From positions 43,007 to 107,006 of IMG/VR virus record IMGVR_UViG_3300042868_011225: a stretch of 64,000 nucleotides of DNA; one strand, 5' to 3'. This document shows, piece by piece, positions 1 through 64,000 of this stretch (the stretch's first letter is position 1; every line of letters begins with the position of its first letter). The notes beneath the pieces are model-generated. The model searched no databases, was not told the DNA's origin, and saw only the letters and a list, made by a program, of their open reading frames with translations. This DNA comes from a virus. The position numbers and the translations under genes are program-made.

Positions 1-1920
1 TTTGATTATTTTGGATGGTGTTCACTCAAAGACATTTATCTTTTGAAAACAAAGGACGGTCAATTGGTTGAAAGACCACAACAATTATATATTCGTGTTG
101 CTCTTATGGTAACTAATAATGCTGAAGATTTTATAGAAAAATATAATGATTTAAGCAATCAAAAAGAATCTCCAGCAACACCAATTAAAATCAATATTGG
201 AACAAAGATTGGTCAAATTGCATCATGTAATTTATCAATTGTTCCAGATGATTCAACTGAAGGGTTATTAGGAATGTTAGGTAGAATATCTATTTCATCT
301 TCTAAAGCTGAAGGAATTGGATTAGCAGTTTCAAATATTCGTTCTAAAGAAACCAATGTTGGTAATTCTGACGGTAAAGCAGGTGGTATATTCAAATATC
401 TTAAAGTAGTAAATGAAGCACTTAGATTCTGGAACCAACGTGGTAAAAGACCTGGTTCATGTGCTATTTATATAGAACCATGGCATAAAGATATCTTTGA
501 TGTGTTGGATATGAGAAAGAAAACTGGTGATGATACACTTAGGGCTAGAGATTTATTTTCAGCACTTTGGATTCCAGATAATTTCATGAGAGCAGTAGAA
601 GCAAATTCTGATTGGTATTTATTTTGTCCCCATGACATCAAAGTAGCTGGTTTAAAACCATTTTACGAAATTTACGGAGCTGAATATGAAGAAGAGTATA
701 ATAAAGCTGTAGAGATGGGTATTGGTACCAAAATCAAAGCACATGATTTGTGGTTGAAAATACTTGAAGCACAAATTGAAAGCGGAATGCCTTATATGTG
801 TTTTAAAGATTCAGCAAACATCAAATCGAACCAAAAGAATATGGGTGTTATTCACTCTAGTAACTTATGTAGTGAGATTATGGAAGTAACAGATGCCAAC
901 ACAACAGCTATTTGTACACTTACTAGTATTCCAGTACAAAAATTTGTTGTTGATGGGGAGTATGATTATAGCGAATTAGGTCGTGTTGCTCGTTCAGTAA
1001 CAAAATCACTTAATATCGCTATTGATGTAAACGAATATTCTACCGAAGAAGGTCGTAAGGGTGGTTTAGAGCAAAGAGCTCTAGGAATTGGTATCCAAGG
1101 TTTAGCTGACGTATTTGCGTTGCTTAAATTGCCTTTTACAAGTCCATTAGCTAGAACGATTAATAAAACAATCTTCGAAACGATTTATTTCAATGCGTTG
1201 AGACAATCATGCGACTTGGCAAAAGAAACTGCTTTAACTTATGATGGTTACGAAGGTTCACCGATATCGCAAGGTATTTTCCAATGGGAAATGTGGGGTT
1301 TAACTGAAGCTGATTTATCTGGAATGTATGATTGGAAAACATTAAGAGAAGACATTTTAATTTATGGGGTTAGAAACTCTTTGGTTACAACATGCCCACC
1401 AACAGCAAGTTCTGCACGTGTAATTGGGTCAAATGAAGCTTTCGAACCATTCACATCTAACTTATATGTTCGTAGAGTAACTGGTGGTGAGTTTGCAATG
1501 GTGAATAAACACTTGGTTAGAGAATTAGAAGAAGAAGGAATTTGGAATAGAGAAACACTACAAGAATTGATGAAAAATGATGGTAGTGTTCAAAACATAC
1601 CAACAATTAATGAAGATATTAAAGAGAGATATAAAACAGTTTGGGAAATATCACAAAAATCTCTTATTGAAATGTCAGCTGAGAGAGGGCCATTTGTAGA
1701 CCAGTCACAAAGTCTTAACATTTTCTTTTCTACACCAACAGTTGGGAAGTTAACTACTTCACATACACTAGCATGGAAATTAGGGCTTAAAACAGGTCAA
1801 TATTATTTGAGAAGTGAATCAGTCGATAACAAAGCGAAACACTTAGCAATCGATATGGATAAGAATAAACCAGAAAAACCGCAAGACAGTCAATTTGAAT
1901 GCTTCGGTTGTTCATCATAA
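1..1920 (+). CDS. nrdA: Ribonucleoside-diphosphate reductase, class I alpha subunit (5' truncated)
   Basis: The large subunit of aerobic class I ribonucleotide reductase reduces ribonucleoside diphosphates to deoxyribonucleotides for phage DNA synthesis. The frame is open from the first base of the window (FDYFGW near the start matches the family), so the N-terminal ATP-cone region and true start lie upstream; 639 codons are visible of a usual 750-800. Visible family marks are SNLCSEI (substrate-site Cys) around visible residue 290, PTASSARVIGSNEAFEP, TGGEFAMVN, ERGPFVDQSQSLN, and the C-terminal redox pair in ECFGCSS at the very end, which transfers electrons from thioredoxin or glutaredoxin. 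The small subunit is not in this window and is presumably nearby. A strong terminator follows directly, so this is the last gene of its unit. The family call is firm. Confidence 0.96.
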   Translation, partial: FDYFGWCSLKDIYLLKTKDGQLVERPQQLYIRVALMVTNNAEDFIEKYNDLSNQKESPATPIKINIGTKIGQIASCNLSIVPDDSTEGLLGMLGRISISSSKAEGIGLAVSNIRSKETNVGNSDGKAGGIFKYLKVVNEALRFWNQRGKRPGSCAIYIEPWHKDIFDVLDMRKKTGDDTLRARDLFSALWIPDNFMRAVEANSDWYLFCPHDIKVAGLKPFYEIYGAEYEEEYNKAVEMGIGTKIKAHDLWLKILEAQIESGMPYMCFKDSANIKSNQKNMGVIHSSNLCSEIMEVTDANTTAICTLTSIPVQKFVVDGEYDYSELGRVARSVTKSLNIAIDVNEYSTEEGRKGGLEQRALGIGIQGLADVFALLKLPFTSPLARTINKTIFETIYFNALRQSCDLAKETALTYDGYEGSPISQGIFQWEMWGLTEADLSGMYDWKTLREDILIYGVRNSLVTTCPPTASSARVIGSNEAFEPFTSNLYVRRVTGGEFAMVNKHLVRELEEEGIWNRETLQELMKNDGSVQNIPTINEDIKERYKTVWEISQKSLIEMSAERGPFVDQSQSLNIFFSTPTVGKLTTSHTLAWKLGLKTGQYYLRSESVDNKAKHLAIDMDKNKPEKPQDSQFECFGCSS

Positions 1921-1927
1921 CAAAATC

Positions 1928-1956
1928 AAAGGGACCTAAATGGTCCCTTTTTTTAT
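1928..1956 (+). terminator. Intrinsic terminator after nrdA
   Basis: AAAGGGACC and GGUCCCUUU form a nine-pair hairpin with a five-base loop, followed by a run of T. It separates nucleotide metabolism from the baseplate genes. Confidence 0.9.
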
Positions 1957-1989
1957 TTGCCATATTTACTTATAAAAATAATTTATTAT

Positions 1990-1999
1990 CATATTTATC
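1990..1999 (+). promoter_or_regulatory. Putative phage-specific promoter box CATATTTATC
   Basis: One of about a dozen (G/C)ATATTTAT(A/T) boxes that lie just after terminators and just before structural genes. Here it is 15 bases before the gp25-like start, at the head of the baseplate operon. No TTG-N20-TAnnTTTG host promoter is seen here. Confidence 0.5.
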
Positions 2000-2014
2000 T
2001 AAAAAAGAATAAGT

Positions 2015-2392
2015 ATGAAATATATTAATATAAATTACCCATTTAAAGACAGTCCTAAAGGGTTTTTTTTAGATTTAAATTCTGATGATGCATCAGCTAT
2101 TAAAGCTGACCTTATGCATTTAGTTTTAACTAGAAAAGGACAAAGACTTTACAACCCAGATTTCGGAACAGATTTATTAAAATTTATCTTCGAACCCAAC
2201 GATGGTTTAACACTTGCAGATATTAAATCAGAAATAACTACAGTAATAAAAAGATATTTACCTAAACTAAGTGTTGATGGAATAACAGTAGTTGAATCCC
2301 CTGAAAGTGAATATGCTGCAGTAGTTACAATAAAATATACAATAACAGATGATGTCTTTACTACACAAGACTTAGTAATAATAAATATATAA
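2015..2392 (+). CDS. Baseplate wedge protein, T4 gp25-like
   Basis: A 125-aa protein of the gp25/IraD-like (GPW_gp25) family, a core part of the wedge of contractile tails that contacts the sheath. The family signature RKGQRLYNPDFGTDL followed by IFEP is plain at residues 40-60, and the length is normal for the family. Its stop codon overlaps the start of the gp6-like gene (TAATG), the usual 25-6 neighbourhood of T4-type and simpler contractile systems. This is the clearest evidence that the phage has a contractile tail. Confidence 0.93.
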   Translation: MKYININYPFKDSPKGFFLDLNSDDASAIKADLMHLVLTRKGQRLYNPDFGTDLLKFIFEPNDGLTLADIKSEITTVIKRYLPKLSVDGITVVESPESEYAAVVTIKYTITDDVFTTQDLVIINI

Positions 2393-4212
2393 TGGCAAAT
2401 ACAGGAATACAATATACCTCTAGAAACTTCGCTGAAATACGTAGCGATTTGGTGAATATGGTTAAACAATACTATCCAGATGTTTTTGGAGATTTTAATG
2501 ATGCATCGGTAGGTATGATGCTTTTAGAGCTTAATGCGGCTGTTGGTGATATGTTATCAACCAATACTGATAGAATGTTTCAAGAAACACAAATTGATTA
2601 CGCTAAAGAAAGAAAATCAATTCTTTCCATGGCTAGAACATTTGGGTTAAAAATACCAGGCAAGAGACCTAGTGTAACGATTGTAGATTTTTCAGTAACC
2701 GTTCCAGTGTTAGGTGATTCATTTGATATCTCATACGCTCCAATTATTAGAACAGGTTCCCAAGTTAATGGAGCTGGTAAAATTTTTGAAGTTAATAATG
2801 ATATTGATTTTAGTAATCCGTTTAATATAAGCGGAATACCTAATAGACTTATAATACCAAATGTTGATTCAAACGGTAATTTATCTAATTATACTTTAAC
2901 AAAAAGAGAAATTGTATCTAATGGTTCTTCTAAAGTTTTTAAAAGAGTTTTAACTAGTGCCGATGTTAGGCCATTTTTAGAGATTGTTTTACCAGAAGAT
3001 AACGTAATTTCAATTGAGTCAATCATTACATTACCAGGAACTAACTTTACAAAGTTGCCAACACTTGATGATTTTTTAAACTTAGATAATAGATGGTTTG
3101 AAATGGATGCTTTAGCTGAAGATAAAGTTTTTATAGAAGATAATTCTAGAATTACCGATAGTACTAGTGTAAGACCAGGAAAGTATATTTCAACAAATAA
3201 AAAATTTATTAGAGAATATACAGATTTAGGTTTTACCAAGATTATTTTAGGTGGTGGTAATCAAGATACTAGTAGTCTTTGTGATTTTGATACAAATATT
3301 GCTTTGGTTAATCAAATTGGTGATTTTATCAATAATATGTCTTTAGGTGTTACACCAACAGCTAATACTACTATGTTTATCAAATATAGAGTGGGTGGTG
3401 GTTCAGAAAGCAACGTTGGGCCAAACGTATTAACTAGTGTAGGGTTAATAAACATGAATGTTAACGGCTCTAAACCATTGATAAATGCAGCTGTTAAAGC
3501 TTCTCTTACAGTTAATAACGCATTTCCAGCTTTAGGTGGTAAAAATGAACCTAGTGTTGAAGAAATTAGAAATCTTGTAAGATATAATTTTGCTTCACAA
3601 AATAGAGCTGTAACCATTAAAGATTATCAAACTAGAATAGCTCAGATGCCTGGTAACTTTGGTGTACCATTCAGATGTGGTGTTTTTGAACAACAAAATA
3701 AAATTAAAGTTTACATTCTTAGCCTAGATGCTCAATCTAAATTAACAAACAATTCAACTAGTGTTCTTAGAGAGAACATAGCAAATTATTTAGCTGATTT
3801 TAGAATGATTAATGATTACGTTGAAATCACCAATGGTAGAATAATTAATTTAGGTTTTCAAGTTGATTTAATGGTTGATAAAAAACAACCACAAGGTCAA
3901 ATCATTAGTCAGGTAATTTCAGACATACAATCGTATATGGATATAAACAAATATCAAATGGGTGATAATATTTATCTATCATCATTGATAGAAACTATTA
4001 ATAATGTTGCTGGTGTATTAAACGTAATTGATTTGAGAGTTTATAATAAAGTGGGACAAGGTAAATATAGTCTTAATGAAATTTCCCAACCATATTCTGA
4101 CGTTAATACTAGACAAGTAGATATTATAACGGATTATACCCTTTTTGGTGAACCGATTAGTATGTTTGAGATTAAAGACCCAACTACCGATATCATAGTT
4201 AGAGTAAAATAA
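2392..4212 (+). CDS. Baseplate wedge protein, T4 gp6 / baseplate J-like
   Basis: A 606-aa protein resembling the gp6 / baseplate J family, which forms the inner ring dimers of the wedge. The N-terminus (residues 1-70) has the pattern Y.SR.F.EIR.DLVN.VK..YPD.F.DFNDASVGM, with the DASVGMMLLEL stretch typical of this group. The C-terminal third has the (V)TIKDYQTRIAQMPG-like region followed by a predicted alpha/beta domain. It starts on the stop codon of the gp25-like gene, so the two are translationally coupled. Length fits T4 gp6 (about 660 aa). Confidence 0.88.
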   Translation: MANTGIQYTSRNFAEIRSDLVNMVKQYYPDVFGDFNDASVGMMLLELNAAVGDMLSTNTDRMFQETQIDYAKERKSILSMARTFGLKIPGKRPSVTIVDFSVTVPVLGDSFDISYAPIIRTGSQVNGAGKIFEVNNDIDFSNPFNISGIPNRLIIPNVDSNGNLSNYTLTKREIVSNGSSKVFKRVLTSADVRPFLEIVLPEDNVISIESIITLPGTNFTKLPTLDDFLNLDNRWFEMDALAEDKVFIEDNSRITDSTSVRPGKYISTNKKFIREYTDLGFTKIILGGGNQDTSSLCDFDTNIALVNQIGDFINNMSLGVTPTANTTMFIKYRVGGGSESNVGPNVLTSVGLINMNVNGSKPLINAAVKASLTVNNAFPALGGKNEPSVEEIRNLVRYNFASQNRAVTIKDYQTRIAQMPGNFGVPFRCGVFEQQNKIKVYILSLDAQSKLTNNSTSVLRENIANYLADFRMINDYVEITNGRIINLGFQVDLMVDKKQPQGQIISQVISDIQSYMDINKYQMGDNIYLSSLIETINNVAGVLNVIDLRVYNKVGQGKYSLNEISQPYSDVNTRQVDIITDYTLFGEPISMFEIKDPTTDIIVRVK

Positions 4213-4275
4213 TCTTTCCTTATTCATTATTTAGGTTATATTAATCCAAATAATAAAAATTAAAAAAATAAAAGT

Positions 4276-4665
4276 ATGAGTTGCGGATGTAAAGCAAAAA
4301 AAGGTGAAGGAACACCAACTAACTTGTTAGATAATAATGAAAATAAACCTAAAGTATCTATAACAACTAATATTATTCATTATTCAATGAAAATGATAGG
4401 TTTTTTAGTTGCTATGGTTTTATTACCTATTATAATGGTGGCAATTGCTTACTATATGTTTAATTTAATAGTAATGACCAAGGAAATAGATATCAAACCA
4501 TTATTTATTTCATTATCTAAATTTATGAAAAAAGTAGCTAAAGATAATGCTGACGATGATGATGACGATGATGACGATGATGATGATGCAGAATGGGAAG
4601 ATATTGACCCAGATGAATTTGAATTAATAGGTGTAGATGATATAACAAATAAAGAGAATAAATAA
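4276..4665 (+). CDS. Small membrane protein with CGCK N-terminus and poly-Asp tail
   Basis: A 129-aa protein not recognised as a known family. It begins MSCGCKAKKG, has one long hydrophobic segment at about residues 38-67 (MKMIGFLVAMVLLPIIMVAIAY), then a basic amphipathic stretch, then a run of twelve Asp (about residues 93-104) and an acidic tail. It sits between the gp6-like gene and a 1501-aa virion protein that also has hydrophobic segments, and its stop overlaps that gene's start. The position suggests a virion or assembly role at a membrane; this is inference. The Asp run is coded by an imperfect GAT/GAC trinucleotide repeat. Confidence 0.75.
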   Translation: MSCGCKAKKGEGTPTNLLDNNENKPKVSITTNIIHYSMKMIGFLVAMVLLPIIMVAIAYYMFNLIVMTKEIDIKPLFISLSKFMKKVAKDNADDDDDDDDDDDDAEWEDIDPDEFELIGVDDITNKENK

Positions 4666-7600
4666 TGTCAAAAGCGATAAGAATAAGAACAACACCAAAT
4701 GGTGGTGATAACTATATTAAGGTTAAACTAGAACAAGATTTTGATTTTCTAGAGATATTATCATTGAATATAAATCAAGAAGATGTTTATAAACGATTTT
4801 CTTCTGATTATGGTGTCATCGTTGGTAGAGTAATTATCAACGGTGGTTTTGGTGTTCCAAATGCAAAAGTAAGTGTTTTTATACCGTTGGATAACATTGA
4901 TAAAAATGATGTCTTAAAAAGAGGTTTATATCCTTATGAAAAAATCAATGATAAAAATAGTGATGGTATCAGATATAATCTATTAACTCAAGATTCTCAA
5001 TCACAAAATGAATGTTTTACATCAATTGGTACCTTCCCAACAAAAAGAGAAGTTTTAGATAATGATGTTATGTTAGAAGTGTATTGTAAATATTATAAAT
5101 TTACAACGACTACTAATCAGGCTGGTGATTTTATGATTTTTGGCGTACCACTAGGTAATCACAATGTTCACTTGGATGCAGATATTTCAGATATTGGTAT
5201 TGCATCACAAAGACCTTATGATATGATTTCTAAAGGTGCTAGTATCTCTAGATTTGATTCAACTACTAAATTTTCTACTGGAACCAATTTAGATAAATTA
5301 ATGCAAGTAAAAAGCTTGGATGCAGGTGTAAACGTACAACCATTTTGGGGTGATAAAGAAAGTTATGAAATAGGTATTACTCGTTTAGATTTAGATTTAA
5401 ATTATGACATAACACCAGCGGCTATCTTTATGGGTAGTATATTTGGTGATAAAGATAAACATAGTGTTAACAAAAGATGTAGACCTAGAAAAAAATTGGG
5501 TCTTTTAGACGAACAAATGACCAATGAAGGTACTATTCGTATGATTAGAAAAACCCTCGATAATAAAATTGAAGAATTTAATGTTGATGGGTCAGAACTT
5601 ATTGATGATAAAGGTGCATGGGCATACCAAGTTCCAATGAATTTAGATTATATGGTTACCGATGAAGAGGGTAATCTTATTTTATCTGACGACCCTGATA
5701 AAGGGATTCCAACAAGAGCTAGAGTAAGATTTAACATTGGTATGACTAATGATGGTGGTTTAGGTAGGCTTAGAACAAGGGCTAGGTATTTAGTACCTAA
5801 TAACCCTAAAGTTCTATCTGAGATTGACTATGAGTTTGGTGCTAAAACAAAAAACACTAGTTTTAGAGATTTACATTGGAATAAAATATATACTGTTAGT
5901 AATTATATTAGTAGGTTCCAAAGAAATAACGTATTTACTGGTGCTTTAACTAGAGCAGCAACAGGTATTAAAGATGTTGAAAACACTGGCAAAGTGGCTT
6001 TTCCTTATAATAGAGTAAATACTGAAAATAACCCTATATTTTTTATTATTTGTTTAATTATGTGGATTCTTATCCTTGTAATTTTCTTTATGAATTATAT
6101 TGTTTTTCCTATTATTAATTTCTTTTTAGGTATTGTTAAAGATTTTTTCAAAACTCTTTGCCGTATTAAGATATGGAAGTGGAGACCATTCCGTTTTGCT
6201 TGTCGTATTGCCGATAGTATTAATTTTGTTGCGTGTATTGCAGTATCATGTCCATTTGATGATGGTTATAGTTATTCACCTGGTTGTTATAGTAGTAGTA
6301 GAGGATTTGGTGCTTTATGTGACGAAAGTGGTTGTCCTACTTACTATCCTGGTGATAGTTTCGGTCATGGTACTCCAGATTGTGGGTTAAGTGATTGTAT
6401 CGCTTTTGAAATGGCTAGAACACTAAACTTATTCCAATTTGATTTTTATAATGATTGGGTTAATGGTAGTTTATTTAGTTATTTATTAAAATATAAAAGA
6501 AGAAAAAATAAATCAGAAAAATTCTGTGAATCAAATTGTGAAGATATTGCAGGTGGTGGTGTTGATGGAAATAATAATGGTACTGCTGATAATAAGTGTT
6601 ATAGTAGTTTATTGATGGACACCTGTTTCAGAAGTGGTAAAGATTCACAAAAAAATACTAGAGGTATTGGTATTAATGAAGGGGTTATCAAAAAAGTTGG
6701 TACTGAATTTTATTACGCTGCAACAAATAGAAGTACTGACCTTAGACTATTTTCAACTGAAATAGTTAATTTAGGTTCAGTATTTGAATGTGATTGGCAA
6801 GGTATACCTAAAATACAAAAATTATTAATACCTACAACATTTAAAGTACCACCAGATACTCAAGAATTAACCGATGATAAAACACAGGTAGAAACTACTG
6901 GTATGGTTGATATTGGTGGTAATACGTGTGGTAATTTTTTCGATATTAATTGTTTAGGTCTTCATGTTGACCCTAGACAATGTGTCAATGTTAGACATAT
7001 TTGTGAAATGGGTGTTGATATTGACGAAGCAACGTTTTCCCCAACTGATAATAATACTTTAACTAATCAAGCTGATTGCATTATTGGTAAGTTAGATATT
7101 GATGATAATTTTGGTAAATGGACTAGAGATGTTTTCTATGGTTTAAACCAAACAGCCACACCATGGATTGGATTAACTAGTTTAACTATACCACCAGCAG
7201 GATTTTCAACTGACTTTAATCTACAGAATGCAGGTGACTACAATCAAACTGCTGTTGGACCTAATGGTGCTGATTATGTTAGTTTTAGAAATATAAGTAT
7301 TAACAATGCACCTGCTAGTGATAATACTTTTGGTCAATCAGACCACTCATATTATTTTTATTTTGGATTAGAACCAGGTAGTACTGGTTTGGATAAAATG
7401 AATAAAAAATTCTTTGCTGCTTGTATTAAACCAGAAAGAAATAGTATTGTAATTGAATCAAATTCTATCCCAGATATATTAAGTGGTGGTTCTGGTTGCA
7501 TTAATTTTTCATTTATTGGTGGTACTGGACCATTCAATTACACAATCACTGGACTAAATGACCCACAAGGTAATCCGTTAAATATAACACCACAAACAGG

Positions 7601-9170
7601 TTCTGTACCAAATAGTAACACTACTACGCCAAACATATGTGGTTTTTATCCTGGAACTTATTTAATTTCGGCAACAGACGCATTAGGTACACCAATTACA
7701 GATACTATTTCAGTCAATGGGGCAACACCTTTATACTGTTATAGTTTTGTTTCTAAATTGTTAAGTATTGATACCGCAACAGATGGTGAGATAACGATAG
7801 GAAATGCTGGTGGTGGAGTCGCACCATTACGTTACACACTTAAAACTTCACAAGGTGTTACTGTTCCTGGTGTTGGTGGACCTGCTCTAGCAACGACAAA
7901 TTTGGTTTTAGGTGGGTTAGCTAGTGATTTGATTGGTTATACATTGAGAATTTACGATTCAGCAGTACCACCTGCTGAATGTATAACAACTGGTTTAACA
8001 ATAACAGGTCCTAGTGTTATAAATATTAGATACACTGGAACAAATATACATTGTGCTGGTGAAGATACTGGTGCCATTAAGTTAGAAATTAATGGTGGTG
8101 TTCCACCATATACAACAAATATTGTTGGTCCAGATGGTTATCAAAATACTAGTTTAAATTTAGCTGGTTTAGCACCAGGGTCATATACGGTAACAGTTGT
8201 TGATTCTGTTGGTTCTGCGGCAACACAAACATATTCACTAATAGAAGAAAATCCACTATTAACAATACTTAGAGCAAATGCTACTGACACCTCAAAACAA
8301 TGTGACCCATTATTCCATAATATACCTTTTGATATTACTACTGGAGGTCCTCCTGGATTTCAAGCAAATGTTCAATATAGTCTAGATGCTGGTGATACAT
8401 GGGTAGATATTCAATTATCACCAACATCTGGTGTTAGATATGTACTATCAATAGGTCAGGGATTAGTTACTACAGACGGAGTTTTAATTAGATTTTGGGT
8501 TGATAATTTCCCTCGTCCAGGTATAGACCCTTGTTATTCTGAGGAATTAGTGTATGAACTTGATGAAATAAGACTACCACCTATGATTCCTGCTGGTAAA
8601 GCATATATTATGGATGGTTTACTTACTCAATACACACCAGCACTAGAAGCTATTTATAACAACAAAAGACAATGTAATGCTAACACTGGTACTTATACGT
8701 TTAGTTTAGCTCATTTAGATATGGGCTTTACTAGCAGAGCACCTTATACTATTGATTATAAAGTAGATTCTACTGTTGCAACTACACAAACACTAACTCA
8801 TTACAATGGATTAGTAACACTTACAGGTAGTAAAGGACCTGGTGATAATAACGTTGATTTTTACGTTAGAATAACTGATAACAAAGGTTGTACGTTCCCA
8901 GCTAACGCAACAAATGCCGCAAATACATGGTATAATGCTAGGGTTGCTTTACCTGCAGCTACATTGGCCTTAACCTCAATACAAACAACAGGACCTAGTA
9001 GTGGTAATTATACACATATATTTACAGTTACTGGTGGTATAGCTCCCCTAACACTTGGTGCCAGTACTCCAATAAGTTCTGGTGTGCCACGTACAATTGT
9101 TAACAATAGTTTGGTTTATGTTAATACGGTTACCGATGCTAATGGTTGTGTAATTCAAATTATAGGATAA
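4665..9170 (+). CDS. Giant virion protein with hydrophobic segments and SprB-like repeats
   Basis: A 1501-aa protein, probably part of the baseplate or tail. Residues 1-450 are a beta-rich head starting with a prealbumin-like segment (GRVIINGGFGVPNAKVSVFIP). Residues about 455-490 form one or two very hydrophobic segments (PIFFIICLIMWILILVIFFM and beyond), unusual in a tail protein, followed by a Cys-rich stretch (residues 515-660). The C-terminal third carries several SprB-like Ig-type repeats; the clearest is near residues 1125-1195 (HCAGEDTGAIKLEINGGVPP ... LAGLAPGSYTVTVVD), and the protein ends in VTDANGCVIQI, the same repeat type. SprB repeats are known from the Flavobacterium gliding adhesin. 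Overall function is inferred from position among baseplate genes. Confidence 0.85.
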   Translation: MSKAIRIRTTPNGGDNYIKVKLEQDFDFLEILSLNINQEDVYKRFSSDYGVIVGRVIINGGFGVPNAKVSVFIPLDNIDKNDVLKRGLYPYEKINDKNSDGIRYNLLTQDSQSQNECFTSIGTFPTKREVLDNDVMLEVYCKYYKFTTTTNQAGDFMIFGVPLGNHNVHLDADISDIGIASQRPYDMISKGASISRFDSTTKFSTGTNLDKLMQVKSLDAGVNVQPFWGDKESYEIGITRLDLDLNYDITPAAIFMGSIFGDKDKHSVNKRCRPRKKLGLLDEQMTNEGTIRMIRKTLDNKIEEFNVDGSELIDDKGAWAYQVPMNLDYMVTDEEGNLILSDDPDKGIPTRARVRFNIGMTNDGGLGRLRTRARYLVPNNPKVLSEIDYEFGAKTKNTSFRDLHWNKIYTVSNYISRFQRNNVFTGALTRAATGIKDVENTGKVAFPYNRVNTENNPIFFIICLIMWILILVIFFMNYIVFPIINFFLGIVKDFFKTLCRIKIWKWRPFRFACRIADSINFVACIAVSCPFDDGYSYSPGCYSSSRGFGALCDESGCPTYYPGDSFGHGTPDCGLSDCIAFEMARTLNLFQFDFYNDWVNGSLFSYLLKYKRRKNKSEKFCESNCEDIAGGGVDGNNNGTADNKCYSSLLMDTCFRSGKDSQKNTRGIGINEGVIKKVGTEFYYAATNRSTDLRLFSTEIVNLGSVFECDWQGIPKIQKLLIPTTFKVPPDTQELTDDKTQVETTGMVDIGGNTCGNFFDINCLGLHVDPRQCVNVRHICEMGVDIDEATFSPTDNNTLTNQADCIIGKLDIDDNFGKWTRDVFYGLNQTATPWIGLTSLTIPPAGFSTDFNLQNAGDYNQTAVGPNGADYVSFRNISINNAPASDNTFGQSDHSYYFYFGLEPGSTGLDKMNKKFFAACIKPERNSIVIESNSIPDILSGGSGCINFSFIGGTGPFNYTITGLNDPQGNPLNITPQTGSVPNSNTTTPNICGFYPGTYLISATDALGTPITDTISVNGATPLYCYSFVSKLLSIDTATDGEITIGNAGGGVAPLRYTLKTSQGVTVPGVGGPALATTNLVLGGLASDLIGYTLRIYDSAVPPAECITTGLTITGPSVINIRYTGTNIHCAGEDTGAIKLEINGGVPPYTTNIVGPDGYQNTSLNLAGLAPGSYTVTVVDSVGSAATQTYSLIEENPLLTILRANATDTSKQCDPLFHNIPFDITTGGPPGFQANVQYSLDAGDTWVDIQLSPTSGVRYVLSIGQGLVTTDGVLIRFWVDNFPRPGIDPCYSEELVYELDEIRLPPMIPAGKAYIMDGLLTQYTPALEAIYNNKRQCNANTGTYTFSLAHLDMGFTSRAPYTIDYKVDSTVATTQTLTHYNGLVTLTGSKGPGDNNVDFYVRITDNKGCTFPANATNAANTWYNARVALPAATLALTSIQTTGPSSGNYTHIFTVTGGIAPLTLGASTPISSGVPRTIVNNSLVYVNTVTDANGCVIQIIG

Positions 9171-9171
9171 A

Positions 9172-11010
9172 ATGGATATAGAAAGATTAAAACAAAGACT
9201 CAACGCATTTACATCTAAAAAAGATGTAAATGATGACACGTATTTAAAAATCAACATTAATAACAAAGAAAGGTTATTACCACCTGACGAAAAAAATAAA
9301 ACTGTCAACGCTGGTGATAGATTTGATGTTGAAAGAAATCGCAGTAGTTATTATAGAATTGTTGGGTCGATAAACCCAACAGTTTCAAATGCGTTATTTA
9401 ATTTAAACGATTCATCTAATTTTAACGCATTTACATGGTCTACATTTAACGATTTGGCATTTTTGGACACATCATATCCAAAAGATAACGATGTTGCTGA
9501 TAAAACGGATTACACGTATCAATTATCATTAAAAAATAATTTGGTTGATATTAATGGATGGTTTGGTCATTTTAATCCAGACAAAACACGTTCTGGTTTT
9601 TGTGATTTTTTTGATATGGAACCAAAAAGACAACGTTTTTCGTTTATTCCAGATACGGCTCCTTTTCAAGCAACACCTGCACAACTTAGTGATGCAACAA
9701 CACAAATAAAAAATTGGGAATTAACAATAACTTATCCAGCATCTGCAGACACAACCCATTACATGGTTTACAGTCCAACAACTGGAAATGGGTTATTGAT
9801 AGTTGATAAAGTTGCAAGTACTATTGCAACTAGACCCATGACTGGTTTTGGTGTTCCATGCAAACATAACCTTAAAATAGGTGATATTGTTAAAATTACT
9901 GGTAGTACTGGTTTTGATGGGGAACACGTTGTTATTAGAACAGGATTAGATAATGGTGATTTAAAAGATAATTATTTTGTTTTAGATTTACCAAATACAG
10001 GTGTTATTGATTTTGATACTAGAATGGTTAAAGTAATAAATGGTATTGATTCTAAGTATTATTTTAGAAGATTTAAAAAAATAAAAACCAAACAAGCACC
10101 AGTCATTGAAACAGATGATTATGAAACATATGCGTTAGGTTTTAGTGAAAATATATACTACGATAAAATTACACAATTTTCTTTTAATGAAGATATTGAT
10201 GTTAGTGGGTTGGTTGACAATTTAGGAAGACCATTAAGTGAGATATTTTTAACTATTATTAAAACAGATAGCAACGGTTTATTTACCAGAGTATCATCAG
10301 GGATAGAAACTCCGTTTGTAGAAAATTTTAACAATAATGGAAGTGGTTTTAATTATTTAAGAGCTTTACCAGTTATCAATAAAATACACAACGGTCAACC
10401 ATCAACACTTGGTACACCATTACCCTTTGTTTCTTACACGCCTTTAGAATCTAATGTTTTAATTACTAATAATTTATTTTATGGTGATTTGGTTGAATTT
10501 AATTCAAATACTTTGTTAGAGGTTGTTTTGGCTGATGTTCACCACAGATTTAATACCGTAAATAGAGAAACACCAGCTACTTTACAAGCAGTAAATATGC
10601 TTCAAGTTTCTGTACCACCATCAATTACTGAAAATGTAACATTAGGGCCAAGACAAGAAGGTTATTATTATAAATCACACCACCCTTTTAAAATTAGAGA
10701 TTTTTCTAGTTATATTGAAACGGGTGATGCTGGAACCGTTGATATGCCAAGTTATGCGATTGATTTAGGTGATGGGAGATTTGTTTGGAGAGATTTGTTA
10801 GATTTAGGTTTTTCTGAATCTAGCATTAAACCTTTGGATTATCCATTTCTTAATGGTACACATTATTTATACGATAATTTTTGTTTTTATTTAAAAAGAC
10901 AAGACCCATTCAATACGTGGGATTTATTTCATACAGATTTTCCAGCAGACCCAATAGGTGAAAAAATAACTGATAACTTTACAATTAATTCAGAAGAAGA
11001 TGTTTGTTAA
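9172..11010 (+). CDS. Putative virion structural protein
   Basis: A 612-aa protein with no family that I recognise. It is rich in Asn, Asp and Thr with alternating hydrophobic residues, as expected of a beta-rich tail or baseplate component. There is no signal peptide or membrane segment. It starts one base after the stop of the 1501-aa gene and overlaps the next gene by 11 bases, so it is part of one tightly packed structural operon. A role in the baseplate or tail is inferred from context only. Confidence 0.8.
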   Translation: MDIERLKQRLNAFTSKKDVNDDTYLKININNKERLLPPDEKNKTVNAGDRFDVERNRSSYYRIVGSINPTVSNALFNLNDSSNFNAFTWSTFNDLAFLDTSYPKDNDVADKTDYTYQLSLKNNLVDINGWFGHFNPDKTRSGFCDFFDMEPKRQRFSFIPDTAPFQATPAQLSDATTQIKNWELTITYPASADTTHYMVYSPTTGNGLLIVDKVASTIATRPMTGFGVPCKHNLKIGDIVKITGSTGFDGEHVVIRTGLDNGDLKDNYFVLDLPNTGVIDFDTRMVKVINGIDSKYYFRRFKKIKTKQAPVIETDDYETYALGFSENIYYDKITQFSFNEDIDVSGLVDNLGRPLSEIFLTIIKTDSNGLFTRVSSGIETPFVENFNNNGSGFNYLRALPVINKIHNGQPSTLGTPLPFVSYTPLESNVLITNNLFYGDLVEFNSNTLLEVVLADVHHRFNTVNRETPATLQAVNMLQVSVPPSITENVTLGPRQEGYYYKSHHPFKIRDFSSYIETGDAGTVDMPSYAIDLGDGRFVWRDLLDLGFSESSIKPLDYPFLNGTHYLYDNFCFYLKRQDPFNTWDLFHTDFPADPIGEKITDNFTINSEEDVC

Positions 11011-11884
11011 TAGATACCAAATAAATTTAAGTTCAATAAGTAGTGCCGCAACAGCGACTACTATAAACATACCTGTTAGTTTAGAAAGCCAAGAAATTGG
11101 TCAATCTGAACTAATTGACAAAATATTTGTTGACGTACAAGTTGAAAACGCAATCAATCCAATTTCTGATTATGATAAGGTTAGATTTTTACCTTTGGGT
11201 ACCAATAATAAACCTATTGTAACAATTTCATATAATTTAGATTTAACTGGGTCAACAGATTACAAAGCTATTGGTTTTGCTGATAATGATATAAAATATC
11301 TAAAAAGTTGTTTTAAAGAAAGCTTTGTTTATATGGCATTTTTTGATTCACCTAATCCAATGACACAAAGACTTATTAGTTATCAAACAATTTATTCTAA
11401 ATTAAATGATAATGATTTATTAGGTATTGAAAGTCAACAAATACAAATATATGGTTCAGTTATTGGTATACCTGGCCAACCAGTGCCAGCAAATGAAGTA
11501 AATTTACATTTTATTGTTAAAAATCCAATCCTAAAACCTTTAGGGTTTTCAGAAGGATATTATCTGTATGATTACAGAGATGAATTAAAAATTGGTGAAT
11601 CTAAGTATTTATATATGAGAGCTAGCTTCAAAAATGCTAAAACTGGTAAATCAACAAATTTAATGGTTGCCAACCCAGCATCACCTTTACAAATAGATAA
11701 AGTGGTTAATGAGTTATACACTAGATATATATTAACAAGAGATATTACAGGTTATTACTATAGAATAGATGAAACATACCATGGGAATTTAACTCCTTCT
11801 GGCAGTGTTGATACTAGTCCAAATAACGTATCACATGCTAGTAATGATGTGATTATAAATCTATATCAAATACAAGCACAATAA
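11000..11884 (+). CDS. Putative virion structural protein
   Basis: A 294-aa protein, unrecognised. It begins MFVNRYQINLSSIS and overlaps the preceding gene by 11 bases; its stop overlaps the next start as TAATG. The composition is that of a soluble beta-rich protein, with no membrane segment. By context it belongs to the baseplate/tail gene block. Confidence 0.8.
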   Translation: MFVNRYQINLSSISSAATATTINIPVSLESQEIGQSELIDKIFVDVQVENAINPISDYDKVRFLPLGTNNKPIVTISYNLDLTGSTDYKAIGFADNDIKYLKSCFKESFVYMAFFDSPNPMTQRLISYQTIYSKLNDNDLLGIESQQIQIYGSVIGIPGQPVPANEVNLHFIVKNPILKPLGFSEGYYLYDYRDELKIGESKYLYMRASFKNAKTGKSTNLMVANPASPLQIDKVVNELYTRYILTRDITGYYYRIDETYHGNLTPSGSVDTSPNNVSHASNDVIINLYQIQAQ

Positions 11885-12795
11885 TGGAATTAGTTAGAAA
11901 AACGATATTACTAGAAGATAGTACAGATAGAAGAGCTGTTGATTCAAATGGTAACCCTAATAAACAGTGGGGTAGAATGACAGCGACTACTTTTTACATA
12001 AATATTATGTTAACACAATCTATGGATAACATGGGTATTTTTGCAGATATGGAATTTTCAGCAAAAACTCAAAGTAGTTCAGTCCCTGATTATACAATTT
12101 TAAAACAAAAATTACTACCATTAAATGCAAGTTTTAATTTTATAAATGGTGATATAGTTACACTCAATCCGCTTAATCTAACAAGTAGGGAAATTGCAAC
12201 ATTAAGATTACCAAATAAAGGTGTAAGTCTTTATTATAATTATCCAGCCATTAACTCTTTAAATTTTAAAATTACGGGTTATACTGATAGTAAAATAGAA
12301 GACTTAAGGTCATATAAGGCTAGCAATCCTTTTCAAGTTGGTTTTGATATGGAAAGAGTTGAGTATTATAATTATGCCAACGCACTTGTTAAAGGTGTTA
12401 GCAGAATTCATTCAATGGCTGAACCTAGAATTTATGTATTTGATACACCTACTGGTGCAACCCTAGGTCAATCATCACAAATTAATGGATTGCAATATAT
12501 TGAGTATACAGGTAAAACTAGACAAGTAACATTAAATGGTTTAACAAGTGGAATTCCACTTACTCAATTTAGTTATGTTTGTGAAGGTATAAATATGAGA
12601 AATACTTCATTATCGGCAATAACAAAAGAAGAATATTTATTTGGTGTAATTTTTCAACCAGAAGTTAAAAGTGAAGTATTTATAGAAAGAGGTATAACTT
12701 CAGTTATGGACAAACATTTAAGGTTATCAGAAATAACAAATTTAAATGAATTTGCACGTTATGGTAATGGGTTATATACATTAAATAAACAATAA
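11884..12795 (+). CDS. Putative virion structural protein
   Basis: A 303-aa protein, unrecognised. The start codon overlaps the previous stop (TAATG). It has a mixed alpha/beta composition, no signal peptide, and ends ARYGNGLYTLNKQ. The contiguous placement between other tail genes is the only functional clue. Confidence 0.8.
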   Translation: MELVRKTILLEDSTDRRAVDSNGNPNKQWGRMTATTFYINIMLTQSMDNMGIFADMEFSAKTQSSSVPDYTILKQKLLPLNASFNFINGDIVTLNPLNLTSREIATLRLPNKGVSLYYNYPAINSLNFKITGYTDSKIEDLRSYKASNPFQVGFDMERVEYYNYANALVKGVSRIHSMAEPRIYVFDTPTGATLGQSSQINGLQYIEYTGKTRQVTLNGLTSGIPLTQFSYVCEGINMRNTSLSAITKEEYLFGVIFQPEVKSEVFIERGITSVMDKHLRLSEITNLNEFARYGNGLYTLNKQ

Positions 12796-12818
12796 AAAAA
12801 AATTAATAAAAGAATAAA

Positions 12819-13745
12819 ATGGCAAATGGAACATACGGTATAGTAAGACCAGCAGATATAACACCAGAAGATGTAGAAATATTTTATCATTTTACTGCGT
12901 CTAGAGATAGTATTGGTAATGTAACGTTACAAAAATTATCACCAAGTAGTGATTATTTAATTAAAATTGATAACCCAAATAAAGTTCAATCACAAGTATC
13001 TGGTTTTGAAATTTTTGGTGGTATGTATACACTTAAACTACCTACAGATACATTTAATACCAAAGGTTTTTATACTATTATTATTAAACCAGTTGAAATT
13101 CGTACTAGGATTGTAGATGTAGGTGTGTTATCCGCATATCCAGACACCAAAGGTATTATATTTGACATTTCTAGTGTACCAACACAATTTACCAATAGAT
13201 TTGAAAATAATGGTTTGGTAGGTTATAGAATTGAATATATAAACAGCAATACATCAACAGCTGATGCGAAGATAAGTAATTTTTATAGAGTAATTACGTC
13301 TAATAACAGAGCAGAACCAGTTAATCAAAACTTAACTAACACGAGTCAAAAAGCCATACGTTATAGATTCAATGATAACTCTACACTTACATATTGTACT
13401 GTAACACCAAGTTCAGCAGCAAGTATCAACCCAAATGTATTTCCATTTATTGGACAACCAAATCAACAAGTCATTATTACCAATACATTTTTCAATCCTT
13501 TGATGATTGAAGTTGAAATGGTACAACATGATATTGAGACACTTGCATTTGCTATGTTTGGAAATCAATCAAAATCACTTGATGATGGAATTTATACTAT
13601 TTATAATTTTAATAATGATATTTATAAACAATACAACTTATACGAAATTAAAGACGTATATACTGGTACTCCGTTATTTGAAGTACGAGAAGAAAGAAAA
13701 AGTGTTGATTTTGATAAAGCATTTGATAAAGTAACAAAAATATAA
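12819..13745 (+). CDS. Putative virion structural protein
   Basis: A 308-aa protein, unrecognised, with a polar beta-rich composition. It lies 23 bases after its upstream neighbour and 9 bases before its downstream one. Its start follows an A-rich leader typical of Bacteroidetes translation starts, which do not rely on a strong Shine-Dalgarno sequence. Confidence 0.8.
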   Translation: MANGTYGIVRPADITPEDVEIFYHFTASRDSIGNVTLQKLSPSSDYLIKIDNPNKVQSQVSGFEIFGGMYTLKLPTDTFNTKGFYTIIIKPVEIRTRIVDVGVLSAYPDTKGIIFDISSVPTQFTNRFENNGLVGYRIEYINSNTSTADAKISNFYRVITSNNRAEPVNQNLTNTSQKAIRYRFNDNSTLTYCTVTPSSAASINPNVFPFIGQPNQQVIITNTFFNPLMIEVEMVQHDIETLAFAMFGNQSKSLDDGIYTIYNFNNDIYKQYNLYEIKDVYTGTPLFEVREERKSVDFDKAFDKVTKI

Positions 13746-13754
13746 TTATAAATA

Positions 13755-16451
13755 ATGAGTGATAACCCTAGAGTTAGAGTAATACCTGGTTATGCAAAAA
13801 GAGAGCTTTTTGGTAATGGTATCGAATATAGAAATTTTAGTCCTGACCTAGTTGGTTTACAAATAGCCAGCGAAGGTGGTACTCCATTGTTTACAATGGG
13901 TAATTTCAATATTACCACAAATATGGACCCAAAAAGTGATAAATTTTTTATCACAAAGAAATTTTCTAATTTTATATCTTTAACTGATTTAGATTTAACT
14001 CTTGCTGATGCAAATAAGTTACTTACAGATAATGCAGGTGTTCTTCTTAACTTAGATAAAACTAACCTAAAATATAATGCTCAATTTGGTTCTTTAAGTG
14101 AATTTATTAGGATTTCATTAGAAAACATAATAACAAATTGGCCAGCATCTTTATATGTTACAAATTTTGCTTTAGATGCTACCAATAATTCAATAATTGG
14201 TAACACTTACGATAGTTACAAATACGATAATTTTAGTGATACCGCTTTTTTTAGAGTTAATACAACCTTCATCGTCAATAGATATCAATTAAATATACTT
14301 AAAAATGGTAGTATATTAGATACTTTTAATGCTGGTAATAATCTAAGAAATGTAACAGCTAATTATGCAGCTTATGCTGTTTTAATAAACAATACCGAGT
14401 ATTCAGTATTGAATTTTACTGGTGCAACATATTCTACAAATGATTATGTATATTTTAGTGTTAAAGGTGACCCATTTTCAGGTATTTCAACATCTAATAT
14501 TTCATATCATATAAAACCCAATAAAATTAAAGAAGAAACATTTTTTAATGAACTACCAGATTTTGAAGCTAATTTATTAAATAGGTTAGTAATGCCTAAA
14601 TATACTTCAAAATTTAATTATTCAATTAAATCTGATGGTGGTGTTGTTGTATATGCTTCTGATTCGGTAACTTGGCCAACTAGTGATGGTTATAATATTG
14701 ATTTTGATACCAGCAGTTATGTTGATTATGCAACACAATTATTAAATATAGCAACAAATAACGATTTATCTACTAGTGATTTAATGAATAGAGTTTTGGT
14801 ATCTGATTCGATATCATCATTTGATACTGCTCCAATGAATTTATATGATTTGGACCAAGATTCAACTGGGCAAAAAGTAACTAAAACATTAAGAATATAT
14901 GGTAGAAATTTTGATGAAATAAATAATTTTATTGAAGGAATTTCATTTGCAAATACAGTTTCTTATAATAAATTAAATAATATCCCAGATATTTACGTTA
15001 AAAACTTAGCTAGAGTTCTAGGATGGGAATTAATGACATCAGTGGTTGAAAATGGTTTATTGGCTAGTTATGTTAAAACTGCTAAATCTACATATGAAGG
15101 GCAATCAGTTGGTTTAACACCAGTTGAAGCTGATATTGAATTATGGAGAAGACTTATATTAAATTCACCATGGTTATGGAAATCAAAAGGTGCCCGTAAA
15201 TCAATAGAATTTTTACTTAAATTCATTGGTGCACCAGGAGGTTTAGTTACATTTAATGAATATATCTATAAAGCAGAAGCACCAATAGATATTGATTTAT
15301 TTAAAATTGCTTTGGATTTAAATGGTTTAGATAACACAGATTTATCAATATATCCTATTGATGGAGATGGTTATCCTTACCCGTTGGCTGATACTGGTTC
15401 TCTTTATTATCAAAACTACGGTCTTTGGTTTAGAGAAACAGGTGGTGCTAATTCAACACAGGATATCCTTACAGGTAATAATCCTCACTTAGGGCCATAT
15501 GACGGTGGGTTTGCATATATTAATCAATTTAAAGGGTTAATACCTAATTTTTCTGCAGTTACACTTACTGCAGAAACAATAACAACTGGTACAACTGCTT
15601 TATTTACAAATTATGACATTGGTACTATTACTAATTATACTGGACCATTATATGTTGATACAATGAATGATGATGGTACTGATATTGGTAACTGTCTTAT
15701 TGTAACAAGCACAATTATACCAGACCCAATGCCACAACCATTAGTATCTGATTGTGGGTGCAGCAATCCTGACGATGATGATGCGTTAAGTATATGCGTC
15801 AAAATTATAGCTGGGGAAGAAACTGCAAATTGTGAAAATGTGGCTGGAATAAAAGAAAGTCCCTTGGGTTATAATTATTTTATATATTATAGTTATAATA
15901 CAGAAGGTGATTTTATATATGATGGTGACGGTAATCCATCGACATATCAAAGTATTTATGCAACTAAAGAATGTTGTAAAGCAAAAGGTGGGATACCAAC
16001 TATTTATAGTACAATGAATGACGATGGTAAACTATCAAATACTGGTTATGTGTGTTGTCGTGTAGGTGACATAAAAGGAAGTGTATGTGGTTGTAATGTA
16101 GCGTGTAAATGGAAGTTAGTATTTGACCCAATAATATTAAGTGGTGTTAAATATTTAGAGTTTATAAAACCTGATGGTAGTCTAGGTATTACCACTCCAG
16201 ATGGGTCACATTGTCCAGGTGTACCATCAGTAGCGTTCTTAACTGAATTAGCACCTAATATAACAGACCCGTATACTGGTGAAGTAGGGGTTGCATGTAG
16301 ATTAACCCAAGATGGTTTACAAGATTTAGCACAAGGTAATTTTGGTACCATGGCTATATGGATTAAACAAAAAATAGAAGGTAAAGTTAAGTGTTGCGAT
16401 GTTGATATGGAAACATATTTGAAATATGCTGAAGCAATAGGTCTTAAATAA
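13755..16451 (+). CDS. Large tail/baseplate protein with gpI-like segment and Cys-rich C-terminus
   Basis: An 898-aa protein. Around residues 455-500 it has ELWRRLILNSPWLWKSKGAR followed by IEFLLKFIGAP, the pattern of P2 gpI-type tail proteins, in which a tryptophan-rich helix is followed by KG(T/A)xxxIxxLLxxxG. This suggests a baseplate wedge or hub-edge role. The N-terminal half is beta-rich. The last 250 residues hold at least 15 Cys, including CGCSN, ECCKAK, VCCRVG and CGCNVAC, so disulfides or metal binding in the mature virion are possible. The gpI resemblance is by eye and limited to one segment. Confidence 0.82.
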   Translation: MSDNPRVRVIPGYAKRELFGNGIEYRNFSPDLVGLQIASEGGTPLFTMGNFNITTNMDPKSDKFFITKKFSNFISLTDLDLTLADANKLLTDNAGVLLNLDKTNLKYNAQFGSLSEFIRISLENIITNWPASLYVTNFALDATNNSIIGNTYDSYKYDNFSDTAFFRVNTTFIVNRYQLNILKNGSILDTFNAGNNLRNVTANYAAYAVLINNTEYSVLNFTGATYSTNDYVYFSVKGDPFSGISTSNISYHIKPNKIKEETFFNELPDFEANLLNRLVMPKYTSKFNYSIKSDGGVVVYASDSVTWPTSDGYNIDFDTSSYVDYATQLLNIATNNDLSTSDLMNRVLVSDSISSFDTAPMNLYDLDQDSTGQKVTKTLRIYGRNFDEINNFIEGISFANTVSYNKLNNIPDIYVKNLARVLGWELMTSVVENGLLASYVKTAKSTYEGQSVGLTPVEADIELWRRLILNSPWLWKSKGARKSIEFLLKFIGAPGGLVTFNEYIYKAEAPIDIDLFKIALDLNGLDNTDLSIYPIDGDGYPYPLADTGSLYYQNYGLWFRETGGANSTQDILTGNNPHLGPYDGGFAYINQFKGLIPNFSAVTLTAETITTGTTALFTNYDIGTITNYTGPLYVDTMNDDGTDIGNCLIVTSTIIPDPMPQPLVSDCGCSNPDDDDALSICVKIIAGEETANCENVAGIKESPLGYNYFIYYSYNTEGDFIYDGDGNPSTYQSIYATKECCKAKGGIPTIYSTMNDDGKLSNTGYVCCRVGDIKGSVCGCNVACKWKLVFDPIILSGVKYLEFIKPDGSLGITTPDGSHCPGVPSVAFLTELAPNITDPYTGEVGVACRLTQDGLQDLAQGNFGTMAIWIKQKIEGKVKCCDVDMETYLKYAEAIGLK

Positions 16452-16480
16452 AAAAGATAAAATAAAAATAAATATAAATA

Positions 16481-19400
16481 ATGGCGGATATAAAAGCGGT
16501 AGCAGACATAAGAATAGCTAAATGTCTTACTAAAGATGAAATAGCAAAAACCACTGATGGAAAGGGTTTAGTATTAAATTCTGATGGAACAGTCAGTGTG
16601 TACTATAATAACCCTGACTTGGGGTTATATCCTGTGCAACTAACTCTTGAATGCTGTAAACTATTAGACCCTACTTATACTTTTGATATAAACACTCAAA
16701 CATGTAGATGGGGAAAACCAAAAAATACATGTGGTTTTAGTGAACCTATTAATCTTATTATTAACCCTAAAGAAAATGATGGGACATTATTTTTTATTGA
16801 TGATTTCCAAAAAGAAAAATGTGATTTAAAAATTAGTTTTGATTACTTATTAAAAATTAAATGTGAAGATTTATTAAATATTGCTAACCCAACAGTAGTG
16901 ACCTATCTTAGAGAAGAAACTAAAACAACTATAGTTAAAACACAAATGGAGATTGAATCTATCAATGCAGATATAGAAACACTTACCAGTGAGATTGTTA
17001 AACTTAATGAAGAATATTTAGGTACACCATATTCCTTGGAATGTGCTCAATTTCCTGTGGTAATAACAACACCTGACCCAGTAAATTGTCAAGTATCAGC
17101 ATGGAGTCCATTTTCTACATGTGTAAATGGTTTCCAAACACAAACTAGAACAATAATAACACAACCTGCTAATGGTGGTACACCATGTCCAGTACTAACT
17201 CAAACACAATCATGTACAGTTGTTGAAACAACTTGTGTACGACCAACTACAACACGAATAAATATTTATACAACAATAAATGGTGTTAATATAACTAATA
17301 GTGCTACATTAGCATGTGCAGCAGCAGCAGGAAATATATCCTCTAATTCTGGACAATCAGTAGAGGTAACTAATCTTGTGGATGGTGGGTATATGTATGC
17401 GATTAATGGAACTAATGATTGTACGTTTTTTTCTAATGGTTTTTATGTTGTGTTTATAGGAGCTACACGAAAAGCAATTCAAATAACAAATGGTGTAATT
17501 ACTATACTTAATTGTACGATAGATACATCAAGAACAACTACAACAACCAAAGCTGCAGCTTTTGATAAATCTGGTTTTAGTGAAATGGCAACTGACCTTA
17601 CAGCGAATTTAGATGTTTATCAAAAAGGTTCAACAACAACATACATATATGTTAATTACTGTTTAACTGACTTGGGTTTACAAGTTTGGGAAGGTATATT
17701 AAATGCTAGTGGTGGAAGCTACCAAGGTTTTATACTAGGTAATCCTAATTCATATACATGTGCTGACGTTATTGCTTTAGCAAATCAAAAAAATGCTGCT
17801 GACTTATTTAGAGATTGTAAAGTCCCTTTTGGAACCAAATCAGAAATATTGGTTCAAATAAATGAATTAATGTCGCAGTTAAATACATTGCAAACACAAT
17901 TAACTACATTAAATGGTGAACTTGTTATATTGAGAGAAACTTTTGAAATACAATCAACTTCAACAAAAGGTTGTACATCAATGATTGATGCTTTAGAATC
18001 ACTAGATGTAGAAATGCATTTAGATATTGTAAATGCCGATAATTCACTTACTAGTGTATTTTCAGCAGCAACATTCCAAGCAATTGATTCAACAACCAAT
18101 TTATATGATTATTTAATAAATAATCCTAACAGTGGTTTTTATATTTGTGGTGACCCTTCAAAAGATAATGTTGGTCTATCTAATTGTACTACTCTATCTT
18201 TAGATGAGGATGTTGAACCAAATGTTGATAGTTGTAATTCAATAGTTGAAGATTTGATTGATGCTTTAAGTTCAGTACCTGGTGCGGATATAAATAATAT
18301 TCCGTATAATGCTTTTGCTTCTCAATGGTTAACTTATTCAACAGTTATTAGCGACCCAAAAATAATAGGTTTAATAACGAATAAAAAAATAAAAATTAGT
18401 TTTAAGATTAATTTTTCATGTGTTGATTTTTGTCTATTATTAGATAATTTAGTATTGGATAAATCATGTAGAAGTGTTGACAGAAACGACATAACAATAT
18501 CACAAAATCCAGGATTTGATTTACAAAGAGTAATCGATAATAAAAAATCATGGATAGACAACACATCACCAACCAACAGAGAGTTCCTTATTTCAAAAAG
18601 CAACGGAAACAATCCTATTAGACAAACTGATTATGATGTAAATGATGAAAGACTTGTAATCAACTCAAAAGAAATTGATTTGGACATATGTGTTGCTTCA
18701 GCTATAGAAACTGACGTATGGTGTTATTTAAATGACAATCCATGTGCTTTGACAGATGAATGTACTAGTACAATAGCTAGCACAGACAATAATCCATATA
18801 TAGATGGGCAAACAATAGTATTCTCAGGAACACCTATAACAATAGCTGATTGTACTGATTATAATGGTATATTAGCAAATACAATGGCTGAGTTTATTCA
18901 AACGACTGAGTGTGGTACTATTTTACGTTTTAAATTTAAAACAACAGCAGGATTCCCACCAGCTTTAATTGTTTATTATTATTGGTTAGTGCAACAACCT
19001 AATGGTGATGTAGAATTTTATTTTCAAAATTCTACAACATTTACCAACCTATCTAACGTATATCAAAATGGTAGAGAGTGTTGTGAGTATTTAAATATAG
19101 ACTTAAAAACCTATAATAAAGCTGCTAGCCAACCTGATGACTTTGAAGTTTATTGGGATGAGGATTGTCAAAGATGTAAAGTTCAAAAAGCTAAATGTGG
19201 GGATGTTAATTTAAATTTACATACACTTGTTACAGAACCTATTTCAGGTGTTACAACAGTTGAACAATTTGAAAATCTTATGACTGGTCAATTTATTGAT
19301 GCTAAAAACAGACAAACAATATCATCATATCCAACACTTAGAGCAATTTATGAAAGATATTTAAATAGTTCAGAGCATTGTAGTACAGTTAGTTCAGCAT

Positions 19401-21763
19401 TTGATTATCAAAATATGGATAGATTTTCTAATCTAATTGGAAACTATTGGATTGATTTGATTGAACAAGTAGTTCCATCAACAACTATTTGGGGTAGTGT
19501 TAAAATATATACAAACACAATATTTGATGAGCAAAAATTCAAATATAAATCATACAGTACTTTATTATGTAACAACCCATTTATTGGTGAACACGTATTG
19601 AGTCCAATCAATGGAGTTAATGGTTTATCTCAAGGGGTTAATGTTATATCTACGGATTTAAGGGGTAGTAAAAAAGATACCCCTGATTGGTATACGTCTA
19701 ATTCTGCTGGTGAACTAGTATTGTTACCAGCATCAGAACGACCTACACAAGCAATACCAAGCGGTATTGTTTTAGATGAAATTAGACCTAGACCAAGAAT
19801 TAAGAATCCTGTAAAAGTATGTAATAATATGTATATTGCACAAATGAATTCTGGTTCAGAATTTATAAGTTATTTTAATATACCACAACCAATAATTGTA
19901 GACCCTGAAGAGCCAGTACCATGTGTTTATTGTACTGATAAAAATATTGATTTATTAAGTCAACAGCGTAATTTAGGTTACATGGTTAATAGTTCAAACA
20001 ATACTAAGGTATATGTTATTGATTTTGGTGGTGAGGTTTTAGTTATTGACACATTAACAAATACTATTACTAATACAATAACAGGACTTGGATATGGTAC
20101 TCCTTATATGGTGTGTCACCCAACAAATAATAAATTATACGTTATTAATAACAATAATGGTACGGTTATAGTAATTAATACCCTTACTAACACAGTAATA
20201 GGTTCACCTATTACTGTAGGAAGTTATCCTAGGACAGGTATGTATGTAACATATAATAATTACATTTACGTTACAAATTCACAGGACGATAATGTTAGTG
20301 TTATTAACACAGCAACTGATTCAGTAATTGCAACAATTCCTGTAGGTATTGGTCCAGATAAAATGGTTTATAATTCTGATTTAAGGTTATTATATGTTAT
20401 AAATACAGGAGGTGACGGGGTTAATGAAACAATAACTGTTATTGATGTAGTAACTAATTTAGTTATTACAACAATATTAACAGGAGGCGTAGGGTTTATG
20501 AATACTTTATCGGCTATTTATGTAGCATACAATCAACATTTGTATGTTTATAATAAACTTGAAGGTAGAATATTTGTAATTGATACAACTACTAATAATA
20601 TTATTAACACAATAAATGTTGCTGATATTACCTCAGATGAATTTATTTATAACCCATCAAATAAAAATTTATATTTAACTGGTGGAGATGATTTGTATGT
20701 TATCAATACAGTAAATGATACAATATTAACTACACTAAATGTAGGTGGTTCGGGTGGTGTTTATGCACCATCAAACAATAATGTTTATATTGGTTATGGA
20801 GAATTAACGAGAGTAGATAATTCAAATACAATTATTGAGGTTAAAACTTTATATCCTAAAGCTGTATATGGTATATTTAACCCTAGTAACGAATCAATTT
20901 ATGTTTCTGGTCAATTTGGTATCAACATAATTTGTGTTGGTGATAAACCTACATCACAAACAAATATAACAGAGTGTACTTTAGAGGTTGCAATTATTAA
21001 TAACGGTGATAATAACGGTCAGATACTTTTAGTTGCACAAACAGTTGGTGGAACTTTACCATTCACATATACGTGGAGTAATGGAGCAACAACAAGAGAA
21101 ATATTAGTAAATGACCCAAAAGATTATAGTGTCGTAGTAACTGATGCAAATTGTTGTGGAGCATCTGCTATATATAGGGATTTACAACCTAAAAAAGCGT
21201 GTTGGTATACAATGCCAGAAAATGGTGTACAACTTATGGTAACATATATGTGCCAAATACTTCCTAGTGACGAGAATACACAAATCCGAATTGATAGTTT
21301 AAGAGTAAATGATAGTGATGATTACATAGGAAGTGATGCACCATATATATCTTTAAATGCTGAAAATTTAGTGTGGATAGATGCAAACACAACGAATTAT
21401 TTAGGATGTGACTCTGCTAGACCTGCTAAAACATATACTAATTTTGTTACATTCTTAAATGCACTTTTCCTTCAGTATGGTCTAACAGGTTATAAAGCTC
21501 AAAATTCATTGATAGATAAACCATATGGTGACCTATTAATATCAAATAATGCAAGTTGTGGTATGTATATAATAAGCCCAATTAATGATACGTTTAGCAT
21601 TAAAATAACAACAAAAAGTGCCGCACAAGGTCAAACAACCATGACATATACTCATGATACTGTATATGATGAAAATGATAACCCATGGATGTATGGTCTG
21701 TATAAAAATATTATATGTGACGGAATAAATTACAATGCGGCAACAAATAGCGTTATTGAATAA
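16481..21763 (+). CDS. Giant tail protein with thrombospondin-1-like module and YVTN beta-propeller
   Basis: A 1760-aa protein, the largest here. Residues 1-200 are Cys-rich and include a short coiled coil (about 145-180). Residues about 205-250 read SAWSPFSTCVNGFQTQTRTI followed by paired Cys, the pattern of a thrombospondin type 1 repeat. A second coiled coil lies near 450-490. Residues about 1165-1480 carry YVTN-type beta-propeller repeats: NNKLYVINNNNGTVIVINTL, YIYVTNSQDDNVSVINTATD, LLYVIN and similar. Residues about 1505-1565 form a SprB-like repeat (GGTLPFTYTWSNGATT ... YSVVVTDANCCGAS). Adhesive modules at the end of a tail operon suggest a host-surface-binding fibre or spike; this is inference. 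Confidence 0.87.
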   Translation: MADIKAVADIRIAKCLTKDEIAKTTDGKGLVLNSDGTVSVYYNNPDLGLYPVQLTLECCKLLDPTYTFDINTQTCRWGKPKNTCGFSEPINLIINPKENDGTLFFIDDFQKEKCDLKISFDYLLKIKCEDLLNIANPTVVTYLREETKTTIVKTQMEIESINADIETLTSEIVKLNEEYLGTPYSLECAQFPVVITTPDPVNCQVSAWSPFSTCVNGFQTQTRTIITQPANGGTPCPVLTQTQSCTVVETTCVRPTTTRINIYTTINGVNITNSATLACAAAAGNISSNSGQSVEVTNLVDGGYMYAINGTNDCTFFSNGFYVVFIGATRKAIQITNGVITILNCTIDTSRTTTTTKAAAFDKSGFSEMATDLTANLDVYQKGSTTTYIYVNYCLTDLGLQVWEGILNASGGSYQGFILGNPNSYTCADVIALANQKNAADLFRDCKVPFGTKSEILVQINELMSQLNTLQTQLTTLNGELVILRETFEIQSTSTKGCTSMIDALESLDVEMHLDIVNADNSLTSVFSAATFQAIDSTTNLYDYLINNPNSGFYICGDPSKDNVGLSNCTTLSLDEDVEPNVDSCNSIVEDLIDALSSVPGADINNIPYNAFASQWLTYSTVISDPKIIGLITNKKIKISFKINFSCVDFCLLLDNLVLDKSCRSVDRNDITISQNPGFDLQRVIDNKKSWIDNTSPTNREFLISKSNGNNPIRQTDYDVNDERLVINSKEIDLDICVASAIETDVWCYLNDNPCALTDECTSTIASTDNNPYIDGQTIVFSGTPITIADCTDYNGILANTMAEFIQTTECGTILRFKFKTTAGFPPALIVYYYWLVQQPNGDVEFYFQNSTTFTNLSNVYQNGRECCEYLNIDLKTYNKAASQPDDFEVYWDEDCQRCKVQKAKCGDVNLNLHTLVTEPISGVTTVEQFENLMTGQFIDAKNRQTISSYPTLRAIYERYLNSSEHCSTVSSAFDYQNMDRFSNLIGNYWIDLIEQVVPSTTIWGSVKIYTNTIFDEQKFKYKSYSTLLCNNPFIGEHVLSPINGVNGLSQGVNVISTDLRGSKKDTPDWYTSNSAGELVLLPASERPTQAIPSGIVLDEIRPRPRIKNPVKVCNNMYIAQMNSGSEFISYFNIPQPIIVDPEEPVPCVYCTDKNIDLLSQQRNLGYMVNSSNNTKVYVIDFGGEVLVIDTLTNTITNTITGLGYGTPYMVCHPTNNKLYVINNNNGTVIVINTLTNTVIGSPITVGSYPRTGMYVTYNNYIYVTNSQDDNVSVINTATDSVIATIPVGIGPDKMVYNSDLRLLYVINTGGDGVNETITVIDVVTNLVITTILTGGVGFMNTLSAIYVAYNQHLYVYNKLEGRIFVIDTTTNNIINTINVADITSDEFIYNPSNKNLYLTGGDDLYVINTVNDTILTTLNVGGSGGVYAPSNNNVYIGYGELTRVDNSNTIIEVKTLYPKAVYGIFNPSNESIYVSGQFGINIICVGDKPTSQTNITECTLEVAIINNGDNNGQILLVAQTVGGTLPFTYTWSNGATTREILVNDPKDYSVVVTDANCCGASAIYRDLQPKKACWYTMPENGVQLMVTYMCQILPSDENTQIRIDSLRVNDSDDYIGSDAPYISLNAENLVWIDANTTNYLGCDSARPAKTYTNFVTFLNALFLQYGLTGYKAQNSLIDKPYGDLLISNNASCGMYIISPINDTFSIKITTKSAAQGQTTMTYTHDTVYDENDNPWMYGLYKNIICDGINYNAATNSVIE

Positions 21764-21764
21764 T

Positions 21765-22088
21765 ATGAAGACAATATCATACAAAAATAGGGAACGATTA
21801 GTTAGAGGTCAATTGCAAGATTTTAATGACCTGCCAGAATTTGCTAAAGAAAATTTTATAAAAATAAAAAAATTTTTTGACGAATACTATGGCAAATCAG
21901 TTGATGTATATGTTTGGGGTAGTTTCCATCATGGTTTTTGGGATGAATTTTCTGATTATGATGTACTTATATATGAAAGTAACAATAGTGTTAATTTCAC
22001 GGGGTTAATTCAAAACGCTTTAGGTATTAAAGTTGATGTTTTAATTCAAAAAATAAAATTGGATTATTATAAAATCTTAATCCCTTAA
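21765..22088 (+). CDS. Minimal nucleotidyltransferase (MNT-like, Pol beta superfamily)
   Basis: A 107-aa protein starting at ATG 21765, directly after the stop of the 1760-aa gene; an upstream in-frame ATG at 21735 would overlap that gene. Residues 44-64 read VYVWGSFHHGFWDEFSDYDV, the GS-x(n)-SDxD nucleotide-binding and metal-binding motif, and a third acidic residue follows in GIKVDVLI. All parts of a minimal nucleotidyltransferase catalytic core are thus present. Such domains transfer nucleotides to proteins, tRNA or small molecules; the substrate here is unknown. It has no HEPN-type partner (no R-x4-6-H in the next gene). Its place inside a tail gene block is odd. Confidence 0.78.
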   Translation: MKTISYKNRERLVRGQLQDFNDLPEFAKENFIKIKKFFDEYYGKSVDVYVWGSFHHGFWDEFSDYDVLIYESNNSVNFTGLIQNALGIKVDVLIQKIKLDYYKILIP

Positions 22089-22090
22089 CT

Positions 22091-22100
22091 AATATTTATA
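22091..22100 (+). promoter_or_regulatory. Putative phage-specific promoter box AATATTTATA
   Basis: Member of the ATATTTAT box family, only three bases before the ATG at 22104. The 15-base string ATATTTATAGATATG is identical to that at the gene starting at 36434. Confidence 0.45.
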
Positions 22101-22103
22101 GAT

Positions 22104-22346
22104 ATGCCACAATTAATTAAAAACATACAAGCAAGTGTAAAGCCATATTTTATAGGGAACGTCTATTGTATAACAAATATAATAGGACAAATTCAGCAAG
22201 AGGATTATATCAATTTACGTGGTTATACTGCGTATTTACAAAACCTTATGCAAACAGAAGATACTCAATCTATTATCAGTCCATTAAGTTATGGGTTAAA
22301 AAATTTAGATAATATAGATATGCTTACATTACAAATAGACTACTAA
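22104..22346 (+). CDS. Small protein of unknown function in the tail cluster
   Basis: An 80-aa protein, unrecognised, with no membrane segment. Its stop overlaps the start of the 490-aa tail protein (TAATG). Its size and position would suit a tail chaperone or minor virion protein, without sequence support. Confidence 0.65.
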   Translation: MPQLIKNIQASVKPYFIGNVYCITNIIGQIQQEDYINLRGYTAYLQNLMQTEDTQSIISPLSYGLKNLDNIDMLTLQIDY

Positions 22347-23818
22347 TGAGATACCAAGAAAAAATATACGTACAAAACAACAATAGTGCTTTGAGAAACA
22401 GAAATGATGTTAATATTAACATGTCTTCTGATATCTGTGTATTTAATGCACCTTTGTTTAATGTAAGTGGTGCAACTAAAATAAATTGTACTGGTTCAAC
22501 TACTGGTGGTACGTATGTAATAAGTACAGCTACTACAATACCTTTAAGTTTTGATTTTACGGGAAATACTAGTAGTTTTTTAACAACCAATGCAAAATTT
22601 AAATATGAAATTTATCCATATTTAGATTCAGTTAGTTCTTTTGATAACACACCAGTTTATAAGTCAGATAAGATAGAATATTCAACGTTTAGTGGTACAA
22701 ACAGCACAATACAAGACATACCAATAAGTGGTTTGTCTTTAGATGGTGAATACTTGATTAAAGCGTATTATGATTTTACTATTTGTACTGATTTTATCAG
22801 CAGACTTGGAAAAAATATCGATACATTATTTTATAAAACTGGTAATGAGTTTGGTTTATATGATGGAAATACTGATTATTATTTTAAAGCAATAAAACAA
22901 CCTGATAAACCTTTATTTTATCTTAATGGTACAAATAATCTACCATCAAATTCATTACAACAACAAACAATTTTAGGTAAAGAACCAGTGATTGAACTTG
23001 ATGAAGATGGTAATGCATTACCACCAAAACCATACAGAACATTTGCTATAAATGGTTATTCTGGTACTTTTGTTGTAACATTAAATGGTTTGGTGTTGGC
23101 ACCTATAGAAGACTACACTTTTTCAGGAACCGTAGTAACTCTTAATGATGATATTCTTCCTGACGATATAATTACAGTATTACATACTGCTAACGGTGAA
23201 GGAAATAGTTTAATGTCAGACAATATTTTTGTTAATGCACCAACAATAAGTGGTAATACGGGTAGTGAAGGTGAGAACAAATATTATTATAACAATGATT
23301 CTAATAAATTTGAAATATATACTAGTGTGGAACCTACTGACTTTAGTACAGTTATTGTAATGATTAATGGTGTAACACTTGCAAATCAAATCGATTATTA
23401 TCAATCTACTTCTAATAAAAAAAGACTTATATTGGAAGGTGATTTAGTTGTTGGTGATGTTATCACTATAGCATATTTTCCACAAGCTTCAGTAGTAAAC
23501 GGTATTGTATCAACTAACCCATTGGTAAGTTTTTCAATAGAAACACCACCACAAAAAGCGAATGGGTTATTTACGTTAGAAATTAGTGATACAGCATTGT
23601 TTGATAATACAGTATTTACTGCGTCAACTGATTATTTAATTGGAATAACAACATACGGAATTCCATTTAGTGTTAGTGGAAAAGTTGGGACTCAATTATA
23701 TTATAGAGTTAAAAATGAGAAAAATTACATAACATTTTGTGGTAATTCTATAAGTGCTGCAACATATAGCGATACTATACCAATAATTATTCAAACAAAT
23801 TCTATTAATAGTTATTAA
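22346..23818 (+). CDS. Tail/fibre protein with two repeated beta-domains
   Basis: A 490-aa protein. Two segments of about 55 residues share a layout common in phage fibre proteins: residues about 230-285 (TFVVTLNGLVLAPIEDYTFS ... LPDDIITVLHTA) and about 325-380 (STVIVMINGVTLANQIDYYQ ... VVGDVITIAYFP). Each has the pattern V-x-(L/I)NG-x-x-L-x(4)-DY followed by GD/DDxI(T)V. A fibre or appendage role is likely. It begins on the stop codon of the 80-aa gene. Confidence 0.82.
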   Translation: MRYQEKIYVQNNNSALRNRNDVNINMSSDICVFNAPLFNVSGATKINCTGSTTGGTYVISTATTIPLSFDFTGNTSSFLTTNAKFKYEIYPYLDSVSSFDNTPVYKSDKIEYSTFSGTNSTIQDIPISGLSLDGEYLIKAYYDFTICTDFISRLGKNIDTLFYKTGNEFGLYDGNTDYYFKAIKQPDKPLFYLNGTNNLPSNSLQQQTILGKEPVIELDEDGNALPPKPYRTFAINGYSGTFVVTLNGLVLAPIEDYTFSGTVVTLNDDILPDDIITVLHTANGEGNSLMSDNIFVNAPTISGNTGSEGENKYYYNNDSNKFEIYTSVEPTDFSTVIVMINGVTLANQIDYYQSTSNKKRLILEGDLVVGDVITIAYFPQASVVNGIVSTNPLVSFSIETPPQKANGLFTLEISDTALFDNTVFTASTDYLIGITTYGIPFSVSGKVGTQLYYRVKNEKNYITFCGNSISAATYSDTIPIIIQTNSINSY

Positions 23819-23861
23819 TATTATTTACTATTGTATATTTATTATTAAAATAAAGATAAAA

Positions 23862-23871
23862 CATATTTATA
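23862..23871 (+). promoter_or_regulatory. Putative phage-specific promoter box CATATTTATA
   Basis: Box of the ATATTTAT family, three bases before the start of the 712-aa tail protein; a second copy, GTATATTTATT, lies 30 bases upstream (23833-23843). Confidence 0.5.
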
Positions 23872-23874
23872 AAC

Positions 23875-26013
23875 ATGAGTTACATTATAAACAGCACAAA
23901 CCCTTTTGTTAGTATAAAACTAACAGAAATTGGTAGACAACTATTAGCATCAGGACAGCTAAATTTTTCTTTTTATGGAATTGGAGATTCCGAAATAAAT
24001 TACGCTAGGGAATCTATCGTTGATGCTAACCCTACTAGTCCAATATTATCAGCAACAACTAGAGTACTTAGACCATTTGACCAACAACCAAATTTAAAAT
24101 ATTTCATTACTCCTAGTAATGATTTAACACCTTATAGACCTTTAACAAATGCTGATAAACACGTAATCAAAGCAGTTGTAAACAATCAAGCAAAAGAAAG
24201 AGGGTTTTTTGATAGTTATGGTGGAACATATAAAACACTTACTGGTGCTACGTATACACCGTATGTTCAAACATTATTTAATACCAAATTAACTGGTGGA
24301 ACTACATTAGATTTAAGTGCAACTACAGCATTTTCTGTGGGTGATTTAATCCTACTTAAAGTTACCAATACAAAATTAGGTAATATAGCTTCCGATGAAT
24401 CAACAAAGGCAATACCTAATTTATGGTTTAAAATTCAAGATAAAACAGCTACAAACGTAACTCTAGATAGAAAATTACCTAATTATTCAGCTCAAACAGT
24501 TACATCACAAGTTATTGTTTACAAGGGTGGTGAAGTTTATAACACGATAGCAACAGGTAACACTACAGCTTATTGGGATACAGGTACTCTTTCATTCCAA
24601 GCCAACGATAATATAACATGTCACGATATTCCAGTTTGGAATATGAATAATGTATGGAGAGAAAACCCAGCAGGTATTAGTGATTTAGTTACCTACGAAG
24701 ATTTTACTAAATTTGGTTCTTATCCGTTTTTAGGTTTTATGTATCCTTACAGTGAATATCTTCCAGACGTATCAGATGATACAACAACAAATTATTGCAA
24801 CACCAACGGTGTTAGTTATTTAGATGGTGTTAAAAAATCTATATCTATTGTTCATTTTACAAACAATAGCATATCTAACTTATATGGTGAATATTTATAC
24901 ATTGATGCAACTAAAAACAAACAAGTTGAAGTATTTTTACCAGAATTGATGTACCATAGAAGAAATTACAGAACAGCTAGTGGAACAACTATGGGTATGA
25001 AATTTATTGCTTCAGGACGTACAAAAACAATAGGAACTAGTAGTATTCAATACATCGATTTATTGGAAGATTCTACTATGATATCTTCAGGGTTAACTGC
25101 TACATCAGTTGGAAAGGTTTTCCCACAATTAAAATTAATAGTATTTGATAATGATGAAATTGTTTCTGCATTATCATATAAATCAAATAGAAACTGGACA
25201 CTTCCAGAATTGTCAGCTAATTTATCAGCCCCAAGTGGTGGAACTTCAACAGGTGTATTAAATGTTAACGAAACAATGTACTTAACATATAGTTTAGAAA
25301 ATATTAACAGCGTAAGTGGTTTAACTACTAGTATTCCATGTCAATCATATGTTAAAATTACCAATTTAACATCAGGACCTAAAGATATCGATTTTAGATT
25401 AATAGGTACAGATTTATTGCCGTATATGCGTAAAATTGAATCGGCTAATTATGATGGATACGGTTTCCATGCACGTAATTTTAAATTGGTTTACCAAAAA
25501 GTTTCTGACCCTTCGATTAGACCAGCTACAAATGCTTGGAAAACTTTTAATTTTACATCTACCGCAATAACTGGTGTTGCTGGTCAAACAATTGACCCTA
25601 AATTATTAGAAAATCAAACACCAGTAGTTAATGGCTTTGTTTTAAATAAAATAAATGATGCGTTAGCAACTACATTCGATATTACAGCATCGATGTCAAT
25701 GGCACCAAATGTTGATTCTAGTATCTTACAATTTGGTGATGAAAGATTATTCTACGGAAATATAAACACTTATATTGGTGCTACAATTTACAAAACGATA
25801 TTTGATATCAGTGTAGATTCTGGTTTATACAACGCCACATCCAATCCAACTAGAAGCAAAGATGCGGCAACAAATCCAGCTAACATTAAAATAAGTGAAG
25901 TTGGTATTTACGATACAAATAAAAATCTTGTATGTATCGGAAAACTTAGCAATCCAGTTGCTTTATTACCTGGAAGTAGTACAATAATGTTAGAATTAAG
26001 CATGGACTTTTAA
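23875..26013 (+). CDS. Tail fibre/baseplate protein, paralogue of the next gene
   Basis: A 712-aa virion protein. Its N-terminus (NPFVSIKLTEIGRQLLASG ... FSFYGIGDSEINYA) matches that of the next gene (PSINLVAKLTPLGRKRLVS ... FSLGDSDANYN), and both end with ISEVG(I/L)YD..(K/G)NL plus a short strand. The pair therefore share a start and an end but differ in the middle, as do phage fibre proteins with common attachment and trimer-closing parts. The middle section is unrecognised. Confidence 0.83.
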   Translation: MSYIINSTNPFVSIKLTEIGRQLLASGQLNFSFYGIGDSEINYARESIVDANPTSPILSATTRVLRPFDQQPNLKYFITPSNDLTPYRPLTNADKHVIKAVVNNQAKERGFFDSYGGTYKTLTGATYTPYVQTLFNTKLTGGTTLDLSATTAFSVGDLILLKVTNTKLGNIASDESTKAIPNLWFKIQDKTATNVTLDRKLPNYSAQTVTSQVIVYKGGEVYNTIATGNTTAYWDTGTLSFQANDNITCHDIPVWNMNNVWRENPAGISDLVTYEDFTKFGSYPFLGFMYPYSEYLPDVSDDTTTNYCNTNGVSYLDGVKKSISIVHFTNNSISNLYGEYLYIDATKNKQVEVFLPELMYHRRNYRTASGTTMGMKFIASGRTKTIGTSSIQYIDLLEDSTMISSGLTATSVGKVFPQLKLIVFDNDEIVSALSYKSNRNWTLPELSANLSAPSGGTSTGVLNVNETMYLTYSLENINSVSGLTTSIPCQSYVKITNLTSGPKDIDFRLIGTDLLPYMRKIESANYDGYGFHARNFKLVYQKVSDPSIRPATNAWKTFNFTSTAITGVAGQTIDPKLLENQTPVVNGFVLNKINDALATTFDITASMSMAPNVDSSILQFGDERLFYGNINTYIGATIYKTIFDISVDSGLYNATSNPTRSKDAATNPANIKISEVGIYDTNKNLVCIGKLSNPVALLPGSSTIMLELSMDF

Positions 26014-26014
26014 T

Positions 26015-27223
26015 ATGGGATTTAATAACACAACACCGTCAATTAACTTAGTAGCTAAGTTAACACCTTTAGGTAGAAAAAGATTAGTTTCTACCAATAA
26101 TGCTTTAATAACATCATTTAGTCTTGGAGATTCAGATGCCAATTATAATGCAGCATTTTCTTTGAGTAGTGGAGATATTCCAGCATTGGCTGGTAATATT
26201 GGGCCAATGAATTCAATTGGTAATGGAGTTACAGATAATGTATATTTAAAAAGTTTACTTTATGTAAATAGAAATGGTATTACGAAAAAAAGTGTTGAAA
26301 AACAATCTTCAACTGTTGTAACTGAAATGATATCTAATGGTTTTACTACTGTTAGTGGTTCAAATATAACTAGGTTGGTTATTGATAGAAATACTTTTAG
26401 TACAAATAACCTAGTTAATTTATATTATTCTTTTGGATTACCTTTAAATTCAAACGCTGATAACACATATACAGCTACAACTAACACTAATGGTGGTTAT
26501 AGTGACACTGCGTTTAGCGGCTTAGCGGCTACCAACATTGCAGTTTTTGGAATTAACAATGCAACATACGGTGAAGTTATAGATGGTAAAAGTATTAAAA
26601 TGGTTGTACCAACAACAGGTGGTACTTATACGATTTATAGTACATTCCAAAATAAAAATATCCCATTAACTACTGAAGATGCTAATTATTATGATAAATC
26701 AGTTAATGCTCAAGTAATTGAAACCAACGTAGCGTTTTTATTTTCTGATGATATTAAAAAACCTAATGGTAATCCAACATCATCATGGGGAACTGGATGG
26801 AATACAAATAAACCATTTAGTCTTAACGGAAAATCATTATTTAATTTCCAAACCAATAGCAACTTGGCTCTTACGGCTGATACTATTGTTGGCGTTGCTT
26901 ATTTAGATAAAGGTATTATCGTATTAACGCACCCAACAATTATTAACAACATGGGTGTATTAAGTACTGGTGCTACAACTGCTAGTACAATAACTTTTAA
27001 TAGTGTATCAACAGATATTTATCAAAACGTTACATGTATTGCTGATAGAGGTGAATTTGGTACGTCAACAAATTCAACAATAGGTTCTACTGATAGCCCT
27101 AGAATTAGTGAAGTTGGGTTATACGATGATTTAGGTAATCTTATTGCGGTGGCTAAAACTGACCGTCATATTGTTAAAAATGTTAATGAATTTATTGCGT
27201 TAGGCATAAAAATTAGTTTATAG
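26015..27223 (+). CDS. Tail fibre/baseplate protein, shorter paralogue
   Basis: A 402-aa protein that starts one base after the preceding stop. It shares the N-terminal LTPLGR...GDSDANYN and C-terminal ISEVGLYDDLGNL elements with the 712-aa neighbour, so the two probably arose by duplication followed by divergence of the central region. It closes the structural block; the next gene encodes a resolvase. Confidence 0.83.
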   Translation: MGFNNTTPSINLVAKLTPLGRKRLVSTNNALITSFSLGDSDANYNAAFSLSSGDIPALAGNIGPMNSIGNGVTDNVYLKSLLYVNRNGITKKSVEKQSSTVVTEMISNGFTTVSGSNITRLVIDRNTFSTNNLVNLYYSFGLPLNSNADNTYTATTNTNGGYSDTAFSGLAATNIAVFGINNATYGEVIDGKSIKMVVPTTGGTYTIYSTFQNKNIPLTTEDANYYDKSVNAQVIETNVAFLFSDDIKKPNGNPTSSWGTGWNTNKPFSLNGKSLFNFQTNSNLALTADTIVGVAYLDKGIIVLTHPTIINNMGVLSTGATTASTITFNSVSTDIYQNVTCIADRGEFGTSTNSTIGSTDSPRISEVGLYDDLGNLIAVAKTDRHIVKNVNEFIALGIKISL

Positions 27224-27235
27224 TATTTATTTTTT

Positions 27236-27292
27236 AGAATTCTGGTTTAGATTTATATAAAAATTTTTATATGAAGAAAGAACCAGAATTTT
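27236..27292 (+). promoter_or_regulatory. Nested inverted repeat over the start codon of the resolvase gene
   Basis: An outer stem pairs 27236-27248 with 27280-27292; its core is the exact pair AATTCTGGTT / AACCAGAATT (27238-27247 and 27281-27290). Inside it lies a perfect 18-base palindrome, ATATAAAAATTTTTATAT, at 27255-27272, which covers the ribosome-binding region and the first two bases of the ATG at 27271. The folded mRNA would hide the start codon. The T-run after the outer stem could also make it a terminator for the tail operon. Confidence 0.6.
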
Positions 27293-27909
27293 TATTAGCA
27301 TTAGACGTATCTACATCTACTATTGGTATTGCATTATTTGAAGATGATGGGACCAAAGGTGTTTTAAAATTACTTCACCATGTTAGTCCTAAAGTAAAAC
27401 CACTTCCAACTAGTAAGATGGAAGAATTATTCCGCAAGGTAGAAATTTTTGAAGAAGAATTTCTTAAAAACTACGCAAATTTTAATATCACTACTGTTGT
27501 AATTGAAGAACCTCTTTTACAATCAAATAACGTTTATACAATCGCAACCCTTTTACGATTTAATGGAATGATATCTAAATCAGTCTATGACACCCTAGGG
27601 GTCGTTCCTAGCTTCATTTCTTCATATGATGCTCGTAAGTATGCTTTTCCAGATTTGATGGCTGTAAGGACCTTTAAAAAGGATGGAACAGAATTAGATG
27701 CAAAAGCAATAGCTAAAAATTCACCAGTTCTTTTTGGAGCACATCCATTTGATGTTGATAAAAAATATGTTCTTTGGGAAAAAGTTGCTGAACTTGAACC
27801 ACAAATCACTTGGTTTTTTGATAAGAAAAACAAACTTAAAAAAGAAACATTTGATATGTCAGATGCCTATGTATGCGGCTTGGCATATTTTAATCAAAGA
27901 AACTTGTAA
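27271..27909 (+). CDS. RuvC-like Holliday junction resolvase
   Basis: A 212-aa protein of the RNase H-fold RuvC-like group. Visible catalytic carboxylates are in LLALDVSTSTIGIALF (residues 8-23, first Asp), VVIEEPL (about residue 90, Glu) and DMSDAYVCGLAY (about residue 197, Asp). Such enzymes cut branched DNA before packaging or in recombination, the job done in T4 by endonuclease VII. It opens the replication block and lies directly after the tail genes. A strong inverted repeat covers its start codon, suggesting translational control. Confidence 0.87.
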   Translation: MKKEPEFLLALDVSTSTIGIALFEDDGTKGVLKLLHHVSPKVKPLPTSKMEELFRKVEIFEEEFLKNYANFNITTVVIEEPLLQSNNVYTIATLLRFNGMISKSVYDTLGVVPSFISSYDARKYAFPDLMAVRTFKKDGTELDAKAIAKNSPVLFGAHPFDVDKKYVLWEKVAELEPQITWFFDKKNKLKKETFDMSDAYVCGLAYFNQRNL

Positions 27910-27935
27910 ATATAAAATAATTATTCGTACCTTTG
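27904..27935 (+). promoter_or_regulatory. Host-type promoter of the primase gene
   Basis: TTG (27904-27906), 21-base spacer, TACCTTTG (27928-27935). The ATG follows after four bases, so the mRNA should be almost leaderless. Confidence 0.8.
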
Positions 27936-27939
27936 CGGA

Positions 27940-28896
27940 ATGAGTAGTTTATTAGTTAACATATTAGAGTCATTTTTAGGTGACCACAGAAAACACAATG
28001 AAGACACAGGACAAATAGCGTTTGATTGTCCTGTGTGTTCTGCTGAAAAAAACTTACCAGATGGTGATGGAAAAGGAAACCTAGAAATAAACTATAATAG
28101 AAATATGTTTAAGTGTTGGGCTTGTCCTGATACCAACCACATGCATGGCCCAGTAGTTAAGCTACTTAAAAAACATGCAACACCCAAAAACCTTAGAGAT
28201 TATTTACTGGTAAAGCCAGATGCTGACGTTATGCTTAATAGTGAACGTGAAGAAATAATCGTTACTCTACCAGAAGGTTATCAAAAATTATCAGAATGTA
28301 CTGGAAAAGAGTATAACTACTATGCCGCTATAAATTATTTGAGAAGCAGAAAAATCAATGATTCTATTATTAAAGAATTTGATATTGGGTTTACAACCAA
28401 AGGACCTTTTTATAACAGAATAATAATACCATCTTATGACATTGAGGGTAAATTAAATTATTTTATTGCTAGATGGTTTCCTAAAGAATATAATAAGTTA
28501 AAGTATATCAACCCTACCGCTGAAAAACAAGAAATTATCTTTAATGAAGGTAAAGTTAATTGGGATGCAACAATTTATATTGTGGAAGGTGTTACCGACC
28601 ATATTGTTACACCAAATTCAATCCCATTGCTAGGTAAATTCATATCAAATAAATTAATTGAACAACTACATGACAATGCACAAGGTCTTATCGTGATACT
28701 ACTTGATGGTGATGCTTATGAAGATGCTAAAATACTCTACAGAAAATTAAGCTTCGGTGATTTGATGGGTAGAATTCGTATTTGCGTACCACCAGATGAC
28801 TATGACCCATCAAAGATATTTGAAAAATTAGGTAACGGAGGTATTGTGAAATTACTAAAAAGTGCACATAAATTAGGTCCTATGGATTTTTATTAA
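27940..28896 (+). CDS. DNA primase (zinc finger plus TOPRIM)
   Basis: A 318-aa DnaG-type primase that makes RNA primers for lagging-strand synthesis. Zinc ligands are seen in CPVC (about residue 30) and CWAC (about residue 64). The TOPRIM core is IYIVEGVTDH (about residue 213, catalytic Glu) and VILLDGDAYEDA (about residue 250, DxD-like). No helicase domain is fused, so a separate replicative helicase should exist elsewhere. Short length is normal for phage primases such as T4 gp61. Confidence 0.9.
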   Translation: MSSLLVNILESFLGDHRKHNEDTGQIAFDCPVCSAEKNLPDGDGKGNLEINYNRNMFKCWACPDTNHMHGPVVKLLKKHATPKNLRDYLLVKPDADVMLNSEREEIIVTLPEGYQKLSECTGKEYNYYAAINYLRSRKINDSIIKEFDIGFTTKGPFYNRIIIPSYDIEGKLNYFIARWFPKEYNKLKYINPTAEKQEIIFNEGKVNWDATIYIVEGVTDHIVTPNSIPLLGKFISNKLIEQLHDNAQGLIVILLDGDAYEDAKILYRKLSFGDLMGRIRICVPPDDYDPSKIFEKLGNGGIVKLLKSAHKLGPMDFY

Positions 28897-28903
28897 AATT
28901 ATG

Positions 28904-28934
28904 TTGTTATGTTGGTAATTATTTAGTAAGTTTG
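28904..28934 (+). promoter_or_regulatory. Host-type promoter of the PD-(D/E)XK nuclease gene
   Basis: TTG (28904-28906), 20-base spacer, TAAGTTTG (28927-28934); the ATG at 28947 follows after 12 bases. Confidence 0.8.
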
Positions 28935-28946
28935 CAAGAAAAATTT

Positions 28947-29729
28947 ATGAGTTTAGCGAAATTATGGGAAGGCCCAGTCTATTTAGAGCCTATTGAACAC
29001 AAATACCATCATAGAGTTACTGGTAAGATATATAAATCAGTAACTACCACATTATCATCTATTGAACCACACTTTGATTCAGAAGCTGTGTCTGCGGCTA
29101 TTGCCCAGCAACAAGATATTAACAAACAAGAACGATATATCGGTTTAACACAACAAGAAATACTAGATTATTGGCAAATGCTTAATGATGAAGCCAATAT
29201 TTACGGTACTATGGTGCACGATATTGTTGAACGTTATTTATTGGCTAATAAATGGTATTTTCCAGCCGACAATGAAGAAGGTCAATTTGAACAAAAAGTA
29301 ATTGATGGTTATAATTCCTTGGAAATTGATGAAGGTATTGCTGTATGGCCAGAACGTATTCTTTTTTCTGAAGAATATGAATTGGCTGGTATGTCGGATT
29401 TAATTATCGATATCGATGATGTTTATTTCGATGTTCTTGACCACAAAACCAATAGAGTATTCAATTTCTTTAATCCTTATGGATATGAGACACTACACAA
29501 ACCATTTGACCACTTACAATCGTGTCAATGGTCGATATACACGCTACAATTAAGTGTTTATGCTTATATGTACGAATTAGAGTTTCCAAAGCGTAAATGT
29601 CGTCAAATCGTCATTTTATATTGGGATAAAGTAAAAGAATCATTCGAAAAGATTCATGTAATGTATTTGAAACATGAAGCTAAAAAGCTAATTGAAATGC
29701 ATCACTATAACATAATGAAAAATAAATAA
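28947..29729 (+). CDS. PD-(D/E)XK superfamily nuclease, RecB/Cas4-like
   Basis: A 260-aa predicted DNA exonuclease. Start chosen at ATG 28947 because the promoter lies immediately before it; a TTG at 28932 lies inside the promoter. Motifs in order: GTMVHDIVERYLL (about residue 90), ELAGMSDLIIDI (the Asp of PD), VLDHKTNR (the D/E-x-K part), and QWSIYTLQLSVYAYMYE (the QxxxY motif). This is the standard RecB-like nuclease layout. It lies between primase and helicase, so processing of DNA ends in recombination-dependent replication is likely. Confidence 0.87.
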   Translation: MSLAKLWEGPVYLEPIEHKYHHRVTGKIYKSVTTTLSSIEPHFDSEAVSAAIAQQQDINKQERYIGLTQQEILDYWQMLNDEANIYGTMVHDIVERYLLANKWYFPADNEEGQFEQKVIDGYNSLEIDEGIAVWPERILFSEEYELAGMSDLIIDIDDVYFDVLDHKTNRVFNFFNPYGYETLHKPFDHLQSCQWSIYTLQLSVYAYMYELEFPKRKCRQIVILYWDKVKESFEKIHVMYLKHEAKKLIEMHHYNIMKNK

Positions 29730-29735
29730 ATAAAT

Positions 29736-31115
29736 ATGAACGAACAATTTTTAGTATTACCAGAACTGGTCAAAGAACAACAAATTGCAAAGGTGGTTAC
29801 TAGTAATGTTGAGCCAGATGTCTCAATGTTAAATGAGGAACAAAAAGAGATATTTGATAAAATTACCAATATTCCATTGCGTACTTTTTCTCAAAGTCTT
29901 TTAACTGGTTATTCAGGAACTGGTAAAACCTTTTTAGTAACAAAAATAATTGAAGCTATTCTTTACAAAAACAAAAGCATTAGAATAGCGATTACTGCAC
30001 CAACCAATAAAGCGGTGAGAGTATTAAAAAACCTATCTTCAATTTGTGAAACACACTCTAGAGTAGAGTTTAATACGCTTCACTCATTGCTTGGGTTAAA
30101 AAGAGTAATAACTCATGAAGGTAAAGAAGAATACAAAGCAGAATTTGGTGGTGGGACTATTGACGAGTTTGATGTTGTTTTGGTGGATGAAGTATCGATG
30201 TTAGACAATGAATTATATGAACAATTATTAGATAGTTCACAATACAACAAAATTGTATTGTTATTCATTGGTGATAGAGGGCAAATACCACCAGTAAACG
30301 GTGGTGAATCTAGATTATTTACTGAAGAATTGGAAAATAATTTTAATTTAACCAAAATCATTAGACAAGCTGGTAATAACCCAATTATTCAAATTGCACA
30401 GAAAATTAGAACCAACGAAGAGATTAAAGAAGAAACTTTAGTTGATGAGGAGAATAATGGTGTTATCTTTTTGAAGATAAATACCGAAATGCCATTATTA
30501 GAGAAGTATTTTAAATCAGAAAACTTTAATAAAAACCCTAACTTTGTTAAGGTCTTAGCGTGGACCAACAAAGCTGTTGATTATTACAATGATAAAATCA
30601 GAGCAATGATTTATGGTGATAAATGTGGTATTTTAAATATTGGTGAAAAAATGGTTTGCAACAAACCAATCACGGATAGTAAAAAAAGAGTTTTATTGAA
30701 CAACAATGATGAGTTTGAGGTTCTTTCATATGAAATGAAAACTGAAACAACTGGTTTTAGATTTTCATACTATGCTGTTAAAGTTTTATCGAATGGTACG
30801 ACACATGTAATAAAATTACTGGCAGAAAAATCTGAAAATGCTTACCAAAAAGAATTAAAAATATTAAAAGATAAAGCAGCTAAAGCACCACCAATGTTAA
30901 GAAGAAATGCGTGGGTTAAGTACTTCAATTTATTGGGTAAATACGCTGATGTGAAATATAACTATGCTTTAACGGTTCATAAATCGCAAGGTAGTACATT
31001 TGATAATGCTATCGTAATCAATTGCGATATCAAACGTATTATGGACAAAAAAGAAAGAAATAAGCTTTTGTATACAGCTGTAACTAGAGCAAAAAATAAA
31101 TTATTTGTAATATAA
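29736..31115 (+). CDS. SF1 helicase, T4 Dda / RecD2-like
   Basis: A 459-aa 5'-3' DNA helicase of superfamily 1B. Motifs: Walker A GYSGTGKTF (about residue 58), DEVSM (Walker B), GDRGQIPPV (motif III), LTKIIRQ (motif IV), and the C-terminal ALTVHKSQGSTF and YTAVTRAKN (motifs V-VI). The size matches T4 Dda (439 aa), which remodels forks and removes proteins from DNA. Its stop overlaps the start of the gp47-like gene (TAATG). Confidence 0.92.
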   Translation: MNEQFLVLPELVKEQQIAKVVTSNVEPDVSMLNEEQKEIFDKITNIPLRTFSQSLLTGYSGTGKTFLVTKIIEAILYKNKSIRIAITAPTNKAVRVLKNLSSICETHSRVEFNTLHSLLGLKRVITHEGKEEYKAEFGGGTIDEFDVVLVDEVSMLDNELYEQLLDSSQYNKIVLLFIGDRGQIPPVNGGESRLFTEELENNFNLTKIIRQAGNNPIIQIAQKIRTNEEIKEETLVDEENNGVIFLKINTEMPLLEKYFKSENFNKNPNFVKVLAWTNKAVDYYNDKIRAMIYGDKCGILNIGEKMVCNKPITDSKKRVLLNNNDEFEVLSYEMKTETTGFRFSYYAVKVLSNGTTHVIKLLAEKSENAYQKELKILKDKAAKAPPMLRRNAWVKYFNLLGKYADVKYNYALTVHKSQGSTFDNAIVINCDIKRIMDKKERNKLLYTAVTRAKNKLFVI

Positions 31116-31927
31116 TGATAAAAAAAGTAGTACATATAGCCGATATCCATATCAGAACAATGAGGCTTCATGATGAATACAAAACTGTATTCATCAAGTT
31201 GTTTTCAGACCTAACTGATTTGTTAGCTGATTATAAAAGAGAAGAAGTGAGAATAGTTGTTGCTGGTGACCTTGTTCATCAAAAAATTGTTATTTCTAAC
31301 GAACAATTATTGTTAGGGACATGGTTTCTACGTAAACTAGAAGAATTTGGTTCTGTGGTTGTTATTGCAGGTAATCATGACCTTTTAGAGAACAACAAAG
31401 ACCGTATGGATTCGATTACTCCAATGGTTCAGTTCTTGCCAGATAAAGAAATAAATTATTTCAAGGAATCTAAGTGTTATTTGGATGATAATATCGTATG
31501 GTGTGTTTATTCAATCTTTGAAGAAAACAAAAGACCAGATATTGAAGCGGCCAGAGCACAATTTGGTGATGATAAGTCATATGTTGGGTTATATCACGCT
31601 GCCCTTATGAATGCTAAGACAGATATTGGGTATGAGATTGACCACGGAGCTGGGTTAGAGATATTTGAAGGGTGTGATATGGTAATGCTTGGTGATATTC
31701 ACAAAAGACAAACATTTAATCATAAAGGTACGGTAATTGCGTACCCAAGTTCATTGATTCAACAAAACTTTGGTGAGAATGTTACCAAACATGGTTTTTT
31801 ACTATGGGATATTGAAACTAAAACATTTACAGAACATGATGTTGAAAATAACTCACCGTTCTATCAATTTAAAATAAAATCCCTCGAAGATTTAGATGAA
31901 GGGAAAGAAGTAATAACAAATTTATAA
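31115..31927 (+). CDS. Recombination nuclease subunit, SbcD/Mre11-like (T4 gp47)
   Basis: A 270-aa metallophosphoesterase. The catalytic motifs occur in order: HIADIHIR (residue 7), VVAGDLVH (about 49), IAGNHDL (about 86), GLYHAAL (about 157) and MLGDIHKRQ (about 191). It is the nuclease half of the gp46/gp47 (Rad50/Mre11) complex that resects DNA ends for recombination-driven replication. It starts on the stop of the helicase gene; the ATPase partner follows two small genes later. It is short for the family because it lacks a long capping domain. Confidence 0.92.
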   Translation: MIKKVVHIADIHIRTMRLHDEYKTVFIKLFSDLTDLLADYKREEVRIVVAGDLVHQKIVISNEQLLLGTWFLRKLEEFGSVVVIAGNHDLLENNKDRMDSITPMVQFLPDKEINYFKESKCYLDDNIVWCVYSIFEENKRPDIEAARAQFGDDKSYVGLYHAALMNAKTDIGYEIDHGAGLEIFEGCDMVMLGDIHKRQTFNHKGTVIAYPSSLIQQNFGENVTKHGFLLWDIETKTFTEHDVENNSPFYQFKIKSLEDLDEGKEVITNL

Positions 31928-31929
31928 TT

Positions 31930-32187
31930 ATGACACTAGGAGAATTAAAAATATTCATAAATTCAATACCTGAAGATATGGACCATTTCGAAGCAGTAAA
32001 CGGTGAGTTTTGTTTAGATAAAGATGGAAACACATTCATTATGAAAAATAATTCAATAATGACTATTTATGTTGACCAGAAGAACAATGATGTACAATTC
32101 CTTCACCAAACAGATGAAGATGTTAAAAATATTTTGTTGAGTGATATGGAACCATTAAACCTTGAAGAACATGGAGATACCGAGTAA
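31930..32187 (+). CDS. Small acidic protein between gp47 and gp46
   Basis: An 85-aa protein starting MTLGELKIFINSIPEDM, unrecognised. It has the look of a phage protein common in replication clusters: an N-terminal helix and a short beta-sheet with an acidic tail. It overlaps the next gene by 17 bases. Its place between the two subunits of one complex suggests, but does not show, a connected role. Confidence 0.7.
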   Translation: MTLGELKIFINSIPEDMDHFEAVNGEFCLDKDGNTFIMKNNSIMTIYVDQKNNDVQFLHQTDEDVKNILLSDMEPLNLEEHGDTE

Positions 32188-32584
32188 AATACAAGATGAG
32201 ATTTGGGATTATTGCAGAGCCAATAAAATCACCAACATAGATGAATTTACAGTCACCTTAATCAAACAAGGTTTTACTGTAGAAAAATTTGGGGCAACAC
32301 CAAATATAATTGAAAAAGTTGTTGAGAAAATCGTTGAGGTTGAAAAGATTATCGAAGTTGAGAAGATTGTCGAAGTTGAAAAAGTGGTTGAAAAGAAGGT
32401 TATGGTTTCCGATAACAAAGGGAATAAAAAATTAACTGACGAGATTACTAGATTAACAAAATTGGATGAAAGCAACGTTGAAAAACTCAAGGTAGCCAAA
32501 GAAGAAAATGATATGTTAAACGCTAAGATAAAAGAGTTAACAGAAGAAAATAATAAAAAGAAAAGAGACATTTATGGCGAATAG
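32171..32584 (+). CDS. Coiled-coil protein with EKIVEVEK repeat
   Basis: A 137-aa protein; start chosen at ATG 32171 (MEIPSKIQDEIWDY). An N-terminal helical part of about 45 residues is followed by a near-perfect repeat of EK(I/V)(V/I)EVEK from about residue 48 to 75, then a long heptad-rich coiled coil. The charge pattern suggests a rod or dimer. It overlaps the gp46-like gene by 11 bases and so is made together with the Rad50-like ATPase, which also has a long coiled coil. Function unknown. Confidence 0.75.
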   Translation: MEIPSKIQDEIWDYCRANKITNIDEFTVTLIKQGFTVEKFGATPNIIEKVVEKIVEVEKIIEVEKIVEVEKVVEKKVMVSDNKGNKKLTDEITRLTKLDESNVEKLKVAKEENDMLNAKIKELTEENNKKKRDIYGE

Positions 32585-34922
32585 TACAATACCACCATAT
32601 TCTAAGGTAAAAGTAGAATGGTTAGATAGGTCAGAAAATTACAGTAGAACAAATAAAACTAGGGTTATAAACCACTTTGCAAATAAGTATGGAATCCCTA
32701 AAACCAACATCACCGTTAACTTCAAAGCGGTTAAAAAGAACGCCAAAGGGGATATTATTGAAGTAAGTGGTGCTGGTATTGAAAACATCATGGACATCAA
32801 CTATCAAAGAGCCCTTATGAAGGAAGTTATTGAAAGAGATGGTAAAGTGGTAGATTTTAATCGTATATTAGCATTGGATGACAAAGTTAATGGTGAATTA
32901 AATGTTGATTTAAATGATTCACAACATCGTTCATGGTCTATCAAATGGGTTATGGTTGATAACTTCTTATCCTTTGGTGAAAATAACTATGCTCCTTTTA
33001 GCAAGCTCAGAGGTTTAACAATAGTAAATTCTATACCAGCAAATCAAGGTGGTAAAACAACTCTTACCATTGATGCAATTAAATTCTTATTGCATGGTAC
33101 AACAACAAAAACAGATAGAAACGAAGAAGTATTCAACCTTTATACGGATAAAAATGAACTTACTGTACGTGGTATGATTGACATTGAAGGTGAAGAAACA
33201 ATCATTGAACGTAAAATGAGACGTTCCGCTAAAAAAGGTGGTGGTTGGACAGTTACCAATAAGTTAAACTATTATAAGTTGCTTCCAGATGATACTGAAG
33301 AATTACAAAATGAGGAAGATGCTAAACAAACAACTAAAAAGCTTAGAGAAACAATAGGTACGGAGAAAGATTTCGAAATGCTAGTATTGGCTACTGAAAA
33401 AAACTTAGATGATTTGATAGGGTTGACTACTACGGAGTCAGGTAAGGTATTAACTAGACTTATAGGTTTAGAGATACTGGAACTTAAAGAAGCTGCTGTT
33501 AGAAGTATGTATAATGAGTTTGCTAAGAAAAAGAAATCCAACACCTATGATGTAATTACGCTAGGTGAAGAAATTGTTGACCATAAAGAAAAGATTGTGT
33601 TAGGTAATGAGTTAAAAGCTACTTTAACAGAAACTCGAAATGCTGCAATAAAACAAATGTCTGACCTTAGCGATGAAAACGACAGATTGCTTAATAGCAA
33701 AGAAAGTGTTGATGTTACTATCTTCGAATTAAACCCATCCAAGTTGGATACTGATATTGTTGATTTAACAGCAAAGGGTGTTGCTATTAGTGTGAAATGT
33801 AATGAAATAAAAGCTAAAATTACTGGTATTGGCGAAGTTGATTTTGATGAGGATAGACACTATATCCTAACCAAAGAATTTAACAAAAAAACAACTGATA
33901 ACGCATTAAAAGCTAGTGAAGTCGCTAGACTTGAAAAAGTTGTTAGTGGTTTGGTTGCTGGTGGTATATGCCAATCATGTAACAGAAAATTAGATGATGT
34001 CGATAATTCAGAACACATAGCAAAACATGAATTAGAGATAGAAAAACTAAATGGTGAGATATTTATTATAAATGGTGAGCTTAAAACTATCCAAGATGAA
34101 ATCAATGCTATAAATAAAACAAAGACTTTGGTTGATGAAAAAAATAGACTTGAATTAGACAAAGATAGAGCTGAAGTGGAAATGGGTTCTTTGAGAAATA
34201 GTATTTTATCAAAAAGAAATGATTTAAAAAAATATAATCTAAATCTAGAGGCTATTGAGTTGAATAGAAAAATTGATTCTGAAGTTGCTAAGGTTAAAAC
34301 GGATATTAAGGTTGCTGAAGTTACGAAAACAGATAGTATTAGTAAATTAGAAAGAGTTAGTTCTGATATTGAAATAAACACAACCAGTATTGATACTAAA
34401 ACGAAATTAATAGAAGCAATCAAAAAAGAAGAAGAAGTTGATAAGATTTACAAAATCTATATTGATTTAGTCGGTAAAAAGGGGATTAGTAAATTGGTTT
34501 TACGTTCTGTTTTGCCAATTATTAATTCTGAAGTACAAAGACTATTGGAAGACGTTTGCGACTTCGAGGTTGAAATATTTATGGATGACAAAAACGAAGT
34601 TCAATTCTTAATGATAAAAGATGATACAACAAAACGCTTAAAAGCTGGTAGTGGGTTTGAGAAAACAGCGGCTAGTCTTGCGTTAAGATGTGTATTAGGC
34701 AAGATATCAACACTTCCTATGCCTAATTTCATCACGTTTGATGAAGTATTGGGTAAAGTAGCACCAGATAATTTAGAGAAGCTTAAAATACTATTTGATA
34801 AGATTAAAGACATGTATGAGATAGTATTCTTTATCACACACAATGACCTTGTTAAGGATTGGGGTGATAACGTGGTGACTGTCAGCAAACCAGGTAACGT
34901 ATCAAAAATAACAATAAAATAG
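32574..34922 (+). CDS. Recombination ATPase subunit, SbcC/Rad50-like (T4 gp46)
   Basis: A 782-aa SMC-like ATPase, partner of the Mre11-like nuclease upstream. Marks: DNFLSFGENN before a Walker A ending in GGKTT (about residue 160), a zinc hook CQSC (about 467) in the middle of the coiled coil, signature AGSGFEKTAASLALR (about 687) and Walker B NFITFDEVLG (about 720). Two oddities: an N-terminal extension of about 120 residues before the usual ATPase start, of unknown fold, and a P-loop in which the family's first two glycines are replaced (PANQGGKT instead of GxNGSGKS). Confidence 0.92.
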   Translation: MANSTIPPYSKVKVEWLDRSENYSRTNKTRVINHFANKYGIPKTNITVNFKAVKKNAKGDIIEVSGAGIENIMDINYQRALMKEVIERDGKVVDFNRILALDDKVNGELNVDLNDSQHRSWSIKWVMVDNFLSFGENNYAPFSKLRGLTIVNSIPANQGGKTTLTIDAIKFLLHGTTTKTDRNEEVFNLYTDKNELTVRGMIDIEGEETIIERKMRRSAKKGGGWTVTNKLNYYKLLPDDTEELQNEEDAKQTTKKLRETIGTEKDFEMLVLATEKNLDDLIGLTTTESGKVLTRLIGLEILELKEAAVRSMYNEFAKKKKSNTYDVITLGEEIVDHKEKIVLGNELKATLTETRNAAIKQMSDLSDENDRLLNSKESVDVTIFELNPSKLDTDIVDLTAKGVAISVKCNEIKAKITGIGEVDFDEDRHYILTKEFNKKTTDNALKASEVARLEKVVSGLVAGGICQSCNRKLDDVDNSEHIAKHELEIEKLNGEIFIINGELKTIQDEINAINKTKTLVDEKNRLELDKDRAEVEMGSLRNSILSKRNDLKKYNLNLEAIELNRKIDSEVAKVKTDIKVAEVTKTDSISKLERVSSDIEINTTSIDTKTKLIEAIKKEEEVDKIYKIYIDLVGKKGISKLVLRSVLPIINSEVQRLLEDVCDFEVEIFMDDKNEVQFLMIKDDTTKRLKAGSGFEKTAASLALRCVLGKISTLPMPNFITFDEVLGKVAPDNLEKLKILFDKIKDMYEIVFFITHNDLVKDWGDNVVTVSKPGNVSKITIK

Positions 34923-34923
34923 T

Positions 34924-34954
34924 TTGGTTAATCAAATTGTTTGTTGTATATTTG
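34924..34954 (+). promoter_or_regulatory. Host-type promoter
   Basis: TTG (34924-34926), 20-base spacer, TATATTTG (34947-34954), just after the gp46 stop; the ATG at 34976 follows. Confidence 0.78.
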
Positions 34955-34975
34955 TTAAAATTAAAAGATAAAAAT

Positions 34976-35467
34976 ATGAAGTTTAGAAACTATTGTGTAG
35001 TTATTATGGGTGATACTAAAAATGTATTGCCTGAAATTGAAAAAGTAAGTGAAACCAAAGTAAACGTATTGGATGCCAAGGGTATACTAATCGCTACTTT
35101 TTCTTCTAATTTTGAACCATGTGAAATGACAGATTGGTTCAATGATAATAAAAGAAGTTTTTTATTGTTTGATTTGAATTCAGAAAATTCTGGGTTTAAC
35201 ATAACTAAAAAAGATGTTCATGATGGTTTGTTTTCATTCTTGAATGAGGTTGATTTAGAAGAAAAAGCCAGAGAATTATTACACACTATTGAAGATGCTA
35301 AAATAGTGAGTAGAATGAAAAGTCGTCAAGTTAAAGAAATAACAATTGAAGAAGTTATGAAATTAACACTTAGCGAAAAGAAAGAAATGTTCGATAAAAT
35401 CTTGGATAAAGGTGCCGATAATTTCACTGATAATGACAAAAAAATAATGCCATTTTTAGTAAAATAG
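34976..35467 (+). CDS. Protein of unknown function upstream of the sigma factor
   Basis: A 163-aa protein, unrecognised. Start taken at ATG 34976 because the promoter lies between it and the upstream TTG at 34937. The N-terminal half looks like a small alpha/beta domain; the C-terminal 60 residues are charged and helical (RMKSRQVKEITIEEVMKLTL). It has its own host-type promoter and is followed by the promoter of the sigma gene. Confidence 0.75.
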   Translation: MKFRNYCVVIMGDTKNVLPEIEKVSETKVNVLDAKGILIATFSSNFEPCEMTDWFNDNKRSFLLFDLNSENSGFNITKKDVHDGLFSFLNEVDLEEKARELLHTIEDAKIVSRMKSRQVKEITIEEVMKLTLSEKKEMFDKILDKGADNFTDNDKKIMPFLVK

Positions 35468-35480
35468 TTAGTCAAAACAC

Positions 35481-35511
35481 TTGACTTTTAGAGGTTTATA
35501 TCGTATATTTA
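35481..35511 (+). promoter_or_regulatory. Host-type promoter of the sigma factor gene
   Basis: TTG (35481-35483), 20-base spacer, TATATTTA (35504-35511). The last base departs from the TAnnTTTG consensus. Confidence 0.65.
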
Positions 35512-35542
35512 ATAGTATTAACATAACAAAAAAAGAAGTAAA

Positions 35543-35554
35543 ATGAAAAAGTAA
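35543..35554 (+). CDS. Three-codon minigene (MKK) abutting the sigma start
   Basis: ATG AAA AAG TAA sits directly before the ATG of the sigma gene (TAAATG). Ribosomes that finish the minigene would be placed on the sigma start, or could stall there. It may be chance; the exact abutment is why it is listed. Confidence 0.3.
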   Translation: MKK

Positions 35555-36385
35555 ATGAGTCGTAAGTATGTAAATTTTGATGTTGAGGACAACATTGGAA
35601 AATATTTTAAAGATGTAAGAAAATCAATTATATTAACTCCAAGTGAGGAAATTAGATTAGCGGAAAGAATAAAAGAAGGGGATGATAAAGCGGTTGAACT
35701 GTTGGTAAACGCAAACCTTAAATTCGTAATATCAGTTGCAAAAGAATACCAAAATCAAGGATTACCGTTATCAGATTTAATCAGTGAAGGTAATTATGGG
35801 CTTATTAAAGCTGCAAAGAGATTCGACCACGAAAAAGGGTTTAGATTCATATCTTACGCTGTTTGGTGGATTAGACAATCAATATTACAAAGTCTTAATG
35901 ATAATGCTAGAATGGTTAGATTACCAGCCAACATCATCAATAAAATAACATACTTAAACAAAGAAATTTCTAAATTTGAGTTTATCAATGAAAGAGAACC
36001 AGTATATGGTGAAATTTTTGATAAAGACAAAGAAGTTATGGACTTGATTTATTACCCAAAGTGTTTATCTTTAAATGAAACAATAAATGAAGATGGTGAT
36101 GAGTTAATCGAATTGATTCCAAATCTAGATGATGAAGAAAACCAATTAGATATTGATAATAGAGTTAAAGATGAGCTTCAAAAAACACTTAGTGTGTTGG
36201 ATGAAAGAGAAAAAGAAATCATTGAAAACTATTTTGGTATCAATACTAATTTAGAACCAATGACGTTAGAAGCTATCGGTGAAAAATACGATTTAACAAA
36301 AGAAAGAATACGTCAAATAAAAGAAAAAGCGATTAGAAAATTAAGACACAATGCTAACGGATTGTATAGCTTAATTAATGAATAA
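35555..36385 (+). CDS. Sigma-70 family factor, Bacteroidetes primary-sigma type
   Basis: A 276-aa sigma factor with regions 1.2 (residues 1-45), 2 (ANLKFVISVAKEYQNQG ... SYAVWWIRQSILQSL, about 48-113), 3 and 4 (LSVLDEREKEIIENYFG ... TKERIRQIKEKAIRKLR, about 215-262). Region 2.4 (YAVWWIRQSI) and the region 4.2 helix-turn-helix are nearly those of Bacteroidetes RpoD, which is also short (about 287 aa) and lacks a long region 1.1. It can therefore be expected to bind host core polymerase and perhaps read the phage boxes. It could drive the change from host-like to phage-specific promoters. A terminator follows. Confidence 0.94.
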   Translation: MSRKYVNFDVEDNIGKYFKDVRKSIILTPSEEIRLAERIKEGDDKAVELLVNANLKFVISVAKEYQNQGLPLSDLISEGNYGLIKAAKRFDHEKGFRFISYAVWWIRQSILQSLNDNARMVRLPANIINKITYLNKEISKFEFINEREPVYGEIFDKDKEVMDLIYYPKCLSLNETINEDGDELIELIPNLDDEENQLDIDNRVKDELQKTLSVLDEREKEIIENYFGINTNLEPMTLEAIGEKYDLTKERIRQIKEKAIRKLRHNANGLYSLINE

Positions 36386-36389
36386 ATAA

Positions 36390-36412
36390 GATGGGCTTTA
36401 TGCCCATTTTTG
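36390..36412 (+). terminator. Intrinsic terminator after sigma
   Basis: ATGGGC / GCCCAT hairpin with loop TTTAT (36391-36407) followed by TTTT. Confidence 0.82.
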
Positions 36413-36420
36413 TTTTATAA

Positions 36421-36430
36421 GATATTTATA
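36421..36430 (+). promoter_or_regulatory. Putative phage-specific promoter box GATATTTATA
   Basis: Canonical copy of the box, preceded by TTTTATAA as at several other copies, right after a terminator and three bases before the ATG at 36434. Confidence 0.55.
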
Positions 36431-36433
36431 GAT

Positions 36434-37603
36434 ATGAAAATAAAATTTAGGTATGTAATGTTAATGATGGCCCTAGCAGTTGCTGGTTGTGCCGCATATT
36501 TCTCCGTTTGGGGACTTAGCCAATTATTTGCTGGTGCTAGTGTGGCTGTAATTATTATGGCATCAGTGTTAGAGGTTGGTAAATTGGTTGTAACAACGGC
36601 TTTACACACCTATTGGGATAAATTGTCAAAACCGCTTAGGGTTTATTTATCGATTAGTGTTGTTATTCTTATGTTTATAACATCTGCTGGTATCTACGGT
36701 TTCCTCTCAAATGCTTATCAAAAAACTGCAAACAAACTAGAAATTCATGAAGGTGAGTTAAGTGTATTAGACGGTAAAAAAGGTATCTTCCAAAAAAATA
36801 TTGATGATAACCAAAAGATTATCGACACAAAAAATAAACGTTTAGACCAATTATCAGGTCTTAGAACTTCGCAAGAAAGCAGAATAGACGGGTCAAAATC
36901 AAATAGAGATAGAAATTCAGTAAGAGGTGATATTGCTTCAGCAAATTCTGAAATTCAAAAACTATCACTTGAAATTGACAATTTAAACACTAAAAACGCT
37001 GTATTATCTGATTCAATAGGTAAATACAATGTAAAAGCACTTGAAATGAAATCAGGTAGTGATATTGCTGGTGAAGTTGGACCATTGAAATATATAGCAG
37101 AACTAACAGGTGTTCCAATGGCAAGTGTTGTTAATTACTTGATACTTTTACTTATTTTCGTATTTGACCCACTAGCGATATCGCTAGTATTGGCAACAAA
37201 CAAAGCTTTTGATTTAGCTGGTGAAAGTACACCTTTGGAACCTAAAAAAGATTCAACAAAAGAAGTCACGAAAGAATTAAAAGACGAACATGAGGGAGTA
37301 AATGAAGAAAATGAGGGAGTAAACGTAAACCCTGAAACTGGAGAATTTACATTCCCAGAAGAAGAATTACCAATAGAAACTGATATTTGGATACCTGAAG
37401 CAACAGTTGATATGCCAACAAATAATCCAATTATGTCTTCAGGTAAGATAGCGTTGGAAGATATCAAAGAGATTAAAGAAGGTCAAAGAGGTTATTCAGT
37501 AAATGTACCACAACCTAAAAGCAACAACAATATTGAAAGAGTTGGAAGTAATAAAATAATCAAAGATGGAAATAACAATAGATTTTTTTTTAGACGTGAT
37601 TAA
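36434..37603 (+). CDS. Membrane protein with periplasmic or cytoplasmic coiled coil
   Basis: A 389-aa protein starting at ATG 36434. Hydrophobic segments lie at about residues 5-25, 30-52 and 70-92, then a long heptad-rich coiled coil (about 100-200), then another hydrophobic segment (about 230-255, VNYLILLLIFVFDPLAISLVLA) and a long acidic, probably disordered tail. This layout (three membrane segments, coiled coil, one more segment) recurs in large phages but I do not know its function. It lies at the head of an operon with an amidase-like protein and a spanin-like pair. Its stop overlaps the next start (TTAATGG). Confidence 0.8.
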   Translation: MKIKFRYVMLMMALAVAGCAAYFSVWGLSQLFAGASVAVIIMASVLEVGKLVVTTALHTYWDKLSKPLRVYLSISVVILMFITSAGIYGFLSNAYQKTANKLEIHEGELSVLDGKKGIFQKNIDDNQKIIDTKNKRLDQLSGLRTSQESRIDGSKSNRDRNSVRGDIASANSEIQKLSLEIDNLNTKNAVLSDSIGKYNVKALEMKSGSDIAGEVGPLKYIAELTGVPMASVVNYLILLLIFVFDPLAISLVLATNKAFDLAGESTPLEPKKDSTKEVTKELKDEHEGVNEENEGVNVNPETGEFTFPEEELPIETDIWIPEATVDMPTNNPIMSSGKIALEDIKEIKEGQRGYSVNVPQPKSNNNIERVGSNKIIKDGNNNRFFFRRD

Positions 37604-38208
37604 TGGAAATTAACCAATCTTACATATTATCTAAAGATAACTATACCCGTATTGAAAGTATTAAAAAACAAATAGTTATTGGTAACACAAATAACCACGA
37701 TATGAAACACTATATTGGTTGGGTTAATCGTTATAATGGTAAATATAAAAAAACTGCCGCATTTACGATTGATATTCATGGGACAATATATAAACACTTT
37801 GAACCTAAATACCAATCGGAATATTTTAAAGATTTAGAACAAAATAATAAAAGTATTGTTATTTTATTGGAAAATGATGGTTGGTTAACAAAAAATGATG
37901 AAAAAAATAGTTTTCTTTCATGGTTAGGTTATATTTATAAAGAGCAAGATGTATTTGAAAAGAAATGGAGAGCCAATAACTATTGGGCCCACTATGGAAA
38001 AGAACAAATAGATTCAGCGGTCAAGTTAGTTAAAGAATTATGTAACGAATTTTATATCCCTTTAACTGCAATGACACATAATGTTAAAATGAATGATTTA
38101 GAAGATTATACTGGTATTCTATATAAAAGTAATATTGAAATGTATTATACTGATTTATCACCAGCATTTGATTTTGAATACTTTATAAATAATATTGAAC
38201 TAAAATAA
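37603..38208 (+). CDS. Amidase_2-like (T7 lysozyme fold) protein lacking zinc ligands
   Basis: A 201-aa protein with the N-acetylmuramoyl-L-alanine amidase type 2 layout: IVIGNTNNHD (family IVIHHT), FTIDIHGTIYKHFEP (family yvIdrdGtiyql.pe), NNKSIVILLENDGWL (family N..sIGIElvn), and GILYKSN ... TDLSPAFDFEYF (family GH...DPGp.fdw). The three positions that hold zinc in active enzymes (His of HHT, His of GH, and the Cys/His/Asp near DPG) are Asn, Lys/Ser and Asp. The enzyme is thus probably inactive and may bind peptidoglycan or act structurally. The alignment is by eye. Confidence 0.6.
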   Translation: MEINQSYILSKDNYTRIESIKKQIVIGNTNNHDMKHYIGWVNRYNGKYKKTAAFTIDIHGTIYKHFEPKYQSEYFKDLEQNNKSIVILLENDGWLTKNDEKNSFLSWLGYIYKEQDVFEKKWRANNYWAHYGKEQIDSAVKLVKELCNEFYIPLTAMTHNVKMNDLEDYTGILYKSNIEMYYTDLSPAFDFEYFINNIELK

Positions 38209-38213
38209 AAACA

Positions 38214-38771
38214 ATGAAAGAATCAATTAATGAGCATGATATGACCAAAAAAATGATGCAAGTCATGAGAGGTGGTTATAGGCCTTTACTTAAAGAAGAG
38301 GAAGAACCAGATATGGGAGCTATAGACCCAAATGAAAACCAAGAAACAAAAGCAAAACAAGGGACAGCTAAACCGCCACGTGAAGGTCGTGCATCGCTAA
38401 TACAATTAGATGGTTCATATTTTGAACTAGATAAAAACGACCATCGTTTTAAAGCTTTACAAAAAGTTTTAACTGATAGAGTATCACAAGCTAAAATTAC
38501 TAGTATTTATATTTCTGACCCAGAAGGGTTAGTAATAAATGGTGTTGCTTTAAATTTCAGTGACAATTCTGGTTTATATTTTACATTAGCACGTTCTGAA
38601 CCTAACATATTAGTTAGTAGTGAGAATGTCCAAGGTAAATTAAACATTGAAGTTCAAACTAACTTACAATTATTTTGGGATGGTATATTAGCTGACACTA
38701 TGGGTACTAGCCAATATTTATATAACGAAAGAGATGATAAACAAGCAAAAGATGCCAACGAACAAAACTAA
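38214..38771 (+). CDS. Protein of unknown function, possible virion component
   Basis: A 185-aa protein, unrecognised. The N-terminal 60 residues are polar and probably disordered (MKESINEHDMTKKMMQVMRG ... PLLKEEEE), followed by a compact alpha/beta domain. The RPLLKEE stretch has the L-x-E form seen at the candidate head-targeting sites in other genes. It overlaps the next gene by 20 bases. Confidence 0.72.
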   Translation: MKESINEHDMTKKMMQVMRGGYRPLLKEEEEPDMGAIDPNENQETKAKQGTAKPPREGRASLIQLDGSYFELDKNDHRFKALQKVLTDRVSQAKITSIYISDPEGLVINGVALNFSDNSGLYFTLARSEPNILVSSENVQGKLNIEVQTNLQLFWDGILADTMGTSQYLYNERDDKQAKDANEQN

Positions 38772-39147
38772 TTTTTTTGAGATTAAGAACATGTTGATAA
38801 TACTATTAGGTATTATGGTTGTTGGTATGTTTTTATTCGGTAAAAATGTTATAAATAAACATGCTACTGAAATAAAAGCATTACAAACAGAAAACACTAC
38901 TCTATTAAATAAAAATGAATCATTAAAGAAAGATAATGATAAATTAGACATTATTTTAGGTCAAATAGACTTAAAATTATCACAAAATAACAAAGATACT
39001 GACGCTGTATTATCAGAGTTAGATAAATTAAATGGAAAGAAAAATGAAATACCTAATTACGTTAATTCTTTGTCTGCTAACAGTACAGCAGATGCACTCG
39101 CAAAATACCTTGAAAACAGAACCAAGGGTGACGGTAGTAAACACTAA
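38752..39147 (+). CDS. Small single-TM coiled-coil protein, spanin-like
   Basis: A 131-aa protein starting at ATG 38752 (MPTNKTNFF); an in-frame ATG at 38734 is also possible. One N-terminal membrane segment (about residues 12-33, MLIILLGIMVVGMFLFG) is followed by a heptad-rich periplasmic coiled coil. This is the layout of an inner-membrane spanin (Rz), which helps fuse inner and outer membranes in lysis of Gram-negative hosts. The next gene starts inside it in another frame, as in many spanin pairs. The endolysin lies 4 kb downstream. Confidence 0.6.
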   Translation: MPTNKTNFFEIKNMLIILLGIMVVGMFLFGKNVINKHATEIKALQTENTTLLNKNESLKKDNDKLDIILGQIDLKLSQNNKDTDAVLSELDKLNGKKNEIPNYVNSLSANSTADALAKYLENRTKGDGSKH

Positions 39148-39505
39148 AACAGATACTCTTATTCAAGTAAAAGTAAACGATGCTAAAATACTCCTTAAAG
39201 ATGTTTTGGATAAAGTAGTTTGTGATGAAATGGTTGTTAAATTAAATGATTTAGATTCATTAAGAATTGAAACCATCTTATATCAAACTAATAAAATTGA
39301 AGTTTTGGAAAATAAGATATCAAATCAAGCAATGATGGTTGGAAATTTAGAAGCGGTTCTTCAAAATAAAGATACTGAATTGGCTTTATTAAATGACATT
39401 ATTAAAAAACAAAGTAGAGAAATAAACAAACAAAAAGTTTTTAAAATCGCTGGGTTTTCATTGGCATTAGCATTACCAATAACATATTTATTACTTAACA
39501 AATAA
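39044..39505 (+). CDS. Secreted coiled-coil protein with C-terminal TM, spanin-like partner
   Basis: A 153-aa protein (ATG 39044; ATG 39032 is an alternative) nested over the end of the previous gene in a different frame. It has a signal peptide (MKYLITLILCLLTVQQMHSQ), a heptad-rich middle and a C-terminal membrane segment (KIAGFSLALALPITYLLL). A signal sequence plus C-terminal membrane anchor recalls unimolecular spanins, but no good lipobox is seen (LILC has Leu at -1), so the outer-membrane link is unproven. Together with the previous gene it makes a plausible lysis pair. Confidence 0.58.
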   Translation: MKYLITLILCLLTVQQMHSQNTLKTEPRVTVVNTKTDTLIQVKVNDAKILLKDVLDKVVCDEMVVKLNDLDSLRIETILYQTNKIEVLENKISNQAMMVGNLEAVLQNKDTELALLNDIIKKQSREINKQKVFKIAGFSLALALPITYLLLNK

Positions 39506-39528
39506 CAAAATAGAAATATTATCAAAAT

Positions 39529-39549
39529 AAAGCCCTTAATGGGTTTTTT
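39529..39549 (+). terminator. Intrinsic terminator
   Basis: AAGCCC / GGGTTT hairpin with a five-base loop and a long T-run. Confidence 0.82.
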
Positions 39550-39560
39550 TTGTTTTATAT

Positions 39561-39572
39561 AATATATTTATA
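39561..39572 (+). promoter_or_regulatory. Putative phage-specific promoter box AATATTTATA
   Basis: Box preceded by TTTTATAT, between the terminator and the start at 39586. Confidence 0.52.
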
Positions 39573-39585
39573 ATAAACTAAAAAG

Positions 39586-41097
39586 ATGAAAAAACTTATT
39601 ATAACAAAAGAACAATACAATGGTTTAGTTAGAGCTGGATTGATTAAAGAATCAGCACCAATGGTTAAAGGTGGAATTAATAGAATCCAAAATGGGTTCA
39701 ACAAAGAATTTGCTGGTAAAGATATTAAAGCGGTAACTGAAGACGGACAATTTAATATCAAAGCACCTAATTCTGATTTACCTAGAGGGCCACAAAAACC
39801 CAAAAAACAAACAAAACACATCACTGAAAACGAAAAAAGTGGTAATAATAAAATTAGTAAAGAAATTACTGATTTATTGAAACACTTATATGGTAAAGAT
39901 GACCAATTTAATTCAGACTACTGGGTTGGTGAAAAAGGTAAATCTTGCCAAGAAATTGAAGAAGTTTTAACTGACAAAGGTCTTATTGTTAAAAAAGGTC
40001 GTAACTATATAGTACCTAAAAGTCTTGGTGCTAAAGAAGAAGCTAAAGCGGCTATTGAAGATTGTATAAGAGAATTTATTGGTGAGCCAATGGAAGAAAT
40101 AGAAGAAGATTATCCATTAGGGGCTGAACATGACCCTAACGCACCATATAACCAAGAAGACCCAGAACCAATTTATAATCACACAGATTATGATATTTTC
40201 GTATATAATGACGGTATTGCTGTTCTTAATGAAGGAACTGAATTCTTTTTGTTGGATTTTGGCGATAATGGTGTTGATTATGAAGGTTATGAAATGACTG
40301 AAGATGATATTAATTTATTTCTTAATAATAATGAAACACAATTACCAAAAATTCTTATTCCTTTGGATATTGACTTGGTTAATGAATTAAGTGAAATGTA
40401 CAATTTAAACACACATTTCATGAAAAAACTTGAACAAATAAAAACTATTTTAGGTGGTGTGAGTGAAGGTGTTGATTGGTCTAAGGCTTACCCTAGAGAA
40501 AAAGCTAGACCTAAAATGAATGATGTATCACCTAAGAAAAGAACAGGACCAGAAAATCAAGCAATAATAGATAAGGTTAAGGCGTTAAGACAAAGAGAAT
40601 TAAGTACCAGACCAGAGATGAAATCACAACATCCAACGGACCAACCAGAAGAATTAGATGAAACTGGATGTGCAAGTGCAATGGGTGCTGGTTCACCAGT
40701 TGTTCCAATGGGTACTCCTATTAAAAGAGATATTAAAACTGTTTATGAAACACTAAGTGTTGCTGGTGCTGGAAATTTCCAATATGATAGTCCAGGTCTT
40801 GCAAATGTAGGAAGAAATGGTGAATTTAAAAAAGGTGGTAAAAAAACAAAAGCTGAAACAACCCCACAATGGGCTGGTGGTGCTTTTGTTGAACAACCAG
40901 AATGTTCTAAACCTAATAATAATAAAGAAGCTCAAAATGGTGGTTGTAATTCAGGTGCTAGTAGTCTTAAAATGAAAAAAGCTTCAGGTTCTGTAAATGC
41001 ACCTTCTTTAGCTGAAAATAAGATATTTGAAGAAATCGCTAAAAGAACGGGTAAAACAATAGAAGAAGTTAAACAAATAATTTCGAATAAAAAATAA
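39586..41097 (+). CDS. Candidate internal head protein with LIKE-type processing site
   Basis: A 503-aa protein with no family I recognise. Its N-terminus, KKLIITKEQYNGLVRAGLIK then E, looks like the short amphipathic capsid-targeting peptides of T4 internal proteins, which end in an (I/L)-x-E site cut by the prohead protease. The rest is mixed: a small helical domain (about 85-155), an acidic linker, an alpha/beta part (195-255), then a low-complexity Gly/Lys/Asn-rich region and a C-terminal helix (FEEIAKRTGKTIEEVKQII). Role inferred only. Confidence 0.75.
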   Translation: MKKLIITKEQYNGLVRAGLIKESAPMVKGGINRIQNGFNKEFAGKDIKAVTEDGQFNIKAPNSDLPRGPQKPKKQTKHITENEKSGNNKISKEITDLLKHLYGKDDQFNSDYWVGEKGKSCQEIEEVLTDKGLIVKKGRNYIVPKSLGAKEEAKAAIEDCIREFIGEPMEEIEEDYPLGAEHDPNAPYNQEDPEPIYNHTDYDIFVYNDGIAVLNEGTEFFLLDFGDNGVDYEGYEMTEDDINLFLNNNETQLPKILIPLDIDLVNELSEMYNLNTHFMKKLEQIKTILGGVSEGVDWSKAYPREKARPKMNDVSPKKRTGPENQAIIDKVKALRQRELSTRPEMKSQHPTDQPEELDETGCASAMGAGSPVVPMGTPIKRDIKTVYETLSVAGAGNFQYDSPGLANVGRNGEFKKGGKKTKAETTPQWAGGAFVEQPECSKPNNNKEAQNGGCNSGASSLKMKKASGSVNAPSLAENKIFEEIAKRTGKTIEEVKQIISNKK

Positions 41098-41123
41098 TAC
41101 TAGACAACTTTATTAAAAAGTTA

Positions 41124-41133
41124 GATATTTATA
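41124..41133 (+). promoter_or_regulatory. Putative phage-specific promoter box GATATTTATA
   Basis: Canonical copy, 16 bases before the ATG at 41150. Confidence 0.52.
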
Positions 41134-41149
41134 ATAAAATCAATTAAAG

Positions 41150-42724
41150 ATGGATAAAAAAATAATAAAAAATCAATTGAATGCTAGATTCTTAAACGAA
41201 GAAAGCACTCCTGGTATTGATGTAACCAAAAAAGTCAACAAAGAATCTGGAAAGATTAATAAGACTGCGGTTAAAGACATGGACAAGGGAGCTGCTGACT
41301 ATGAAAAAGCTATCGTGAAAACTGATAAATCAACCAAAATGCCAACTAATAAATTCAACTACAACAATGATGCTGAAAAAGTTTATCATGATGAAATGGA
41401 AATTAGAAATGGCCAAGAAATGATTCAATATGATAGAGACCCAAACAAAGAATTTAAAGATAGAGCTGAAGAAGCTATTGCTGGTAGTTCTAGAATGGGT
41501 AACAACCCAGAATGGGCAAATGTTGTTGCAAAAGGACAAGGTGGTGACCCTGAATTTGGTAAAAACTTAGTTAAAACCATCAAAGCTGCTACCAAAAAAA
41601 GACAAGATGCTGAATATGCAGTAATGAGCTTTGGTGATGATATTGAGACTCTTCCTAAAGGTACTAAACCAATGTCTAGACATGGTGCTTTATCTGAAGG
41701 TGAATTAGAAAAAGCTAGTAAAGATATTGAAAGTGGAAAACCATATGGTACTGAAGACGAATACGAATTTAACAATAGCGATGATGCTAAAGAACCATCA
41801 AAAGAAGAAAATAATAATAATAAACCAAAAATAAAAGAAGGAATGAAAAGACTTAATTTCAAAAAAGAATTCAATGGTGTTGGAAACGCATTGAAAATGA
41901 TACCTGAATCATACAAAGTAGACAACAAAGTCTTCGAAATGACTGATGGTAATGAATCATACAAAATCCGTTGGGAAGGTACACTTTCTGAAGGTAAAGC
42001 AACTATATTAACTGCATCAAACAAAACTATGGTTAATGAAGATATGCAAAAAATGAAACACCTTATGGGTTATAAATCTGAGAAAACTCTTGGTCTTGTA
42101 AAAGGAAATGCTAGACTTGATGAAAATGTAATTTTCACTGATATCTATGCTAAAACTAAAGCTCTTTTAGAAGGTGAAGATATTGATGGTCAAACAGCAC
42201 CAGAAGGTAATTTGGAAGACATCAAAAAGAAATCAAAAGAAGCAACTAAACACGTTGAAGGTACTACTTCTACTGATAAAGGAACACAAGCTCCAAAACC
42301 TAAAACAGGTAACTTTGAAGAAGTTAAGAAATCAGCTCCAGAAGCAACTAAACATGTAGAAGGTTCTGCATCAACAGACAAAGGAACACAAGCTCCAAAA
42401 CCTAAAACAGGTGCATGGGATGATATTAAAACATCAGCTCCAGAAGCAACTAAACACGTTAAAGAAGGTGTTGAAAGTGAAGGAATGGGATTAGGTGACC
42501 AATCAGAAGGTGAAGGCGAATGGGACCAAATAGATGTACCACAAGCAGCTGCTCATGGGAATCCATCAAGTACTACTTATGCTCCAGCACCAAAAACAGG
42601 TGAATGGGATAAAGCAAAACCAGCACATGCTGCAGATGCTAAAAAACACATAAGTATGAACGAAGGTATTACCTTAGGTGGTATTTTATTCGAACCAATC
42701 GAATTAAAAAAAAAAGTAAACTAG
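41150..42724 (+). CDS. Candidate head-internal/structural protein with 34-residue repeats
   Basis: A 524-aa very polar protein. The start, DKKIIKNQLNARFLNEES, again ends in an L-x-E motif. Residues about 354-440 contain two full copies and a partial third of a 34-residue repeat with core EATKHVEG..STDKGTQAPK then PKTG, and a diverged fourth copy follows. Ala, Lys, Glu and Pro are abundant and much of the chain is probably disordered. The gene ends just after a run of ten A; a -1 slip there would join it to the next gene (see the slippery site). No known family recognised. Confidence 0.78.
   Translation: MDKKIIKNQLNARFLNEESTPGIDVTKKVNKESGKINKTAVKDMDKGAADYEKAIVKTDKSTKMPTNKFNYNNDAEKVYHDEMEIRNGQEMIQYDRDPNKEFKDRAEEAIAGSSRMGNNPEWANVVAKGQGGDPEFGKNLVKTIKAATKKRQDAEYAVMSFGDDIETLPKGTKPMSRHGALSEGELEKASKDIESGKPYGTEDEYEFNNSDDAKEPSKEENNNNKPKIKEGMKRLNFKKEFNGVGNALKMIPESYKVDNKVFEMTDGNESYKIRWEGTLSEGKATILTASNKTMVNEDMQKMKHLMGYKSEKTLGLVKGNARLDENVIFTDIYAKTKALLEGEDIDGQTAPEGNLEDIKKKSKEATKHVEGTTSTDKGTQAPKPKTGNFEEVKKSAPEATKHVEGSASTDKGTQAPKPKTGAWDDIKTSAPEATKHVKEGVESEGMGLGDQSEGEGEWDQIDVPQAAAHGNPSSTTYAPAPKTGEWDKAKPAHAADAKKHISMNEGITLGGILFEPIELKKKVN
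42209..42470 (+). repeat. 102-bp in-frame tandem repeat
   Basis: Unit 1 is 42209-42310, unit 2 is 42311-42412, and a partial unit 3 begins at 42413. Each full unit codes 34 residues ending in GTQAPKPKTG. DNA and protein are both conserved, so copies may be recent. Confidence 0.85.
42706..42715 (+). other. A10 tract: candidate -1 slippage site
   Basis: Ten A in a row near the end of the 524-aa gene. In frame it reads TTA AAA AAA AAA GTA AAC TAG. A -1 shift gives KKKSKLVNENW and runs without a stop into the 115-aa frame downstream. Polymerase slippage, ribosomal frameshifting and a homopolymer sequencing error are all possible. Confidence 0.5.
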
Positions 42725-42738
42725 TTAACGAAAACTGG

Positions 42739-43086
42739 ATGGAAGAAGATATGTACAATGAAGGTATGTATGAAGAAGGTTATGGTGATGATAATGTATT
42801 AAACAAGTTAGCTCCAGAAGATAGAGAAGAGAAATTAAAAACTCAACCTGTATATTCTGAGGAAGAAGATAAAGAAGATGACTTATTTCGTAAATTTTTC
42901 ATTACTAGATTTGAAAGACAACCAGAGCAAGACCCTGGTTATTTTGAAACATGGAAAGAAAGATTAAGCAAACCTAACCCAGAAGGATACATGGATTCTA
43001 AAAGTAAAGAAGTTTGGGATATGTTAAAACGTCAAGACAGTGATAGATTTATCGATTCTGTTCCTTTTCCACCACACGGATACTAA
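42739..43086 (+). CDS. Small acidic protein or frameshifted extension of the upstream gene
   Basis: A 115-aa frame starting at ATG 42739 (MEEDMYNEGMYEEG), 14 bases after the previous stop. The frame is open upstream through SKLVNENW to the A10 tract, and that stretch looks like natural coding sequence, so the product may be the C-terminal part of a fusion with the 524-aa protein. The C-terminal 60 residues (FFITRFERQPEQDPGYFETW and on) look folded. No family recognised. Confidence 0.65.
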   Translation: MEEDMYNEGMYEEGYGDDNVLNKLAPEDREEKLKTQPVYSEEEDKEDDLFRKFFITRFERQPEQDPGYFETWKERLSKPNPEGYMDSKSKEVWDMLKRQDSDRFIDSVPFPPHGY

Positions 43087-43096
43087 TATTATAAAT

Positions 43097-43128
43097 AAAA
43101 AAAGCTACTCATTCGGGTAGCTTTTTTT
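43097..43128 (+). terminator. Intrinsic terminator
   Basis: GCTAC / GTAGC stem extended by A and T runs on either side; long T-run. Confidence 0.9.
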
Positions 43129-43136
43129 ATTTATAA

Positions 43137-43146
43137 GATATTTATT
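43137..43146 (+). promoter_or_regulatory. Putative phage-specific promoter box GATATTTATT
   Basis: Box preceded by TTTATAA directly after the terminator, upstream of the leader ORF and endolysin. Confidence 0.52.
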
Positions 43147-43148
43147 AA

Positions 43149-43193
43149 ATGAATAATAATAATAATAATAACTTTTTAAAACAAAAACTATGA
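43149..43193 (+). CDS. Poly-Asn leader peptide coupled to the endolysin
   Basis: A 14-codon ORF, MNNNNNNNFLKQKL, built on a run of AAT codons. Its TGA stop overlaps the endolysin ATG as ATGA, the arrangement for translational coupling by reinitiation. It would let Asn-codon translation or ribosome availability set endolysin output. Expression is not proven; the overlap and the position after a promoter-like box are the evidence. Confidence 0.45.
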   Translation: MNNNNNNNFLKQKL

Positions 43194-43804
43194 GTTTATC
43201 AAAATTACAAGAAAAAATAGGTGTAACTGCTGATGGGGCTTTTGGACCTGCAACACTTAAAGCTGCAATGGCTTACTACAAATTAACACCAGCTAGGGCT
43301 GCACATTTCTTTGCACAGTGTGGACATGAAACAGGTGATTTTAAAGTATTTACTGAAAATCTTAACTACTCAGCAAAAGGATTACAAGGTATCTTTGGAA
43401 AATATTTCCCAGGGAACTTAGAAGAGTCTTATGCTCGTCAACCAGAGAAAATAGCATCTAGAGTTTATGCTTCTAGAATGGGTAATGGGGATGAAGCTTC
43501 AAAAGATGGATATAAATTCCGTGGTAGAGGTGCAATCCAATTAACTGGTAAAGATAACTATAAACAATTTTCTGAAAGTCTTAAAAGACCTGATATATTA
43601 ACAAATCCTGATATTGTAGCTACTGAATTATCTTTTGAATCTGCAAAATTTTTCTTTGACAAAAATAAATTATGGTCAATCTGTGATTTAGGAGTTAACG
43701 ATGCTTCAATATTAGCATTAACTAAAAGAGTTAACGGTGGTACACACGGTTTAGAAGATAGAGCAGCAAAAACTAAAAAGTACTACGGTTGGTTAACAGC
43801 TTAA
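43190..43804 (+). CDS. Endolysin, glycoside hydrolase 19 (chitinase-like lysozyme)
   Basis: A 204-aa peptidoglycan hydrolase. Residues 1-30 resemble a short peptidoglycan-binding-like start (LQEKIGVTADGAFGPATLKA), and the GH19 catalytic core follows: CGHETGDFKVFTENLNYSAK (catalytic Glu at about 48, second Glu at about 57), GRGAIQLTGKDNY (about 110) and VNGGTHGLEDR near the end. It cleaves glycan strands to release progeny. It lacks a signal peptide, so a holin is needed; the two-TM protein at 44792 is a candidate. Its start overlaps a poly-Asn leader ORF. Confidence 0.92.
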   Translation: MSLSKLQEKIGVTADGAFGPATLKAAMAYYKLTPARAAHFFAQCGHETGDFKVFTENLNYSAKGLQGIFGKYFPGNLEESYARQPEKIASRVYASRMGNGDEASKDGYKFRGRGAIQLTGKDNYKQFSESLKRPDILTNPDIVATELSFESAKFFFDKNKLWSICDLGVNDASILALTKRVNGGTHGLEDRAAKTKKYYGWLTA

Positions 43805-43853
43805 CTATTTATTTTTTGATTCTTTTAAGTATAATTATAAAAAAGAATAATTA

Positions 43854-44321
43854 ATGAATAAATTTAACAAAAGTAGTTTCTTGGGTTACATCAACAATCC
43901 AATTACCAAAGAGGATATGATGTTATTCTACAAAGAAAACAACATTAAATATGAGAAGTGCGAATTATATAGTGATTTCGCACTTTCTCTTATTATGACT
44001 ATTTTTGATACTTATATGGGTGACGATGTTACCTCGTTGGATGACCAATTCAAACACTTCGAATGGGCATGGCAAAAAACAATACTTAATTTTGTTGAAG
44101 AAGGTTTAGATTTTGAAGGTAATCTTTTATATGAATATTTCTTAGAATTTATGCTGGAAGTTTATTACCCAATAGTAAACAAGAACGAAATAACAATTGA
44201 CAAAAAAATATCTAAATTATGGTTGGATATTTTTGATTATCATAGAATTAAAACTAATTCTGATATAGATGCATTAATAGAAATCTACGCTATTTTTGAA
44301 AAATCGTTAAAAATCATATAA
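43854..44321 (+). CDS. Protein of unknown function
   Basis: A 155-aa, acidic, mostly helical protein with many aromatic residues; unrecognised. It follows the endolysin after 49 bases and has no membrane segment. Confidence 0.72.
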   Translation: MNKFNKSSFLGYINNPITKEDMMLFYKENNIKYEKCELYSDFALSLIMTIFDTYMGDDVTSLDDQFKHFEWAWQKTILNFVEEGLDFEGNLLYEYFLEFMLEVYYPIVNKNEITIDKKISKLWLDIFDYHRIKTNSDIDALIEIYAIFEKSLKII

Positions 44322-44351
44322 AAAAAACCCTTTTACTATTTAGTTTTATAA

Positions 44352-44361
44352 AATATGTATT
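44352..44361 (+). promoter_or_regulatory. Possible phage-specific promoter box AATATGTATT (degenerate)
   Basis: Resembles the ATATTTAT box with one change and has the same TTTTATAA lead; 12 bases before the ATG at 44374. Confidence 0.35.
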
Positions 44362-44373
44362 AGTTTTACAATT

Positions 44374-44598
44374 ATGGGAACAAATAGATTTATGCAAATT
44401 ATGGTTATGGAGTTAACTTCAGATATTCTAAAAGCAGAAGAAGCTTTGGAAAAAACCATTAACTCTGACGATGTGTTAGATATCAAAATAATTAATGCTA
44501 AGCATCAATTAACAAACTTGTTAGTTGCTGAAAATAAATTAGCAAAATTTAATAGTATGTTTACTTCGGAAGACACAAACAATAACAATAACAATTAA
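44374..44598 (+). CDS. Small helical protein with poly-Asn tail
   Basis: A 74-aa protein predicted to form a helical hairpin, ending in a run of Asn. Unrecognised. It lies 13 bases before the histone H1-like gene, so the two are probably co-transcribed. Confidence 0.65.
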   Translation: MGTNRFMQIMVMELTSDILKAEEALEKTINSDDVLDIKIINAKHQLTNLLVAENKLAKFNSMFTSEDTNNNNNN

Positions 44599-44611
44599 AA
44601 AAAAAGAAAAA

Positions 44612-44782
44612 ATGGAAAATTTTAATGATTTAAAAGCATTAGTAGCTAGTATGGAAGAAGACGTAACGAAATTTTACGAAAAAGACAATAAAGCTGCAGG
44701 TGTAAGAGTTAGAAAAGCCTTACAAGAAATTAAAGGACTTGCTCAAACAATGAGAAACGAAGTTTCAGCTAAAAATAAATAA
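44612..44782 (+). CDS. Histone H1-like (Hc1-like) DNA-binding protein
   Basis: A 56-aa protein. The sequence MENFNDLKALVASMEEDVTK followed by FYEKDNKAAGVRVRKAL and QEIKGLAQTMRNEV matches the N-terminal module of the short histone H1-like proteins found across flavobacteria, which bind and compact DNA. The FYEK(D/G)N.AAG.RVRK core is the family hallmark. Bacterial versions are of similar length. In the phage it may compact the genome, coat host DNA or act in the head. It sits in a run of small genes between the endolysin and a two-TM protein. Recognised from memory of the family, not by search. Confidence 0.78.
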   Translation: MENFNDLKALVASMEEDVTKFYEKDNKAAGVRVRKALQEIKGLAQTMRNEVSAKNK

Positions 44783-44791
44783 AAAAATATT

Positions 44792-45007
44792 ATGTTAATA
44801 GAAATATCTAATAAAATTTTGATGATTTGTTTCTTTTTGTCTTGTCTAACAACACTTAGACATGGTTATTATTTTATTCAAACATTCTTATCATCCACTG
44901 AGGAAACACCAGTTAAGTACAGAATTTCAAAAATATCTTTAATTTTATTGGGTATTTCTATTGCGTATATTTTATCAACTTTATTTACAGGTATAACACT
45001 AAAATAA
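44792..45007 (+). CDS. Small two-TM membrane protein, holin candidate
   Basis: A 71-aa protein with two hydrophobic segments (about residues 8-31 and 46-68) separated by a charged loop. Size, topology and nearness to the endolysin suit a holin, but many small phage membrane proteins look like this, and no family is recognised. Confidence 0.6.
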   Translation: MLIEISNKILMICFFLSCLTTLRHGYYFIQTFLSSTEETPVKYRISKISLILLGISIAYILSTLFTGITLK

Positions 45008-45016
45008 AAAATAACT

Positions 45017-45787
45017 ATGAATATACAAAAGACTCTTGATTCACTTCAACCGTATGTAATTGGGATTCGATACTTAGAGGGAACTCCTTTAGTTGATGTC
45101 GTTTTTAAAGAAGGTTGGAATGTCCCAGAAGACCCAAAAATCAAAAAGATTAAGGGTAATGATGATATGAATTATTTCATGTTGTTGAGTGAAATTCCTG
45201 GTGTTGGTCTTGATGAATTATTAGCTTTTGTTGAAAAAACAATTAAGCTTAATATTGAAAGAGAAAAGAAACATGATTTACTCAAGGTTAAATTTGCTGA
45301 ATTAAAAGAAGTCTTTAAAGGGACATCTCTAGAAAAGCTTAAAAACCTAAAATTTGTATTTGGTGAAGAAGATTTGGTTCCACCATTAAATGAATTTGAT
45401 ATGGATGATTTTGATGAAGAAGAATTACTACCACAACCCCTACCACCAGAAAGTTTAGTTCCAGAAGAATATAACGTTTATGATGAATACGAAGAAGCCG
45501 AATCAACTCCAATCAGTGTTGACCATGCAGCGTATTTAGATGAAAATGGTAACCCAATTGAACTAACTGAAGATGATATGGAATTATTAGCTGAAGAAGC
45601 TAGAGCTGAAAAAAATCGTCAATACCTAGATAGTAAAAACAAAAAAACTACTACTAAAAAAATTGCAAATAAAGTGGAACTTCCACCAAAACGTAAACCA
45701 GTGCTAGAAACAACTCTTGATTACGGTGCTGATTGCGAATGTGGGCCAGATGAAGCTTGTGATAAGTGTATCGATTCAAAATACTAA
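45017..45787 (+). CDS. Acidic protein of unknown function with Cys-rich C-terminus
   Basis: A 256-aa protein, unrecognised. Residues 1-110 appear to be an alpha/beta domain (MNIQKTLDSLQPYVIGIRYL), residues 120-200 are strongly acidic and probably disordered, and the end carries CECGPDEACDKC, a possible metal site. A strong terminator follows. Confidence 0.72.
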   Translation: MNIQKTLDSLQPYVIGIRYLEGTPLVDVVFKEGWNVPEDPKIKKIKGNDDMNYFMLLSEIPGVGLDELLAFVEKTIKLNIEREKKHDLLKVKFAELKEVFKGTSLEKLKNLKFVFGEEDLVPPLNEFDMDDFDEEELLPQPLPPESLVPEEYNVYDEYEEAESTPISVDHAAYLDENGNPIELTEDDMELLAEEARAEKNRQYLDSKNKKTTTKKIANKVELPPKRKPVLETTLDYGADCECGPDEACDKCIDSKY

Positions 45788-45790
45788 ACA

Positions 45791-45823
45791 AAAAAAGAGC
45801 CTTTTTAAGGGCTCTTTTTTATT
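45791..45823. terminator. Bidirectional intrinsic terminator
   Basis: AAAAAAGAGCC / GGCTCTTTTTT hairpin (45791-45801 with 45810-45820). It has T-runs in both directions and lies between a + strand and a - strand gene that converge. Confidence 0.9.
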
Positions 45824-45842
45824 TAAGGGTATTAGTATGTTA

Positions 45843-46175
45843 TTAATCGTTTGAAATCGATTCTAAAGCTTCCTGTAGCGTGTGGATTAACCAAACACCA
45901 CCAGTTGAAACCAAACCATTCATAAAAATCATTAACCATGGTAAAGTAATAGCACCCATAGGTGTTAAACTAGAAAAACCAAAGTAATAAAGAATACCAG
46001 ATACCGCAAATCCCATCCATGTACCTAAACACATAAAACATGTGAATAATTTGTACAAACTGTAACCACCAGTACCAAATTTTGCTAAGAAATCTCTATA
46101 TCCTTGGAATAGAGAACCATAAATTAAATTGTTACATGCTCCGTAACAAATAAGGATAAAAATAAGTGTTGTCAT
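45843..46175 (-). CDS. Membrane protein, DUF1360-like
   Basis: A 110-aa protein on the minus strand with three hydrophobic segments and the motif LFTCFMCLGTWMGF at about residues 43-56, close to the LxTCxxCLGFWxG motif of the DUF1360 family of small phage and bacterial membrane proteins. Function of the family is unknown. It is one of very few minus-strand genes here and has its own promoter and terminator. Confidence 0.72.
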   Translation of the reverse strand: MTTLIFILICYGACNNLIYGSLFQGYRDFLAKFGTGGYSLYKLFTCFMCLGTWMGFAVSGILYYFGFSSLTPMGAITLPWLMIFMNGLVSTGGVWLIHTLQEALESISND

Positions 46176-46185
46176 AATTTTTATT

Positions 46186-46216
46186 CAAATATACGGTTTA
46201 TAATGCCATTTGTAAA
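46186..46216 (-). promoter_or_regulatory. Host-type promoter, minus strand
   Basis: On the minus strand TATATTTG (46193-46186), a 20-base spacer, then TTT in place of TTG at 46216-46214. Faces the DUF1360-like gene. Confidence 0.55.
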
Positions 46217-46245
46217 TATTTATATTGACAAAACGGTTTTTTTCC

Positions 46246-46256
46246 TTATATTTATA
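46246..46256 (+). promoter_or_regulatory. Putative phage-specific promoter box TATATTTATA
   Basis: Box of the ATATTTAT family, 14 bases before the ATG at 46271. Confidence 0.45.
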
Positions 46257-46270
46257 AAAAAAAATAAACT

Positions 46271-46498
46271 ATGTTAATAACAAATAAAGATGAGTTAAGC
46301 TTAGAGATTAAAGAAACTCAGAAAGAAAAAGTTTTGATGGCTCAAAACAACGATAAAAGAAAAAGAGAACTAATCACTGAGATAAAAACAGGGTTAGGTG
46401 AAGAAATTAAAAAAAATCCAGGTAGAGCCAAAATAATCAAAAAAACCAGACGTGAGAAATTCATGATATGGTTAAAGAAAATATTTACTAAATTTTAA
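46271..46498 (+). CDS. Small basic protein
   Basis: A 75-aa Lys-rich, helical protein ending FMIWLKKIFTKF, an amphipathic C-terminal helix that might touch membrane. Unrecognised. It is followed one base later by the next small gene. Confidence 0.62.
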   Translation: MLITNKDELSLEIKETQKEKVLMAQNNDKRKRELITEIKTGLGEEIKKNPGRAKIIKKTRREKFMIWLKKIFTKF

Positions 46499-46499
46499 T

Positions 46500-46730
46500 A
46501 TGACATACGATAAACTAATAGAAACTGTTTCCCTAATACTAGAGAACGACAATATACACAAAGATGGGTTAACATTAACTTATGTATTAACACCTAAAAA
46601 ACATAAAACAATGAATGAACAATTATTTTATAAAACAAACCCACCAAACGTTAATATGATACTAACTGATGAATTTGAAGTTGAAATTGAAGGTATCATA
46701 ATCAAATTCATAAAAAAAGAGGAAGAATAG
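46500..46730 (+). CDS. Small protein of unknown function
   Basis: A 76-aa alpha/beta protein, unrecognised (MTYDKLIETVSLILENDNIH). Its stop codon TAG is joined to the TTG of the following promoter. Confidence 0.62.
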   Translation: MTYDKLIETVSLILENDNIHKDGLTLTYVLTPKKHKTMNEQLFYKTNPPNVNMILTDEFEVEIEGIIIKFIKKEEE

Positions 46731-46760
46731 TTGTTAATTTAGAATCTTTACGTAACTTTG
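46731..46760 (+). promoter_or_regulatory. Host-type promoter of the RNase HII gene
   Basis: TTG (46731-46733), 19-base spacer, TAACTTTG (46753-46760). The ATG follows after four bases, predicting a nearly leaderless mRNA. Confidence 0.82.
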
Positions 46761-46764
46761 CAAA

Positions 46765-47370
46765 ATGAAAGACAATAAAATTCTAGAATATGCACCAGCA
46801 AAATACACTGATTTAGACTATATAGTAGGTTTAGATGAAGTGGGTAGAGGCTGCGGAGCTGGTCCAGTGGTTACAGCTGCGGTTATACTACCAAAAGGGT
46901 TTTCTTCTCCATTATTACGTGATTCTAAAAAACTAACCGAAAAACAACGCAACACAGCATATCAACTTATCTTAGATAATGCTATTTCTATTGTTTGTCA
47001 TGCTGGTTCAGTTACAGACATAAATGAACTTGGTATAAATGCCGCCACGTTCAAAACTATGCATAGATGTTTAGATGATTTAACCACAACACCTGAACAC
47101 ATATTAGTTGATGGAATCGTATGGGAAGAATACAATGATATTCCAGTTACAAAGGTTCCTAAGGGTGATGACACTTATATGTGTATTGCGGCAGCTGCTA
47201 TTATTGCAAAAGTAAGACGTGATGAGTATATGGTTAAGCTTCATGAATTGTATCCAATATATGATTGGGATAGCAATAAAGGGTATTTATCACCAGCACA
47301 CATTGCTTCAATTAAAGAAAATGGTGTATGTAAGTACCATAGAAATCAATACGTTAGAAATTTTATTTAA
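46765..47370 (+). CDS. rnhB: Ribonuclease HII
   Basis: A 201-aa enzyme that cuts RNA in RNA/DNA hybrids, here probably removing primers or misincorporated ribonucleotides. The catalytic set is present: GLDEVGRGCGAGPVV (residues 17-31, Asp and Glu), LRDSKKLTEKQR (about 51), ILVDG (about 113, Asp) and KGDDTYMCIAAAAIIAKVRR (about 134-153, Asp). Length and order are those of cellular RNase HII. A phage more often carries an RNase H of the T4 type, so capture from a host is likely. Confidence 0.94.
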   Translation: MKDNKILEYAPAKYTDLDYIVGLDEVGRGCGAGPVVTAAVILPKGFSSPLLRDSKKLTEKQRNTAYQLILDNAISIVCHAGSVTDINELGINAATFKTMHRCLDDLTTTPEHILVDGIVWEEYNDIPVTKVPKGDDTYMCIAAAAIIAKVRRDEYMVKLHELYPIYDWDSNKGYLSPAHIASIKENGVCKYHRNQYVRNFI

Positions 47371-47387
47371 ATTTTTTTAAAAAAAAC

Positions 47388-47418
47388 TTGGTATTAGAAT
47401 ATAAATGTAGTAGATTTG
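47388..47418 (+). promoter_or_regulatory. Host-type promoter of the Ro60-like gene
   Basis: TTG (47388-47390), 20-base spacer, TAGATTTG (47411-47418), with the AAAAAAACTTGG lead also seen before the tmRNA and tRNA units. Confidence 0.85.
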
Positions 47419-47455
47419 CACTCAATTAAAAACAAAGATTAAAAAATTAAACGTT

Positions 47456-48895
47456 ATGAAAAATTCATTATTATCTGCTATGCAAACAAAAGATTCACAA
47501 ACTGAAAACGGTATGGTTACTAACTCGTCATCATTAAACCACTGTGTAGATTTATTCTTCCAGATTGGAGCAATGAGAGGAGCTGACAAAACTCGTCTTA
47601 TAAATGTGTTTACGAAAGCATTTGGAGAAAATCCATTGACTGCCATGCGTTTATTATTTTGGGCGAGAGATGTACGTGGTGGTGCTGGTGAAAGACAAAT
47701 CTTTAAAGATATTATTTCTTACTTGGCTGAAAACCGTACAGAAACTCTTGGTAAAAACTTACACCTTATTTCAGAGTTCGGTAGATGGGATGATATGTTA
47801 GTATTGTTCGGTACTCCATTGGAGAGCCAAGCATTAGCATTAATCACTGAAGCTTTGAACGCTAAAAATGGTTTAACAGCAAAATGGATGCCACGTCCAA
47901 ACGTAGCAAACCGTGATGCTAAAAGACAAGCCAACACGCTTAGAAAACACTTAGGTTTATCTCCAAAGGATTACCGTAAGTTACTTGTTGAAAACTCTAA
48001 CACAGTTGAGCAATTGATGTGTGCTAGAGAATGGTCTAAAATTGAATACTCTAAATTGCCTTCAAAAGCAATGAGTGATTTGATGAAAGCCTTTTCTAAA
48101 AACGACTTAGCTCGTTTCCAAGAATACTTGGGAAGTGTTGAAAAAGGTGAGGCTAAAATCAATGCTGGTGCTTTGTACCCATATGATGTCATCAAAAACC
48201 TTAACCAAAACAACGTGAAAGGGGCTAACGCTCAATGGAACGCATTGCCAAACTTCTTGGAGTCTAACAATGAAAGATTCCTTCCAGTTGTTGACGTTTC
48301 TGGTTCAATGTCATGTCCTGCAGGGACATCACAAACCGTTACTTGTATGGATGTAGCAATCTCATTGGGATTATACATTTCTGAAAGAAACGTAGGTGCA
48401 TTTCAAGATGCATTTATTACTTTCTCGAACAATCCACAATTACAAATCCTTAAAGGTTCTCTTTCTGAAAGATACAATCAATTGCAAAGAGCTGCATGGG
48501 ATATGTCAACCAACGTTGAAGCGGTATTCAAGTTAATCTTGAAAAAAGCTGTGGACAACAATGTTCAAGAAAGTGAAATGCCAACAATGATTCTTATCCT
48601 TTCGGATATGGAATTCAATGCTGGTACTAGAGGAAATTGGAACTCTACTGCTCAAGAAATGTTCGAAAGAATGTACGCTGAAGCAGGTTATGTGATGCCA
48701 AAAATTGTTTACTGGAATATCCATTCTAGAAGCGACTCTAACAAACCAGTTCAATTCGACAAGAATGGGACTGCGTTGGTGTCTGGATTCTCACCTTCAT
48801 TACTAACTAACTTGTTAGGTGGTAAAGAAATGACTCCATACTCAATGATGATGAATGTAATCGATTCAGAGCGTTACGCTGCGATTACAGTTTAA
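47456..48895 (+). CDS. Ro60-like protein: DUF2828/TROVE-type helical repeats plus vWA domain
   Basis: A 479-aa protein. Residues 35-270 match the DUF2828/TROVE-like helical region: LLFWARDVRGGAGERQIFKD, LISEFGRWDDMLVLFG, a KWMPR segment, YRKLL, CAREWSKIEYSKLPSKAM and NAGALYPYDVI. Residues about 275-470 form a von Willebrand A domain with an intact MIDAS start, VVDVSGSMS, and a later SDMEF. Ro60 and bacterial Rsr share this ring-plus-vWA plan and bind misfolded RNA and small Y RNAs. The gene has its own promoter and is followed by a structured non-coding stretch. RNA binding is inferred from the family. Confidence 0.85.
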   Translation: MKNSLLSAMQTKDSQTENGMVTNSSSLNHCVDLFFQIGAMRGADKTRLINVFTKAFGENPLTAMRLLFWARDVRGGAGERQIFKDIISYLAENRTETLGKNLHLISEFGRWDDMLVLFGTPLESQALALITEALNAKNGLTAKWMPRPNVANRDAKRQANTLRKHLGLSPKDYRKLLVENSNTVEQLMCAREWSKIEYSKLPSKAMSDLMKAFSKNDLARFQEYLGSVEKGEAKINAGALYPYDVIKNLNQNNVKGANAQWNALPNFLESNNERFLPVVDVSGSMSCPAGTSQTVTCMDVAISLGLYISERNVGAFQDAFITFSNNPQLQILKGSLSERYNQLQRAAWDMSTNVEAVFKLILKKAVDNNVQESEMPTMILILSDMEFNAGTRGNWNSTAQEMFERMYAEAGYVMPKIVYWNIHSRSDSNKPVQFDKNGTALVSGFSPSLLTNLLGGKEMTPYSMMMNVIDSERYAAITV

Positions 48896-48975
48896 AAAAT
48901 AGTAGGTGCGTGGGCGTGTGTATACGAGTCCATGGTAAATGTGTCAAGACAGCCTGTTATAATATATTTGTTCAA

Positions 48976-49113
48976 AAAGATAAGTGCTGCAACCAAACAC
49001 ACAAAAACAATTATCTAACTTAAGCAACGTAGGAACCCAATCCTCTAACAATTTTATTTAATGGGAAAACTTCTCAACAGGGTTATTGAAGTAAATGCCC
49101 CCCTATCTTGGAA
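48976..49113 (+). ncRNA. Candidate structured RNA next to the Ro60-like gene
   Basis: A 317-base gap without a credible gene (48896-49212). Within it AAGATA (about 48978) can pair with TATCTT (about 49104) to close a 130-base domain. Inside are AGGA/TCCT at about 49031-49044, and a compound stem near 49061-49100 with GGG/CCC, ACTTC/GAAGT and AAC/GTT helices in series. A terminator with a GAAA loop follows. A TATATTTG -7-like element at 48963-48970 could start it, but its -33 element is poor. By position it could be a Y-RNA-like partner; sequence identity with any known RNA is not claimed. Confidence 0.45.
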
Positions 49114-49125
49114 CAAAGAAAAAAG

Positions 49126-49152
49126 AAACTCACAGAAATGTGGGTTTTTTTC
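49126..49152 (+). terminator. Intrinsic terminator with GAAA tetraloop
   Basis: ACTCACA-GAAA-TGTGGGT hairpin (one G-T pair) followed by a T-run. Confidence 0.9.
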
Positions 49153-49162
49153 GTTTATACCC

Positions 49163-49193
49163 TTTACACATAATTTTATTTTCAGTAACTTTA
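49163..49193 (+). promoter_or_regulatory. Weak host-type promoter
   Basis: TTT (49163-49165), 20-base spacer, TAACTTTA (49186-49193). Both elements are off consensus by one base, but the spacing and the position after a terminator fit. Confidence 0.45.
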
Positions 49194-49212
49194 AATATTA
49201 AAAATAAAAACT

Positions 49213-49455
49213 ATGAAATCAATACTTATTAAAGAATCTGACAGATTATTCAGTAAAATACATAAAAACAAATATGTTCCTGTGTATTTGATTTACTTAA
49301 TTGAAAATGACGTTAAATTAGAGTGTTACAGCGAACTTGGGGCTGAAAATAAAGCAATGAGAGTAAATGAACTTATCGTGGCTAATTTCGACCTAGATAT
49401 AGCTGTAGAAGATATAATCCAAGAAGTTACATTTGAGGAATTTAAAAACAATTAA
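49213..49455 (+). CDS. Small acidic protein of unknown function
   Basis: An 80-aa alpha/beta protein, unrecognised (MKSILIKESDRLFSKIHKNK). It lies three bases before the next gene and opens an operon of small genes leading to the tail-tube-like protein. Confidence 0.65.
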   Translation: MKSILIKESDRLFSKIHKNKYVPVYLIYLIENDVKLECYSELGAENKAMRVNELIVANFDLDIAVEDIIQEVTFEEFKNN

Positions 49456-49458
49456 AAA

Positions 49459-49812
49459 ATGGCAGAAGAAAAACAACATCCATTAGTGCTTGTATTCTAT
49501 TTAGATATAGAATTACTTAGCAATAGAGAAATTGCACAACCATTCGTTGATATGGTTAATGACGTAATAGCACAGAAAGATGCTAACGCAATCGCATTCT
49601 TTTTACCAACACGTGGTGAAGAAAGAATAGAATGTATCAATCCAATAATCATGAAAGAAGCTGATATGGAAAAGGTTAATAAAATGATAGAGGATATCAA
49701 AGAACAGTTTTCAATAGCTGCTGAGATGGAACTTTTGGATGAAGAAATAACACCTGATGATAACCCATGTGAATGTGGTGGAAATTGCAAATGCGACAAA
49801 CAAAATGACTAA
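49459..49812 (+). CDS. Protein of unknown function with Cys-rich tail
   Basis: A 117-aa protein. Residues 1-90 look like an alpha/beta domain (PLVLVFYLDIELLSNREIAQ), and the end has CECGGNCKC, a likely metal-binding or disulfide cluster. Family not recognised. It overlaps the following gene by 8 bases. Confidence 0.68.
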   Translation: MAEEKQHPLVLVFYLDIELLSNREIAQPFVDMVNDVIAQKDANAIAFFLPTRGEERIECINPIIMKEADMEKVNKMIEDIKEQFSIAAEMELLDEEITPDDNPCECGGNCKCDKQND

Positions 49813-49993
49813 CGAAAACAAAGCATTAATCTATGACGAATGTCTTAGAGAGAGTGACCATTTACAAAGAGTAAATTCAAAGATAAAATCAGAATACGCT
49901 GGGAATATCCCACCTGAACAACAATTAATTCTAGATAGAAACAACGAAAGAATTAGCTATCTAGTAAAAAGACTTGAAGGTTTATTTAGCTAA
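49805..49993 (+). CDS. Small helical protein
   Basis: A 62-aa protein with start taken at ATG 49805 (MTNENKALIYDECLRESDHL), overlapping the previous gene by 8 bases. It is helical, probably a hairpin, and ends on the start of the next gene (TAATGG). Unrecognised. Confidence 0.66.
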   Translation: MTNENKALIYDECLRESDHLQRVNSKIKSEYAGNIPPEQQLILDRNNERISYLVKRLEGLFS

Positions 49994-50667
49994 TGGAAGA
50001 AAATCAAATGGTAATTAATTATCTAGATAGATATTATAGGATTATCAATAATAAATGTATTAATGGTGAGGGTAATATTGTAACTGGTGATAAAATAGTT
50101 AAAAATATGGTTACTATATTTACTCTTTCAGAAGACGTGTGTGTAAATATAGTAAAAGAATGGGCTGAAAGAAATGGATTGGAAAAATCAGTTTCTGATG
50201 AAATAAAATGGGTTATACCAAAAAAAGTATATCCACCTGTAAATAGAGATATTAATCGACATATTGCGTATGAACCAAAGAGGCAAAATCGATTTTTGGT
50301 AAATATGCCAGAAGAATTTGAGATACAACAATGGGTAATACAAAGAGCTAGCAGACCATCAACATATATTTTAAGAGATGGTCCTGATGGATGTGAAATT
50401 CGATATGACCCAATGACATTGGTTTTTAATGACCCTATTGGTCCATCGATAGCACAAAGGTTAAATATAATTTTACGTGAAAGAGCAGCAGACCCATTTG
50501 ATTTTTCAATTGACCTGCTTGACCCAACTGGTGTTGTTGTTGAACAATGGATTTTTACTAATTGCTATTTCGAATCAATGGATTTTGGTCCTTTAGATAT
50601 GAGTGCAAATGATATTGTTACCTGTGCGGTAACAATAAGTATTGGTAATATGATTTTAAATTTTTAA
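49993..50667 (+). CDS. Tail-tube-like virion protein (gp19-like fold suspected)
   Basis: A 224-aa protein. The second half (residues about 95-224) has the layout of T4-type tail tube proteins: NRFLVNMPEEFEIQQWVIQ, then PMTLVFNDPIGPSIAQRLN, FDFSIDLLDPTGVVVEQWIF and a final DFGPLDMSANDIVTCAVTIS segment, i.e. a strand pattern with LLDPTG..VE.W and a closing beta strand. The first 90 residues are an extra N-terminal part. A tube, tube-terminator or hub-adaptor role is possible. The call rests on pattern only. Confidence 0.5.
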   Translation: MEENQMVINYLDRYYRIINNKCINGEGNIVTGDKIVKNMVTIFTLSEDVCVNIVKEWAERNGLEKSVSDEIKWVIPKKVYPPVNRDINRHIAYEPKRQNRFLVNMPEEFEIQQWVIQRASRPSTYILRDGPDGCEIRYDPMTLVFNDPIGPSIAQRLNIILRERAADPFDFSIDLLDPTGVVVEQWIFTNCYFESMDFGPLDMSANDIVTCAVTISIGNMILNF

Positions 50668-50690
50668 ACCCACTATATGTGGGTTTTTTT
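50667..50690 (+). terminator. Intrinsic terminator
   Basis: AACCCAC / GTGGGTT hairpin with loop TATAT and a run of seven T, between two converging genes. Confidence 0.88.
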
Positions 50691-51348
50691 ATGGTCTTGT
50701 ACTAGTACGTCTTATTTTGGTATATGGCCAGCCAGTGTTATCATGAATTACATCATACATCCTACCAATGTTAGCTGGACTAGCAGTACCCATAAACAAT
50801 AAACTCTTAATCTTTTGTTTTTTAGCAATTTTGGCTAGTGTATGGTGTAATCGTTGAGCATCTTCCAATTTCTTACAAATAACCATATCAAATTGGTCTT
50901 CGTTGTGTATTATCAATTTATTATATACAACAATTATTTGTTTAACCATTTTTTTACCATGAGCACCTATCATAAGTCTTTTTACTACTTCAGATACGTT
51001 AGGTCTATCTTTATTATTCTCTAATCCGTAAATCCAAAAAGTTTCTTCAATATTATAATCAGCTGAAGCTAGTATAGTCCAATCACCTAAAGGTTCTTCG
51101 GTATATAATTTACCGTACCCATCTCTAAGAATACGAAACGTATCACCTTCTTCGGTGATTTTAGTTACGCATATTTGATATTTTACTGGTTTCAACCCAT
51201 TAGAGTTGATGAATTTCCTAGGGAACATAATATTGTTATTTTCTTCCCTCAAAGAATGAAAATTGATGTATGCTGTTTCGCTAGTTTTGCTTCTATGTAA
51301 AGTCTTCTTATATTTACCGTTTACCAATAAAACTACTCTGAATACCAT
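50689..51348 (-). CDS. Protein of unknown function on the minus strand
   Basis: A 219-aa protein starting MVFRVVLLVNGKYKKTLHRS. It is basic, with an N-terminal beta-rich half and a C-terminal helical part (QRLHHTLAKIAKKQKIKSLL). I recognise no family. It is transcribed divergently from dnaJ, and the gap between them (51349-51407) holds the dnaJ promoter; no clear minus-strand promoter is seen. Confidence 0.78.
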   Translation of the reverse strand: MVFRVVLLVNGKYKKTLHRSKTSETAYINFHSLREENNNIMFPRKFINSNGLKPVKYQICVTKITEEGDTFRILRDGYGKLYTEEPLGDWTILASADYNIEETFWIYGLENNKDRPNVSEVVKRLMIGAHGKKMVKQIIVVYNKLIIHNEDQFDMVICKKLEDAQRLHHTLAKIAKKQKIKSLLFMGTASPANIGRMYDVIHDNTGWPYTKIRRTSTRP

Positions 51349-51355
51349 AATTTAT

Positions 51356-51386
51356 TTGTTTATATCAATAATTATACGTAATATTG
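51356..51386 (+). promoter_or_regulatory. Host-type promoter of dnaJ
   Basis: TTG (51356-51358), 20-base spacer, TAATATTG (51379-51386), one base off the TAnnTTTG consensus. Confidence 0.7.
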
Positions 51387-51407
51387 CAAAAATATAAATA
51401 CATTACT

Positions 51408-52451
51408 ATGAATAAAAAAGATTATTATGAAGTTTTAGGATTAAAAAAGGGTGCTAATGCCAGTGAAATCAAAAAAGCCTATAGAACTCTTGCTAAAGAA
51501 TTACACCCTGACAAAGGCGGTGATGAAAATGCATTCAAAGAAGTTAGCGAAGCATATGAGGTTTTATCGGATACTGATAAGAAAAATAGATACGACCAAT
51601 TTGGTCACGAAGATTCTGGCGGTGGTGGCGGTGGTCATGACCCATTCGGGTTCAATGCATTTCGTAATGGATTTGGTGGATTTGGTCGTCCACAACAACC
51701 AGCAGAACGCATTGGTGACAATATGAATCTGCTTATTAAATTAACACTAGAAGAAATTTATACTGGTGTTAAAAAAACTTACAAATACTCCAGAAATGGT
51801 ACTTGCACGACATGTAGTGGTCATGGGGGTACAGATATCGATGATTGTAGTACATGTAATGGTAGTGGTGTTTATACTAGGATTCTACAAACACCAATAG
51901 GTATGATGCAACAACAAATGCAATGTCCAACGTGTTCTGGTTTAGGTAAATCATACAAGGTTCAATGTGGTGTGTGTAATGGTCAAGGTACCAAACCTAC
52001 TGAAGAAACAATTGAAGTTGATATCCCATCAGGTGTAGCTGAAGGAATGACATTTGTTATGTCTGAAAAAGGACAAGGTATCAAAGGTGGTAAATGCGGT
52101 AATTTACTTATCAACATCCAAGAAATCAAACATAAACAATACCAAAGAAGTGGAAATGATTTGAAACTTAATTTAAAGGTTAATTATCCTTTGCTTATTT
52201 TAGGTGGTAAGGTTGAAGTGGAACTTATTGAAGGTACTAAAATTAGAGTTTCAGTACCAGAATATAGTGATGTTGGTGGACATTTAAGGATACAAGGTAA
52301 AGGTATGAAATTCTTAAATCAAGACCAAAGAGGTGATATACTTATTACGTTAGGTGTTGAAGTACCTAAAAATTTAGATGATGATACCAAAGCAGTTTTA
52401 ATAGATTTAAAAGAAAAACTAGAAAAAAATGTTGGTACTATAGAAAATTAG
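51408..52451 (+). CDS. dnaJ: DnaJ (type A Hsp40 co-chaperone)
   Basis: A 347-aa protein with start at ATG 51408 ([15 protein letters not shown]), just after the promoter. It has a J domain with the HPD motif (ELHPDKGG, about residues 33-40), a Gly/Phe region (about 72-100), four CxxCxGxG zinc repeats ([32 protein letters not shown], about 128-205) and the C-terminal substrate-binding domains. It would stimulate host DnaK. A full type A DnaJ is rare in phages; it may aid folding of the giant tail proteins. Its end overlaps the promoter of the next gene. Confidence 0.96.
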
Positions 52452-52462
52452 TAGTAAGTTTG
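52432..52462 (+). promoter_or_regulatory. Host-type promoter inside the end of dnaJ
   Basis: TTG (52432-52434), 20-base spacer, TAAGTTTG (52455-52462). The -33 element lies within the last codons of dnaJ. Confidence 0.8.
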
Positions 52463-52507
52463 CTAATATTAAAAATAACAATTACTTTATAAATTAAATT
52501 AAACAAG

Positions 52508-52918
52508 ATGGCAAAATTTGACGAACCATTTGAGGACACCCAAGCATTATATGACGAAAAAATCAAGGCTGTGGGGTTGGACCAATTCATTAACATTACC
52601 GTTGTTGTAAACAACACTGCGAAAGAACTTTTCAAGGTTAACAAAGCAAACGATTTATTGAAATACCGTACTGGTGACGATGTATTAATCGTTTTGAACG
52701 AAAAGATTTTCGAACAATTAACTGATGCTCAAAAACACATAGTTGTTGAAGATTCATTAGCTAGCATCCATTTTGATAGTGAAAAGGATAGACTAGTAAT
52801 AACAAAACCAGACGTAATTGCATACTCTGGTATCCTTTCTAAGTTCACGTTTGAAACTTGGAATGTGGTTAGAGAGTCCATTAAAACTCTTTATGCTGCT
52901 GAAAAATCCGAAGCTTAA
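52508..52918 (+). CDS. Conserved-looking phage protein of unknown function
   Basis: A 136-aa alpha/beta protein (MAKFDEPFEDTQALYDEKIK), unrecognised. No metal or catalytic motif stands out. It has its own promoter, and its stop overlaps the next start (TTAATGA), forming an operon with a 99-aa protein and ClpP. Confidence 0.75.
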   Translation: MAKFDEPFEDTQALYDEKIKAVGLDQFINITVVVNNTAKELFKVNKANDLLKYRTGDDVLIVLNEKIFEQLTDAQKHIVVEDSLASIHFDSEKDRLVITKPDVIAYSGILSKFTFETWNVVRESIKTLYAAEKSEA

Positions 52919-53217
52919 TGACTCGTGATGAAATAGCAGAAATTAATCCAGAAGCGTTATTGTGTGATGGATTCGATGAAGCAATTATAGGCATGGCCGA
53001 GAGAATTAACCTCGGCCCTGTTGTTGCTTATGATGTTGAAAAAATTATTGAAATTCTAATGAAAGATATGGAGGTTGAACCAGAAGATATCGAAGAAGGT
53101 CAAACAGAAGAAAGTGTTAAATATAGTATGGCACTTGAATATTTCGACTATAACATTATCGGTGCATGGATGGGTGAATTTACACCAGTATTCATAACCA
53201 CAAATTTAAATTATTAA
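52918..53217 (+). CDS. Small acidic protein, conserved phage type
   Basis: A 99-aa protein with a central DGFDEAIIGMAERINLGPVV then AYDVEKIIEILM, and EYFDYNIIGAWMGE near the end, a pattern I associate with small hypothetical proteins of many large phages. Function unknown. It starts on the stop of the preceding gene and is followed by clpP. Confidence 0.75.
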   Translation: MTRDEIAEINPEALLCDGFDEAIIGMAERINLGPVVAYDVEKIIEILMKDMEVEPEDIEEGQTEESVKYSMALEYFDYNIIGAWMGEFTPVFITTNLNY

Positions 53218-53232
53218 AATTAAAACAAAAAT

Positions 53233-53952
53233 ATGAATTTAACAAATGACTTTAAACAATATGCCAAAGAGAATTTCGGTGTAACTGATTATGAATTCAA
53301 TACATGGGAAGGTATTCAACAAATGATTTACAACCCAACAGTATTATCTGGATTCCAAGGTGCCAATGCATCTTTAACACCATATATTCTTGAAGAAAGA
53401 GAAATGCGTGTAACACAAATGGATATTTTCTCTCGTTTGATGATGGACCGTATAATTTGGTTAGCTGGTCCAGTTAATGATAGAATGAGCACAGTAGTTC
53501 AAGCACAACTTATGTTCTTGGATAATTTAGAAGTAAAAGACATTACACTTCATGTTGACACACCTGGTGGGTCAGTTAAATCTGGGTTATCGATTGTAGA
53601 TGTCATCAACTACGTAAAATCTGAAATTGTTACAGTTAACACTGGTATGGCAGCAAGTATGGGAAGTATTTTATTGGGTGCTGGAACAAAAGGGAAACGT
53701 TATTCGTTGCCTAATAGTAGAGTAATGCTTCACCAAGTATCAACTGGTGCTTCTGGAAACATTCAAGATATCAGACGTTCAATTGCAGAAGGTGAAAAAT
53801 ATAATACTAAATTGTTTGCGTTGTTAGGTCAATATTGTGACAAAACACCAGAACAAGTGCTAGAAGATGCAAGTCGTGATTTATGGTTAGATGCTGAAGA
53901 AGCAAAAGCATACGGAATCATTGACGATATAATAACAACAAAGAAAAAATAA
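53233..53952 (+). CDS. clpP: ClpP serine protease
   Basis: A 239-aa ClpP. The catalytic triad is present: Ser in GMAASMGS (about residue 141), His in VMLHQVS (about 167) and Asp in DASRDLWLD (about 216). HVDTPGGSVKSGL forms the oxyanion-side loop. An N-terminal extension of about 45 residues precedes the core. ClpP needs an AAA+ partner such as host ClpX; ClpP-type proteases also act as prohead proteases in some phages, so a head-maturation role is an alternative, but close likeness to cellular ClpP favours protein turnover. The tmRNA gene follows, and tagged proteins are ClpXP substrates. Confidence 0.93.
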   Translation: MNLTNDFKQYAKENFGVTDYEFNTWEGIQQMIYNPTVLSGFQGANASLTPYILEEREMRVTQMDIFSRLMMDRIIWLAGPVNDRMSTVVQAQLMFLDNLEVKDITLHVDTPGGSVKSGLSIVDVINYVKSEIVTVNTGMAASMGSILLGAGTKGKRYSLPNSRVMLHQVSTGASGNIQDIRRSIAEGEKYNTKLFALLGQYCDKTPEQVLEDASRDLWLDAEEAKAYGIIDDIITTKKK

Positions 53953-53970
53953 AAATAATTACAAAAAAAC

Positions 53971-54001
53971 TTGCATATAATAAAAAGATGTAGTACATTT
54001 G
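53971..54001 (+). promoter_or_regulatory. Host-type promoter of the tmRNA gene
   Basis: TTG (53971-53973), 20-base spacer, TACATTTG (53994-54001), with the AAAAAAACTTG lead. The tmRNA begins 74 bases downstream, so a 5' leader must be trimmed. Confidence 0.85.
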
Positions 54002-54074
54002 CACAAGATTTAAAGATATGTGGGTTTTTTAATGAAATCCACATATTTATAAATCACAAGTTCTTAAATATTAT

Positions 54075-54447
54075 GGGGATAAACGGTATCGACAGGGTAT
54101 GGTCGTAGATTGTAAGCATGTAGTGCTAGATTGGAAGCACTTTAATCTGTCTATTAAAAGATTGAATTGACAACGTATTTAACGTATCAGAAAATTTCTT
54201 GAACGAAGCATCAGTGTTTTCAACAAGAGAGTTAGCTGCAGCCTAAATGAAGCAAATGGTGGTAATCCACTTGATGGTGATAAATCACTAGAACCCACTT
54301 TCGTATGAGTGGTTAAGTCGGATACGGGTCATTATAGATATGGGACCAGCACTATCTTGAAAGATTGCCAGTTAAATGAATTGGATAAACATGTAGAAAG
54401 CCTTTTGTGAATGCTTTTGGACAGGGGTTCGACTCCCCTTATCTCCA
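54075..54447 (+). ncRNA. ssrA: tmRNA (transfer-messenger RNA)
   Basis: A 373-base tmRNA for rescue of stalled ribosomes and tagging of unfinished proteins. The 5' end GGGGATAAACGGTATCGACA and 3' end match the tmRNA tRNA-like domain. GGGGATA (54075-54081) pairs with TATCTCC (54440-54446), the discriminator is A54447, and the T-arm is AGGGG-TTCGACT-CCCCT. An internal reading frame ends GAG TTA GCT GCA GCC TAA (stop at 54244-54246), giving a tag that ends STRELAAA; the resume codon is not certain (GCA at 54208 would give ASVFSTRELAAA). CCA is not encoded. The hydrophobic LAAA end suits ClpXP-type recognition. Confidence 0.93.
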
Positions 54448-54493
54448 CTCGTAATGATTCTGCTCAACAATAACCTTTGAGACAGAAATAACA

Positions 54494-54523
54494 AACCCCT
54501 GATAAGTCGCTTTTTCGGGGGTT
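54494..54523 (+). terminator. Possible terminator or processing hairpin after tmRNA
   Basis: AACCCC / GGGGTT with a long loop that contains CTTTTTC; no T-run follows, so it may be a processing or weak termination signal. Confidence 0.4.
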
Positions 54524-54540
54524 AAATTTATCAAATAAAA

Positions 54541-54560
54541 AAAGGGCTTAATAGCCCTTT
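54541..54560 (-). terminator. Intrinsic terminator, minus strand
   Basis: AAAGGGCT / AGCCCTTT hairpin. Read on the minus strand it is followed at once by seven T, so it terminates the tiny minus-strand gene at 54563-54613; the + strand T-run is interrupted. Confidence 0.78.
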
Positions 54561-54562
54561 GA

Positions 54563-54613
54563 TTATTTTTTCGGTGGTTTACAACCACAACCTTTAGTGT
54601 TTTGTGTTTTCAT
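54563..54613 (-). CDS. 16-residue Cys-containing peptide
   Basis: Minus-strand ORF coding MKTQNTKGCGCKPPKK. A strong minus-strand terminator begins two bases after its stop, and a TATTTATA-containing box lies about 30 bases upstream, so it looks like a complete small transcription unit. The GCGCK core recalls the SCGCK start of the 129-aa membrane protein at 4276. Function unknown; a metal-binding role is conceivable. Confidence 0.45.
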   Translation of the reverse strand: MKTQNTKGCGCKPPKK

Positions 54614-54676
54614 GATGTTAGATTTTAGATGATGTTATGTTATATATAAATACTTTACAAAATACATTTATATATT

Positions 54677-54686
54677 ATATTTATAT
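54677..54686 (+). promoter_or_regulatory. Putative phage-specific promoter box ATATTTATAT
   Basis: ATATTTAT box just before the ATG at 54688, divergent from the tiny minus-strand gene. Confidence 0.42.
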
Positions 54687-54687
54687 T

Positions 54688-54927
54688 ATGAATGAAATTA
54701 AATATACGGTGTCAATTCTAAACAGTAAATGGCATCCGATAAAAAGAAATGTAGAAATGGTTATCATCCCAAGAAGAGATGAATATGTCTATATGAATGA
54801 ACAATATTATGAAGTTCTTAATGTTGTTCATATGCTTAACGAAAAACAAGATATTTTTGTTATAGTTAAAGAAATGGTAAAAAATATTATACCACAAGAA
54901 CCTGAAAATCAGGACATTGAAAAATAA
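54688..54927 (+). CDS. Small protein of unknown function
   Basis: A 79-aa protein with start taken at ATG 54688 (MNEIKYTVSILNSKWHPIKR); an in-frame ATG at 54637 is less likely because the promoter-like box lies between the two. The layout is beta-rich with RRDEYVYMNEQYYEVLNVVH, typical of small phage beta-barrel proteins of unknown role. It ends just before the promoter of the tRNA region. Confidence 0.66.
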   Translation: MNEIKYTVSILNSKWHPIKRNVEMVIIPRRDEYVYMNEQYYEVLNVVHMLNEKQDIFVIVKEMVKNIIPQEPENQDIEK

Positions 54928-54950
54928 TTTAAAAATAGTTGCAAAAAAAC

Positions 54951-54981
54951 TTGGAATATCATATATTTATTAGTAGATTTG
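54951..54981 (+). promoter_or_regulatory. Host-type promoter of the tRNA/HNH region
   Basis: TTG (54951-54953), 20-base spacer, TAGATTTG (54974-54981), again with AAAAAAACTTGG; nearly the same as the promoter at 47388. Confidence 0.85.
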
Positions 54982-54986
54982 CATAT

Positions 54987-55320
54987 AATTAATAAAAACA
55001 CGTTCATACACATATTAAAAAATATCTAAAAAGATGGTTTCTGCAAAAGAAACTAAAACAAACTAAATCAGATGAAGGAGTAAGGGTCTCCAGAGTTGTT
55101 CTTGAACCACATTGAAATAGCATGAGTTCATACATCCAACACGAAAGTGGCAAAATCCCAGATGTTGTGAGGGCATTTAAAATACTACTACCATGTACAC
55201 GCTAGTCAAGGAAAATAAAAGCGAACCACCATCTTGAGATACACATATTGACAAAAGAATCCGTTCAGCAATCAAACAACACTTTATTATGGAAAAACAA
55301 AGTGATTCTGGTCAACAATA
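54987..55320 (+). ncRNA. Transcribed region without a credible gene, possible leader or stable RNA
   Basis: More than 330 bases between a strong promoter and a tRNA-like sequence. It contains a ten-codon ORF (MVSAKETKTN, 55034-55066) and otherwise only stop-rich frames. Base composition is less AT-rich than nearby spacers. Local complementarity exists but I could not settle on a fold. It may be a long RNA leader, a stable RNA, or the remains of a gene. Confidence 0.35.
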
Positions 55321-55392
55321 TTATCGTGAGCACTAGGGAAGTGCGGCATCCATTGGGGGTGTTGGAAAAAGGTTCGAGTCCTTTACGATAGT
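55321..55392 (+). tRNA. tRNA-like RNA, possible tRNA-Gln(UUG) with non-standard anticodon loop
   Basis: A 72-base cloverleaf: acceptor TTATCGT / ACGATAG (seven pairs, one G-U), D stem GCAC/GTGC, anticodon stem GCATC/GGTGT (two G-U), T-arm AAAGG-TTCGAGT-CCTTT. The anticodon loop is CATTGGG, which would place UUG at 34-36 but with A instead of the universal U at position 33; U8 and A14 are also changed. It may be a decayed tRNA, or a tRNA-shaped RNA with another use. CCA is not encoded. Confidence 0.5.
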
Positions 55393-55409
55393 CTAATAAA
55401 ATTAAAAAC

Positions 55410-55727
55410 ATGTATAAAAACATTGAAGATAGACGAAGATGTGATGCAATTAGTAGACAAAAAAGAGTTGCAAAACAAAGAAAAGAAATCTTAGAGTTTT
55501 TAGGTGGTAAATGCATAGAATGTGGTTTTAATGATGATAGAGCATTAGCTATCGACCATAAATTTGGTGGTGGTACTAAAGAAAGGAAAGATATAGGCGG
55601 TGCTTATTATTCACATGTTCTAAAAAAATTAAAAGCAGGTACTGATGAATACCAAGTTCTTTGTTGTAATTGCAATCAAATTAAAAAGATTGTAAATAAT
55701 GAAGAAAGACTAAAAATACATAATTAA
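55410..55727 (+). CDS. HNH-type endonuclease-like protein
   Basis: A 105-aa protein with the small HNH layout: basic N-terminal helix (about residues 1-30), CIEC zinc pair (about 36-39), ALAIDHKFGGG (about 46-56, the DH of the metal site), and QVLCCNCNQIKK (about 84-95, second zinc pair and the N of HNH). Such proteins nick or cut DNA and often move as free-standing homing genes in phages; one placed between a tRNA-like gene and a tRNA gene fits that habit. Confidence 0.82.
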   Translation: MYKNIEDRRRCDAISRQKRVAKQRKEILEFLGGKCIECGFNDDRALAIDHKFGGGTKERKDIGGAYYSHVLKKLKAGTDEYQVLCCNCNQIKKIVNNEERLKIHN

Positions 55728-55734
55728 AATATAA

Positions 55735-55806
55735 TGCGGAGTAGAGCAGTGGTTAGCTCGCAAGGCTCATAACCTTGAGGTCGGGGGTTCGATTCCTTCC
55801 TCCGCT
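55735..55806 (+). tRNA. tRNA with CAU anticodon (Met, or Ile-AUA after lysidine modification)
   Basis: A 72-base tRNA: acceptor TGCGGAG / CTCCGCT (six pairs with a T-T mismatch at 1-72), D stem GAGC/GCTC, anticodon arm CAAGG-CTCATAA-CCTTG, T-arm GGGGG-TTCGATT-CCTTC (two G-U). Discriminator A, CCA not encoded. The anticodon stem lacks the three G-C pairs of initiator tRNA, so it is an elongator Met or an Ile2 tRNA. ATA codons are frequent in this AT-rich phage, which would favour Ile2; sequence alone does not decide. Confidence 0.9.
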
Positions 55807-55821
55807 ACTAATTTTATTAGC

Positions 55822-55843
55822 AAACCCCCAATTTGGCGGTTTT
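55822..55843 (+). terminator. Terminator or processing hairpin after the tRNA
   Basis: AAACC-C-CCA-ATT-TGG-C-GGTTT hairpin with one C-C mismatch, followed by TT. Confidence 0.6.
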
Positions 55844-55955
55844 AATTCCCATGAAACGGCATGGTGCTGGTAAAAGAAATAAAGAATAGTTACAGCAAGT
55901 TAAAAAACTTTTAAATCTGAAAATTAAAACCAAACATGCTATTCTGAAACTTAAG

Positions 55956-55981
55956 AAGCCCATAGAAATATGGGCTTTCTT
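55956..55981 (+). terminator. Intrinsic terminator before the release factor gene
   Basis: AAGCCCA / TGGGCTT hairpin with loop TAGAAATA and a T-rich tail. The stretch from 55845 to 55955 holds only a 12-codon ORF (MKRHGAGKRNKE, 55851-55889) that I do not call a gene. Confidence 0.78.
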
Positions 55982-56012
55982 TATTAATAACAATAATTAA
56001 AAACAAAAACCA

Positions 56013-56694
56013 ATGGGACAAAAGATTCATTTAGAAATCCGTGATGCGGAAGGTGGAACAGATGCAAAGCTGTTGGTGGAACAGATGTTAGACATCTACA
56101 CCAAGACGGCAAGAATTAACAATTTAGAATGTAGCATAGTCGAAGAAAGAAGCGGCTTCGCCCATCTATGTCTTTAGCGGCCCAAAGGTAAAAGAGATAT
56201 TCCAGAATGAAGTAGGAAATCATCGTTGGCAAAGGGTCCCACCAACTGAAAAGAAGGGACGTGTTCACACCAGTTCAATTACCGTAGCAATAATGGAAGA
56301 AAACGATTATAAAGAGGTAGAATTATACCCTAACGAATATCGTTTAGAAACAACCAGAGGCACGGGAAATGGTGGCCAGCATAAAAACACTACAGATTCA
56401 TGTGTAGTAGTTACACACATAGCCACAAGCATCAAAGTAGTTCGAGATGGTAGAAATCAACACAAGAACAAAGAAGATGCGTTAAAAGAGCTTACAAAGC
56501 GTGTAAACGATTATTATAGAACAGGACACTTAGAAGAAAGCGTAGAAGAGCGAAGAGACCAAATCGGCAAAGGTGATAGAAGCGACAAACGTAGAACATA
56601 TAGAGTGAAAGATTCAATAGTAGTTGACCACATAACCAACAAAACAGCATCATTGAAAGATGTGCTTAGAGGTAAAATCGAATTACTATCATAA
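56013..56694 (+). CDS. Domain-1-less RF1-class release factor, joined by a +1 frameshift
   Basis: Class I peptide release factor, about 226 aa after the shift. The zero frame (56013-56174, 54 codons, MGQKIHLEIRDAEGGTDAKL and on) ends at TAG 56175-56177; the +1 frame continues from AGC 56176 without a gap in homology: SGPKVKEIFQNEVGNHRWQR, then VPPTE, the PxT motif of RF1 that reads UAG and UAA. Next come GRVHTSSITVAI, the catalytic GGQ (GTGNGGQHKNTTDS) and GDRSDKRRTY near the end. RF1 domain 1 and the far C-terminus are missing. The junction CTT TAG C mirrors the RF2 autoregulatory site CTT TGA C. No promoter was recognised upstream. An unshifted frame starting at the ATG at 56293 would lack the PxT loop. 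Confidence 0.9.
56172..56178 (+). promoter_or_regulatory. Programmed +1 frameshift site CTT TAG C
   Basis: The P-site CTT can re-pair as TTT, and the slow A-site TAG with +4 C gives time to slip. Identical to the RF2 site except that TGA is replaced by TAG. A short GGC-TTC-GCC hairpin can form at 56153-56161. No clear Shine-Dalgarno-like stimulator (AGGGGG in E. coli prfB) is seen upstream. Confidence 0.85.
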
Positions 56695-56700
56695 TTAATT

Positions 56701-56727
56701 AAGTTCCCAATTTGGGAACTTTTTTAT
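56701..56727 (+). terminator. Intrinsic terminator after the release factor
   Basis: AAGTTCCCA / TGGGAACTT hairpin followed by T-rich sequence. Confidence 0.9.
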
Positions 56728-56738
56728 TTTATAAAAGT

Positions 56739-56769
56739 TTGGTAGTTTAAAAAGTATTTCGTAAGTTTG
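56739..56769 (+). promoter_or_regulatory. Host-type promoter
   Basis: TTG (56739-56741), 20-base spacer, TAAGTTTG (56762-56769), upstream of the gene at 56802. Confidence 0.82.
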
Positions 56770-56801
56770 ATAAAATTATAAAAAAATAAAAATATAAAAT
56801 T

Positions 56802-57080
56802 ATGGCAGAAAAAAGAACATTTAAAGTATGTGCTACAGAATCATATTGTAGTTACATGATTAGAGAAGACATCACTATCAACGTTGATGATTATCCACAG
56901 TTAGAAGGTATGACTGATGAAGAAATTATAGATTACATTGAATCTAACTCAGAGGAGATGTTTAAAAATGGTGATGAAGAAAATGGTTCATTATGGGATG
57001 AAATGATAGAACAAGACATTAGACGTGATAAAATCACTGGTGAAGAATTTGGTGTAATTGTAGAAAAAGACGAAGAATAA
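56802..57080 (+). CDS. Small acidic protein of unknown function
   Basis: A 92-aa acidic protein (MAEKRTFKVCATESYCSYMI), unrecognised; its first strand region and acidic helices recall small anti-restriction or DNA-mimic-like phage proteins in charge only. Its stop overlaps the next start (TAATG). Confidence 0.7.
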   Translation: MAEKRTFKVCATESYCSYMIREDITINVDDYPQLEGMTDEEIIDYIESNSEEMFKNGDEENGSLWDEMIEQDIRRDKITGEEFGVIVEKDEE

Positions 57081-57643
57081 TGAAGTATACTATAACATTT
57101 CATGGTCTAGGTTCAGAATTGACCATTGGCCATTTAGAGCAAGAAGAAAAAGAAATCATTAAATCGTTGATTGAAGATGAAGATTTATCTTTGGAAGAAA
57201 TTATGAATAATTCAGAAGACTATGGTATTGCACCATGGAATGAAATTGATGATGTTATTCATTTAACTGGACCATTTGCTGGGTTTATATTAACCGTTAC
57301 GGATGAGAATTCAAATGACGTGTTAGATATGTCTCATGAAGATTTAGATGAAGAATATCCAGAAGTTATTGATTACAAATATTTTGATGATGGCAACACT
57401 GATGAAGACATGGCTATTTGTTGTGTAACAACTGAAAAAGGTACTTTATTTGAAGCTGAATTTGAAGCGGATGAATTTGATATCAATAAATTAAAAATCG
57501 TTATGTATTCTGAAATACGTACAGATTTATATGAGCATGGTGACGTTGTTGATTCAGTAAGTTACGATGGTGTTGAATTGGATAACATCGGTGGTGATTC
57601 GTATGGAAAAGGGTTTGATGTTTATGTAAAATTAGAAGACTAA
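57080..57643 (+). CDS. Acidic protein of unknown function
   Basis: A 187-aa, strongly acidic alpha/beta protein (MKYTITFHGLGSELTIGHLE). Unrecognised. It lies between a small acidic protein and a kinase-like protein in one tight operon driven by the promoter at 56739. Confidence 0.72.
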   Translation: MKYTITFHGLGSELTIGHLEQEEKEIIKSLIEDEDLSLEEIMNNSEDYGIAPWNEIDDVIHLTGPFAGFILTVTDENSNDVLDMSHEDLDEEYPEVIDYKYFDDGNTDEDMAICCVTTEKGTLFEAEFEADEFDINKLKIVMYSEIRTDLYEHGDVVDSVSYDGVELDNIGGDSYGKGFDVYVKLED

Positions 57644-57644
57644 T

Positions 57645-58145
57645 ATGTTACCAAAATTACTTATTATAGGGAATATGAGACACGGCAAGGATACCTTTGC
57701 CGAAATTCTCAGAGATGAATTTGGATTAACCTTCATTTCATCATCACAAGCTGCAGCTGATATATTCATTTATGATGAATTAAAAGAAAAATACGGATAC
57801 ACAACATCGATTGAATGTTTTGAGGACCGTATGAATCATAGACAAGAATGGTATGAAATGATTTGCGATTATAACGTAGATGATAAAGCCAGACTTGCCA
57901 AAGGTATTTTAGAAATGGCTGATTGCTATGTTGGAATGCGAGATAGAGGTGAGATTGAAGAATGTATCAATCAAAACCTTTTTGATTTGGTTATTTGGAT
58001 TGATGCGAGTGAAAGACTTCCATTGGAAGATGTAAGTTCATTCAACATCGATAAATCATGTGCTGATATAATAATTGATAATAACGGTACAGAAGCCCAA
58101 TTTAGGGAACGAGTTAAAAGACTTGGAAAGATATTAAAAAAATAG
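57645..58145 (+). CDS. P-loop kinase, dNMP kinase-like
   Basis: A 166-aa P-loop NTPase. The Walker A region LLIIGNMRHGKDTFAEIL (residues 5-22) has the GKD(T/S) form of phage deoxynucleoside monophosphate kinases such as T4 gp1. A later VIWIDASERLP (about 112) suits the Walker B/NMP-binding side and the C-terminus has basic residues (FRERVKRLGKILKK). The likely reaction is phosphorylation of dNMPs to dNDPs. It is shorter than T4 gp1 (241 aa), so specificity is uncertain. Confidence 0.75.
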   Translation: MLPKLLIIGNMRHGKDTFAEILRDEFGLTFISSSQAAADIFIYDELKEKYGYTTSIECFEDRMNHRQEWYEMICDYNVDDKARLAKGILEMADCYVGMRDRGEIEECINQNLFDLVIWIDASERLPLEDVSSFNIDKSCADIIIDNNGTEAQFRERVKRLGKILKK

Positions 58146-58166
58146 GGCCTTATGGGCCCTTTTTTA
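58144..58166 (+). terminator. Intrinsic terminator
   Basis: AGGGCC / GGCCCT hairpin with loop TTATG followed by TTTTTT. Confidence 0.9.
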
Positions 58167-58174
58167 TTTTAATC

Positions 58175-58184
58175 GATATTTATT
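58175..58184 (+). promoter_or_regulatory. Putative phage-specific promoter box GATATTTATT
   Basis: Box between a terminator and the ATG at 58188, which is only three bases downstream. Confidence 0.52.
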
Positions 58185-58187
58185 AGT

Positions 58188-60398
58188 ATGAAGAATATAA
58201 TTAAAGAAATACTAAGAGAAAGCCTTATTACGGAGATTACGGTTAATGATGCGTGGACTAAATTTTACTCAAATGTAGAAAAATTTCCAGCACTTAAAGG
58301 TGATGAATCATTATTCAATAAATTGAATGATTTATACCCTAGAAGAGGTGATAATTTTAACAAAGGTTATTTCACTTGGTTATACAATTTAATTAGAACA
58401 AATCAATTAAAAGAAGAAGATTTTTATAAAGCAAAAGAATACTTAAAACTTTTTGATAAATTCTTCAATAAAATACCAGTAGAATCCAGAGACATAAACA
58501 AATTTAAAAATCTTAATGATTTATATGATGTTGTAAAAGAATTTGAAGAAGGTGGCGATACAATGGCTACCAGCAACAAAGACGAAATTAGACAAATAAA
58601 ACAAAATGAGATTGATAAGGTTTATGAAGATGGGGAATGGTTAATTATGATTCCTAAAACTGAAAGAGCATCGTGTCTTATCGGTAAAGGTACTAAATGG
58701 TGTACTGCAGCTGATGAGTCCAACAACATGTTTGATAATTATAATTCTGATGGTCCGCTATACGTATTGGTTGATAAATACAATGATGAGAAATATCAAT
58801 TACACTTCGAAAGCAATCAACTTATGGATGCCACGGATAGACCAGTACCTGCTAGTTATTTTTTTGATAGCATAATGGATGGTTCTGGACCTTTTGAATT
58901 TTTAAAACAAGCTAGTGATAAATTCTGGGATTTTATATTGGAAACTAGTGTTGATGACATGGCTAGTGGTGGTTATAGTGAAGTTTTTGAAGAAGCTTTA
59001 ACTAGTGATGTAACACCAAGTGTTTTGAAAAAAACACTTGAGACTTTAAGATATGGTGAGGATAGTCGTGGGGTATATTTAGGTTATGTTTATGAAAAAA
59101 ATCCATATAACATCGATAAGTATGAAATAGAACATTTTTTTGACCATATTGACACTATGGATGAATATGATTTGGATGCTATTCTTAGACATTTAAATGA
59201 TATTGAGTACGATTTTGATGAAACAGATAATGTTAGTATAAAAACATTTGTTAATGATAAATTAGAATTAGAAAAGCATGGTGTAGAGTTAAATAATACC
59301 TATCAAATTGATAAAGGAAGAAAACTCATGGTAAATAGAGTCAATATAGGTGCTGAAAAACCATATAATGTAACTATGGATAATAATTCTGGTGATATGG
59401 ATTTAGATACGCTTTTAAATCTGTTGCACCATGGTCAATTATTTGAGAGTAAATTTACTATTAAAAAATTACTTAGAGAATCGTTAATCAATGAGATTAG
59501 AGTTATTAACCCTAATTACAATTATAATAAAGGTAAATTTACATCTATGGAAGATGAATCGCCTTTACATGATAATGAAACAATTAGAGTGTACCATGGG
59601 TTTAATAAATACGAAGATGCTATAATGGCAGCTAAATTTGGTTTAAGTGGTCAAGAAAAAGCCAGAAGAATTTATTCATACGAAAGCAATAATAACCCTA
59701 ATGGATTATTTGTAACATTAGATTATGAAACAGCTAAAAAATTTACATATCCAAGTGGTAGCAGAGGAATAAAAGTTATTATGGAATTAAGTGTTAAAGT
59801 AGGTGATTTAGAAGCACCTGTTTGGCCTGGTGGTTCATATACTGTTCAAGGTCAAATGTCCCAATATTGGAAAGATGCTGAAGATAGAAAAATAAATGGA
59901 ACCCTTAAAGCAAGGGATGAAGCTAGTAATAGTGCAATACCTTTTGTTAGAGATTCTGATAGACCAGAAGTGGCGGCAGCTCTAATGGGTAATGAAAGAC
60001 AAGCATTATTTGTAGGTAATATTAATCCAAATATGATTAAAGCAGTGTTTTTTGGTGAATCTGGTAAACATGGTTATAACCCAAAAACAATGGAACGTAT
60101 TTCTAGACAAGAATTTTTAAATAAATTTGAAAGTCATGAACCAGAAAGAAATTCAGATAATAGACTTTCAGATAGAGGTGAACAATATCATAAGAAAAAA
60201 GATATGTTATTTAAACCTAATGATGATTTTAATATGGAAATTTTTAATAAAGAATGTATTGACAATGAATGGGATAGTACAGGTATTGAAATGTTAAAAA
60301 AATTAAAAGGGTATAGATATTTAGAAAATTGGTTTTGGCCAAAACAAATAAAACAAATAAACGATTTATTAGAAAATTATGAGCAAGAAATTAGTTAA
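58188..60398 (+). CDS. Two-module protein with two head-targeting-like peptides; C-terminal module ART-like
   Basis: A 736-aa protein that looks like two genes joined in frame. It starts KNIIKEILRESLITEI; a second copy of this peptide, IKKLLRESLINEI, sits at about residues 424-436. Both end in L-I-x-E, the form of site cut by T4-type prohead protease. Module 1 (about 20-415) has IGKGTKWCTAADESNNMFDN (about 165-185), a motif I recall from many large-phage proteins of unknown function. Module 2 has RVYHGFNKYEDAIMAAKFGL (about 467-486) and GLFVTLDYETAKKF (about 504-517), resembling an ADP-ribosyltransferase fold (H of YHG, then a G-(L)-F/Y strand). Delivery with phage DNA, as for T4 Alt, is an inference. 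Confidence 0.78.
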   Translation: MKNIIKEILRESLITEITVNDAWTKFYSNVEKFPALKGDESLFNKLNDLYPRRGDNFNKGYFTWLYNLIRTNQLKEEDFYKAKEYLKLFDKFFNKIPVESRDINKFKNLNDLYDVVKEFEEGGDTMATSNKDEIRQIKQNEIDKVYEDGEWLIMIPKTERASCLIGKGTKWCTAADESNNMFDNYNSDGPLYVLVDKYNDEKYQLHFESNQLMDATDRPVPASYFFDSIMDGSGPFEFLKQASDKFWDFILETSVDDMASGGYSEVFEEALTSDVTPSVLKKTLETLRYGEDSRGVYLGYVYEKNPYNIDKYEIEHFFDHIDTMDEYDLDAILRHLNDIEYDFDETDNVSIKTFVNDKLELEKHGVELNNTYQIDKGRKLMVNRVNIGAEKPYNVTMDNNSGDMDLDTLLNLLHHGQLFESKFTIKKLLRESLINEIRVINPNYNYNKGKFTSMEDESPLHDNETIRVYHGFNKYEDAIMAAKFGLSGQEKARRIYSYESNNNPNGLFVTLDYETAKKFTYPSGSRGIKVIMELSVKVGDLEAPVWPGGSYTVQGQMSQYWKDAEDRKINGTLKARDEASNSAIPFVRDSDRPEVAAALMGNERQALFVGNINPNMIKAVFFGESGKHGYNPKTMERISRQEFLNKFESHEPERNSDNRLSDRGEQYHKKKDMLFKPNDDFNMEIFNKECIDNEWDSTGIEMLKKLKGYRYLENWFWPKQIKQINDLLENYEQEIS

Positions 60399-61206
60399 AG
60401 AATTACTTAGGGAAGGGTTAATGGGTGAAGAATACGATGCATCTGCAGACATGTTATTTGGTTATCATATTACATCTGAATCAAACGTAGAAGCTATTAA
60501 AAAAACTGGCTTAAGAATTGGTACTAGAAATATGCAAGGTGGTGGTTTATACGCTTTTTATGATTATAAACACGCAATGCGTTACCTAATGAAAGGTGAA
60601 GTAAATAACCCAGTAATTGTTAAATTTAACATCACAAACCCAAGTCGTTTATTATATTTAAATATGGATATTGCCAAACAAGTGTTAGGTGATGAATATC
60701 ACTTGGTTGACCAATGTGAAAATTATTTTTACAATGGTATTGATGGTCTATTAGAAGAAGTAAATAAAACAGGATTGGACTTTACTCGTGATAAATTAGT
60801 TAGTATTCTTAATGATATTGAAAATGATAATTCCGAAAGTAATCAAAGAAAATTTTGTTTTAGTTTAATACCTGGTACTTTAAATGATAGATTAAGTATT
60901 GTTTGGAATGGTAACTATGGTTTAGAATATAGAATAAATAATCTTAACCTTGTAAATGTTATTGGGATTACAAAAATAGATACATTAACTGGAAAGGAAA
61001 TTAATCACCATCAAATTTCACAAATAGATAAAATACCAGATACAGAAGAATTTAAACCACTTAAACAATATATGATTGATAACAATTTAGATGATATAAC
61101 TAAAACTAGACATATATTAAATAATATGCAAATGAAGGTTAGAAATAATAGAGATTTTCAATATTATAGTGATTTAATTGACATATTAGATAATTTACCA
61201 AAATAA
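60379..61206 (+). CDS. ART/DarT-KptA-like protein with head-targeting-like peptide
   Basis: A 275-aa protein overlapping the previous gene by 20 bases. The N-terminus SKKLVKELLREGLMGEE is the same peptide type as in the preceding gene. Then LFGYHITSESNVEAIKKTGL (about 28-47) and GGGLYAFYDYKHAMRY (about 54-69) follow the layout of ADP-ribosyltransferase-fold proteins of the DarT/KptA kind (YHIT..(S/N)..I...GL, then G.G.Y). Catalytic residues cannot be assigned with confidence. It may be a packaged effector that modifies a host target on injection. Confidence 0.7.
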   Translation: MSKKLVKELLREGLMGEEYDASADMLFGYHITSESNVEAIKKTGLRIGTRNMQGGGLYAFYDYKHAMRYLMKGEVNNPVIVKFNITNPSRLLYLNMDIAKQVLGDEYHLVDQCENYFYNGIDGLLEEVNKTGLDFTRDKLVSILNDIENDNSESNQRKFCFSLIPGTLNDRLSIVWNGNYGLEYRINNLNLVNVIGITKIDTLTGKEINHHQISQIDKIPDTEEFKPLKQYMIDNNLDDITKTRHILNNMQMKVRNNRDFQYYSDLIDILDNLPK

Positions 61207-61208
61207 TT

Positions 61209-61237
61209 TTGTAATTAAAAATTTTATCATATCTTTG
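61209..61237 (+). promoter_or_regulatory. Host-type promoter of the CCA-adding enzyme gene
   Basis: TTG (61209-61211), 18-base spacer, TATCTTTG (61230-61237). Confidence 0.75.
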
Positions 61238-61256
61238 CAGTCAAATTATAGAAATT

Positions 61257-62372
61257 ATGACACAGAGAGTAAAATTTAATATGCAACTACCACAAGATAT
61301 CCTTACTATTAAAGATATCTTCAAAGCTAACAGTTTCCAATTATTCGTAGTTGGTGGAGCTGTTCGTGATGCTGTGCTAGGCAAAGACCCTAAAGATTTT
61401 GACTTGGCTACCAACGCAAAACCAGACCAAGTGGAACAAATGATGCAAGATGCTGGATTTACCACACTTGCAACTGGAAAAGCTTTCGGTGTAATCAATG
61501 TATTCACTGATTCAGGTGATTTTGAAATTGCAACATTCAGAAAAGATATCGGTTCAGGTCGTAGACCAGATTCAGTAGAATTTACTACTATCGAAGGTGA
61601 CGTTTCAAGACGTGACTTAACTATCAACGCACTTTTCTTCGATATTGAAGCTGGTGAAATTGTTGACTTGGTTGGTGGACTTGAAGACCTAAGAAATGGT
61701 GTAATCAAAACCGTTGGCTCAGCCAAAGATAGATTCTCTGAAGATAGACTTCGTATCCTACGAGCAATTAGGTTTGCTGAAAGGTTTGGTAGTGATTTGG
61801 ATAATGATATTTTATGGGCTTTGAAAGAAGATTCTAGTCTTGAAGGTATAAGTCATGAAAGAATTAGAGATGAGTTCTTAAAAGGTCTTAAATCGGCTAA
61901 GTCGATAGGTGAGTTTTTATTTACTCTAGAGATTTTTCATTTATTTGATTGGATATTTCCAGATTTGATAGTTAATCATAGATTCATTATCCAAGATGAC
62001 CCGATTGTTGTTATGGCATCATTACTTAAAAGTAACGATAAAACATTCTTGCCAAAGCAATTGAACAAATTGACATACTCAACAGATGAAATCAAAGCCA
62101 TCATGTTTCTTATCTCTTTGAAAGAGTTGGATGATGATACTGCGGTTGAAATCAAGAGAAAACAAAAGAACTCAGGTGTTACAACTGACCAAATACTTAA
62201 CTTTACAACTCGTGAAGGTGTACCATCACAATTGGTGGATTCTTTCTTGGCTTTTGAGTTGAGTGTAACTGGTGATGATGTAATGAGAGAAAAAGGTTTG
62301 AAACCTGGTCCAGAATTGGGTAAAGCCATCCTAGAGATTGAAACTGAAAACTTTAAAAAGATAATAGTATAA
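61257..62372 (+). CDS. tRNA nucleotidyltransferase (CCA-adding enzyme / poly(A) polymerase family)
   Basis: A 371-aa class II nucleotidyltransferase. Marks: LFVVGGAVRDAVLG (about residues 29-42), DFDLAT (metal-binding Asp pair, about 47-52), RRPDSVEF (about 101), RRDLTINALFFD (about 119-130), and RLRILRAIRFAERFG (about 162-176) of the neck region. The family adds CCA to tRNA 3' ends or A tails to RNA. The phage tmRNA, tRNA-CAU and tRNA-like RNA in this window all lack encoded CCA, so this enzyme is a fitting partner. Short length without an HD domain is within the family's range. Confidence 0.93.
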   Translation: MTQRVKFNMQLPQDILTIKDIFKANSFQLFVVGGAVRDAVLGKDPKDFDLATNAKPDQVEQMMQDAGFTTLATGKAFGVINVFTDSGDFEIATFRKDIGSGRRPDSVEFTTIEGDVSRRDLTINALFFDIEAGEIVDLVGGLEDLRNGVIKTVGSAKDRFSEDRLRILRAIRFAERFGSDLDNDILWALKEDSSLEGISHERIRDEFLKGLKSAKSIGEFLFTLEIFHLFDWIFPDLIVNHRFIIQDDPIVVMASLLKSNDKTFLPKQLNKLTYSTDEIKAIMFLISLKELDDDTAVEIKRKQKNSGVTTDQILNFTTREGVPSQLVDSFLAFELSVTGDDVMREKGLKPGPELGKAILEIETENFKKIIV

Positions 62373-62394
62373 ACTTTAGTTTTAATAATTTACG

Positions 62395-62404
62395 CATATT
62401 TATT
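62395..62404 (+). promoter_or_regulatory. Putative phage-specific promoter box CATATTTATT
   Basis: ATATTTAT box, 14 bases before the ATG at 62419. Confidence 0.5.
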
Positions 62405-62418
62405 ATAAAAAAGTAATT

Positions 62419-63039
62419 ATGCGTAAATTTGATAAAAAATTAAACATTATTAAAGCAAATATCCTATCAGAACAAAGGTATTTAGCCACTAAAGGGTTAA
62501 TAAAAGAAACCATTGATGAAGAATATTTTGAAAGTAGAAAACCAGTTAATGGTTATGTTGATGCCGAAGAGCTTTTAGGTGAAACAGTTTGGGTACATAC
62601 AAATTTTACCCATAGAAATCATGGTCAAAATGGTATGGTAGGTATATATAGACCAAATTCAGTTGGTTATAAAACTGGTTCACCAATAGGATATACGAAT
62701 GAAATTAGAATAAGTGGTTCTTTAGTCTTTGAACAAAGCGAAAAAGCAGCAAAAAGAGTTAAAACAACTCAATTAAAACAAGTTATTGCTGGTGTTTCTG
62801 GGGTTGTAATACCGACAGATGCTGGAAACACATCAGGAATGGATTTAGCTGTTTATAACGCAAAAGAAGGTTTAGGTTATTTCCATTTAGCTAATGGTTT
62901 TACTGATATACCTAAAAAAATAATAGGTGGTGATGAAGTTTATTTTTTTGGTAATGAAGCTGGTAATTATTCTTTTTATGTCAAAAACCCTATATTTGAA
63001 GGAAATGATGAGGAAGAATTTAATAATAATGAGTTATAA
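62419..63039 (+). CDS. Candidate internal head protein of unknown function
   Basis: A 206-aa protein. The basic N-terminal helix MRKFDKKLNIIKANILSEQR with a following LIKE motif (about residues 28-36) resembles the head-targeting peptides of the other candidate internal proteins. The rest looks like a compact beta-rich domain (VWVHTNFTHRNHGQNGMVGI). No family recognised. Confidence 0.7.
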   Translation: MRKFDKKLNIIKANILSEQRYLATKGLIKETIDEEYFESRKPVNGYVDAEELLGETVWVHTNFTHRNHGQNGMVGIYRPNSVGYKTGSPIGYTNEIRISGSLVFEQSEKAAKRVKTTQLKQVIAGVSGVVIPTDAGNTSGMDLAVYNAKEGLGYFHLANGFTDIPKKIIGGDEVYFFGNEAGNYSFYVKNPIFEGNDEEEFNNNEL

Positions 63040-63065
63040 AATCTTTATTTTAGTTTTAAACTTAT

Positions 63066-63075
63066 TATATTTACA
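63066..63075 (+). promoter_or_regulatory. Possible phage-specific promoter box TATATTTACA
   Basis: Near-match to the ATATTTAT box, 15 bases before the ATG at 63091. Confidence 0.35.
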
Positions 63076-63090
63076 TAAAAATTATTAATA

Positions 63091-63465
63091 ATGGCAAAAT
63101 ATTTGGCAAAATTTAGTAGCATGGTAAATGAAATCGAAGTTAGTGGTTTCATAGTCATGAACGACAGAGAAGTTGAAAACTTTGAAGAATTAGCATTAAG
63201 CATTACATGGGATTTCGTATACGAATTCGGTGAGGATAAAGAATTTCAATTAGAATTTTCTGATGGTGAAGATTTATTATCTAGAGTTGAATTTAAAGAA
63301 ATATCCTTAGATGAAGCAAAAGCATTAAAAAGATTGTTTAACAATGAATTTGGAACTTTTATAGGTGAGGGGTTCTTAGAACAAATCATAGGTGAAGAAG
63401 ATTCAGACTTCGATGATGAAGATGAAGATGACTATGATGACATTAATTATGAAACAGACTATTAA
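63091..63465 (+). CDS. Acidic protein of unknown function
   Basis: A 124-aa protein (MAKYLAKFSSMVNEIEVSGF) with an alpha/beta body and a C-terminal run of Asp and Glu (EDSDFDDEDEDDYDD). Unrecognised. It overlaps the next gene by 17 bases. Confidence 0.72.
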   Translation: MAKYLAKFSSMVNEIEVSGFIVMNDREVENFEELALSITWDFVYEFGEDKEFQLEFSDGEDLLSRVEFKEISLDEAKALKRLFNNEFGTFIGEGFLEQIIGEEDSDFDDEDEDDYDDINYETDY

Positions 63466-64000
63466 GCATTACACACAACCAAACGGAATTAGCTGCGGAC
63501 CAACATGTATTATGATGGCTTACGAAGCACTTCCACAAAATCCTAAAAAACAGCATTACTCAATCATGGAAATTTGTGATTTATGTGGTACTGATAATAT
63601 TACTGGTACCCCACCAGAAAGACTTGAAAAAGGTATGAATTCATTGGGTATGACATATACTCACCATGTAAATTCACAAGAACCATTCCAACATTTAAAA
63701 TCAGTTATAGACAGCGGTAATTTACCAATTGTTAGAACATTTACTCACGGTATTCCACATTGGATTATTGTAAGCGGTTATGAAAACGATAAATTCTTTA
63801 TTAACGACCCATGGCAAGGTGAAATACAATATACAATTCAACAATTAAATGATGTGTGGGTTGGAAGACACTATGAATTTTATGAAGTTGAAATGCTTGT
63901 GATAAAACAAGGTATTCCAAAAGAAAGACTCAAAGAAATAATGGAATGGTCATTTCCTTACTTTACACACGTTATTGGTGAAGGTTATTTTCAAATTGTT
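63449..64000 (+). CDS. C39-like papain-fold cysteine peptidase (3' truncated)
   Basis: The frame opens at ATG 63449 and runs off the window after 184 codons. QPNGISCGPTCIMMAYEAL (residues 9-27) holds the catalytic Cys with its Gln, and HWIIVSGYENDKFFINDPW (about 109-127) holds the catalytic His and Asp/Asn, the pattern of the peptidase C39-like_2 family. Such domains process leader peptides or cleave small proteins; a virion or host-modifying role is equally possible. The C-terminal part is not visible. Confidence 0.85.
   Translation, partial: MKQTIKHYTQPNGISCGPTCIMMAYEALPQNPKKQHYSIMEICDLCGTDNITGTPPERLEKGMNSLGMTYTHHVNSQEPFQHLKSVIDSGNLPIVRTFTHGIPHWIIVSGYENDKFFINDPWQGEIQYTIQQLNDVWVGRHYEFYEVEMLVIKQGIPKERLKEIMEWSFPYFTHVIGEGYFQIV

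What the first reader, a model, noticed from the sequence alone, without database searches (positions are those of the whole stretch)
47456..49152. Ro60-like protein followed by a structured, Y-RNA-like non-coding stretch
The 479-aa protein has the helical-ring plus vWA plan of Ro60/DUF2828. Bacterial Ro proteins work with small Y RNAs encoded next to them. Directly downstream, 317 bases without a gene contain a closing helix, an internal hairpin and a compound stem, then a GAAA-loop terminator. A phage Ro-Y RNA particle could guard phage RNA or steer host RNA decay.
Basis: partly seen in the sequence, partly recalled or inferred. Interest (0 to 1): 0.7.

Follow-up and report, generated by a model that had tools for sequence, protein, structure and literature searches.

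The report
Phage Ro protein with Y-like RNAs
This phage carries a relative of the Ro60 autoantigen together with four small RNAs that share one recognition module, a module that recurs near Ro or tRNA genes in very different Ro-carrying phages and looks like a puzzling RNA class of social amoebae.

Summary
The finding holds and grows. The 479-aa protein has the full Ro60 fold (predicted model: Z 18.0 to Xenopus Ro, 13.8 to Deinococcus Rsr). Folding energy of the downstream stretch is unremarkable (z -1.29), but comparison shows a real RNA, Y1 (48977-49110, outer helix 48967-49117), with a 7-bp closing stem, a conserved C[U/A]GCAA motif and a compensating pseudoknot. Y1 belongs to a wider set: 7 bp, 2 nt, NC[A/U]GCAA, variable interior, 7 bp, G. 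In 30 Ro loci this signature occurs 52 times on the Ro strand and once on the other; permuted motifs at most 4 times. The window has three more copies (55031-55946) in its tmRNA/tRNA cluster. A covariance model reaches E <= 0.01 in 18 of 19 Ro-phage records and finds nothing in five Ro-less phages. The module closes short, permuted-tRNA (YrlA-like) and pseudoknotted RNAs. The short ones resemble Dictyostelium Class I RNAs: 15 of 18 sub-threshold matches of that Rfam model fall on them. Most likely these are Y RNAs of the phage Ro protein. Binding and expression are untested.

The parts
47456..48895 (+). Ro60-fold protein (helical ring + vWA with DxSGS MIDAS), DUF2828/DUF7788, PHROG 850
48967..48973 (+). 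Y1 outer helix, 5' strand (TTTGTTC)
48977..49110 (+). Y1, Y-like RNA beside the Ro gene: 7-nt stem 48977-48983, GT, GCTGCAA 48986-48992, interior, 7-nt stem 49103-49109, G 49110; the 7th pair is an A.C mismatch in this sequence
49031..49065 (+). Y1 pseudoknot 1: AGG 49031-49033/CCT 49042-49044 and CCCA 49036-49039/TGGG 49062-49065
   Evidence: by eye for AGG/CCT in the window; the generic searches do not pick it in the window
49070..49100 (+). Y1 pseudoknot 2: CTTC 49070-49073/GAAG 49088-49091 and GGGT 49080-49083/GCCC 49097-49100
   Evidence: relatives also (whose narrower loop limit misses the window)
49111..49117 (+). Y1 outer helix, 3' strand (GAACAAA)
49128..49151 (+). GAAA-loop intrinsic terminator after Y1
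55031..55236 (+). Y2, 206-nt Y-like RNA (AAGATGG..TCTGCAA..CCATCTT G)
   Evidence: counterparts of 198-237 nt in L217, L219, L224
55256..55310 (+). Y3, mini Y-like RNA (7th pair mismatched here); matches Rfam RF01414 Dicty Class I RNA end to end, below gathering score
55883..55946 (+). Y4, mini Y-like RNA (AGAATAG TT ACAGCAA .. CTATTCT G); matches R1 (E 6.4e-4 in its record) and RF01414 below gathering score
   Evidence: not listed by the RF01414 whole-record search
54075..54448 (+). tmRNA of the same RNA cluster
55321..55393 (+). tRNA-Gln between Y3 and Y4
   Evidence: ARAGORN only; not reported by Rfam
55735..55808 (+). tRNA-Met between Y3 and Y4

Best explanation
The window encodes a phage Ro ribonucleoprotein system: a Ro60-fold protein and at least four small RNAs (Y1-Y4) that it binds. 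Each RNA is closed by the same recognition module: a stem of about 7 bp joining the two ends, 2 nt, the motif NC[A/U]GCAA on the 5' side, and a G after the 3' strand. The protein is inferred to recognise this module on the outside of its helical ring, as Ro60 and Rsr bind the end stem of Y RNAs. The interiors differ: short (Y3, Y4), pseudoknotted (Y1), long (Y2), and in other phages a circularly permuted tRNA. They would act as exchangeable adaptors that block the ring or tether it to different partners, such as PNPase or tRNA- and ribosome-handling enzymes. The setting (tmRNA, tRNAs, an RF-1/GGQ protein, a CCA-adding-type enzyme) points to RNA quality control or repair and translation rescue during infection. 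Shown here: the predicted fold, the shared module, its covariation and its link to Ro genes. Inferred: binding, expression, and the adaptor role.
For: Fold: full-length matches to Ro60/Rsr, Z 18.0 (2i91, 410 residues, 4.3 A), 17.9 (9kop), 16.6 (9l5y, Ro60 of Thermus phage phiLo), 13.8 (2nvo, Deinococcus Rsr), while single vWA domains start at 11.0; Foldseek 9kop E 6.3e-10; MIDAS residues D280, S282, S284 invariant in 29 and in 25 aligned proteins. Y1: found after the Ro gene in 33 of 49 viral loci, three more cut by a contig end and one partial; of 16 loci from a motif scan of all viral contigs 14 lie just after a Ro gene, seven of them on contigs not fetched before, and two have no Ro gene and no Y1; own-partner pairing beats 19 of 19 swaps for three helices in 20 sequences; pseudoknot 2 scores 21.45 against at most 14.69 in 12 shuffled sets. 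Module: 52 on the Ro strand against 1 on the other in 30 Ro loci (22 of 30 have one or more), the other 59 permutations of CAGCAA at most 4; spacer 2 gives 52 and other spacers at most 6; 3' base G gives 52 and other bases at most 6. Link to Ro: model R1 reaches E <= 0.01 in 18 of 19 Ro-phage records, 12 of the 13 that gave it no training sequence, in 2 of 3 further Ro phages, and finds nothing at E <= 1 in 5 of 5 Ro-less phages. Bridge to Y RNAs: module-closed RNAs contain YrlA cores (38.3 bits, E 3.5e-7; 44.7 and 43.8 bits; all below the gathering score of 69).
Against: No expression or binding data exist for this virus. Y1 and Y3 fail the strict signature (7th pair mismatched; only Y2 and Y4 pass), and Y1 has CUGCAA where most copies have CAGCAA. 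Folding energy alone is unremarkable. Window RNAs score nothing as YrlA. Several sampled bacterial YrlA-like loci carry another end motif (by eye). The generic pseudoknot-1 score is barely above shuffles (19.54 against 17.45-19.13). 12 of 49 viral loci show no Y1 after Ro (some of these have arrays upstream instead), and 8 of 30 loci show no strict signature near Ro. The most abundant noncoding RNAs reported in Listeria phage cka15 are not this array. One relative (L016/L055) has lost the 5' part of Y1, unless this is an assembly error. The 7-bp, 2-nt and G rules were read off part of the same loci on which they were then counted.
Confidence: 0.84

Rival explanations
1. Y1 is a cis-acting element in the 3' end of the Ro transcript (a stability element or a terminator/riboswitch-like control of the next small gene), not a Ro ligand.
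For: Y1 lies directly between the Ro stop codon and a terminator, and a small ORF follows in most of the loci that reach far enough.
Against: The same module closes RNAs upstream of Ro in A511, Campylobacter CPX, L040, L042-L044, in gaps of tRNA arrays and 6-7 kb downstream in the window, so a 3'-UTR role cannot explain the set.
Confidence: 0.08
2. The RNAs are a mobile or tRNA-array associated class (for example decoys of host tRNA-cleaving nucleases) that sits near Ro only because both belong to the same RNA-repair neighbourhood.
For: Many copies lie inside tRNA arrays; permuted-tRNA interiors could act as decoys, as PMC7790460 suggests for YrlA (passages seen).
Against: No R1 match in T4 and SPO1, which carry tRNA genes but no Ro gene, nor in phiKZ, lambda and T5; several arrays touch the Ro gene itself. 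Only five Ro-less phages were tested.
Confidence: 0.07
3. The pattern is chance or an AT-rich sequence artefact.
For: The single MFE z-score is weak; the bare motif is common; the strict signature also occurs 19 times in 872,263 bases of bacterial loci, both strands together.
Against: 52 against 1 by strand, 45 against at most 4 for permuted motifs, sharp spacer and 3'-base optimum; helices covary.
Confidence: 0.01

Closest known systems
Ro60 / Rsr (TROVE) proteins with Y RNAs (Xenopus, human, Deinococcus; Salmonella rsr-yrlBA)
   Same: Helical ring + vWA over the full length; RNA encoded beside the gene; RNA ends form a stem, the known Ro site (passages of PMC4726728, which give a 7-bp helix with bulges for vertebrates).
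   Different: Sequence family is DUF2828/DUF7788, not TROVE PF05731. The end module NC[A/U]GCAA was not seen by eye in the YrlA-like bacterial loci looked at. Window RNAs have no detectable tRNA-like core.
YrlA (Rfam RF02553)
   Same: In other Ro phages the module closes RNAs with a YrlA core.
   Different: All below the gathering score of 69; window RNAs do not match.
Dictyostelium Class I RNAs (Rfam RF01414)
   Same: 42-65 nt, short end stem with compensatory changes, 11-nt motif beside the 5' strand with UUACAGCAA in the Rfam consensus, start AAG and end CUGU, variable interior (passages of PMC7919456). 15 of 18 RF01414 matches in 21 phage records are loci that R1 had found.
   Different: All below the gathering score of 41.5; known only in dictyostelids according to PMC7919456; the directly binding protein named in the passages seen is the RRM protein Rnp1A/Cibp, no Ro protein.
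Ro60 of Thermus phage phiLo (PDB 9l5y) and Rsr-like CKA15_055 of Listeria phage cka15
   Same: Phage-borne Ro proteins (listing; PMC12282133). CKA15_055 was proposed to work with Y RNAs and was found in purified particles (passages of PMC12282133).
   Different: No module was described in the passages read. The abundant cka15 RNAs lie about 0.7-1.4 kb from the module array and hold no GCAA.

Membership tests
Ro60/Rsr protein family | HEAT-like helical ring plus vWA fold over the whole chain | tested here: met
   predicted model
Ro60/Rsr protein family | vWA MIDAS (DxSxS) | tested here: met
   D280, S282, S284 invariant
Ro60/Rsr protein family | Match to Pfam TROVE PF05731 | tested here: not met
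   no match in the record; hits are DUF2828 and DUF7788. So it is a Ro60-fold sister family, not a TROVE-family member by sequence
Ro60/Rsr protein family | Binds Y RNA and the 3' ends of misfolded RNA | not testable with these tools
   needs binding assays
Y RNA (general) | 5' and 3' ends pair into a stem that serves as Ro site | tested here: met
   stem present and covarying; its role as Ro site is inferred, not tested
Y RNA (general) | Encoded close to a Ro gene | tested here: met
   Y1 directly downstream; Y2-Y4 6-7 kb downstream; 33 of 49 viral Ro loci have Y1 after Ro
Y RNA (general) | Stable small transcript bound by Ro | not testable with these tools
   no RNA data for this virus
Bacterial YrlA (RF02553) | Permuted tRNA-like core, Rfam score 69 or more | tested here: not met
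   no match in the window
Dictyostelium Class I RNA (RF01414) | Rfam gathering score 41.5 | tested here: not met
   Y4 25.5, Y3 24.6 bits; best phage copy 37.1 bits
Dictyostelium Class I RNA (RF01414) | End stem + UUACAGCAA-type motif + CUG 3' end + variable interior | tested here: met
   Y4 and relatives; Y3 has UUCAGCAA

The most novel reading that the evidence does not exclude
Phage mini-Y RNAs, module-closed YrlA-like and pseudoknotted RNAs, and the Class I RNAs of social amoebae are one Y RNA superfamily served by the DUF2828/DUF7788 branch of Ro60. The module 7 bp - 2(3) nt - NC[A/U]GCAA - ... - G would be its universal recognition code, phage tRNA arrays would be mixed tRNA/Y-RNA arrays, and the missing main partner of Dictyostelium Class I RNAs would be a DUF2828-type Ro protein.
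Probability: 0.45. Interest if true: 0.95.

Novelty: new variant of a known kind. Interest (0 to 1): 0.87.

Why it matters
Relatives of this Ro protein were found by tblastn in 682 of 50,697 phage records, and I found no report of what they bind. A crisp, testable recognition module gives each of these phages a predicted set of RNA partners, explains part of the unannotated gaps in phage tRNA arrays, and gives a concrete lead on Dictyostelium Class I RNAs, an abundant class linked to development but, as far as I know, without a known mechanism. It also makes Y RNA interiors comparable across many phages, so that the adaptor idea can be tested.

Tried and rejected
Single-sequence folding of the stretch: not informative. 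Rfam at gathering level for the window: only tmRNA and a tRNA; for the stretch at E up to 10: only weak matches below cut-off that I take as chance. YrlA model in the virus record: nothing; 7 of 14 control genomes ring below cut-off, so weak YrlA scores in whole genomes mean little. T4 stable RNAs C and D as possible Y RNAs: no C[N]GCAA in them, and R1 finds nothing in T4. The abundant cka15 RNAs (CKA15_059-061; region 26,236-26,727) as Y RNAs of this class: no GCAA in that stretch, so not supported. Generic pseudoknot search for pseudoknot 1: barely above shuffles, replaced by the partner-swap test. Bare motif count in whole genomes: uninformative, present in 17 of 17 records with or without Ro. 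A window pattern with a wrong number of N gave 0 matches and says nothing. RF01414 in whole records gave three matches outside R1 loci, one of them in Ro-less T4 (E 0.0024), missed Y4, and rings in 4 of 14 control genomes. Weak spot: the L035 group (Ro 60%), where a diverged RNA may follow Ro but does not fit the module.

Dropped before counts: one search used 30 loci chosen by me, about one per lineage, out of the window and those fetched by Ro similarity; searches used 20 of the 30 distinct Y1 sequences parsed; A3 holds the 9 mini-Ys that MAFFT aligned without breaking the 3' stem, after trials with 19 and 13. In one search the next best permutation (CAGCAAA, 19) overlaps the same sites. One search counts are on an alignment fitted to the model. 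One search leaves out L034 and L045, whose contigs end in or near the gene.

Full report
What was checked. The window is bases 43007-107006 of a 107,006-base virus record. The 479-aa ORF and the gene-free 317 bases after it are as described. The protein is DUF2828 + DUF7788 in Pfam and PHROG 850, 'RNA-binding protein'; it does not match the TROVE model.

The protein is a Ro60 by fold. A model built on an alignment of 25 sequences (mean pLDDT 77.7, pTM 0.70) has one Foldseek match below E 0.001 in the PDB, a TROVE protein (9kop, E 6.3e-10). VIA-align, a second look at Foldseek's own matches, ranks ten Ro60/TROVE entries first: Xenopus Ro with misfolded RNA Z 18.0 over 410 residues, Thermus phage phiLo Ro60 16.6, Deinococcus Rsr 13.8, then single vWA domains from 11.0 down. 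A profile of 29 sequences also picks TROVE chains first in the PDB by sequence, weakly (E 0.0015); the single sequence finds none. The metal-site residues of the vWA domain are invariant.

The RNA beside it. Energy folding alone gives no signal. The sequences after the Ro gene in viral relatives (51 loci) do. In 33 of the 49 loci examined there follows a conserved RNA, here Y1; three more are cut by a contig end, one is partial and 12 show none. Its parts are an outer helix of free sequence, a 7-bp stem, C[U/A]GCAA, an A-rich stretch and two pseudoknots. A scan of all viral contigs with a pattern from the second pseudoknot gave 16 loci; 14 lie directly after a Ro gene, one of these (L055) with the 3' part of Y1 only, and seven of the 14 are on contigs that the protein search had not fetched; the other two have neither Ro nor Y1. 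In 20 sequences, each helix pairs better with its own partner than with that of other sequences in all 19 cyclic swaps: outer helix 18.1 against at most 12.1, pseudoknot-1 helix 15.6 against at most 13.2, 7-bp stem 14.0 against at most 11.8. Pseudoknot 2 scores 21.45 against at most 14.69 in shuffled sets; the same generic search for pseudoknot 1 is barely above shuffles.

A module shared by unrelated phages. Noncoding gaps next to Ro genes in Listeria, Campylobacter, Mycobacterium, Staphylococcus, Enterococcus and E. coli phages hold copies of CAGCAA flanked by a stem. In 21 loci, ACAGCAA with a stem occurs 24 times, 23 on the Ro strand; the median over all 105 permutations of this 7-mer is 3. 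The refined signature, 7 bp - 2 nt - NC[A/U]GCAA - ... - 7 bp - G, occurs 52 times on the Ro strand and once on the other in 30 Ro loci (326,645 bases), in 22 of 30 loci; of 60 permutations of CAGCAA the true one has 45 and the next 4; a spacer other than 2 gives at most 6, a 3' base other than G at most 6. The spacer and G rules came from part of these loci, so the size of the contrast matters more than its exact value; a few of the 52 may be chance. For comparison, 118 bacterial loci (872,263 bases) gave 19 on both strands together, not examined further.

Arrays. Examples: A511 three copies just upstream of Ro, Staphylococcus phage 6ec three just downstream, Whirlwind three downstream, CPX two upstream, VpaE1 four in its tRNA array, L042 four just upstream. 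Cronobacter phage GAP32 has eight strict copies in a stretch with tRNA genes, far from its Ro gene. Interiors fall into short, permuted-tRNA and complex kinds. The middle Whirlwind RNA holds a YrlA core (38.3 bits, E 3.5e-7, below the gathering score). Five more YrlA matches below the gathering score appeared in twelve further loci, four of them overlapping signature-bearing RNAs. This is the bridge from the module to Y RNAs, in which Rsr is reported to bind the lower stem (passages of PMC4726728).

The window itself has three more. A looser scan of the window gave Y2 (55031-55236), Y3 (55256-55310) and Y4 (55883-55946), around tRNA-Gln and tRNA-Met and after a tmRNA; its seven other hits lie elsewhere and I take them as chance. 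Several relatives keep counterparts of Y2-Y4. Nearby genes include an RF-1/GGQ-domain protein, a CCA-adding-type enzyme, ClpP and DnaJ.

Covariance model and controls. R1 was built from nine mini-Ys of six phages. In whole records it has a match at E <= 1 in 19 of 19 Ro phages and at E <= 0.01 in 18 of 19, and in 12 of the 13 that gave no sequence to it, for example GAP32 4.4e-6 and KVP40 2.4e-5; among three further Ro phages two reach it (2.6e-4, 2.4e-5) and Lak-B9 does not (0.13), while T4, phiKZ, SPO1, lambda and T5, which lack Ro, have no match at E <= 1. Of 29 records of closer relatives 25 have a match at E <= 0.5 and 19 at E <= 0.01; many are fragments. In 55 matches (54 distinct) the stem is paired in 98.7% of cells, with a covariation score of 1.008 against 0.235 shuffled and at most 0.152 when slid; that alignment was fitted to the model.

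Dictyostelium. Y4 and Y3 match Rfam RF01414, Class I RNA of Dictyostelium, from end to end at 25.5 and 24.6 bits, below the gathering score of 41.5. The Rfam consensus carries UUACAGCAA beside the 5' stem strand and ends in CUG. Searched over 21 phage records, RF01414 gave 18 matches at E <= 0.1 (best 5.9e-6); 15 lie on loci that R1 had found, three do not, one of these in Ro-less T4; 9 of 16 Ro phages and 1 of 5 Ro-less ones have a match; none passes the cut-off; Y4 was not listed there; 4 of 14 control genomes ring. All four RF01414 matches lie on mini-Ys. PMC7919456 (passages) describes Class I RNAs as 42-65 nt with a 6-bp end stem that keeps pairing through compensatory changes, an 11-nt motif, AAG start, CUGU end and a variable middle, says no other organism had them, and names the RRM protein Rnp1A as a direct binder. 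That DUF2828/DUF7788-type proteins occur in dictyostelids and plants is my recollection and comes from no call.

How it most likely works. The protein would hold the RNAs by the end module, and the interior would decide what the particle is joined to or kept from. In Deinococcus a Y RNA ties Rsr to PNPase and gates substrates (passages of PMC4726728). Here the setting suggests RNA repair, tRNA or rRNA quality control and ribosome rescue. PMC12282133 reports the Rsr-like protein of phage cka15 in purified particles with 57.1% sequence coverage (passages), so delivery with the particle is possible. The steps from binding onward are inference.

What is known in print. The idea that a phage Rsr works with Y RNAs is in print (PMC12282133, passages and section 8), as are Ro-like proteins in jumbo phages (PMC7824862, passages) and mycobacteriophages (PMC12363180, passages); PMC12282133 credits Y RNAs of mycobacteriophages to Chen et al. 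2014, which is not held. I found no paper that describes the shared module, its arrays or the link to Class I RNAs in ten searches, going by listings and the passages named; the library holds open-licence papers only, so this is not proof of absence.

Noticed in passing
L070 3963-4002 (KVP40) and L255 about 260-302: A module-like hairpin (GACATT..ACAGCAA..AATGTC) overlaps the start codon of the Ro gene itself in KVP40 and, by eye, Vibrio phage 1.081.O, not in D480 (L256): possible self-control of Ro translation.
   Followed up: partly
window 56293-56694 and 61257-62372: RF-1 domain protein with a GGQ motif and a CCA-adding/poly(A)-polymerase head protein in the same virus, near tmRNA and ClpP: a translation-rescue and RNA-repair neighbourhood.
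   Followed up: partly
window 48899-48959 and L037 downstream of Ro: A hairpin region before Y1 shares 20 identical bases (GTAAATGTGTCAAGACAGCC) with L037 but not with five other relatives.
   Followed up: no
L016 5446-5480 and L055: In this relative the Ro stop runs straight into the 3' part of Y1; the 5' part is missing, between short similar sequences, by deletion or assembly error.
   Followed up: partly
L213 1027-1337 (cka15 26388-26698): Highly transcribed noncoding stretch reported in PMC12282133; it lacks the module and looks like a different RNA.
   Followed up: partly
L126 5027-5111 and 5693-5893 (+); L178 minus strand 7670-7735: A few bacterial contigs show signature-like hits; L126 also holds tRNA-like pattern hits. 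They may be prophage copies or chance.
   Followed up: no
L051 691-797: Rfam 'drum' RNA (75.8 bits) in the same tRNA-rich phage region as three mini-Ys.
   Followed up: no

What the first reader, a model, noticed from the sequence alone, without database searches (positions are those of the whole stretch)
56013..56694. RF1-class release factor controlled by a +1 frameshift at CUU UAG C, a mirror image of RF2 autoregulation
Seen: a zero frame of 54 codons ends in CTT TAG C, and the +1 frame continues the release-factor homology without losing a residue (..HLCL / SGPKVKEIF..). The product has PxT (PPT), the RF1-type codon-reading motif, and GGQ. Known: bacterial prfB (RF2) uses CUU UGA C and is repressed by RF2, which reads UGA; prfA is not known to me to be regulated this way. 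Inference: the phage factor reads UAG, so high levels terminate at its own UAG and low levels allow frameshifting. This would be an RF1-type autoregulatory loop, possibly sensing host RF1 as well. The absence of a Shine-Dalgarno-like stimulator may reflect weak Shine-Dalgarno use in Bacteroidetes.
Basis: partly seen in the sequence, partly recalled or inferred. Interest (0 to 1): 0.93.

Follow-up and report, generated by a model that had tools for sequence, protein, structure and literature searches.

The report
Stop-gated phage release factor 1 gene
A large phage carries a gene for a short version of the protein that ends translation at UAA and UAG, and the gene is itself cut by a UAG that ribosomes must slip past; nearly all of about 150 related genes in other large phages and some bacteria are also cut by a stop codon, usually UGA, so the interruption looks like a built-in sensor of release-factor supply.

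Summary
In detail: 56013-56694 encodes a 226-aa RF1-class factor (PPT, GGQ, no domain 1) in two frames joined at CTT TAG C. It is not an assembly slip: the same TGY CTT TAG C +1 site occurs in eight relatives, and both sides are under purifying selection.

The larger finding is that this gene belongs to an apparently undescribed family of stop-gated short RF1-class genes. Of 157 distinct members, 150 are interrupted within the same short stretch. About half use a +1 shift after CTT (UGA 58, UAG 21, UAA 1); the rest use in-frame stops, almost always UGA. Site-1 shifts carry the prfB-type Shine-Dalgarno; the window's site-2 type lacks it. Device and gate codon have switched repeatedly while the gate was kept. 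The phages use the standard code.

The 'mirror image of RF2' reading is plausible for this gene, but UAG is the minority gate. Most relatives gate the same RF1-type factor with RF2's UGA, so the common theme is sensing release-factor supply, not strict self-reading. Function is inferred; nothing was measured.

The parts
56013..56174 (+). zero-frame part of the release-factor gene, 54 codons, start of the PCRF domain
   Evidence: ORF and family matches; purifying selection
56130..56132 (+). Cys codon TGT (residue 40) at the column where eight relatives have an in-frame TGA (site 1a)
56169..56171 (+). Cys codon TGT before the slip codon; relatives without the shift have an in-frame TGA or TAG here (site 2)
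56172..56178 (+). CTT TAG C shift heptamer: slip codon CTT, gate stop TAG, +4 base C
56176..56694 (+). +1-frame part, AGC to TAA, with the rest of PCRF and the RF-1 domain
56239..56247 (+). PPT codon-reading motif (PxT, RF1 type)
56371..56379 (+). GGQ catalytic motif
55955..55978 (+). terminator-like hairpin upstream; suggests the gene stands alone
   Evidence: consensus scan only
56701..56721 (+). terminator-like hairpin downstream
   Evidence: consensus scan only

Best explanation
The gene encodes a short (domains 2-4) RF1-class release factor made only when a ribosome shifts +1 at CUU UAG C. Shown: both frames are conserved and under purifying selection, the heptamer is conserved across separate assemblies, and in the family the gate is kept while its device and codon change. 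Inferred: when UAG is decoded slowly, because RF1-type activity (host RF1 plus the phage factor) is short relative to the load of a phage whose ORFs end in UAA (about 88%) or UAG (about 12%), the P-site tRNA-Leu slips from CUU to UUU and the factor is made; when activity is sufficient, a 54-aa stub is released. That is negative feedback on UAA/UAG termination capacity. In relatives gated by UGA the same kind of factor would be induced when RF2 runs short, and relief of the shared UAA load would close the loop indirectly.
For: Conserved TGY CTT TAG C in the window and eight relatives. Purifying selection on both sides. 150 of 157 family genes interrupted in the same stretch; all 80 shifters leave from CTT. 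Site-1 shifters carry a prfB-like Shine-Dalgarno, median duplex -10 kcal/mol, including UAG-gated ones. Device changes at least 18 times and UGA/UAG at least 11 times among shifters while the gate is kept. In-frame gates never have the strong-termination +4 T, 0 of 83 against 299 of 691 phage ORF ends. UAA, which either factor reads, is nearly absent as a gate. RF1-type reading residues and RF1 fold, TM 0.91, for an 81% identical relative. Standard code elsewhere.
Against: No Shine-Dalgarno at the window's site and no conserved RNA structure, so how the shift reaches useful rates is unclear. UGA is the commoner gate, which an RF1-type factor should not read. Seven intact members exist, and one more outside the count. 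No expression, release or shift data.
Confidence: 0.68

Rival explanations
1. The gate is a timing switch, not a feedback loop: the factor is made when the phage has changed host termination (for instance by limiting a host release factor, or through its own stop-reading tRNA), so readthrough or shifting rises at one stage of infection.
For: Most gates are UGA, which the product should not read. Nearly all close relatives carry a CUA-anticodon tRNA downstream of the gene. Two in-frame UGAs in one gene would keep it almost silent until UGA decoding changes.
Against: The window record has no CUA or UCA tRNA in the parts scanned. Suppression of the window's UAG in frame 0 would meet TGA ten codons later, so it cannot make this product. 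Bacterial chromosomes and plasmids hold gated copies too.
Confidence: 0.17
2. The product is a rescue factor, in the manner of PrfH, that acts on stalled or damaged ribosomes; the gate reports general trouble in termination.
For: Domain 1 is missing as in PrfH. One bacterial copy lies next to a kinase-phosphatase-RNA ligase gene (L174) and one near a NADAR-domain gene (L180). The window gene lies near tmRNA and ClpP genes.
Against: It scores far nearer RF1 than PrfH (198 against 78 bits) and keeps the stop-codon-reading residues of RF1. Only two such neighbourhoods were seen.
Confidence: 0.1
3. Sequencing or assembly error, or a decaying gene.
For: A single base separates the two frames; metagenome assemblies have errors, and L098 seems to carry one more shift.
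Against: The same junction in many assemblies, dN/dS well under 1 on both sides, and interruption of 150 of 157 relatives at a few fixed places by specific stops.
Confidence: 0.02
4. These phages have changed the genetic code (UGA = Trp or UAG = sense), so the in-frame stops mean nothing special.
For: In one subfamily the in-frame UGA falls on the conserved Trp of RF1 (column 222: W in 8 of 9 bacterial RF1). CUA-anticodon tRNAs are present in relatives.
Against: Coding coverage is hardly improved by reading UGA or UAG as sense in 11 genomes. Among 1,740 cross-genome alignments of other genes only one or two credible internal stops appear. It cannot explain the +1 shifts.
Confidence: 0.02

Closest known systems
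prfB (RF2) programmed +1 frameshift, CUU UGA C (PMC5009743, PMC12421855)
   Same: CUU slip codon directly before a stop, +4 C, +1 shift needed for a class-I release factor; relatives of the window gene (site 1) share the Shine-Dalgarno and its spacing
   Different: RF1-class product; UAG gate; no Shine-Dalgarno at the window's site; gate 54 codons in, inside the PCRF domain; the protein lacks domain 1; many relatives use an in-frame stop instead
RF1 (prfA)
   Same: PxT, Q and HTS reading residues, GGQ, fold of domains 2-4
   Different: lacks domain 1, always PPT in the sampled family, scores under the RF1 equivalog cut-off, gated by a stop; prfA is not known to be (PMC12421855)
PrfH (release factor H) of the RtcB-PrfH pair (PMC1586002, PMC6514570)
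   Same: domain 1 missing; a bacterial relative lies beside an RNA-repair gene
   Different: 77.9 bits against a cut-off of 166.65 for the PrfH model; RF1-type PxT kept
Release-factor gene of a giant virus of amoeba, expressed through readthrough and frameshifting (mentioned in PMC5009743)
   Different: a eukaryote's virus; compared by its mention only, no sequence compared here
Code-4 phages carrying RF1, a UGA-reading tRNA and TrpRS (mentioned in PMC10746230)
   Same: phage-borne RF1-type factor
   Different: here the code is standard and the release-factor gene is essentially the only interrupted gene

Membership tests
prfB-type frameshift cassette | CUU slip codon directly before an in-frame stop, +1 frame continues the protein | tested here: met
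prfB-type frameshift cassette | gate stop is UGA | tested here: not met
   UAG in the window; UGA in 58 of 80 shifting relatives
prfB-type frameshift cassette | C after the stop | tested here: met
prfB-type frameshift cassette | Shine-Dalgarno-like stimulator 3 nt before CUU | tested here: not met
   duplex energy +1.3 at the window site; median -10 at site-1 relatives
prfB-type frameshift cassette | the product reads the gate stop (self-regulation) | not testable with these tools
   RF1-type PPT predicts UAG reading; needs a release assay
RF1 (prfA) | PxT and GGQ motifs | tested here: met
RF1 (prfA) | domain 1 present | tested here: not met
   match starts at RF1 profile position 104; start codon 1-8 codons before the EGG motif in nearly all relatives
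RF1 (prfA) | NCBIfam equivalog cut-off reached | tested here: not met
   198.4 bits, cut-off 400
PrfH | TIGR03072 cut-off reached | tested here: not met
   77.9 bits, cut-off 166.65
PrfH | gene next to rtcB | tested here: inconclusive
   no RtcB recognised by eye among listed neighbours of the window gene; no dedicated RtcB search was made
recoded phage (code 4 or 15) | a stop codon used as sense across genes | tested here: not met

The most novel reading that the evidence does not exclude
A widespread family of short RF1-class genes, in large phages and some bacteria, is kept under a stop-codon gate. Evolution swaps the device (in-frame readthrough or +1 shift), the position and the codon (UGA or UAG, hardly ever UAA) but almost never loses the gate. 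It would include the first UAG-gated RF1-type regulation and the first release-factor genes in bacteria and their phages gated by a plain in-frame stop.
Probability: 0.8. Interest if true: 0.92.

Novelty: new variant of a known kind. Interest (0 to 1): 0.88.

Why it matters
RF2 autoregulation through CUU UGA C is a textbook case, and the lack of an RF1 counterpart, or of a bacterial RF2 gene gated by a plain in-frame stop, has been stated in print (PMC5009743, PMC12421855). This family offers candidates for both. Because UGA and UAG gates are natural alternatives on the same kind of protein, one can ask directly what a release-factor gate senses: self-reading, the partner factor, or general termination load. 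It also suggests that release-factor supply is a limiting, sensed resource in large-phage infection, and it points to genes that standard annotation splits (the Variovorax plasmid copy is annotated as two ORFs).

Tried and rejected
Genome recoding: rejected. Sequencing error or pseudogene: rejected. Cys or selenocysteine reading of the UGA codons, suggested by Cys at both aligned sites in the window clade: set aside, because in one subfamily UGA falls on RF1's conserved Trp and few independent events support Cys. Hirsh-type suppressor tRNA-Trp: sequences printed but not analysed to a conclusion. Conserved RNA structure near the shift: none; z scores scatter, only L016 upstream reaches -2.5. 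Link between gate codon and H193Q in the reading loop: no signal, too few pairs. Isolated phages with the gene: none found; the best hits are Al-Shayeb metagenomic genomes, and most other hits look like bacterial sequence.

Full report
WHAT IS THERE. The window is part of a 107-kb IMG/VR virus record. At 56013 an ATG opens 54 sense codons that end in CTT TAG C (56172-56178). The frame one base on carries the homology through to TAA at 56692-56694. Joined, the product is 226 aa with Pfam PCRF and RF-1 domains. NCBIfam ranks it RF1 (198 bits), RF2 (107), PrfH (78), all below the equivalog cut-offs, starting at RF1 profile position 104: domain 1 is missing. It carries PPT and GGQ. The best PDB sequence matches are RF1. 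An AlphaFold model of the 81% identical relative L002, with UGA read as Trp, has mean pLDDT 87 and matches ribosome-bound Thermus RF1 at TM 0.91. It is the only PF00472 gene found in this record. Terminator-like hairpins lie on both sides.

IT IS CONSERVED. A first scan of viral contigs gave 19 relatives. The window's CTT TAG C with +1 continuation recurs at the same codon in L009, L013/L020, L015 and L016. Later scans added L095/L096, L097, L115 and L140, and L098, which carries a further shift. The contigs come from several different samples, so one shared assembly error is not credible. Where dS is not saturated, dN/dS is 0.08-0.34 before and after the junction. The +1 frame has no start codon before the PPT motif. 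In the window and all eight other site-2 shifters read, the codon before CTT is TGT or TGC.

THE SURPRISE. The other close relatives have no shift. They have an in-frame TGA in the codon that aligns with that TGY, and usually a second TGA 8 or 13 codons upstream; L017-L019 have TAG at the second site. L016 has both an in-frame TGA and the CTT TAG C shift. Four huge-phage genomes of 635-735 kb (LR756504, LR745206, LR756502, LR756501) carry homologous genes with in-frame TGA. That they come from the Al-Shayeb set is my recollection from the accessions and sizes; that paper lists release factors among huge-phage genes and its held text does not use the word frameshift (PMC7162821).

THE FAMILY. 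Three alignment-based scans of viral contigs (306, 234 and 118 relatives, best 80 kept each) and one of bacterial and archaeal genomes (39 loci, mostly Myxococcota and Proteobacteria) gave 157 distinct genes that an automatic caller could read. Of these, 80 need a +1 shift, 68 have in-frame stops, 2 show other shifts and 7 are intact. Of 52 loci the caller missed, a looser search placed about twenty, including repeats and a few doubtful ones, with the same mix and one intact gene (L063); the rest stayed unread. All 80 shifts leave from CTT. The stop is UGA in 58, UAG in 21 and UAA in 1, with one more UAA. In-frame gates are UGA except for a few UAG, and never UAA. For comparison, none of 8,164 prfB motifs uses UAG (PMC12421855); Fisher p is about 3e-44, but relatives are not independent. 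The bacterial genomes checked hold longer, PAT/PET- or SPF-bearing release-factor genes besides the gated copy. A start codon lies 1-8 codons before the EGG motif in all but two, so the lack of domain 1 is general, although a few reading frames are open further upstream.

TWO SHIFT DESIGNS. Shifts at site 1 (31 codons after the EGG motif) mostly have a strong Shine-Dalgarno at prfB spacing, e.g. CGGAGGGGT CTT TGA (median duplex -10 kcal/mol, n=66). This includes UAG-gated ones such as L156, L163, L177, L230 and L259; L134 lacks it. Site-2 shifts, the window's type, have none (median +1.0, n=8). Weak Shine-Dalgarno use in Bacteroidota does not explain this: 20 of 99 genomes of the class of L154's MAG carry AGGGGGN3CTTTGAC, and prfB of that MAG has it. 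No RNA structure near the site is conserved.

WHY A GATE, NOT DECAY. On a tree built without the gate columns, bacterial RF1 and RF2 form one fully supported side against the family. Shift and in-frame devices change at least 18 times, and UGA and UAG at least 11 times among shifters (quick method, many weak forks). In-frame gates fall mainly in five alignment columns of one PCRF stretch. They never have the strong-termination +4 T (0 of 83, against 299 of 691 ORF ends in phages of this group, p 1e-19). The codon-reading residues do not change with the gate codon: the middle P and the T of PPT are present in 137 of 137, and H193Q shows no link with gate codon, though that test is weak.

NOT RECODING. 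Reading UGA or UAG as sense hardly raises coding coverage in parts of 11 genomes. ORFs end mostly in UAA; the window genome has 71 TAA, 10 TAG and 0 TGA. Of 1,740 cross-genome alignments of other genes, one or two cross a credible internal stop. No UCA tRNA was listed.

HOW IT MOST LIKELY WORKS. For the window gene: a UAG gate and a UAA/UAG-reading product, hence negative feedback on RF1-type capacity, as in prfB but with the other factor. For UGA-gated relatives the same kind of factor would be made when RF2 is short; by taking over UAA it would free RF2 for UGA. The rarity of UAA gates fits a sensor of a single factor. That the first and third residues of PxT set RF1 specificity is established knowledge from tripeptide-swap studies, recalled and not tested here. 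Shown: homology, conservation, selection, gate maintenance. Inferred: shift rate, control by RF1 level, codon specificity, benefit to the phage.

LIMITS. Homologue sampling favours best matches. The caller is motif-based. The tree is a quick one on short proteins, and recombination in the window clade is possible. IMG/VR records may be fragments and the host is unknown. The literature library holds open-licence papers only; no description of this family was found there, so novelty is likely but not proven.

Noticed in passing
window 54075-54448: The phage carries a tmRNA with tag EANGGNPLDGDKSLEPTFV, close to ORFs that look like DnaJ (51384-52451) and ClpP (53233-53952) and to the release-factor gene; a CCA-adding-type nucleotidyltransferase lies at 61257-62372. 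Together they resemble a translation quality-control set.
   Followed up: partly
whole virus record (window plus L021, L022): None of 81 ORFs of 80 aa or more ends in TGA (71 TAA, 10 TAG), while relatives use TGA in up to about a fifth of ORFs.
   Followed up: partly
L034:18099-18172, L036:10009-10080, L040:5680-5755, L058:8443-8515 and others: Most relatives carry a CUA-anticodon tRNA (called tRNA-Pyl by ARAGORN) about 1-3 kb downstream of the release-factor gene, often with a tRNA-Cys nearby; its charging is unknown and the window record lacks it.
   Followed up: partly
L014:1487-1563 (= L056:18692-18768): A tRNA-like gene with a predicted four-base anticodon ccta, near the release-factor gene of a 102-kb phage contig.
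   Followed up: no
L040:16102: An in-frame TAG inside a gene conserved in five alignments, in a phage that also carries a CUA tRNA: a possible amber-read gene.
   Followed up: no
L064:3001-3649: The relative in LR745208 has a CTT TGA C shift and seems to have lost the PxT motif (RVQRTSNGRIHSS) while keeping GGQ; its codon specificity may differ.
   Followed up: no
L052:1700-2700 (G006:C1 about 51923-52204): A second release-factor fragment in this phage: the GGQ half joined behind unrelated sequence, about 3 kb from the gated gene; looks like a remnant.
   Followed up: partly
L174:217-2430; L180:644-1153: In Novimethylophilus the gated gene lies directly behind a kinase-phosphatase-RNA ligase gene, and in Achromobacter near a NADAR-domain gene; both hint at RNA-repair or conflict islands.
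   Followed up: partly
window 47456-48895: 479-aa protein with DUF7788 and DUF2828 domains, of unknown function.
   Followed up: no
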